A DNA stretch of 34,516 nt from an uncultured Actinomycetes bacterium (GTDB taxonomy: Bacteria > Actinomycetota > Actinomycetes > Nanopelagicales > Nanopelagicaceae). This document shows, one piece after another, positions 1-34,516 of the stretch; position 1 is the first letter of the stretch; each line of letters starts with the position of its first letter. The notes under the pieces are model-generated. The model was not told the DNA's origin. It made no database searches and saw nothing but the letters and a program-made list of their open reading frames with translations. The DNA lies in assembly GCA_903854185.1 (NCBI GenBank), contig CAINVP010000018.1:1-34516 (forward strand). Direction: 5' to 3'. The translations under genes were made by a program, and so were the position numbers.

Positions 1-1106
1 AGCATTCGGTCGATTGCTATCCGCGCACGCGCTCTAACCGTCTCATTGTTACGAAGACCACTATCAATCACGGTAAATACATATTCCTCTTGCCCTGACT
101 TAACAAATCCGGCCAGGCTGACAGTCGTATCGATCCAACCCGTCTTCGCCTTTATTAAGCCAACTGCAGTTGGAGCATCTTTAACAAATCTATCCTTGAG
201 CGTTCCGGTGTGACCAGCAAGTGGGAGGCCCTCGTAAATCGGTTGGAACTTTGGGTTATTTCGAATTGCAATGAGTAGGCCAGTAATTGTTGCAGCAGAA
301 ATCTGTGTCTTATGCGAGAGTCCGTTGCCATCGAAGACGGCTAGGCCATCTGCCGGAACTTCATTCTCTTTCAAGGTTAATTCAAAAGCGCTCTGTACTG
401 CCCCGCTACGCGCGCCAAATCCCATCCGTGCTGCTGACATCTGTGCAAGTCGATCTGCCAACGCGTTATCACTCCAGAGCAGAGTGAATTTAATAATCTC
501 ACTTAGCGGCGGCGATTTAATTTCGGCAATATTCGAGAGCCGCTCGGCTTCTGCATCGGCCACGGTCGAAAGTTTGTGCGGATAGATTTTAAATGTTGAA
601 CCGAAGAATTTCTGAAGTGCATGTAGATCAAGTGCATAAACATTTGCATAATCAAGTTGAATTGCCTTCAACTTCGGATTTGCTGCTCGCACCTTATTAA
701 TCAAGTAAGGAAGGTATGCACGATGGAATTTCGCTGCCGAGTGAGCGCTCGTTGTAAGCCAAGGGTCGCTCTCACCTATGAGGAGAAACTTATTTGGTTT
801 TGAGGTTGAGGCGATAGTTGTGGCAAATCGGGTATCTGATTCAAAGGTTGATAGCGTCGTCGCCATCGAGAGCAACTTTAATACCGATGCCGGAGCGCGA
901 AGGGTCGTCGTCTCGGACTGGAAGAGAATCTCTCGGGTAGCAAGATTTTCAATCAAGATTCCAGCATTAGCCAAGGGTGCAGAGTTTGCGTAAGTAAGAA
1001 ATTGGCCAGGTAATTCTGTTGCCGATGCACCGCCAACTGGCACGAACGCAATGAGCGCTGAGGCAGCCAGTAGCTTCGCAATCGAGGCTTTAAATGAATT
1101 ACGCAC
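1..1106 (-). CDS. dacB: D-alanyl-D-alanine carboxypeptidase/endopeptidase, PBP4 (DacB) family, 3' end truncated by window edge
   Basis: Open minus frame not in the ORF track because it runs off the left edge. Reads V-RNSFKASIAKLLAASALIAFVPVGGASA (signal peptide), PASVLKLLS (SxxK), DGNGLSHKTQ (SxN-type motif), IKAKTGWIDTTVSLAGF (KTG). GTG start at 1106; an upstream in-frame GTG is an alternative. Confidence 0.88.
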   Translation of the reverse strand, partial: MRNSFKASIAKLLAASALIAFVPVGGASATELPGQFLTYANSAPLANAGILIENLATREILFQSETTTLRAPASVLKLLSMATTLSTFESDTRFATTIASTSKPNKFLLIGESDPWLTTSAHSAAKFHRAYLPYLINKVRAANPKLKAIQLDYANVYALDLHALQKFFGSTFKIYPHKLSTVADAEAERLSNIAEIKSPPLSEIIKFTLLWSDNALADRLAQMSAARMGFGARSGAVQSAFELTLKENEVPADGLAVFDGNGLSHKTQISAATITGLLIAIRNNPKFQPIYEGLPLAGHTGTLKDRFVKDAPTAVGLIKAKTGWIDTTVSLAGFVKSGQEEYVFTVIDSGLRNNETVRARARIAIDRM

Positions 1107-1115
1107 TGCGTAATT
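1097..1115. promoter_or_regulatory. Perfect 9-1-9 inverted repeat aattacgca-c-tgcgtaatt in the dacB/trmH divergent region; candidate operator
   Basis: Direct reading; overlaps the predicted start/TSS region of dacB. Confidence 0.5.
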
Positions 1116-1150
1116 ATGCCGTACTGCCTGCACTTACTAGAGTAAGGAAT

Positions 1151-1786
1151 ATGGTCGAGGCGACAGTGGGTCCTGGAGAGTTCTATCCTGTAGTTGGCGT
1201 CGGTCCTCACCCAGAACCATGGCCAACTGGTCCGCAGTTTGATCCTGAGTTATTGCTGAATGGTGATCGGAGAAATGTTCTCGATCACTATCGCTACTGG
1301 AGTGTTGAGGCGATTGTCGCCGACCTCGATACGAAGCGTCACTCACTTCAGATTGCCATTGAGAATTGGCAACACGACTTAAATATTGGCTCAGTAGTGA
1401 GAACAGCTAATGCTTTTAATGTCTCTCATGTGCATATCGTTGGCAAGCGTGATTGGAATAAACGCGGCGCCATGGTGACTGATAAATATCTTCATGTGCT
1501 GCATCATCCAACTCCCGCAGACTTCAAAAAGTGGTGTGATGAGAATAAGACTCCAATTATTGGAATCGATAACCTGCCGATCTCGCAGCAGCTTGAGTCA
1601 ACGGCACTTCCTGAAAAGTGTGTGCTCTTCTTTGGCCAAGAAGGAGCTGGCATGTCAGATGATGCCGTTGCTATCTGTGAGGCGGTCTTGGCAATCCGCC
1701 AATACGGTTCGACCCGCTCTATGAATGCATCAGCTGCTGGTGCAATTGCGATGTATGCGTGGGCGATGCAGCATCTGCCGCGCTAA
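1151..1786 (+). CDS. TrmH/SpoU family RNA 2'-O-methyltransferase
   Basis: NWQHDLNIGSVVRTANAFNV, VLFFGQEGAGMSDDAVAICEAVLAIRQYGSTRSMNASAAGAIAMYAW: SPOUT motifs 1-3. ATG 1151 preferred over 1094, which would overlap dacB and the palindrome. Confidence 0.9.
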   Translation: MVEATVGPGEFYPVVGVGPHPEPWPTGPQFDPELLLNGDRRNVLDHYRYWSVEAIVADLDTKRHSLQIAIENWQHDLNIGSVVRTANAFNVSHVHIVGKRDWNKRGAMVTDKYLHVLHHPTPADFKKWCDENKTPIIGIDNLPISQQLESTALPEKCVLFFGQEGAGMSDDAVAICEAVLAIRQYGSTRSMNASAAGAIAMYAWAMQHLPR

Positions 1787-2725
1787 CTAATCTTCAATGA
1801 CCTCTTTGACTGAGGCCAATCTGCGCTCAATCTCAATCGCTTCTTCCTCCCGGCCAAGGAGCTTAAGCACTTCAGCCATCTTCTCTTCTATCTCCACAAT
1901 GAATTCAAAGTCATGGTTTTCAAGTTGATCAGATGTCATCGAAGCAAGTAACTTATTTAGCGTGACATAACCTTCTTCTAGCTGACCAGAATTAATGTAC
2001 GCCTTACCGAGCTCCATCTGTGCAAACATTTCACGCTTGTGATCATGGGCCGTTGCAAAGACATCAGATGCTTTCTGTGCCGCATGAAGGGCGCCTTCGC
2101 CATCCCCACCAGCATTGAGACAGAAGGCAATTTTGAGGTCACAGCGAGCAACATTGATGACTTCTTTTAACTTCTTGAAGAGTATCCGTGCTTCGCGAAA
2201 GGCTTCAAGCGCAGCGGTGAACTCTTTCAATTCACGATAAGAGCATCCGATAAGGTGGAGATCATTAGCGGCGCCGGAATCATCACCCTCAACGAGATGC
2301 TCCTGCACGCACTCTTGCATGCATTCAATCGCTTTTTGGTAATTCTTTGAGCCATACCACCAGTCGCCCAATGTGCAGGCAAGATCAATCGCTAATGGGG
2401 ATTTCGACTCGCGCAACAGCTCTACTGCCTTACTCATTGCATCGGCGGCCTCATTGATCCGCTTCAATTGATTTAAGTTATAACCAATCGCTGAGTAGGC
2501 CTGCGCTAATCCGTCATTTGAAGTATTGCCATCAGCCTCTGCGTAGAGATCACGAGCAGTCTCAGCAAGGGCGAGCGCCTCGTCATATTGGCCGCGGGCG
2601 TAGATACGTGCGCTCAATTCATAATAAGTATTGGCGCGGTCGATTCCGGTTACTTCTGGGATGCGCTCCCACAGCATTTCCTCAGTAACAATCTCATCGG
2701 GGCCCATATCTTCATCGTCGCTCAT
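1787..2725 (-). CDS. Tetratricopeptide repeat protein
   Basis: Repeated TPR-like helices (YYELSARIYARGQYDEALALAETARDLY; AYSAIGYNLNQLKRINEAADAMSKAVELL). Start moved to MSDDEDMGPDE because AAGGAG lies just upstream. Confidence 0.8.
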   Translation of the reverse strand: MSDDEDMGPDEIVTEEMLWERIPEVTGIDRANTYYELSARIYARGQYDEALALAETARDLYAEADGNTSNDGLAQAYSAIGYNLNQLKRINEAADAMSKAVELLRESKSPLAIDLACTLGDWWYGSKNYQKAIECMQECVQEHLVEGDDSGAANDLHLIGCSYRELKEFTAALEAFREARILFKKLKEVINVARCDLKIAFCLNAGGDGEGALHAAQKASDVFATAHDHKREMFAQMELGKAYINSGQLEEGYVTLNKLLASMTSDQLENHDFEFIVEIEEKMAEVLKLLGREEEAIEIERRLASVKEVIED

Positions 2726-2819
2726 ACGGAACTCCTTTCGCGCTTGCCTTAACCCTAGCAAGGAGTGCTCCCCTGCGCTGGCAGATTCCCGCCTGTCGCT
2801 CACGAACTATCATGTACCC

Positions 2820-3506
2820 ATGGCAATTGACCGTCGCGCCTTTCTGAAGCTCGCAGGTGTAGGCGGGGCCCTCTCACTATTTGGACTACCCACCGCCGAT
2901 GCCACCATCCCAGATATCACCCACGGTGACCGCAGCGTCCCCAATATCGCTCTCACATTTCACGGTGCGAGTTCTCATGTAATGGGAACGGAACTACTCA
3001 CCATCTTTCAAGAGACGAAAACTCCGGTCTCAGTCTTCGCAGTCGGTACCTGGTTAATTAAGAACCCGACATTTGCAAAGCAGATCATCGCTGATGGTCA
3101 TGATCTGGGTAATCACACGATGAACCATTATCAGATGAAGACGCTGAACGCCTCCAAGGTTCGATCTGAAATTTCCCAATGTGCGGCTGAGTTAGTAAAA
3201 GTCTCGGGCACGCATGGCAAATGGTTTAGACCCTCAGGTACGCAGTACTCGAATGCGACGATTCGCAAAGTTGCAACCTCCCTCGGGTACAAGCAATGTA
3301 TCTCTTACGATGTCGATTCTCACGACTACCAAGATGTGAGCACGAATGCGCTGATTAAGAATGTGATGACTGGCGCTAAAAACGGCAGCATCGTGAGTCT
3401 GCACTTCGGTCATAAGAACACAATCAAGGCGTTGCCAACTCTGCTAAAAGAGTTGACCTCTCAAGGTTTAAAGCCGGTAACCCTGACAACACTTCTTGGA
3501 ATCTAG
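2820..3506 (+). CDS. Tat-exported polysaccharide deacetylase (NodB-fold) family protein, variant active site
   Basis: Twin-Arg signal DRRAFLKLAGVGG; IALTFHGASS in place of TFDDG; DGHDLGNHTMNH (HxxxH metal motif); WFRPSGTQ; SLHFGH. ATG at 2820 follows TATCAT. Confidence 0.85.
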   Translation: MAIDRRAFLKLAGVGGALSLFGLPTADATIPDITHGDRSVPNIALTFHGASSHVMGTELLTIFQETKTPVSVFAVGTWLIKNPTFAKQIIADGHDLGNHTMNHYQMKTLNASKVRSEISQCAAELVKVSGTHGKWFRPSGTQYSNATIRKVATSLGYKQCISYDVDSHDYQDVSTNALIKNVMTGAKNGSIVSLHFGHKNTIKALPTLLKELTSQGLKPVTLTTLLGI

Positions 3507-3512
3507 GAAGAT

Positions 3513-4619
3513 ATGCGTAGAAAATTTTTTGCCACACTTCTCGTTGTGCCGCTCTTTGCGAGCACTGCGGTGGCATCATCACCCCTTGCCGGAATGCCGC
3601 CTGTAACCAATCCCCAAGATATCTACGCCGCCGATCGCCCAAATGCACTTAGCCCTGTGGTCGCAAATTTTCCAGAGCGCGTCTACGTTCCAAATCACAC
3701 ATCAAACACTGTCTCTGTCATTGATCCGAAGACCTTCAAAGTTATTGCAACAATTAAGACTAAGCGCGGTCCGCAGCATGTCGTTCCATCTTGGGACCTG
3801 AAGACGCTCTGGGTAAACGATAACGAAGGTAATTACCTCACGCCGATTAACCCGGCGACCGGAAAAGCTGGAAAACCCATCTATGTTCACGATCCCTATA
3901 ACTTGTACTTCACTCCCAATGGCAAGTATGCAATTGTCATGGCGGAGTCAGATCGCCAGTTAGTTTTTAGAGATCCACACACGATGGCAATTAAAAAGAT
4001 TGTTAAGGTGCCGTGTAAAGGTGTAAACCATGCGGATTGGACTGCAGATGGCAATTACTTCGCCGTCTCATGTGAATTCTCCGGCATGATTCTCTGGGTC
4101 GATACCGCAAAGATGAAACTTGTTGCAACCGCAAAATTACCGAAGACCTACTCAATGTCGCCCATGCCGCAAGATGTAAAGATTTCACCGGACGGCGCTA
4201 CTTTCTATATCGCAGATATGATGTCGGATGGCGTCTGGGTGATGAAGTCGAACCACTTCGGTAAGTTCGCATTTATTAAGACTGGTAAAGCCGCTCACGG
4301 CCTCTATGTGACTCGAGACTCTAAGACCTTATTGATTACAAACCGTGGTGAAGGTTCGGTCTCAGTACTTCGCTTCGCTGATAACAAGTTAATTGCGAAG
4401 TGGAAAATTCCTGGCAATGGCAGCCCCGACATGGGTGGCATCTCTGCCGATGGCACCCAGTTCTGGGTCTCAGGCCGCTACAACAATGTGGTCTATGTCT
4501 TTGATATCGTCCATGGGAAATTCTTACGCTCTATTAAAGTGGGCAAGGAGCCTCACGGCTTAGCTATCTACCCACAACCTGGGCGATACTCCTTGGGACA
4601 CACTGGAGTCTTTAGATGA
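3513..4619 (+). CDS. Secreted YncE/YVTN-family beta-propeller protein
   Basis: Signal peptide; repeated blades such as RVYVPNHTSNTVSVIDPKTFKVIATIKT and QDVKISPDGATFYIAD; AGGAAG upstream of ATG. Confidence 0.88.
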   Translation: MRRKFFATLLVVPLFASTAVASSPLAGMPPVTNPQDIYAADRPNALSPVVANFPERVYVPNHTSNTVSVIDPKTFKVIATIKTKRGPQHVVPSWDLKTLWVNDNEGNYLTPINPATGKAGKPIYVHDPYNLYFTPNGKYAIVMAESDRQLVFRDPHTMAIKKIVKVPCKGVNHADWTADGNYFAVSCEFSGMILWVDTAKMKLVATAKLPKTYSMSPMPQDVKISPDGATFYIADMMSDGVWVMKSNHFGKFAFIKTGKAAHGLYVTRDSKTLLITNRGEGSVSVLRFADNKLIAKWKIPGNGSPDMGGISADGTQFWVSGRYNNVVYVFDIVHGKFLRSIKVGKEPHGLAIYPQPGRYSLGHTGVFR

Positions 4620-6295
4620 ACCAACTGCGGAGCAAGATCCCGCTCATATTAGGGCGACTCGCATATTTTGCTGGACTCTTCAATATGCTCTCGGCCTTCT
4701 TCCACCGCTTTCAATCGCGTGCTGCAAAACTTGAGAGCTATCTCCCGGTCTTCATTCACTCTGCCGCATTTGCAACTGTCGTATTTACTGGCCTCGCGAT
4801 GGTCCTACTTGGTCGCGGACTCATTAGAAGAAAACGCCGCGCTTGGGCGCTCAGCATCCTTATTTATGTACTTAATATCGCTACTGAATTCTTCCGTACC
4901 GGAATTCATCCCTTACAAATTTCTATCTCGCTCACTATCCTTGCGCTGTTGATTGTTTTTCGAAGTGAGTTCTATGCCGAGTCTGATCCGAAGACTAAAT
5001 GGCTACCACTCATCGGCTTCTTAGCAACGTTTGGCACCTTCTTTGTGCTTGCGACCTTTCTCCTTGCAATCCGACACCGTGACTCATTTGCAGGAGCTCC
5101 ATCGCTGGGGAATATTGTCCTGACAGTCCTTGAAGGCTTTGTGGGAGTGAACGGTCCGATTCAGTTTCTTAATGAACGGACATCGGATGCGGTTGAGACC
5201 CTGCTTGCAGTCCTCGGCTTCTTCATCGTTCTGGTGCCATTGGCGCTCTTCTTCCGCCGAGTGCAACCGATTGCAAAGCTCAATGATGAGGAAATTCAGA
5301 AGATTCGTGGACTCCTTAAGCACGACCAAGATCAGGATTCACTCGGCTACTTCGCTACCCGCCGTGATAAGAGCGTTATCTGGTCAAAGAATGGCAAGGC
5401 AGGCATCGCTTACCGCGTGCAAGCTGGTGTCATGTTGGCAAGTGGCGATCCATTTGGCGAATACAGTCTTTGGCCCGAGGCGATTGATGCCTTTCTTGAG
5501 GTGGCGCGCAAACACGCCTGGACTCCTGCAGTTATGGGTGCAAGTGATCAAGGCGGTGAGGTTTGGGTTGAGCGAGCAGGAATGTTAGCGATTGATATTG
5601 GTGACGAGGCAATTATTCGCGTCAAAGATTTCACACTCGAAGGCCGCCCCATGGCAAATGTGCGTCAAATGGTTAATCGCATCAAACGTAAGGGCTACAC
5701 CGCATACACATCGCAATGGGATGCGCTGCCGGAAGCTACTCGCACCGAACTCCGCAAACTTGCAAAGAAGTGGCGATACGGCGTGCCAGAACGTGGCTTC
5801 TCGATGTCAATGGATCGGTTCGGTGAAGATTTTGATAACGACACCTATATAACAATTGCGGAGAAGGAGGGTGAGATTAAAGGCCTTCTCTACTTCGTCC
5901 CGTGGACAAATGAAAATATCTCACTAGACCGGATGCAACGCGATCGCGAGACAGACCCCGGAGTAAATGAGCTAATGATTGTCACCTCAGCAGAGTGGGC
6001 AGTGGCAAATAACTTTAAAAATATCTCACTTAACTTTGCTGCCTTCCGTTCTCTCTTTGAACGCGCTGACAAAATTAGCGCCGGTCCAGTTACGCGTGGT
6101 GCACGTAATTTGATTCGTTTCACATCTAATTTTTTTCAGGTGGAATCGCTCTACCGCTTTAATGCAAAATTCAACCCTGATTGGCAGACGCGTTACGTGC
6201 TGTACCCAAAGTCTGCGGATGTGCCACGCGTGGCATGGGCAGCATTGCGCGCTGAGAGGTTCATCGGAGGCTTTAGCAAGCGCTCAAAGAAGTAG
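4616..6295 (+). CDS. DUF2156 / phosphatidylglycerol lysyltransferase C-terminal domain membrane protein (MprF/LysX-like)
   Basis: N-terminal TM helices, then GNAT-like domain (KSVIWSKNGKAGIAYRVQAGVMLASGDPFGEYSLWPEAIDAFLEVARKHAWTPAVMGAS...). ATGA overlap with upstream gene. Confidence 0.85.
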   Translation: MNQLRSKIPLILGRLAYFAGLFNMLSAFFHRFQSRAAKLESYLPVFIHSAAFATVVFTGLAMVLLGRGLIRRKRRAWALSILIYVLNIATEFFRTGIHPLQISISLTILALLIVFRSEFYAESDPKTKWLPLIGFLATFGTFFVLATFLLAIRHRDSFAGAPSLGNIVLTVLEGFVGVNGPIQFLNERTSDAVETLLAVLGFFIVLVPLALFFRRVQPIAKLNDEEIQKIRGLLKHDQDQDSLGYFATRRDKSVIWSKNGKAGIAYRVQAGVMLASGDPFGEYSLWPEAIDAFLEVARKHAWTPAVMGASDQGGEVWVERAGMLAIDIGDEAIIRVKDFTLEGRPMANVRQMVNRIKRKGYTAYTSQWDALPEATRTELRKLAKKWRYGVPERGFSMSMDRFGEDFDNDTYITIAEKEGEIKGLLYFVPWTNENISLDRMQRDRETDPGVNELMIVTSAEWAVANNFKNISLNFAAFRSLFERADKISAGPVTRGARNLIRFTSNFFQVESLYRFNAKFNPDWQTRYVLYPKSADVPRVAWAALRAERFIGGFSKRSKK

Positions 6296-6320
6296 CTCTT
6301 TCTCATCTCCATTACTCGGG

Positions 6321-7768
<1,448 letters not shown>

Positions 7769-7773
7769 TTCAA

Positions 7774-8007
7774 CTACTCCTCTAGCTCACGTCGTGGGTC
7801 ATCGCTGTGATCTTCTGGCGCCTGTGGCTGTGAGAGCTTGATGTACATATATACGATGAAGATTGCGAAGAATGGCCACTCTGCAACGTAAACCCAAGAG
7901 CGGTGATTACCGCCGAGCGCACGATCAAGTTCGAAGAAGGCCATGATGACGCAGACTGGAAGAGCCCAGAGCACCCACTTTCTATGTGGGTCACCTTGCT
8001 CACTCAT
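7774..8007 (-). CDS. Small two-TM membrane protein, translationally coupled to ctaG
   Basis: 77 aa with two hydrophobic segments; its ATG overlaps the ctaG stop by 8 bp. Confidence 0.7.
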   Translation of the reverse strand: MSEQGDPHRKWVLWALPVCVIMAFFELDRALGGNHRSWVYVAEWPFFAIFIVYMYIKLSQPQAPEDHSDDPRRELEE

Positions 8008-8776
8008 CTTCTGCCTCCGCTAACTCGCGCTCGTTCTCAAACCAATCTCGAGCGGCTAAGACTATCCACACCGTGTCAATGAGCATGCCCATCGCCCACA
8101 TAATCGCCCCGCCCGTATGTTGATCATTTAACCCTCGACCCATAGCCATCCCATCGGGAAGGTCATGTAAAAGTCGATTTCCCGAGTAGAGAAAGAAGCC
8201 CACCATTGTCTCCGGCAACATCATCGCAAAGAGCGAGAGTGCGCGAGTCGAATACGGAACAAAGACAGGGGTTGGATTTCCCTTCATCACTGGGTAGTAA
8301 TAAATGAGACCACCAATAAGAAAGAGAATCAGTTCCAGGCAATGGACGTTCGGATTTCGCATACCGGCATTTGCCAACGGCGAGAAGTGTGTTGCGATGA
8401 GAACGAAGAGAAAGATAAGAAAACCGAAGTGGGGGTTGAATAACCCCCGTGCAAAACCGGTCTCAATAAATCTCTGCGCCAGCGAGCGCACCCTCGGATA
8501 TCGCGACTGGCAGGCAACAGCCATCGGGGCTCCGAGGACGAGAAGCGGGGAGATCACCATCATCAACAAGATGTGCTGCACCATATGAATCCAGAAGGTG
8601 TGAATAGCTGCGTGAGCAACCGGGCCAACTAGAACAACTGCGGCAAGAGCCAAGCCAAAGCCAAAGCTGACCTGGCGCCACTTCGAAATGGCCCGGGAAT
8701 CAGTAAAGTACCACCATCCAACTAGGGCGATGGGGCCGGTAAAGGCGAGATCCCAGGCAATATTCAAACTCCCCAA
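8000..8776 (-). CDS. ctaG: Cytochrome c oxidase assembly factor CtaG (caa3-type) family membrane protein
   Basis: HTFWIHMVQHILLMMVISPLLVLGAP motif and polytopic hydrophobicity; adjacent oxidase genes. Listed start is TTG. Confidence 0.87.
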   Translation of the reverse strand: MGSLNIAWDLAFTGPIALVGWWYFTDSRAISKWRQVSFGFGLALAAVVLVGPVAHAAIHTFWIHMVQHILLMMVISPLLVLGAPMAVACQSRYPRVRSLAQRFIETGFARGLFNPHFGFLIFLFVLIATHFSPLANAGMRNPNVHCLELILFLIGGLIYYYPVMKGNPTPVFVPYSTRALSLFAMMLPETMVGFFLYSGNRLLHDLPDGMAMGRGLNDQHTGGAIMWAMGMLIDTVWIVLAARDWFENERELAEAEDE

Positions 8777-8824
8777 GTAAGACCTCTCTTAACGCTATCT
8801 ATTTGCAGAAACTGAGCGTAACCT

Positions 8825-9601
8825 GTGACCGACGCTACACCCACAACCCTAACGAGTCAGTACCCCAATGAAGGCGGTCTCATGAACGAAGTAAAAGGTG
8901 GCGAAGAGTTGAGTACTGGTAGAAGACTTACCAGCGGTCTCACCTTCTTAGCACTTGGAATCCTCGTTGTGACTGGAGTTGGCTTTGGACTTCACCAAGC
9001 CTCTAAGTCACCTCAGAGCAAACTCTACGCAACCGTTAACGGAACGACAGATGTGCCTGGCTTTGGAACGCTTAAGCACGCCTTCATCTCTGAGTCAGTC
9101 TGGCCAGATGTTCAGACCGCAGTCGATAATGGCGCTAAGGCAGATCGTCGCCATCCCTGGCCGTTCTATGGGCCAGCCTCACACTTCGTCCTTCCTGCTC
9201 ACGCCTTAGTTACTGTCACGCTCAAGGTCTATGACGGCGGCGAGAAGTTAAACCACAATTATTTTGCAAAGGTCATCGGCACTGTCGGTAACACCATGAC
9301 AGTTGATGGCAAGGTCGTCGATGCGCTCGCTCCTGATGGCGTTCAACACACCTTTACGCTTCATGGAATTCCTACATCAACACAAGATCCACTCTTTGTA
9401 AATGTTCCACTTCCGGTTGCCGATCCCGATAACAAGCCTGGCTCCTTTCACACCGTGACCTTCTCCTTCGTTACTCAAGGAGTTGGCGAGTACGTCTGGA
9501 ACTGTGAATACCCATGCGGTGATGGCACCTATGCAAAGTTCGGCGCCGTGATGGGCGCGCAGGGATATATGAGCGGAAAGGTGAGTGTCGTTAATGTCTG
9601 A
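8825..9601 (+). CDS. Membrane-anchored cupredoxin / cytochrome c oxidase subunit II-like protein with non-canonical Cu motif
   Basis: N-terminal TM (LTFLALGILVVTGVGFGL), cupredoxin-like strands, QHTFTLHG ... YVWNCEYPCGDGTYAKFGAVMGAQGYMSGKVSVV. GTG 8825 or ATG 8882 (AAGG upstream) as start. Confidence 0.75.
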   Translation: MTDATPTTLTSQYPNEGGLMNEVKGGEELSTGRRLTSGLTFLALGILVVTGVGFGLHQASKSPQSKLYATVNGTTDVPGFGTLKHAFISESVWPDVQTAVDNGAKADRRHPWPFYGPASHFVLPAHALVTVTLKVYDGGEKLNHNYFAKVIGTVGNTMTVDGKVVDALAPDGVQHTFTLHGIPTSTQDPLFVNVPLPVADPDNKPGSFHTVTFSFVTQGVGEYVWNCEYPCGDGTYAKFGAVMGAQGYMSGKVSVVNV

Positions 9602-10382
9602 TCATAACCTCGCTCCAACACCTGGGGATCGTGCGACTACCTTCTTTAAGCGGAACGATGTTCGACGAACATCCGTGATTTTTATTCTTTGGACCGCGAC
9701 CTTCACGATTCTCGGAATCTGGCTCTACCCAAAGTTTATGCCACGCATCATGAGTAAAGAGATGCTCTCAGCTGAGAATATTATGATCTGGTTTACCATC
9801 ATCTCAGCACCTATCGCTGGCATTGTTTTAGCGTTAGCAACGAACGCCTTTCTGAATATGCACCGTGGCGATACTCCTCCAGAAGAGGGACCAGCGGTTC
9901 GGACAAATGGTCCAGTCGTGGTGATTTGGACAGTTGCCTCAACCATCTTTGCGCTCGTCGCGATTGTTTGGGGAATCGTAGAACTCAATGTTCAAAGCGT
10001 CGAAGCTGCAGCTACTTCCAAGAGCGCAATGATCGTGGAAGTAACCGGTTCACAATGGTTATGGACCTTTAACTACCCTGAACAGGGAATTGAGACACAT
10101 CAGTTAAACCTGCCAATCAATCGCCCGGTTGAGTTCGATATTCGTTCAGTTGATGTCAATCACTCATTCTGGCCAGTACAGCTCGGTGTCAAGGTCGATG
10201 CGAATGCGATGGTCACAACAGTGGTTCGTACCACTCCGAATAAACTCGGTGAGATTGATGTGAAATGCGCAGAACTCTGTGGCATCTTGCACGCATACAT
10301 GGAGACAACCGGTGCCGTCATGACAGAGGCCGATTTCGATTCCTGGGTTAGCCAGGTTCAACAGTCAGGAGCGAGCGCATGA
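9594..10382 (+). CDS. coxB: Cytochrome c oxidase subunit II
   Basis: Two N-terminal TMs, VTGSQWLWTFNYPEQG, VDVNHSFWPVQLGVKVDA, CuA motif CAELCGILHAYM. ATG 9594 preferred (GGTGAG upstream), overlapping the previous stop. Confidence 0.93.
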   Translation: MSDHNLAPTPGDRATTFFKRNDVRRTSVIFILWTATFTILGIWLYPKFMPRIMSKEMLSAENIMIWFTIISAPIAGIVLALATNAFLNMHRGDTPPEEGPAVRTNGPVVVIWTVASTIFALVAIVWGIVELNVQSVEAAATSKSAMIVEVTGSQWLWTFNYPEQGIETHQLNLPINRPVEFDIRSVDVNHSFWPVQLGVKVDANAMVTTVVRTTPNKLGEIDVKCAELCGILHAYMETTGAVMTEADFDSWVSQVQQSGASA

Positions 10383-12262
10383 CAACGCTAGTCACAGAAC
10401 AACACGCTCGTCCCGTTCCGAATCCAAAGAAGAGCTTGATTACCAAGCTAAACATGGGAACCGGAGTAATCCTCGGCGCACTCTTTGCCGCGATTACTTA
10501 CTATCTCATTCGCCACAGTCTGCAAACCATTACCGATGGCGCCGTTGATCCACTAAATCCAAATCAGAATGACCAACTCCTCATCGCAACGATGATGGCT
10601 TGGTCTATCGGTTTTCTTATTGGAATTGGCGCCTTCATTGGGCCATTCCGGTGGTTAATTGGCAGAGACCTCACCGCCGAAGAACAGCTCTACCTTGCAG
10701 GAGATGGCCAAGGAATCAAGCGTTACTTCAAGTATTGCACTGACCACAAAGTTGTAGGTATCCAATATCTCGTCGGAGTCATGACGATGCTAGGTGTCGG
10801 TGGCACGATGGCAATGATGATCCGCACAAACCTTGCGAGCCCTGGTTCAAAATTCATCACACCTGTTGTCTACAACTCACTTGTCGGACTCCACGGAATC
10901 ACCATGATTGTTGCGATGATCATCGTTGCGACCGGTCCATTTGGTAACTACATCATGCCAATCATGATTGGTGCACGCGATATGGCCTTCCCTCGCCTCA
11001 ATGCGCTCTCTTGGTGGGTTCTCTTCACAGCGATTCCTGTTCTCTGCAGCGCCTGGTTCCTGGGTGGAATTCCCACCGGCTGGACTGCCTATGCCCCACT
11101 CAGCGTTCAAGCTGGTGCAGGTATGGATGCCTTCTTGATGACCATCATCATCTTCGCAATTTCGACAGCTGTTGCCGGTGCAAATATCACCGCAACGGTA
11201 GTGACCATGCGAGCTAAGGGTATGAAGTGGAACCGAGTACCTATCTTCGTGATCGGTTCGACCATCTCTGTCGCTCTCGCCATCCCCGCCTTCCCCACCT
11301 TCATGCTCTCCATGATCATGACCGGCATGGATAGATCCTTTAATACGACCTTCTTTGACGCCCATATGGGCGGTTCCGGCTGGCTCTATGCCCACCTCTT
11401 CTGGATCATGGGCCACCCGGAGGTCTACGTCATCCTCTTGCCGGGCGTTGCTGCGCTCATGGAGATTGCGCCAGTGTTCGTAAGAAAGCCGCTCTTCTCA
11501 TTCAACGCCGCAGTTCTTGGTTTTGCCGGTATCGCAGGACTCTCCGTGCTCGTCTGGGCACACCATATGTATATCTCTGGTTGGGCAAATAACTTGAATG
11601 GTCCATTCATGATTACAACGGAGATGATCTCGATTCCAACCGGACTGATCTTCTTAGTTCTCATCGGAACGTTATGGCGCGGAAAACCATGGATGAAGTT
11701 GCCGATGCTCTCTGTCTTCGCCTTTATCTGGAACTTCCTCATTGGCGGAATTACCGGTATCTACCTATCGGATGTGCCAGCAGATAATTACCTTCACGGT
11801 TCAATGTTTGTAACAGCACATTTCCACTTCACTCTCATGGGTGCTGCACTTACTGGTGCAATTGGTGGTTTGGCCTTCTGGTATCCAAAGATGACTGGTC
11901 GCATGCTTAATGAGCGTGCCGGCTACATCTCATTCTGGTTTGTTCAAATTGGATTTAACGTTCTCTTCTTTGGAATGTTTGTTGCTGGGGCCGAGGGTCA
12001 ACCTCGTCGCGTTGCCGATTATGCACATCAATTTGCAACCTCTAATCTGATATCTACCGCCGGCGCCTATAGCGTTGGGATTGGAATGATTGTCCTGCTC
12101 TGGGCAGTCATCCACTCATGGCGCCACGGAAAGATTGCCCCAATGAATCCTTGGGGTTCAAAGACCCTTGAGTGGACCGTTCCTTATCCAGTTCCACTCG
12201 AGAACTTTGATGAGCTTCCAGTAATCACTTCAGATCCATATGGTTACGGAAAGGGTAAGTAG
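10379..12262 (+). CDS. coxA: Heme-copper oxidase subunit I (cytochrome c oxidase subunit I), divergent
   Basis: HLFWIMGHPEVYVILLPG, VWAHHMY, FVTAHFHFTLMGA, GNYIMPIMIGARDMAFPRLN. ATGA overlap with coxB. Confidence 0.94.
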   Translation: MTTLVTEQHARPVPNPKKSLITKLNMGTGVILGALFAAITYYLIRHSLQTITDGAVDPLNPNQNDQLLIATMMAWSIGFLIGIGAFIGPFRWLIGRDLTAEEQLYLAGDGQGIKRYFKYCTDHKVVGIQYLVGVMTMLGVGGTMAMMIRTNLASPGSKFITPVVYNSLVGLHGITMIVAMIIVATGPFGNYIMPIMIGARDMAFPRLNALSWWVLFTAIPVLCSAWFLGGIPTGWTAYAPLSVQAGAGMDAFLMTIIIFAISTAVAGANITATVVTMRAKGMKWNRVPIFVIGSTISVALAIPAFPTFMLSMIMTGMDRSFNTTFFDAHMGGSGWLYAHLFWIMGHPEVYVILLPGVAALMEIAPVFVRKPLFSFNAAVLGFAGIAGLSVLVWAHHMYISGWANNLNGPFMITTEMISIPTGLIFLVLIGTLWRGKPWMKLPMLSVFAFIWNFLIGGITGIYLSDVPADNYLHGSMFVTAHFHFTLMGAALTGAIGGLAFWYPKMTGRMLNERAGYISFWFVQIGFNVLFFGMFVAGAEGQPRRVADYAHQFATSNLISTAGAYSVGIGMIVLLWAVIHSWRHGKIAPMNPWGSKTLEWTVPYPVPLENFDELPVITSDPYGYGKGK

Positions 12263-12264
12263 AA

Positions 12265-12867
12265 ATGACGCATACTGATTTCCATATCCATCATGATGCA
12301 CCTGAAGTTGTGGGTCGACGTGAGCGCTTAGGTGTTCGCCTCCTGATAGTTGCAGATGGGGCATTCCTGTTTGGAATGATCTTCTCGTACTTCTACCTTC
12401 GCAATCTCAATACGAACAATGGTTGGTTCCCCCACGGGGCACATCGCTTCTCTGCCGCCTCCGGCTGGGTTGTCGCTCTGCCCTTTATTGTCGCTGCCAT
12501 CTCTCACCGAATTGGTCTGGTGCAACGCGCTCTGGCGCGCACCACAACGGTAGTAACCCTGTTGGCACTTCTTGTTGGTCTCTACCTGCAATGGCACCAG
12601 CTGGCTCATATGCCGTTCATCATTCACGATGAGGGAGGAGGCTTCTCCTTCAATGGCGGATATGCCTCAAGTTGGGTCCTCCTTGCCGGCGCAAATCTCT
12701 TCCATTACATCCTGGGTGGCTTTATCGCCCTCGGCCTAGTACTTCGCCACGGTAGAACTCAGGTGGATCCCACGCTTGAACTCTGGCGTGGCCGCACAGC
12801 AGGCTCATGGTTCACCTGGATTGCGGTTGCTGCAATCGCTTCAGCGCTGGTGACATCTATCGTTTGA
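12265..12867 (+). CDS. coxC: Cytochrome c oxidase subunit III
   Basis: RLGVRLLIVADGAFLFGMIFSYFYLR, WHQLAH, polytopic; adjacent to coxA. Confidence 0.9.
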   Translation: MTHTDFHIHHDAPEVVGRRERLGVRLLIVADGAFLFGMIFSYFYLRNLNTNNGWFPHGAHRFSAASGWVVALPFIVAAISHRIGLVQRALARTTTVVTLLALLVGLYLQWHQLAHMPFIIHDEGGGFSFNGGYASSWVLLAGANLFHYILGGFIALGLVLRHGRTQVDPTLELWRGRTAGSWFTWIAVAAIASALVTSIV

Positions 12868-12894
12868 TGGGGTAGACTTCAGGTAATTCAGCGG

Positions 12895-12932
12895 AAAGCC
12901 CCGACTCCTTAAAACGAGTCGGGGCTTTTTTA
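12895..12932 (+). terminator. Rho-independent terminator after the cox operon
   Basis: Perfect 13-bp stem aaagccccgactc / gagtcggggcttt, 8-nt loop, followed by a T tract. Confidence 0.93.
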
Positions 12933-12943
12933 TTTCTACCGGC

Positions 12944-13744
12944 TTAGTTGGAGAGCGATAAGGCGTTGCCAGAGATGGTTGAGAGCGCCGCAAGAACCGC
13001 CGGAACGCCCCATGATGGCTCCTCTGGCTTTGCTAAATTCTTTAGACCATCTGCACTCAAAAATTTCTTCATTGCACTGGGAATCTTTCCATCCACTGTC
13101 TTAGGTGCGCCAAGGTCCAACCAGACCCAATGTAATTCTGGTGAGAGCGCGAGTACAAGATCTGCATGAACCATGTCATAGGCGCTCGTCTTTCCGGTCT
13201 GCCAATCTTTTGGCAGGCTCTTCAACTCTGCTGCCGTGAAGTTAGCTTTCGTTGCGGGGGCACCGAAAAACTTCCAGAGCGCTGAGATATTTGCTGGCGT
13301 TCCCGTTGCTAACACCCAATTCGATGAGCCGTAGAGCTTTTGGTAGGCGCGAAGACGTGTCGGTGTATCACGCAATGGATCCACAGTAATTTCCAACACC
13401 ACAATCTCAGATGAGGCCTTTGCGGCGGCTACTCGATCTGCAATCCTCTGCATATTTACAGTTGTCATTGGGCAGATCTCTTGGCATGAGGTGAGGAAGT
13501 TGGCGATAAGAACCGTCTTACCTTGCAACGATGCCAGTGTGAATTTCTCACCCTTCGCGTTCTGCAATGGCAGTTGAAGAACCGAATCCGGAATTGTGAC
13601 GTTGAGAAAAGTTCCGCCCATAGGAGCCGCCTGGGCCTGACCGGTCGGAATCTTTGGCATTGAGCCATGGCTATGCGCTATTGCTGCGGGAGAAGCAGTG
13701 AGAAGTGCAAAAGTTATGGCTAGAACGAGAGTTCGCTTACTCAT
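12944..13744 (-). CDS. SCO1/SenC/PrrC family copper chaperone
   Basis: Signal peptide, LTSCQEICPMTTVNMQRI (CxxxCP), ITVDPLRDTPTRLRAYQKLYG, YDMVHADLVLAL. Confidence 0.9.
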   Translation of the reverse strand: MSKRTLVLAITFALLTASPAAIAHSHGSMPKIPTGQAQAAPMGGTFLNVTIPDSVLQLPLQNAKGEKFTLASLQGKTVLIANFLTSCQEICPMTTVNMQRIADRVAAAKASSEIVVLEITVDPLRDTPTRLRAYQKLYGSSNWVLATGTPANISALWKFFGAPATKANFTAAELKSLPKDWQTGKTSAYDMVHADLVLALSPELHWVWLDLGAPKTVDGKIPSAMKKFLSADGLKNLAKPEEPSWGVPAVLAALSTISGNALSLSN

Positions 13745-13807
13745 AGCGCCATTATCCAAGATAGACTCTCCTTTACCAAGAGTTCACTAGTGAAAGGTTG
13801 GATCATC

Positions 13808-13918
13808 ATGGCCAACAAGGAACAAAAAGGAAATGCCAATACTAAGAAAGAAGCAAAGCTCACTCTGAAAGAGAAGCGCGCTCAGAAGCAAGAGAAGAAG
13901 GCAACAAAGAATTCTTAA
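13808..13918 (+). CDS. 36-aa highly basic/charged small protein MANKEQKGNANTKKEAKLTLKEKRAQKQEKKATKNS
   Basis: ATG with AAAGG upstream; ends at TAA 13916-13918, directly at the 5' end of the MFS frame. Below the ORF-track size limit. Confidence 0.6.
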   Translation: MANKEQKGNANTKKEAKLTLKEKRAQKQEKKATKNS

Positions 13919-15059
13919 GCGCGCCCGCATCGCGGTAGCGCTTACCTTTGGCTCCAATGGCTTCGGCTTTGGAGCCTTTGTTGCACGTCTGCCTGATTTC
14001 AAGGCCCATCTTCATATCTCAAATACCGTTTTAGGTAACGCCCTCTTCTTTCAATCCGCAGGGGTCTTAACCGCCTTATTCTTTGCGGGCAGGCTCGCTG
14101 CCAAGTACGGCAGTGCACCCGTCTCAATCTGGTCCTCTTTTGCAATTGCCTCAGCGATGCCATTAGTTGGACTCCAGCTCAATCTCATCTGGTTCTGCTT
14201 AGCCCTCTTCGCCTTTGGCTTCTCTCAGGTCACTCAGGATGTTGCGATGAATGCGCACGCCGTGACGGTGGAGGATCTGGCAAAGAAGAGATACATGGGC
14301 GGGTTTCATGCCATCTGGTCACTCGGTGCCCTCATTGGTGGTGCCATAGGCGGTCTCTTCGCCCAATATAAAATCTCACCCTTTATTCAGAGCCTAGTTA
14401 TGGCCGCAGTTGTCTTGACGATTAGTTATGTACTTCGTCCATTCTGGTTATCTGCTGATATTGATAGGCATGAGCTTCAGAAGGGTAAGCGAGTGAAGAA
14501 GCCAGGAATTTTCTGGGCGCTTGGCGTTATTGGCCTCTTTGCTTCATTTGGAGAGGGAGCAGCATCCGATTGGGGTGGCGTTCTTGCACGTAATAGTTAT
14601 CATGCTGCACCATTCCTCGCAGCGATGCCCTACATCCTCTTCTTAACAACGATGGTTGCAGGTCGGTTCTCGGGCGATTATCTAGCCGATAAATTTGGGG
14701 CTTCCCGTGTTCTCTTGTGGGGTGGAATCATTGGCGGTGGTGGCTTTATTGGCGGACTTCTCATTGGCAATATTCAATCTCTTATTGCCGCTTGGTTCTT
14801 ATTAGGAATCGGAGTTTCAACAGTGATTCCACTGATTTATTCCGCCGCTGGAAGTATTGCAATCAAACGTTACTCCGGCACGATTGCGCCGTCGAGTGCC
14901 GTTGCGTTGGTCTCCGGCATCTCGTACAGCGCATTAATCGCCGGTCCCCCATTTGTTGGATTCTTAGCCGACCACATTACGCTGCGTTGGGCGCTGATGG
15001 TTCCAGCAACGCTCGTTCTCACCTTAGCTCTCGGCTCCAGATTGGCTAGTGAGGTATAG
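13911..15059 (+). CDS. MFS transporter; N terminus extends ~82 aa upstream of the listed ATG (14157), probable ATT or other non-canonical start
   Basis: Continuous frame from 13911: ILKRARIAVALTFGSNGFGFGAFVARLPDFKAHLHISNTVLGNALFFQSAGVLTALFFAGRLAAKYG... matches a typical MFS N terminus. No ATG/GTG/TTG between stop TGA 13866 and 14157; AGAAGG lies 8 nt before ATT 13911. Confidence 0.8.
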   Translation: MLKRARIAVALTFGSNGFGFGAFVARLPDFKAHLHISNTVLGNALFFQSAGVLTALFFAGRLAAKYGSAPVSIWSSFAIASAMPLVGLQLNLIWFCLALFAFGFSQVTQDVAMNAHAVTVEDLAKKRYMGGFHAIWSLGALIGGAIGGLFAQYKISPFIQSLVMAAVVLTISYVLRPFWLSADIDRHELQKGKRVKKPGIFWALGVIGLFASFGEGAASDWGGVLARNSYHAAPFLAAMPYILFLTTMVAGRFSGDYLADKFGASRVLLWGGIIGGGGFIGGLLIGNIQSLIAAWFLLGIGVSTVIPLIYSAAGSIAIKRYSGTIAPSSAVALVSGISYSALIAGPPFVGFLADHITLRWALMVPATLVLTLALGSRLASEV

Positions 15060-15980
15060 CGAGAGATCACTTGGTACTGAGCTGATGGTGCCACTCCCTA
15101 CCGGGGCCTTAGCAGCAATCGCAATGCGTTTTATCCAATCAATCTGCCCGGTAAGGGAGAGGTGTTTCATCGATTCAATAAGTGTCCACTGAGCGCCAAA
15201 GGCGCCAGCAGATAGAGATGTACCTCCTGCTTGAACCCTTTTATTCTTCGACGAGATGACGGAAAATTCACCTAATGTGGCAAAGTCCACGCGAGAGCTG
15301 TAATTCGCATAGCGAGCAATGCGTCCGGATTTATCTGTTGCACTAATTGCAAGTACACCAGGAATACAAGCAGGATTACTCACTGCTCCAAAATTTCCAT
15401 TATTGCCGCTTGAGGCGATGACCGGGATATTAATTGCAGCGAGATCTGCAACATGGCTTTGATTCGCCACATCCGCATCACAGTTCTTGCTTGGGTTAGT
15501 CGCCATAGGTAGAACAACTGCACCAAGATTGATGTTGGTTGCATTCAGATAAAGCCAGGAGAGGGCAAGAGCGATATCATCATAATTGCAACCCTCCCAC
15601 TCAGATATGTTCTTCACCGATGAGCAGCGGACCTCAATGATGCGAACACTGGGGTTAACGCTCATCGCAGAAGAGATAACCTCTGTACCGTGCTCAAAGG
15701 TTGCGTTAGACATAGCAGATAATGGAAGGGTGGCCGCCTGCGTGCCATGCATGAAGCTCTCACCATTAGGGCAGGAGGCGTTATGCGAGAAGCAGAGTTC
15801 ATCAACAATCGCGCCACGAATCTCTGTTGCAGTTGGATCAATACCAGTATCAATAATCGCAACATTCTTCTGCGGGGCGACGAGACTTCTCTTCATGGCG
15901 GCCATCGCGATGGTCGACGATGAAGCCATCATTGCCGAAAGCGCTATCACACCAAGTAATTTCTGTATCTCTCTTTGCAT
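15024..15980 (-). CDS. Secreted S8 (subtilisin-like) serine peptidase
   Basis: Signal peptide; VAIIDTGID (Asp), FEHGTEVIS (His), IASSGNNG (oxyanion Asn), GGTSLSAGAFGA (Ser). Confidence 0.88.
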   Translation of the reverse strand: MQREIQKLLGVIALSAMMASSSTIAMAAMKRSLVAPQKNVAIIDTGIDPTATEIRGAIVDELCFSHNASCPNGESFMHGTQAATLPLSAMSNATFEHGTEVISSAMSVNPSVRIIEVRCSSVKNISEWEGCNYDDIALALSWLYLNATNINLGAVVLPMATNPSKNCDADVANQSHVADLAAINIPVIASSGNNGNFGAVSNPACIPGVLAISATDKSGRIARYANYSSRVDFATLGEFSVISSKNKRVQAGGTSLSAGAFGAQWTLIESMKHLSLTGQIDWIKRIAIAAKAPVGSGTISSVPSDLSLYLTSQSGAES

Positions 15981-16075
15981 GCAGCAAAGTTAGATATCGA
16001 CCCTCACGAATCCTTCACGAACAAGTGCTGCTGCCGTGACGTTATCTACCTAATTTCATGTGGGAATTCTGTGAA

Positions 16076-16330
16076 TTACTTAACCTTGATACTCGCAATA
16101 GTTCTATGTGAATAGACGAGTGAAATCTTTGAACTCTTCAAGGTTGGCGTTACGAGGAGGCCAACTCCCTGGCCATTGAGTTTTATCGTTCCAAGAAGAA
16201 TTGAACGCTTTGCGCCAACTGGTAGGGAGAAGATTCGAATCGTCTTCTTCTTATAGATAGGTCCTGCGGTTATCGCAATCTGCTTTCCACGGAGTGGCTT
16301 GAGGAGTGATTTCACCTTGAGCGATGGCGC
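16076..16330 (-). other. Basic C-terminal module of giant protein (LKPLRGKQIAITAGPIYKKKTIRIFSLPVGAKRSILLGTIKLNGQGVGLLVTPTLKSSKISLVYSHRTIASIKVK)
   Basis: Resembles the C terminus of the 27457-29055 companion by eye; boundaries approximate. Confidence 0.55.
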
Positions 16331-19300
16331 AATGACCTTAATTGTGAAGGTAGTTGTTGATGCGACGTGTGTTGCATCAGTTGGGTTGACTACTGAAATC
16401 ACACATCTTCCGGCATGTGAGGCGTAGATCAGGCCAGCAGTAGTGAGGGCGCAAATGCCTGGCGTAGCCGATGCGATCACTAGGGCAACTGAGGACTGCT
16501 CAGGATTAATTATCAGTGAGACCCGCTGCTTTACCCACATCGCAGCGCTAGAAAAGTGCGCAACAACCTGTGGCTGGGCGACCTTATCAATCGGCTTAGG
16601 TTCAGGGGCAATTACGATAGGTGTAACTACCGGAGCTGCTGGTTCGGCAACAACCGCCGTGCTTGTCTCTGCCGGAGAGTCGTGCGGCGCCTTCAAGAAG
16701 TCAGGGATAGGAGATGGCGTTGGACTTGGTACTGGATCTACCGGTATTGAAGGAAGAAGAAAGTTGAATTCATAGAAGATGAACTCACCAGCATCATTGA
16801 AGGCCTGTACTGCAAGAAGATTCAACTGGCCTGGAATCAGGGCAAAAGTTGAATTATCTGGGAGTGGGAGAGTTACTCCGTTGAGCGTGTAAGTCGGAGG
16901 CGTGGTTGCGTATCCGATATTTCGCAGAGCGACAGTGACCGTGTCATTTGGTCCTGATGGAGTGACGTTGTAGGTATCAATTTCAGGAAGAACATCAATG
17001 CTGACTCCATTCGAAGTAACAGAGCCACGGAGGCCAATCGTTGGATCTGCGGTTACTGAGATCTCGTATGTGACTGGCTCTGCCGCTCTGTAAAAGCCAG
17101 AGGAGGCGGAGTTCACCGTGATGTGACAGGTTCCAACTCCACCGAAGAAGATAGAGCCAAGCTGAGCATTATTTAGCGTACAGACTCGAGCATCTCCCGA
17201 CGGAATTGAATATCGACGATTAGCTTCGATATACACGCCATTGATTGGGAAGAGTGATGTGCTGAAACCCTGAACGACGGAGTGGAGCCAGGTCGTTGTG
17301 AACTCCTGTAGCTTCCACTTGGTTATAGTGAAGCTGTACTGAGGTGAGTATGAAGATAAATCGTGGACGACTTCAAAATCTGAACGCGTCGTGATGGTGA
17401 CTATATTCACTCCATCAGTTAGTTCATCCTCAAACATGCAGTTTTCTGCACAATTGTAATTCACACCATTTATTTGAACTGTGACTTCTTCCAGCCCAGA
17501 TTTTGCACTGTAGCGCAAACCAACTCCTTCGCCCGGGATTACATCTACATTTGCATAGGTGTATATGTCCGGAGATGCACCGACTCCTGCGAGCGCACCT
17601 CGAGGCGTGAGAACCGAAAGTCCAGTCACAGATGATGGAATAATTGTGATGGTCTCGATGAGAGGATCAGCATCCGTCAGACCAGCTACCGAGCTCGCGG
17701 TTACTTGGAGCACGCACGTGCCGGGGAAGAGCGTTGTAAATGTTCCACCTGCATAAGAACAGACGGTGCCATCTCCGTCAATGACCGAAGTCGTCAATGT
17801 AGCGGCGCTGCTTGAGACCTGAGGGAGTGAGCCGAAGAAGTCCGCGAGCGTCATGCCGCCGAGAACCCGCTCGTAAATCGCAGTGGTTAGGTTCCAGTTG
17901 ATGTGGAGCGCCCTCGTTCCCCTAAAGGTGTACACCTTTCTCGTTCCATCGTGAGCCGTTACGGTGAGAAGGAATTGGGTTGCTTGGTCATTTGGATCGA
18001 GTGTGATTCCTGTTTTACTTAGAATAGGTAAACCGACATTGTTGAACTGCACGGTTGCGCCGATTCCATTAACAGTGAATCCATCTAGGTTGAACGTTGC
18101 CCTGCCATTAGGCATCGAGATGTAGTTAATTTCAGTGTCTGACAAGGTGCTAGATACAAAGCCGTCACTGAGCGAGATGCTAGATAGTGTCGCGTCATTG
18201 CTTGGAAGCACTGTGATCGTCTGCTCGGTCGTGGCAAGATTGTATTGATTACTTATCTCGGCCGTAACCTGAACGATGCAATCGCCGGCGCCCGTAAAGG
18301 TTGCGACTGGAGAGCTCGCATTTGAAATGTCGCAGGTTGCAGTTGAACTTCCCTTGACGCTGTAGTGGAAATCTACTCCGCCGAGCGCTGTTGCTTTACC
18401 AATATTGACAGCGGCGCGGGACTCCATCACGGAGGCGATTGGCGTCCAGGTAATCTGTTGGGCTGGATAGAGATGTAGAACGATGATGTAGGTCTTCACG
18501 CTTCCACTATGAGATGCCACTTGGATACTGAGCGAGTTACTACCAGTTGTAAGAGGCAAGGTCATTCCCGGGGTATATGCCAACACTGTTGTATCCAAAT
18601 GATCATCAATCAAAGTGAGCGCAGTGATGCTCTCATGGCGTTCGGCCAGGGTCAGGGTCAGAGTTGCGCTCTGACCTGCCTTCAGATCAGCGTGATAATC
18701 CTCAAGCGTCGAAGAAAATGCGCCTTCGATAAATGGGATTGATCCGAGCGAGATATTCGAGAGCGTGTTAACAGTTGAGGCCGTTACCACAAAAGAATAT
18801 GTGGCTGGGATTGTTGAAGCAGCGTACAGAATTTTCGACGAATCCAACGAATCACGAACTTCTGTTGCACTGGCAGAGATAGTGCAGTTACCGACGTTAT
18901 TCATTGAGATTTGATTGCTGCCCGAGAGTGCGCAAACGGCAGAACTCTCCGGTGAGACGGTGTAAACCAGTGCACCCATACCGCTAGATCGTGCTGCTGG
19001 GATTGTGTAAGGTGAATCTGACTCAGCAAAGCTGGTCGTGGAAGGGGACCAACTCATTACTTGTGCGACATCAATGATGGTGAAGGTATGGGTCGCAGCT
19101 GCACTAGCTAGCACTGGCGTGGCATCGACATAGGCAAGAATCTCGCACGTGCCCACATTGAGATAACGAAGATGTGCCACACCACCGCCATCAATGCGTA
19201 GTGAGCAGCCAGCAAGTCCTGAGTCCGAGACGGTATACCGAACCGTGGCAGTTCCGGATGAGACCGCTGCCAGAGCCATCGAATTGTCATACTTCGCAGC

Positions 19301-22300
19301 GCCCCAAGTGAAGTCGGTAGGTGTTGTGCTCCAGATAATTGAGCGGCTCGCATCCTTTGTCACGGTGACGTTCACAGTATTCGAAGTCGCGGTCTCGTAA
19401 TGAGAGTCCTGTGGTGCGACTGCGTAAAGCTGACAGCTACCTGAAGAGGTTACAACTAGTTGATTTGAACCGTTGAAGCTACAACCGGCAGTATTTCCGC
19501 CAGATACGATGTAGTAGTTGAATGTCGCTTCGCTATCACTTGCAACCGGAGCGATGAGAGCTTGCGCCCCGGCATCAGCTGAGAAGGTAGGTGCGGCATT
19601 GGAGGCATACCAAGTAACAGAGCGTGGCGCTGCAGTAACGGTGATATCGATTGAATTGCCTACTCCTTCATAGAAGAGATCTGGGGTCAGATCGACACGA
19701 ACGAGGCAGTTAATAGCGCCGCCAGTAATTGCAGTTGCAAGAACTGTGGATCCAGTGACGATACATCCGCCGCCAACAGCGCTGTAAGAAATGGTTCCAC
19801 CGCCTGCAGTTGGCGTGGCCAAGAGGACTGCGCCACTGCCGTAGACGAGAGTTGATGGTACAGAAGCGTCGAAATTGAGGTTACGCGTCAGGAAGAGCAT
19901 ACGAAGCGGTGCACTCTCAGCTGATGGTGCGCCATTACCAACGAAGTTGTGAGCCAGCACGCTGAATGTGTATGTGTCGTATTGATTGAGACCAGTAACA
20001 AGGCACGGTGAGGATAAACAATCAACAGTGAGGGTCGCGCTATTTGAAACTCTGGTAGCGGTAACCGTGTAGCTATCAATCTGTATGCCACCATCTCGAT
20101 CGGGTGCTCTCCATGTCACATTTGCAGATGTAAGAGATGCCTTCGTTGCACTTACATTTGTCGGCGCTGATGGCACAGCCGCAGGAACCTGAGTTGCTTG
20201 GGCGGTGCTGGACTGTGAGAGTGTTACTGCGGTGCCTGAATCATTAACAGAATCGACCACGGTATAAGCAGTAACTTGAACAAAGTACGAGATGCCATTT
20301 GTGAGTCCATCAGCGATGAACTCGCCACCGTGGAGGTATTGCAGATCGGTGTAATAACCCGCCTGACCATTCCAAAATACGCCATCTGTCGATGTCTGAA
20401 TGTTATAACCCGCAAAAGTTCCACAGGTCGACGGTGTAGCAAGCAGGCAGGTAGGCGCGCTGAAGGTAATGCGAAGTGCGCCATCAGCCGGGAAGAGGCT
20501 TAGCCCTTCAACCCCAGATAATTGAACGTGAGGCTGGAAAGAGGGAGAGGGCGCAGAATATTCGCCAGAACCATTCCCATTAATCGCGGCAATGAGCGCA
20601 ACATAACGGTGTCCAGGGGTAAGTCCGGAGATGCGAAGTGCGAAAGACTTTCCACCTGATGCCGCAACGCAATCAACTCCGACCGTACAGCTCTGAGCCG
20701 TAAGAGTCTCGTTTCCAGTTTGGTCACGAAGTACAACGGAGTAGCTCGTAATCGGAGATCCGCCATCCTCACTTGGCGCGCTAAATCCAAGTGTCACACT
20801 CGTTTCACCCGTAGAGAAGGAGGTGAAGGTTGGGATCGATGGAACGCCAGGAGTGATTGTAAATGTGCGCGAAATGGCTGAGCTGAGATAGGTGCTATTT
20901 GCTGCACCAGTTGCAATGACCGTACAGGCGCCAGCGCTCTTAAAGAAAATTACACCAGATACCCGGTCTACATTACAGAGGGATGAGTTCGCTGCGAGTG
21001 GATCGACTGAGTACGTGATTGCGCTACCAACATCTGAAAAAGCTGGAGAGTTTGGAATTAACCGATGTAAAGTGAACGGACCAGTGAGATTAGTTGGATT
21101 CCAAGTAATTACTTGAGCTACAGCGGTAAAGCTAAAAGCCACCGATGCACTCGAGGCCGCATCAAATAGCGAATCAGCACTGACGCTGACGTAGACATAA
21201 CACGTCCCCACAGCAGATGATGTCAAGACATTTCCAACAAATGCACATCCGAGAGTGGAGGAATTTGAATCAAGGCTATAGAGATATTGCGATGAGCCAG
21301 ACTTTCCAATTCCGGTAAGTGTTACTTGATCTAATACCGGAACTGAATATGAGTCACCGATAACCGAGAGCGATTGTTGTGACAGCGCAACATTTATGTG
21401 GATGATTATTGAAGCCGCATTGAAGACAGGGGTCGCCGCAGCGGTTATCTGAATATCGCAGATTCCAGCGCTGGTGAATTGGACTGTTGGAAGATATCTT
21501 TGAATCGAACAGCTAGAAGTGCTCGTTCCAAGAACTGTATAGGAAATCGTTCCCCCACCCGGAGTTACCGTTGCGGAAGAGATTGTTGTCGCAGAGGTTG
21601 TATAGGAGAGCGGGCCGTTATAAGTGACGACTTGGATATTTCCAGTCGCGATGCCATACAAAGTCGCTGTCTCGTACATTAAACGGCCCGAGGCTGCAGT
21701 GCCCGTGAGTCGCACCCGCAGGAGCGGCGGATTTAGCGGATCCGTTATTTGGGTAGGTAGATAGGTAACGACCAAATTACATGAGCCGTAAGCAGTGATG
21801 CTCGTTGTTCCATCAGCAATACATTTTGAAGTTGTCCCTGCTGCGATTGAGAACTCTGCGCTATCACTCAACGTCGTGATTCCAGTGATGGTTACTGATT
21901 CGCCAATCGAGTTACTGATTGAGATGGTCTTCACGAAGGGTAAGCCGACCGGTGTTGCACCGAGGTTCATCGTCTTGTGTAGGAAGAGTTTGTACTCTCT
22001 TTGAACTCCTAGCGCAGAAGAGACGCGAATTGGTATTACGGTTGTGCCAGAACTAAGCGTTGCCGTGTAGGTATCACCCGAGTGAATGACCGCCCCAAGG
22101 ATTGTGATGGTCTCGAAGGAATTGTTTGCAAACGGTTGAATCTTGTAGGTGGTGTGCGCAGGATTTCCATCAGCTGGAACGGTATAGCTCAGATTTTCTG
22201 ATACAAATCCCACAGTTGTTGTATCACCAGGGGTGATAGGAATCTGATTTCCAACTGAGTCGTAGAGCAATAGGGCTGACAACGAGTTGTCGGTGGAGGC

Positions 22301-25300
22301 GTTGATAGAAAGAGTTATTGTGAAAGAGGAACTGATATAGCCAGCACTTGAGGCCGCCGTCGCAATGAGCGCGCAGCTGCCTGTCCCAGTGGCAAGGATT
22401 CCAATCGTGTTTGCAACTACATCTTTCGAGGTAATTGTGCAGTTTCCCTGGGAGAGCGGAGCGACTGAGTACAAAATATCCCCCGGGCCAGAGGCCGTTG
22501 CTCCCGGGATTGTCTGTGAGTAATTTGATTGCGTGAGGGTAGAAATTCCTGGGGCCCATGAGATCACTCGTGGCGCAGAGTTCACCGTGAAGGTTATTGG
22601 ATCGGAGTTCGATACTGGGAATGCGCTATCACCGGCAAAACTTGCGGCGAGAGAGCAGGTGCCTGGTGCGTAAAACCGAATATAACCAGCCAGCAATGTG
22701 CACTGTGCCGAACCTGAGTTGATCATCTGATACGCAATTTCTGTTACTGATCCAATAGTTACGCTCGGTAGACCGAGGCTAGCTACCGAAGTACCGAAAT
22801 CGCTTCCACTCAATGAAGTTCTAGGGTTCCAGTACACCGGGCGAGCATTCTTTGAAATGAAGATCACCGTATATGGCGCAGTTAGGTCTGATCCACCGCC
22901 GCCCGAGTAAGCATCCAAATAGTCTGGCGCACCAGAAATCTTAGCCCTGATGGCGCACTGACCCGGTTGGGTAAAGGTGAGTGCCAGCGATAACTGGTTG
23001 ATTGAACAATTCGCGGTATTCGTCTCATTGCTCACTTGGAATGAGTAGAGATCACCGGCAGCGCTGGTAGATGCGTGTGGTAGCGGCAGGACTATGCCAC
23101 TCTGCGTTGTGGTGAGTGATGTGACCGGATCCCACTCAAGCGTTCTAGAGATGCGATTTACTGTAATTCCGAGTTGATCACTCTTAGCGCCGGAATAACC
23201 ATCATCTGCTTTGACGGAAGCGGTTGCTGTACATATGCCCGTCACTAGTGAGTAGATGATATTTCCTTGAGTGAAACACTTACCAGATGCGACTTGGAAG
23301 GATTGGAGTCCCAATCCTGAGACCGTAGATGCACCAGCGGGATCTGAAGATGCCGTTAAGATATCAAAATTTCCCATATCAAAATTGTCGGTGAGCGAAT
23401 GGATGTAGATGCTCTGTGCCGTCAAGGATTGGGTGAAAGTCTTATAGATGCTAACTTCACTTTGTCCGACGAGATCAGTTGCAATCGGTTCGGCTGTAAG
23501 ACGGGCATGATAGGTGTCGCACTTACCGGTTAAATTTCTGGCGATAAAAATGTTGTTATAGGTATCGGTATCAATAACTGGTGCATCACCGTTACAATCA
23601 ATCTGAACTCGATAATGATCGAAGTTCCAGCCTAAATGATCTGCGATTCGAGTCCAAGCCAGGACGAGATTGTTGGTTCCGACGTACTCTGCCTGAATCG
23701 AATCGTTTAAGTTAAAGCTATCCCGCGCGCCTGTTGATTCCGGGCCAGAGTTAGTTACCGCGCTCTGATAGGCCAGCGCATCGGAATTCACTAGTTGCTG
23801 TACCTCATGCATTGAATCACTTGTAGCTGATGTTGTGAATCCTCCTGCCGTTACAGATACAGAGAGGTTGTAATGGTCGTGAAACAGACCAGAAACGTTG
23901 CAAATAACGTATCCAAGCGCTACATCACTGTTGCTTATACTGCCGCAGGTGAGGTTTTGCGTTGTTAAAGTGTCGGTATCGTAGATGAAACCGGTCGGCG
24001 TGCTTCCTAAGTAGAGATCTGCTCCTGCGCCATCTGTTAACGGAGGAATCTGCACATAGATAACACTTGTTCCGTCGACTCCAATATACAAATTATCCGT
24101 GGTGATGGCTGAGCTTTGGATAATTTTCGGAGTGAGGTAATCGGAGATCAGAAGGTCACGCGAATAGGCATTTTGCGCTACCGAGTGAGCATAAATGCGG
24201 TAGTTGACGCCTTGTGTCAAATTATTGATTTCGCAATGAGCATGCTGATCTGCGTCGATGGGATTGCAGATAATATTGGATGGATCATATTGGCTATACG
24301 AATTCGAGCCGTCGAACACTCCAAGGCTCATCCCGATGAATGGATCACCTATATTTGTATGTGAAAGATCAAAATCGAGCGCGATAGTGCTGGCAGATGC
24401 TGTTCCATCTGCATTAATTCCGCGGATAGCAATTACCTTCGGCATCGCAGGGCGATATGAGAGATGATAAGAAGTTGTATCTCTCACTATTGAGTAAGGT
24501 GCCTGCGTAGCGGTCGCTGGGAAGTTTGCCTGGATCTGACAAGGGTCTTCAGTAACGGGGCTATCGTGGGAGAAGTTGTAGAGAATGGGTAACGCTCCAT
24601 CAATTTCACAGCTGGTGTTGCCATTTGGAAGAATGGAGTAAAGATCGGCAGCGGCGCTTGAACTTCCAGCTATCGCCGTGTGGACGACGCCATTAATATC
24701 TGGAGTAGTTTTCAGAACAGTTGCGCCTACAGATGATGAATATTCCTGCTGTATATCTAGATTGTCGGCTGCGTTCCGAGCTAGGAAATCGATGGAGTTA
24801 GGTGCACTTGTAAAGCCATTTCGAACTGCACTCGCTGGGATGATGAACCGGTAATAGCAACGCCCAGGAGCCAAGGCAGAGATCCTTCCAAAGGGAAGAA
24901 CGGCCTTTCCGCTTGAATCGAGCACGCGATCTACTCGACATCGAGCCGCAGCGACTGAGAAATCAGAAGAGTCACTCACCTGGAAATATGGAGCTACCGA
25001 GAAGTTCTCAGCGGCGATTCCGGTAGGAAGTAGTGGATTGCCGCTCAACGATTCGCCGACATAGGACCGCTGTGAGAAATTTCCACCTAAGGATTTAGCG
25101 AGGCCTAAATTGGCCGAGGTTAGCGACTTGATCACGTGGAAGATTCGTGAAGTACTTACTGATGGATATGCCACACCGCCAATGGTCTGAGCCGGCAGCG
25201 TTGCGGTGATGGTGCAGTCACCCGTAGAAAGCAGCGTGATTGTCGTTCCGTTCGTAGAGCAGCCGGTTCCATTGTCATTTGCCACGGAGTAGCTCGGCAA

Positions 25301-27316
25301 TGCGGACTCCGCCATGGATGCAACTGCATTTGCTGGGTAACGGTTATCACTCACATGAAGAGTGGTGCTGGTATTCCACGTCAATGTACGAGTATTTGTC
25401 GAGTTCGCGTAGCCCAATAATGGGAGGGTATAGATGTGCAATACATCGCCTCCGAGTGAACGATATGTCACAGTAAGTGAACCTGTAGAAGTGTCTGGCG
25501 TGCTTGACGTTGGAGAAAATCCAACAGTCGCAAGACAGTTCTCGGTTCCCGCTCCCGCGCCAAGCATTGGCGTAAGAGATCCACAACTCTGACTCGCAAG
25601 GGTAAAACCCGCTCCTGCAATTGAGAGCGTTACATTTACAGTTTGGCTCTCAGTATTCTGAAAATTAAAAGTTGCAATCGGTGCGCTCTTATCGCGAGGT
25701 GTTGATCCAAAGGTGTGACCCACACTCGTGATGTACTGATATCTCAGGTCAGTGGAATTGAAGGTTACATCGTAATTTTTCTTTGAGGCTGATAATAGAA
25801 AGTTGGTGACTCCTGATGGCAGCGAGAACCGAGGGTTCTGTATCGAAGTGAGCGAATCTTTCGTCTTCAAGCTTGGACGCACAGGTGAGGTAATAGCCGT
25901 TTGAATTTCAGCCGTACTCACAGTCGGTTGAAACACTATGAGTGAACCCTCATCGGCCAGCGTTGACTCGTATCTAGACCGATCTGGTGAATATGGAAGA
26001 AAATTCTGAACTGGCTGTGTTCCTTCAAAGGTGACGCCAGAATCGTCGATGCGAAGCCCTCGATTGAATAATTCCACGTTATTGGTCACTCGTGGGAGTG
26101 GTCCGGTGCAATTTCTATCGTTGACTGGAAATGTTGCTGGATGAACCGAGCCGGATACCGCCGATAGCCCTTCGTTGTTGTACGCCTGAACTCCAAAGCA
26201 ATAGGAATATCCCTCAAGAAGTGATCGGATTGCCACTGAGGTTGTGGTCTCATCTCCTGATACTAGGTTTGCTGAATAGATTTGAGGAGTTGCGATTGCG
26301 CCTGGCATGTAATTGCCTGATGGGTCATATTGATAAATATAAATTTGATATCCAGCGATAGGCGAAGAGCCTTGATTGAGCGATGTGTAGGAACTCCATT
26401 GCAGTTGGGTTTCGAGCAAGCCGCGAAAAATTTGAATGTTCGCAGGATTTGCCGGTACCACCGGGGCTAACTTTGGATTGACAGTGAAGTTAATCGTGTA
26501 CGCCTCACCATGTAAACCATCTGCTGATGTCACATGAAATACCTTCTGCCAACCAGTTGGACTGCCCGTTAGATTAGTAGGAGCGGAGTATTCAATGTTC
26601 TTAGAAGTATCGAGTGGAGTAGTCGCATCATCAACCGTAATAGTCTGCGAATCATTTACGAGTACTGGGCGAAGTTGCACAATGGGAGAAGAGGCAGAGA
26701 GCGGAACTGATGCTGAGTAACTGTGGATGTACGGGCTAAAAGCCGGCGTCAGAATTTGACTCGATTCAATTCCCAACAGCGATGAACTTGCACTGGAATC
26801 GGCGAGCTGTACCACATTGCTAATAGCTGATTGGGTGACATCTGGAGTTGACGTTCCATTATCGCAATAGCCGTGAACGGTTACCGTTAACTTAATGCGA
26901 GAGTTAAGATCTGCGGAAGTGAGCACATAAGGTGCCGGGATGACACTTCCATCATTCGAAGTTGAGGTTTCCGCACGCAAGGTTTGAAGGAGGGCGCTTC
27001 CGGTGGCGTCATATCTATCAATGCGGTAACTCCGAAAAGCGCCTATGCCATTTACGCCAACTGCCACATTTACATTCGCGGGGGTAGGTAGATAGTTTGA
27101 GTTGAGAATATTAAGGATGAGCGAGGAGCCAACGGTTGCCGGACGAGTTGGGTCGCCCATCGTGAAGGCGAAGACCGGCGTCGGGCAGATCTGGGCAGCA
27201 GCTGAAGCGGGTGAAGCGCTCGTTACGGTAGTTGCAGCGGTCAACAGGCCAAGGATTAGACCGAGAATCGAAATCTTTGCGACTCCGGTTCGATGTTGAG
27301 AAAGGCTTAGCTTCAC
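16076..27316 (-). CDS. Giant (~3,750 aa) secreted mosaic surface protein: Cys-pair Ig-like repeats, cadherin-like beta-sandwich, HYDIN/ASH-like and FN3 domains, Pro-rich linker, basic C-terminal domain
   Basis: Single 11.2-kb frame with signal peptide (ISILGLILGLLTAATTVTSASPASA). GTG start chosen at 27316 because AGGGAG lies 6 nt upstream (ORF track uses 27370). Confidence 0.9.
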   Translation of the reverse strand: MKLSLSQHRTGVAKISILGLILGLLTAATTVTSASPASAAAQICPTPVFAFTMGDPTRPATVGSSLILNILNSNYLPTPANVNVAVGVNGIGAFRSYRIDRYDATGSALLQTLRAETSTSNDGSVIPAPYVLTSADLNSRIKLTVTVHGYCDNGTSTPDVTQSAISNVVQLADSSASSSLLGIESSQILTPAFSPYIHSYSASVPLSASSPIVQLRPVLVNDSQTITVDDATTPLDTSKNIEYSAPTNLTGSPTGWQKVFHVTSADGLHGEAYTINFTVNPKLAPVVPANPANIQIFRGLLETQLQWSSYTSLNQGSSPIAGYQIYIYQYDPSGNYMPGAIATPQIYSANLVSGDETTTSVAIRSLLEGYSYCFGVQAYNNEGLSAVSGSVHPATFPVNDRNCTGPLPRVTNNVELFNRGLRIDDSGVTFEGTQPVQNFLPYSPDRSRYESTLADEGSLIVFQPTVSTAEIQTAITSPVRPSLKTKDSLTSIQNPRFSLPSGVTNFLLSASKKNYDVTFNSTDLRYQYITSVGHTFGSTPRDKSAPIATFNFQNTESQTVNVTLSIAGAGFTLASQSCGSLTPMLGAGAGTENCLATVGFSPTSSTPDTSTGSLTVTYRSLGGDVLHIYTLPLLGYANSTNTRTLTWNTSTTLHVSDNRYPANAVASMAESALPSYSVANDNGTGCSTNGTTITLLSTGDCTITATLPAQTIGGVAYPSVSTSRIFHVIKSLTSANLGLAKSLGGNFSQRSYVGESLSGNPLLPTGIAAENFSVAPYFQVSDSSDFSVAAARCRVDRVLDSSGKAVLPFGRISALAPGRCYYRFIIPASAVRNGFTSAPNSIDFLARNAADNLDIQQEYSSSVGATVLKTTPDINGVVHTAIAGSSSAAADLYSILPNGNTSCEIDGALPILYNFSHDSPVTEDPCQIQANFPATATQAPYSIVRDTTSYHLSYRPAMPKVIAIRGINADGTASASTIALDFDLSHTNIGDPFIGMSLGVFDGSNSYSQYDPSNIICNPIDADQHAHCEINNLTQGVNYRIYAHSVAQNAYSRDLLISDYLTPKIIQSSAITTDNLYIGVDGTSVIYVQIPPLTDGAGADLYLGSTPTGFIYDTDTLTTQNLTCGSISNSDVALGYVICNVSGLFHDHYNLSVSVTAGGFTTSATSDSMHEVQQLVNSDALAYQSAVTNSGPESTGARDSFNLNDSIQAEYVGTNNLVLAWTRIADHLGWNFDHYRVQIDCNGDAPVIDTDTYNNIFIARNLTGKCDTYHARLTAEPIATDLVGQSEVSIYKTFTQSLTAQSIYIHSLTDNFDMGNFDILTASSDPAGASTVSGLGLQSFQVASGKCFTQGNIIYSLVTGICTATASVKADDGYSGAKSDQLGITVNRISRTLEWDPVTSLTTTQSGIVLPLPHASTSAAGDLYSFQVSNETNTANCSINQLSLALTFTQPGQCAIRAKISGAPDYLDAYSGGGGSDLTAPYTVIFISKNARPVYWNPRTSLSGSDFGTSVASLGLPSVTIGSVTEIAYQMINSGSAQCTLLAGYIRFYAPGTCSLAASFAGDSAFPVSNSDPITFTVNSAPRVISWAPGISTLTQSNYSQTIPGATASGPGDILYSVAPLSQGNCTITSKDVVANTIGILATGTGSCALIATAASSAGYISSSFTITLSINASTDNSLSALLLYDSVGNQIPITPGDTTTVGFVSENLSYTVPADGNPAHTTYKIQPFANNSFETITILGAVIHSGDTYTATLSSGTTVIPIRVSSALGVQREYKLFLHKTMNLGATPVGLPFVKTISISNSIGESVTITGITTLSDSAEFSIAAGTTSKCIADGTTSITAYGSCNLVVTYLPTQITDPLNPPLLRVRLTGTAASGRLMYETATLYGIATGNIQVVTYNGPLSYTTSATTISSATVTPGGGTISYTVLGTSTSSCSIQRYLPTVQFTSAGICDIQITAAATPVFNAASIIIHINVALSQQSLSVIGDSYSVPVLDQVTLTGIGKSGSSQYLYSLDSNSSTLGCAFVGNVLTSSAVGTCYVYVSVSADSLFDAASSASVAFSFTAVAQVITWNPTNLTGPFTLHRLIPNSPAFSDVGSAITYSVDPLAANSSLCNVDRVSGVIFFKSAGACTVIATGAANSTYLSSAISRTFTITPGVPSIPTFTSFSTGETSVTLGFSAPSEDGGSPITSYSVVLRDQTGNETLTAQSCTVGVDCVAASGGKSFALRISGLTPGHRYVALIAAINGNGSGEYSAPSPSFQPHVQLSGVEGLSLFPADGALRITFSAPTCLLATPSTCGTFAGYNIQTSTDGVFWNGQAGYYTDLQYLHGGEFIADGLTNGISYFVQVTAYTVVDSVNDSGTAVTLSQSSTAQATQVPAAVPSAPTNVSATKASLTSANVTWRAPDRDGGIQIDSYTVTATRVSNSATLTVDCLSSPCLVTGLNQYDTYTFSVLAHNFVGNGAPSAESAPLRMLFLTRNLNFDASVPSTLVYGSGAVLLATPTAGGGTISYSAVGGGCIVTGSTVLATAITGGAINCLVRVDLTPDLFYEGVGNSIDITVTAAPRSVTWYASNAAPTFSADAGAQALIAPVASDSEATFNYYIVSGGNTAGCSFNGSNQLVVTSSGSCQLYAVAPQDSHYETATSNTVNVTVTKDASRSIIWSTTPTDFTWGAAKYDNSMALAAVSSGTATVRYTVSDSGLAGCSLRIDGGGVAHLRYLNVGTCEILAYVDATPVLASAAATHTFTIIDVAQVMSWSPSTTSFAESDSPYTIPAARSSGMGALVYTVSPESSAVCALSGSNQISMNNVGNCTISASATEVRDSLDSSKILYAASTIPATYSFVVTASTVNTLSNISLGSIPFIEGAFSSTLEDYHADLKAGQSATLTLTLAERHESITALTLIDDHLDTTVLAYTPGMTLPLTTGSNSLSIQVASHSGSVKTYIIVLHLYPAQQITWTPIASVMESRAAVNIGKATALGGVDFHYSVKGSSTATCDISNASSPVATFTGAGDCIVQVTAEISNQYNLATTEQTITVLPSNDATLSSISLSDGFVSSTLSDTEINYISMPNGRATFNLDGFTVNGIGATVQFNNVGLPILSKTGITLDPNDQATQFLLTVTAHDGTRKVYTFRGTRALHINWNLTTAIYERVLGGMTLADFFGSLPQVSSSAATLTTSVIDGDGTVCSYAGGTFTTLFPGTCVLQVTASSVAGLTDADPLIETITIIPSSVTGLSVLTPRGALAGVGASPDIYTYANVDVIPGEGVGLRYSAKSGLEEVTVQINGVNYNCAENCMFEDELTDGVNIVTITTRSDFEVVHDLSSYSPQYSFTITKWKLQEFTTTWLHSVVQGFSTSLFPINGVYIEANRRYSIPSGDARVCTLNNAQLGSIFFGGVGTCHITVNSASSGFYRAAEPVTYEISVTADPTIGLRGSVTSNGVSIDVLPEIDTYNVTPSGPNDTVTVALRNIGYATTPPTYTLNGVTLPLPDNSTFALIPGQLNLLAVQAFNDAGEFIFYEFNFLLPSIPVDPVPSPTPSPIPDFLKAPHDSPAETSTAVVAEPAAPVVTPIVIAPEPKPIDKVAQPQVVAHFSSAAMWVKQRVSLIINPEQSSVALVIASATPGICALTTAGLIYASHAGRCVISVVNPTDATHVASTTTFTIKVIAPSLKVKSLLKPLRGKQIAITAGPIYKKKTIRIFSLPVGAKRSILLGTIKLNGQGVGLLVTPTLKSSKISLVYSHRTIASIKVK
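16570..16765 (-). other. Pro/Ala/Val-rich linker in giant protein
   Basis: IPVDPVPSPTPSPIPDFLKAPHDSPAETSTAVVAEPAAPVVTPIVIAPEPKPIDK. Confidence 0.8.
19895..20855 (-). other. Three consecutive fibronectin type III-like domains in giant protein
   Basis: PSIPTFTSFSTGETSVTLGFSAPSEDGGSPITSYSV...; LSLFPADGALRITFSAP...; PSAPTNVSATKASLTSANVTWRAPDRDGGIQIDSYTV... Approximate boundaries. Confidence 0.75.
21640..21974 (-). other. HYDIN/ASH ('choice-of-anchor D')-like domain in giant protein
   Basis: LGATPVGLPFVKTISISNSIGESVTITGITTLSDSAEFSIAAG...CNLVVTYLPTQ. A second likely copy lies at ~25395-25735 (FGSTPRDKSAPIATFNFQNTESQTVNVTLSIAGAGFTL...CLATVGFSPTSS). Confidence 0.6.
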
Positions 27317-27456
27317 AGATTGCTCCCTGCGTAATGGGGTTGATATACCTGGATATGTCCATCTAGGCACATTGTCTAAGGGTAACCCAGGCAGGGGCTA
27401 ACCCCCCAAGGGAACGCGTATCTTCTGCGTGCCGGCTGGTGTGAAATACGTGGTTT

Positions 27457-29055
27457 TTAGGGCAACTTAGCGATTGCTGTGGCTACCAACTGGTCGCCAA
27501 ACTTTAACTCAATGGTGAAGTTCTTTGGAATGGTTACCGGTGAGAAGGTGAATCTCACTGCACCATTTGAGGTTGCCGTCACCTTTTGGACAAATCCTAA
27601 TGAGCGCGATGCGGCATCTAAGAGATAGAGATCTAGACTCTTATTTGCATATATCTTTGAGAGGGCCGATTGCACTGTGAGCTTCTTGCCGGATGTGAAG
27701 ATGCGGACCAATTTTGGATTGACCGTCAACGCCAGCGGACCTGATGTTCCACTGGAATATATGGCATCACCATTCTTCACGACATCCACCGAACACTCAC
27801 CAGCGGCGAGTGCTGTGACAACACCCTTTTGAGTGATTGAACAGATCTTCGGTGTTAACGAGATGAAGGTAAGCGCGCCAGTTCCACTTCCACCTTGAAT
27901 AGCTAAGCGCACATTGGTGCCAATCTCACGCTCTTTCACTGTGGAGAGCAGCACCAGATCTTTACCTAACCGCTTGGTGCCGTAGAAGGTTAAGTGGCGA
28001 GTAAGAATGATGACATTACTATCTTCATCAAGGTAATAGCCCTCTCCCGCATCGTCAGGAAGAACTTTCCCGGAAAGCTTGCTAATACTCTTCCAGACCA
28101 ATCCATCTTGCGAGTACACAATGTCGTTTCCCTCTAGCGGCAGCGGTCCCAAATTCATTGTAAGAACGTTCTTCAATTGAGTAATCCGCACACCTTGCTC
28201 GTCATAAGCGTTGATTTCAACTTGCAAGAGCCCTGCTTTCACTGCTTCTGGAGCTGTGCCTGAAACGATATCTAAGCGCGCATTTTCTGGAAGAATTCCT
28301 GCCGGAGCGGTGACGGTTACATAAGAGTTCTCAATAGGAACAGTGACTTCGAGCGGGAGAATTAGAGATGGCTCAGAGGATGTCGCAGCCGCAGCCGGCG
28401 TATCTGTTGTCGATACATCTGCCGTAGCTGAAAGAACTGTGTAGAGAATCGGATTTGAGGTAGTGATGTAATAATCAGGATCATCGCTCAATAGGTAACC
28501 GATGTAGCACGAGCCTTCATTTGGAGTGAATAGCTCGCTGCCTACGAGGTAGCAACCCGAATTAGAAGAGTCCAGAACTACTGGCTCTACTCCGCCAATC
28601 CCCTCCGAGAAATTCACATTCGGAAGGAAGGTAGATGAACCGGCATTTATCTTGACTGGTTCAGGAAGGTCATTGATCGTACGAGTGTGAAGTGGTGGTT
28701 GTGCAGGGCTGGTGCGGGTAAGGGCAAAGAGTCGAATCGTTGAGGCTGGCCCGGCACCGTTAAAGGCACCGACCGTCGCCGAGATCAGGCAGGTACCAGA
28801 ATTTGCATAAGTGAAGTGGGTACCTTCAGTGAGTTGGCATTGGCTTCCGGAATTATCTAGAACCCGATAAACGATGGGAGCGCCCGAGGCTGAGGTCGCT
28901 GCAGGAAAGGCGTTGCTATCTGCGACAATGGAAGTTGCTGCCGGTGGCAACTCTGAAGTCCAGGTGATTGCAGGGGCAGCGGCCTGAACGGGTAGGGCAG
29001 GCACGCCAGAGAGAGCAACTAACAGAACGAGTGCTCCGAGCGTTCTCATCTTCAC
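27457..29055 (-). CDS. Secreted companion protein with three Cys-pair Ig-like repeats and a giant-protein-like C-terminal module
   Basis: Signal peptide MKMRTLGALVLLVALSGVPALPVQAAA; repeats C-X~14-C (SQCQLTEGTHFTYANSGTCLISA etc.); GTG start with GGGGGA upstream. Confidence 0.85.
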   Translation of the reverse strand: MKMRTLGALVLLVALSGVPALPVQAAAPAITWTSELPPAATSIVADSNAFPAATSASGAPIVYRVLDNSGSQCQLTEGTHFTYANSGTCLISATVGAFNGAGPASTIRLFALTRTSPAQPPLHTRTINDLPEPVKINAGSSTFLPNVNFSEGIGGVEPVVLDSSNSGCYLVGSELFTPNEGSCYIGYLLSDDPDYYITTSNPILYTVLSATADVSTTDTPAAAATSSEPSLILPLEVTVPIENSYVTVTAPAGILPENARLDIVSGTAPEAVKAGLLQVEINAYDEQGVRITQLKNVLTMNLGPLPLEGNDIVYSQDGLVWKSISKLSGKVLPDDAGEGYYLDEDSNVIILTRHLTFYGTKRLGKDLVLLSTVKEREIGTNVRLAIQGGSGTGALTFISLTPKICSITQKGVVTALAAGECSVDVVKNGDAIYSSGTSGPLALTVNPKLVRIFTSGKKLTVQSALSKIYANKSLDLYLLDAASRSLGFVQKVTATSNGAVRFTFSPVTIPKNFTIELKFGDQLVATAIAKLP

Positions 29056-29200
29056 TCTAATCCCCCACTACCTAGATATTCACTCCTCTGAGCGATAAGT
29101 GAAGTTTATTGAGATTCTTTCGAATGTCTTGCGCTTTAGAGAATGCGCAAAGAACTGACAAGAAATTCTCAAGATTGAGTCGGGAGGGCGCTCGAACGGA

Positions 29201-30694
29201 TTAGGAATTCTGAGGGAAGCCGAGGTTGATCCCACCATGTGATGGGTCAAGCCAGCGACTTGTCACTACCTTTCCACGGGTGAAGAAATGGACACCTTCA
29301 CTTCCGTGGGCGTGGGTATCTCCGAATAGCGAATTCTTCCAACCGCCAAAGGAGTAGTAAGCAGTCGGCACCGGGATTGGTACGTTGATTCCGATCATTC
29401 CTACCTGTACCTCATTCTGAAACTTTCGTGCCGCTCCACCATCATTGGTGAAGATTGCAGTTCCATTTCCATATTGATGGGCATTGATCAGAGCAAGACC
29501 CTCTTCATAAGTATCTACCCGAATCACACTAAGAACTGGTCCAAAAATTTCATCGGTATAGATGCTCATAGCCGGTGTGACGTTATCGAACAAGGTTGGT
29601 CCAAGCCAGAAGCCGCCTGCTTCACCACTGACCTTCGGATTACGACCATCAACGACGAGTGTTGCACCGCTTGCCACACCAGCATCGACATAGGAAGAGA
29701 CCTTGTCGCGATGCACGCTGGTGACAAGTGGTCCCATATCGGCGCCCTGCGTTCCATCGCCAGTGTTCAGACGTTCCATTCGTTGCTTAATTCGTGCCAC
29801 AAGTGCATTGGCAACTGGCTCAACGACCACGAGTGCAGAGATGGCCATACAACGTTCACCAGCAGATCCAAATCCGGCATTTACTGCAGCATCAGCTGCG
29901 AGTTCTAGATCGGCATCTGGAAGAACGAGCATATGGTTCTTCGCACCTCCTAGCGCCTGAACTCGCTTACCGTTCTTCGTTGCAGTCTCGTAGATGTACC
30001 TCGCGATTGGTGTTGAACCAACAAAAGAAATTGCTTTGACCTCAGGGTGCTCGAGCAAGATATCTACTGCGACCTTATCGCCATGCACAACGTTGAAGAC
30101 GCCATCAGGGAGCCCAGCTTCTCTCCACATTGAGGCCACCAGATTAATTGCAGATGGATCCTTCTCACTTGGCTTAATAATTACTGCGTTGCCCGCTGCA
30201 ATCGCAATTGGAAAGAACCACATCGGAACCATCGCTGGAAAGTTAAAGGGAGAGATGATGCCGACGATGCCTAGTGGTTGGCGAATTGAGTAGACATCGA
30301 TATTTGTTGATGCACCCTCTGAGTAGCCGCCCTTAAGTAGATGAGGAATTCCACAGGCGAACTCAACAACCTCTTGTCCACGAGTAACTTCACCGAGTGC
30401 ATCACTAAGAACCTTGCCATGTTCAGCAGTAATGAGTGCAGCGACCTCTTCCTTGCGGGCGTTGAGAATTTCACGGAAGGCAAAGAGCACTTGAGTGCGC
30501 TTAGCTAAAGATGTTGTTGACCATTCGGCGAAACCGGCTTTGGCCGCAGCGATTGCCTCCTCGAGCAGCGCGCTATCGGCAAAGTCAACCTTGCCAGTGA
30601 CTTGGCCCGTTGCCGGGTTGTAAACATCGCCCTGACGAGCAGACTTACCCTGCCAGAGTTTTCCGCCGATGAAATGAGTGATGTGGTTTGTCAT
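29201..30694 (-). CDS. mmsA: CoA-acylating methylmalonate-semialdehyde dehydrogenase
   Basis: ITHFIGGKLWQG, GIVGIISPFNFPAMVPMWFFPIAIAAGNAVIIKPSEKDP, GSAGERCMAISALVVV, GINVPIPVPTAYYSFGGWKNSLFGD. Confidence 0.95.
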   Translation of the reverse strand: MTNHITHFIGGKLWQGKSARQGDVYNPATGQVTGKVDFADSALLEEAIAAAKAGFAEWSTTSLAKRTQVLFAFREILNARKEEVAALITAEHGKVLSDALGEVTRGQEVVEFACGIPHLLKGGYSEGASTNIDVYSIRQPLGIVGIISPFNFPAMVPMWFFPIAIAAGNAVIIKPSEKDPSAINLVASMWREAGLPDGVFNVVHGDKVAVDILLEHPEVKAISFVGSTPIARYIYETATKNGKRVQALGGAKNHMLVLPDADLELAADAAVNAGFGSAGERCMAISALVVVEPVANALVARIKQRMERLNTGDGTQGADMGPLVTSVHRDKVSSYVDAGVASGATLVVDGRNPKVSGEAGGFWLGPTLFDNVTPAMSIYTDEIFGPVLSVIRVDTYEEGLALINAHQYGNGTAIFTNDGGAARKFQNEVQVGMIGINVPIPVPTAYYSFGGWKNSLFGDTHAHGSEGVHFFTRGKVVTSRWLDPSHGGINLGFPQNS

Positions 30695-32049
30695 TAATTC
30701 TTCCCTGTGTAGTAATGCGAGACAGATTCAAGTGCCTGATCAAGAATAGCTAAGCCCTCGAGTACTTCCGCTTCGCTGACATTGCACGGCGGGCAGCAAT
30801 GAATGCGATTGAAATTTGCAAATGGCATCAAGCCAGATTTCTTGCATGCGGCAATCAATTCATTCATGGCTGGTGAGGATCCGCCATATGCAGCAAGTGG
30901 TTCGCGGCTCTCACGGTCAACCACGAGATCAAGCGCCCAGAAAGTTCCAACTCCGCGGACCTCGCCGATAATTTTATGCTTCTTAGCGAGCTCACGTAGA
31001 CCAGGCCCAAGCACCTTCTCGCCGATCAGCGCCGCGTTCTCAACAATCTGTTCCTCTTCCATCACTTCGATAGCTGCAACTGCGGCAGCACAAGAGAGTG
31101 GGTGGCCTGAATAAGTTAGACCACCAGGAAAGACTCGCTGATCAAATGTTGCGGCAATCGCATCGCTTATGACAACGCCACCCAGTGGGAGATAGCCACT
31201 GTTGACGCCCTTGGCAAAGGTAATGAGATCAGGCTCGACCGTTGAGTGTTGGAAGGCGAACCACTTTCCTGCTCGGCCGAAGCCGGACATCACCTCGTCA
31301 GCAATCCACATGATGTTGTGCTTATCGCAGAGTGCTCGTACACCTTCCAGGTAACCCTTAGGCGGAATTAGGACACCCGCTGTTCCGACGATTGATTCAA
31401 TCAGAATCGCTGCGATGGTCCCGGGACCTTCAAAGGTAATAACCTGTTCCAGATGAGCGAGCGCACGTTCGCACTCCTGCGCCTCATCGCTTGACCAGAA
31501 TGATGAGCGATAGGCATAAGGACCGAAGAAATGTACATGGCCAACTCCATGCTCATTTGGCCAACGTCGTGGGTCACCAGTTGCCGTAATAGCAGTAGTG
31601 GTGTTGCCATGGTACGAGCGGTAGAACGAGAGAACCTTCTGCTTACCGGTGTGGAGTCGAGCCATACGGATCGCATTCTCCACGGCATCGGCGCCACCAT
31701 TTGTGAAGAAGACCTTATTAAATTTCTCTGGGGCATGCTCAGTAATCTTCTTCGCGGCGAGCGCGCGAGCTTCATTCGCGTGCTGCGGGGCAATGGTTGC
31801 TAACTTTGCCGCTTGATCCTGAATCGCTTTGATTACCTTCGGATGCTGCATGCCGATATTTGTGAAGACCAACTGGCCCGAGAAATCGAGATATTTATTC
31901 CCATCAAAATCCCAGAAGTAAGAGCCTTCGCCACCCGCAACGGGTAAAGGTGAAATCAGACCTTGAGCAGACCATGAATGAAATACATGGGCGCGATCCA
32001 TATCAAATACTTCTCGCCCTTTGATAGGGTCCTTCTCAGGTTGGCTCAT
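30694..32049 (-). CDS. Class III (omega-amino acid:pyruvate / aspartate aminotransferase family) PLP-dependent aminotransferase
   Basis: VFFTNGGADAVENAIRMARLHTGKQKVLSFYRSYHGNT, WIADEVMSGFGRAGKWFAFQH, LITFAKGVNSGYLPLGGVV. TAATG overlap with mmsA; AGAGGG before ATG. Confidence 0.93.
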   Translation of the reverse strand: MSQPEKDPIKGREVFDMDRAHVFHSWSAQGLISPLPVAGGEGSYFWDFDGNKYLDFSGQLVFTNIGMQHPKVIKAIQDQAAKLATIAPQHANEARALAAKKITEHAPEKFNKVFFTNGGADAVENAIRMARLHTGKQKVLSFYRSYHGNTTTAITATGDPRRWPNEHGVGHVHFFGPYAYRSSFWSSDEAQECERALAHLEQVITFEGPGTIAAILIESIVGTAGVLIPPKGYLEGVRALCDKHNIMWIADEVMSGFGRAGKWFAFQHSTVEPDLITFAKGVNSGYLPLGGVVISDAIAATFDQRVFPGGLTYSGHPLSCAAAVAAIEVMEEEQIVENAALIGEKVLGPGLRELAKKHKIIGEVRGVGTFWALDLVVDRESREPLAAYGGSSPAMNELIAACKKSGLMPFANFNRIHCCPPCNVSEAEVLEGLAILDQALESVSHYYTGKN

Positions 32050-32128
32050 CTCATCCCTCTTCTAATCCTGCCCACTTGCCTTATCCCCTTATCCAACCAC
32101 GATTTGCATCCAGAAGTAAGATTGGCGC

Positions 32129-33541
32129 ATGTCACTTAGGAGAGCCATTCTTAGCGCTCTCACCGGGCTCACTCTCATATGTACTACGAGCGCTCCCTCA
32201 GTCCACGCCTTAGACCAATCATGGAAGATCAATAAGAAGGATTTCTCAAAGAAGACCGCCGGCTACCTATCTCGAGTCTCGGTTCTGCCAGATTCCCTTC
32301 TCCAGGTCTTCGTTACCTGTAGCAGCACCTCTTACACGCTCGAACTTTTCCGAATGGGATATTTCGGCGGTGCCGGTGCGGCTACTCAATGGAAGTCTGA
32401 ACCCATTCGATGTACCAAGCAAATTAATCCAGTGCGCGCCACTAACTTTGATCCGTTGCAAGCTCACTGGATTAACCCAGTAACCATTGATACAACAGAT
32501 CGTGAGCCAGGCTTTTATCTCGTAAAAATACTTTCATCTGATAACGGTGCAGCATTTATGCCACTTGTGATTCGCTCGCCATCACTTGTGGGTGCAGTGG
32601 TGATGTCTATGCCGGATCTCACCTCACTTGCCTACAACAAGTGGGGCGGGGCGAGCGCATACGTTGCACCAGGTGGGTTCACAAACCGCGCCCGCAACTT
32701 CTCTTTTGACCTGCCATTTAGCCAGGGTTTTGGGTCAGGTATCTACCTCAATTACCTCCACCCATTACTCATGGTGGCGACCTCACTCGATATCAAACTC
32801 GCCTACGTGAGCGATGTTGACGTTGCAACAATTCCACATCTGCTCGACGGTGCACACGCCTACGTCTCACCTGGCCACGATGAGTACTGGACGAAGGCCG
32901 AACGGGAATCGGTAATGCAAGCGCGCAGCGAGGGCACCAATCTGCTCTTCTTCGGAGCAAATGTTGCGTATTGGCGAATTCGATTAACAGGTGGGAGCGC
33001 AACTTCTAATCCAGCAATGGCGGTTTACAAATCTTCCGAGTCCGATCCAGATAAGTCGGCACCTACCATCAGGTTTCGAGATACAGGAGCACACGAAGAG
33101 GCGCTTACTGGATTGAAATACCGATGTTTCCCCGCCCGAGGGGACTTCGAAATTAAGGATGCCACCTCTTTTATCTTCGCCAATACCTCAGCAACTGTAG
33201 GTGCGTTATACCCAGGACTCATCGGACCCGAGGTTGATGCCTTTAATGGCATCGACTACACACCTGGAGAGACCGCAATCATTGCCGCCTCGCGCGTTGC
33301 CTGTGGGCGTGAAAGTGAGAAGAGAGCTCACTCTGAGATGGTCTACAGCGTTCTCCCCAGCAATGGCGCGGCGACGATATCGGTCGGCACCATGAACTGG
33401 GTGATGCGCGGGCTCTCAAGAGAAGCGCCAACTGCCTCCTCAAATCTGGCAATTCAAATGACAAGGAATATTCTCCTTGCCGCAAATGAAGGGCCAATTG
33501 GAGTTGAGCATCCACTTGCACCAAATGAGATTGCAAAGTGA
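32129..33541 (+). CDS. Secreted N,N-dimethylformamidase beta-subunit-like domain protein
   Basis: Signal peptide; YTLELFRMGYFGGAGA, GFYLVKI, YVSDVDVATIPHLLDGAHAYVSPGHDEYWTKAERESVMQARSEGTNLLFFGANVAYWRIRL. Confidence 0.8.
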   Translation: MSLRRAILSALTGLTLICTTSAPSVHALDQSWKINKKDFSKKTAGYLSRVSVLPDSLLQVFVTCSSTSYTLELFRMGYFGGAGAATQWKSEPIRCTKQINPVRATNFDPLQAHWINPVTIDTTDREPGFYLVKILSSDNGAAFMPLVIRSPSLVGAVVMSMPDLTSLAYNKWGGASAYVAPGGFTNRARNFSFDLPFSQGFGSGIYLNYLHPLLMVATSLDIKLAYVSDVDVATIPHLLDGAHAYVSPGHDEYWTKAERESVMQARSEGTNLLFFGANVAYWRIRLTGGSATSNPAMAVYKSSESDPDKSAPTIRFRDTGAHEEALTGLKYRCFPARGDFEIKDATSFIFANTSATVGALYPGLIGPEVDAFNGIDYTPGETAIIAASRVACGRESEKRAHSEMVYSVLPSNGAATISVGTMNWVMRGLSREAPTASSNLAIQMTRNILLAANEGPIGVEHPLAPNEIAK

Positions 33542-34516
33542 GAAGTTTTCTTGCAATACGGGTAAGTGTCTTTCTCACATTTATTTTTGGTGCACTTATC
33601 TCACATCGAAATGTAAGTGAGATTCTCTCCCGCTGGGATGCACGCTGGTACTCCCGCATCGCCGAGAATGGATATGGAAATGTGGTACACGGATCTGGTG
33701 GACGGATACTCCACGATTACGCCTTCTTTCCACTCTTCCCTGCGCTCGAACGAGCGGTTCATCTCATCACTCGACTTAACTATCCAATCGCTGGATTAGC
33801 CATCTCTATCTCTTCCTCTCTCATCGCGGTAGTTGCAATCCAAAGAATTGGTGAGGAGTACTATCCGAATTATTCACAGAATCTCACCATCATTTGGGCG
33901 ATTGTTCCCACGGCGACAGTTCTATGGATGAGTTACAGCGAGTCACTATTCACTGCCTGCTCAGCTTGGGCGCTCTACTTCGCATTGAAAGAGCGTTGGC
34001 TTGCCGCCGGAGTTGCCGGGTTACTCGCTGGCGCAACTCGGCCAGTTGGTGTTGCACTCGCTGCCGCGTTATTCATTCACGCGATTTCTAGGGTACGGAC
34101 ATCCGGTTCATATCGACCATTTCTGGCAGCACTCCTTGCACCCATCGGGATAGCGGTTTACCTGCTCTATGTAGATCTGCACTCTCACTCGAACTCACTC
34201 TTCGCATATCTACATTTTCAGGCGGGTTGGGGAAATGGATTTGATTTCGGTCGTGCGCTCTTTACATTTGCAGGTAACGGTAGTGCGTCAGGATTTCTAG
34301 TCCTCACTCTTATTGTTGCAATTCTCTGGCTGACTTTCCGGATGGTTCGCATGGAGTTGCCGTTGCTATTGAAGAGTTACGGCGTGGTTGTCGTTCTTAT
34401 GGCTCTCACTACCGCCGGTTACTTCTCTTCTAAGCCACGCTACCTATTGCCGGCATTTATCTTGCTAGCACCAGTTGCTAGCGCCATCTCTACCCTTAGT
34501 CCGAAAACTCAGCGGG
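33538..34516 (+). CDS. PIG-V-like / integral membrane mannosyltransferase, 3' end truncated by window edge
   Basis: Open frame not in ORF track (runs off end). VRSFLAIRVSVFLTFIFGALISHRNVSEILSRWDARWYSRIAENGYG...YAFFPLFPALERAVHLI...SYSESLFTACSAWALYFALKERW. GTG overlaps the upstream TGA (GTGA). Confidence 0.83.
   Translation, partial: MRSFLAIRVSVFLTFIFGALISHRNVSEILSRWDARWYSRIAENGYGNVVHGSGGRILHDYAFFPLFPALERAVHLITRLNYPIAGLAISISSSLIAVVAIQRIGEEYYPNYSQNLTIIWAIVPTATVLWMSYSESLFTACSAWALYFALKERWLAAGVAGLLAGATRPVGVALAAALFIHAISRVRTSGSYRPFLAALLAPIGIAVYLLYVDLHSHSNSLFAYLHFQAGWGNGFDFGRALFTFAGNGSASGFLVLTLIVAILWLTFRMVRMELPLLLKSYGVVVVLMALTTAGYFSSKPRYLLPAFILLAPVASAISTLSPKTQR

Follow-up and report, generated by a model that had tools for sequence, protein, structure and literature searches.

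A subtilase of phage-borne lineage adjoins the gene of a giant, predicted Ig-like surface protein in a small-genome actinobacterium

The window, i.e. the whole stretch of DNA analysed (34,516 nucleotides), is contig C18 of an actinobacterial MAG (G000; 1.45 Mb, 86% complete), for which genome size and habitat suggest a place in the freshwater order Nanopelagicales. Three genes lie in tandem on its minus strand and specify a companion protein, a giant protein and a compact S8 peptidase (the subtilase, P0001; Table 1). This layout of three exported-protein genes agrees with the original prediction, as do the sizes, which had been put at ~530 aa for the companion and ~3,750 aa for the giant (532, ~3,750 and 318 aa were found). 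Each of the three proteins carries a Sec-type signal peptide at its N terminus, as read from the sequence, and the genes are separated by gaps of ~140 nt and ~95 nt. A low-power scan (7 sites vs 15.6 in shuffles) identified no minus-strand promoter-like sites between them. The locus is preceded by genes for a CoA-acylating methylmalonate-semialdehyde dehydrogenase (MMSDH) and a class-III aminotransferase, and followed by an MFS gene, SCO1 and cox genes.

Table 1. Features of the three-gene locus in the window.
Feature	Position	Strand	Description
Subtilase (P0001)	15024-15980	-	318 aa; signal peptide ~1-28; catalytic D44, H97, N193 (oxyanion), S255; no I9 propeptide
Giant, longest ORF	16076-27370	-	3,764 aa from first GTG
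Giant, likelier start (second GTG at 27316)	16076-27316	-	~3,746 aa; preceded by GGGAG; MKLSLSQHRTG...ASAAA; signal peptide, 23 Cys-pair Ig-like domains, 3 fn3, other beta-sandwich-like regions, Pro-rich linker, C-terminal all-beta domain
Giant, C-terminal beta domain common to companion	16079-16333	-	profile A5 (query rows included); blastp with companion
Companion	27457-29055	-	532 aa; signal peptide, 2 N-terminal Cys-pair domains, middle domain, third Cys-pair domain, C-terminal beta domain
Companion, C-terminal beta domain (residues ~450-530)	27466-27723	-	all-beta; pLDDT 61-81 by block

Searches against Pfam identified three fn3 domains in the giant and, in the companion, sub-threshold Big domains only. 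A self-built profile of the Cys-pair repeat found 23 copies in the giant and three in the companion, a count that is not an independent test since the profile includes those same segments. The 58 cysteines of the giant form 23 pairs spaced 10-28 residues apart, where 10.5 such pairs would be expected and the maximum in 2,000 random placements was 18. By blastp, residues 382-484 of the companion align with residues 3617-3721 of the giant (28% identity, E = 2.4e-7), and both likenesses originally proposed for the two proteins, namely a common Cys-pair repeat type and a similar C terminus, were thereby upheld. No solved structure was found to match the Cys-pair domain, and the structure model of the companion was poor except for its C-terminal domain. 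The possibility that this C-terminal domain serves as a genus-wide anchor was rejected, as its profile recovered just its input proteins (5/32 species). The middle domain of the companion (window positions 27900-28400, minus strand) contains the motif GYYLD..NVIILTRHLTFYG, which is also kept in surface proteins from elsewhere in the genus; the domain is ZU5/GAIN-like by eye only, with no Pfam identification. Residues 240-532 of the companion align with surface proteins of four other genomes (G016, G027, G001 and G037).

Direct reading of the C termini revealed no LPXTG tail in either large protein, neither of which shows the signature of a sortase-anchored adhesin (LPXTG, hydrophobic stretch and basic tail), and no C-terminal TM helix was seen in the giant. 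A sortase gene is nevertheless present elsewhere in the same genome (contig C101:6475-6837). The giant would resemble the giant Ig-like adhesin of Mobiluncus mulieris (PMC10619420), which also belongs to the Actinomycetota, is a very long tandem Ig-like protein and contains internal cross-links, including disulfides. In the window protein such an architecture would take the form of 23 Cys-pair domains (self-built profile) together with the Pfam fn3 matches, the disulfides and the Ig fold being predicted only. While the Mobiluncus adhesin has 51 repeats and is cross-linked through ester, isopeptide and thioester bonds (PMC10619420), the window giant has one Cys pair per domain, a length of ~3,750 aa and no visible LPXTG. 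The Giant1-5 cluster of Apilactobacillus kunkeei is comparable in that it comprises a run of adjoining genes, each for a very large exported protein, in an organism whose genome is small (PMC12863079), with fast evolution and variable gene number; N-terminal beta-solenoids are described for these proteins and, unlike in the present case, the abstract mentions no associated phage-type protease. Judged by sequence, both large proteins fall into a class of exported proteins that is common in this small-genome actinobacterial family, with predicted tandem Ig-like domains bearing one conserved Cys pair each.

The third gene product belongs to peptidase family S8, as it matches PF00082 at 40.1 bits (cut-off 21.8), possesses the catalytic D/H/S residues and the oxyanion Asn, and adopts a subtilisin fold in its AlphaFold2 model (pLDDT 88.8), for which the top Foldseek matches in the PDB are subtilisins and a lanthipeptide protease (TM ~0.64-0.75). 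It differs from solved subtilisins in its low identity (~20%) and in the lack of an I9 propeptide: Inhibitor_I9 produced no match, and the 43 residues that precede D44 are mostly signal peptide and leave no room for such a propeptide (a zymogen propeptide comprises ~70-80 residues). It is further set apart from S8 peptidases in general by a segment of its own family (E-x-C...CPNG...G) and by two invariant Cys pairs. Residues D44, H97, N193 and S255 and the pairs C63/C70 and C167/C205 are invariant in 36/36 sequences compared, while an additional pair, C119/C131, occurs among these 36 only in P0001, in the copy of a sister species (G030) and in four phages (L065/L066/L071/L072). Assignment as a type VII secretion mycosin (TIGR03921) was rejected, the score of 51.1 bits being far under the cut-off of 278.75.

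Relatives of this enzyme were found mostly in viruses. A scan with P0001 alone recovered one viral contig, and a scan with a family alignment matched 372 IMG/VR contigs, of which 80 were retained (L065-L144, e.g. L069:6013-6897); judged by sample habitat, these contigs are probably of freshwater origin. The best viral relatives are 41-43% identical to the window subtilase, most cellular relatives being 27-35% identical, and a plasmid search yielded distant S8 matches only (26-29%). No relatives of P0001 or of the phage copy L099 were present in the 50,697 records of INPHARED. Nearly all of the retained viral ORFs are compact (~290-340 aa), with little or nothing between the signal peptide and the catalytic Asp, and signal-peptide-like N termini were assigned by rule, rather than by a trained predictor, to 66/80 copies. 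The surrounding genes are those of phages or actinophages: WhiB, an actinobacterial marker that also marks actinophages (PMC6802176, PMC10202952), is encoded within 6 kb of the subtilase gene in 63/80 loci, and other neighbours named by eye are an Ntn-hydrolase-like protein, thioredoxin, endolysin, Dps, GroES and MazG. The set formed by WhiB, thioredoxin, Dps, GroES and the Ntn-hydrolase-like protein has the look of a gene cluster for stress or host takeover. A carrier contig 106.9 kb in length is that of a tailed phage, as PHROGs identified a terminase, portal, head protein, head protease, tape measure, DNA polymerase and endolysin; Terminase_6N was not detected in 16 phage contigs. The phage contig of L069 (L160, L162, L165) also encodes many small related proteins that start like 'ILVYEDFLTKEECDSLI', are oxygenase-like by eye and cluster near the right end.

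Viral S8 proteases are already known singly. The PHROG 3677 'protease' is likewise an S8 domain of tailed phages and gave a weak profile match to P0001 and to a phage copy; however, it is a family of 1,125 positions, and L099, a member of the compact family, matches no PHROG. The same domain occurs in tailed-phage entries of BFVD (A0A6J5NRV7 of an uncultured Caudovirales phage, and the protease of Lactococcus phage AM4). A coherent actinophage subtilase family with repeated host capture was not found in the literature searched, which took in few subscription journals. P0001 falls in a supported clade with the phage copies and is a compact exported ORF with C63/C70/C167/C205, the features by which this compact actinophage subtilase family is defined here.

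In the phylogenetic tree, the subtilases of the window and of G030 are sister to those of phages L065/L066/L071/L072 (support 99/91), a grouping that persisted when outgroups and long branches were removed (100/98); the branch to the window/G030 pair is long (1.26), and the distribution of C119/C131 is an independent character that agrees with this placement. Four further host copies, two from G004 and one each from G047 and G056, are 42-52% identical to phage L134 and group instead with phages L134, L115 and L093 (100/100), and a single clade of all six host copies was rejected (p-AU 4.0e-5). The two placements of host copies among phages and the rejection of a single host clade indicate at least two exchanges of the gene between phages and bacteria. 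The nesting suggests that transfer ran from phage to host, in a family sampled mostly from a virus collection. Judged from these comparisons, the window subtilase belongs to a compact, exported and catalytically intact S8 lineage carried mostly by freshwater tailed actinophages, so that the initial description as a compact S8 peptidase was correct as far as it went, the phage-borne lineage having been missed. A prophage remnant in the window was considered and rejected, as no other window ORF matches the 1,449 phage ORFs.

One of the G004 host copies (L055:66-1019, contig C37) lies ~400 bp from a tyrosine-integrase-like gene (1413-2576), which suggests a mobile element. It could be argued from this integrase neighbour, from the phage lineage with its repeated transfer to hosts and from the export signals that the host has retained the subtilase for phage exclusion. 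The enzyme would then strip candidate receptors, perhaps Ig-like surface proteins, and thereby shut out further phages, just as the phage copies would once a cell is infected; we regard this explanation as very unlikely.

Orthologues of the companion and the subtilase were detected in only one of the 31 other species of the genus, G030 (public MAG Jr-25may17-29), at 74% and 76% identity, respectively. Its contigs C50 and C49 display the order MMSDH, companion, an extra surface protein of 792 aa, giant (split by the contig end), subtilase and MFS. The extra protein (L053:677-3052, minus strand), situated between giant and companion, has the same repeat and C-terminal domain, and indicates that the cluster gains or loses members. 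Over the comparable part, its C-terminal third, the giant is 65% identical to its G030 counterpart with 12/12 aligned Cys kept, and the subtilase and the companion each retain 6/6 Cys. The dN/dS values against G030 of 0.09 (subtilase) and 0.15 (C-terminal part of the giant) are rough because dS is near saturation, and indicate that the locus is under purifying selection in both species. The neighbouring MMSDH is 97% identical between the two genomes, as against 65-76% for the locus; the surface genes accordingly evolve faster. In one relative, G028, the cox-MFS block is present without the cassette; since this block and the MMSDH gene are not adjacent in the relatives examined, no fixed empty site for an insertion could be recognised. 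In the ancestor of the window species and G030, one subtilase copy was established immediately downstream of the giant gene.

Across the family, S8 peptidases occur in 19/151 genomes and the Cys-pair domain in 74/151; among the matches listed, G000 and G030 alone have both on the same contig, and a few further cases may exist. Given the shortness and incompleteness of MAG contigs, the apparent lack of a gene in any one genome carries little weight. Most genomes with giants of the same repeats lack a nearby S8 gene: none stands beside the giants of G011 and G036 in the stretch read, nor near the companion-like surface proteins of G016, G027, G001 and G037 in the stretches read. In G036 a giant ORF that remains open (at least 4,524 aa; L061:6429-20000, minus strand) is followed by a small protein like the C-terminal domain and by signalling-like genes. 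A protein of 848 aa in G024 (L054:99-2642, minus strand) has a subtilase domain of this broad type and, after it, beta domains and an APTP repeat linker, and may represent a protease joined to a surface protein; its candidacy as a subtilase/Cys-pair fusion was rejected when the Cys-pair profile gave no match, and for that reason it was left out as evidence.

In the original prediction the three genes make up a dedicated system for a surface structure, the subtilase serving to mature, shed or remodel the giant, a possible fibre or adhesin. Its observational core stands, since all three proteins are exported and separated by short gaps, two of them are related surface proteins of predicted disulfide-type Ig-like build, and the order and strand of the genes are kept in G030 under purifying selection, the subtilase being the giant's neighbour in both species. 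The conservation of the neighbourhood that was to be sought in relatives is seen in G030 and breaks down at the level of genus and family, where subtilase and giant are found independently: the locus is present in 2/32 genus members, every other case among the matches listed has its S8 and Cys-pair genes on separate contigs, and same-family subtilases are carried in the absence of a giant by G004, G047, G056 and hundreds of phages. The set in G030 includes one more surface gene and no further protease. A dedicated giant-plus-subtilase system is thus not general and was rejected for the genus; as an explanation of the locus we consider it unlikely.

Subtilases are commonly secreted digestive enzymes, and the lone copies in G004, G047 and G056 adjoin unrelated genes, which would suit a general extracellular scavenging protease that came to lie by the giant through chance. 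Its conserved adjacency to the giant in two species and the hundreds of phages that carry short genes with a conserved export signal, suggestive of a role in infection, make such a protease distinctly improbable here.

The locus joins two things of different origin, a surface-protein class and a phage-lineage subtilase, and we favour, with moderate confidence, the explanation that a surface protease of phage lineage was captured and has been retained next to the giant gene, with the two large proteins as its likeliest substrates. The bacterial copy would have come from a phage; the enzyme would be secreted by Sec, fold without a classical propeptide and act outside the membrane on envelope or surface proteins. 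It is plausible that the giant is cut by the subtilase, and the neighbouring disulfide-stapled giant and companion are the likeliest, not exclusive, candidates to be trimmed or shed. On the phage side, its targets would be surface proteins of the infected cell, and it is likely to serve in altering the cell surface so as to exclude other phages or release progeny. No Cys-pair domains were found near the phage subtilases among 1,449 ORFs and no companion homologues in viruses, and the phage side consequently gives no pointer to the giant or the companion as substrates. A bolder proposal, to which we attach little credence, is that secreted subtilases, widespread in freshwater actinophages, strip surface proteins from the host in infection, to exclude competitors or free progeny, and that some hosts captured the gene, here fixing it beside the gene of its target giant.

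To our knowledge, freshwater actinobacterial phages are very abundant and the way in which they handle the host surface is largely unknown. The presumed dedicated maturation system is here replaced by an account of gene exchange. A secreted protease family, predicted to be active, which is present in hundreds of phage contigs and repeatedly shared with hosts would constitute a testable tool of infection or exclusion, for which the window offers a candidate substrate class in the giant disulfide-stapled surface proteins.
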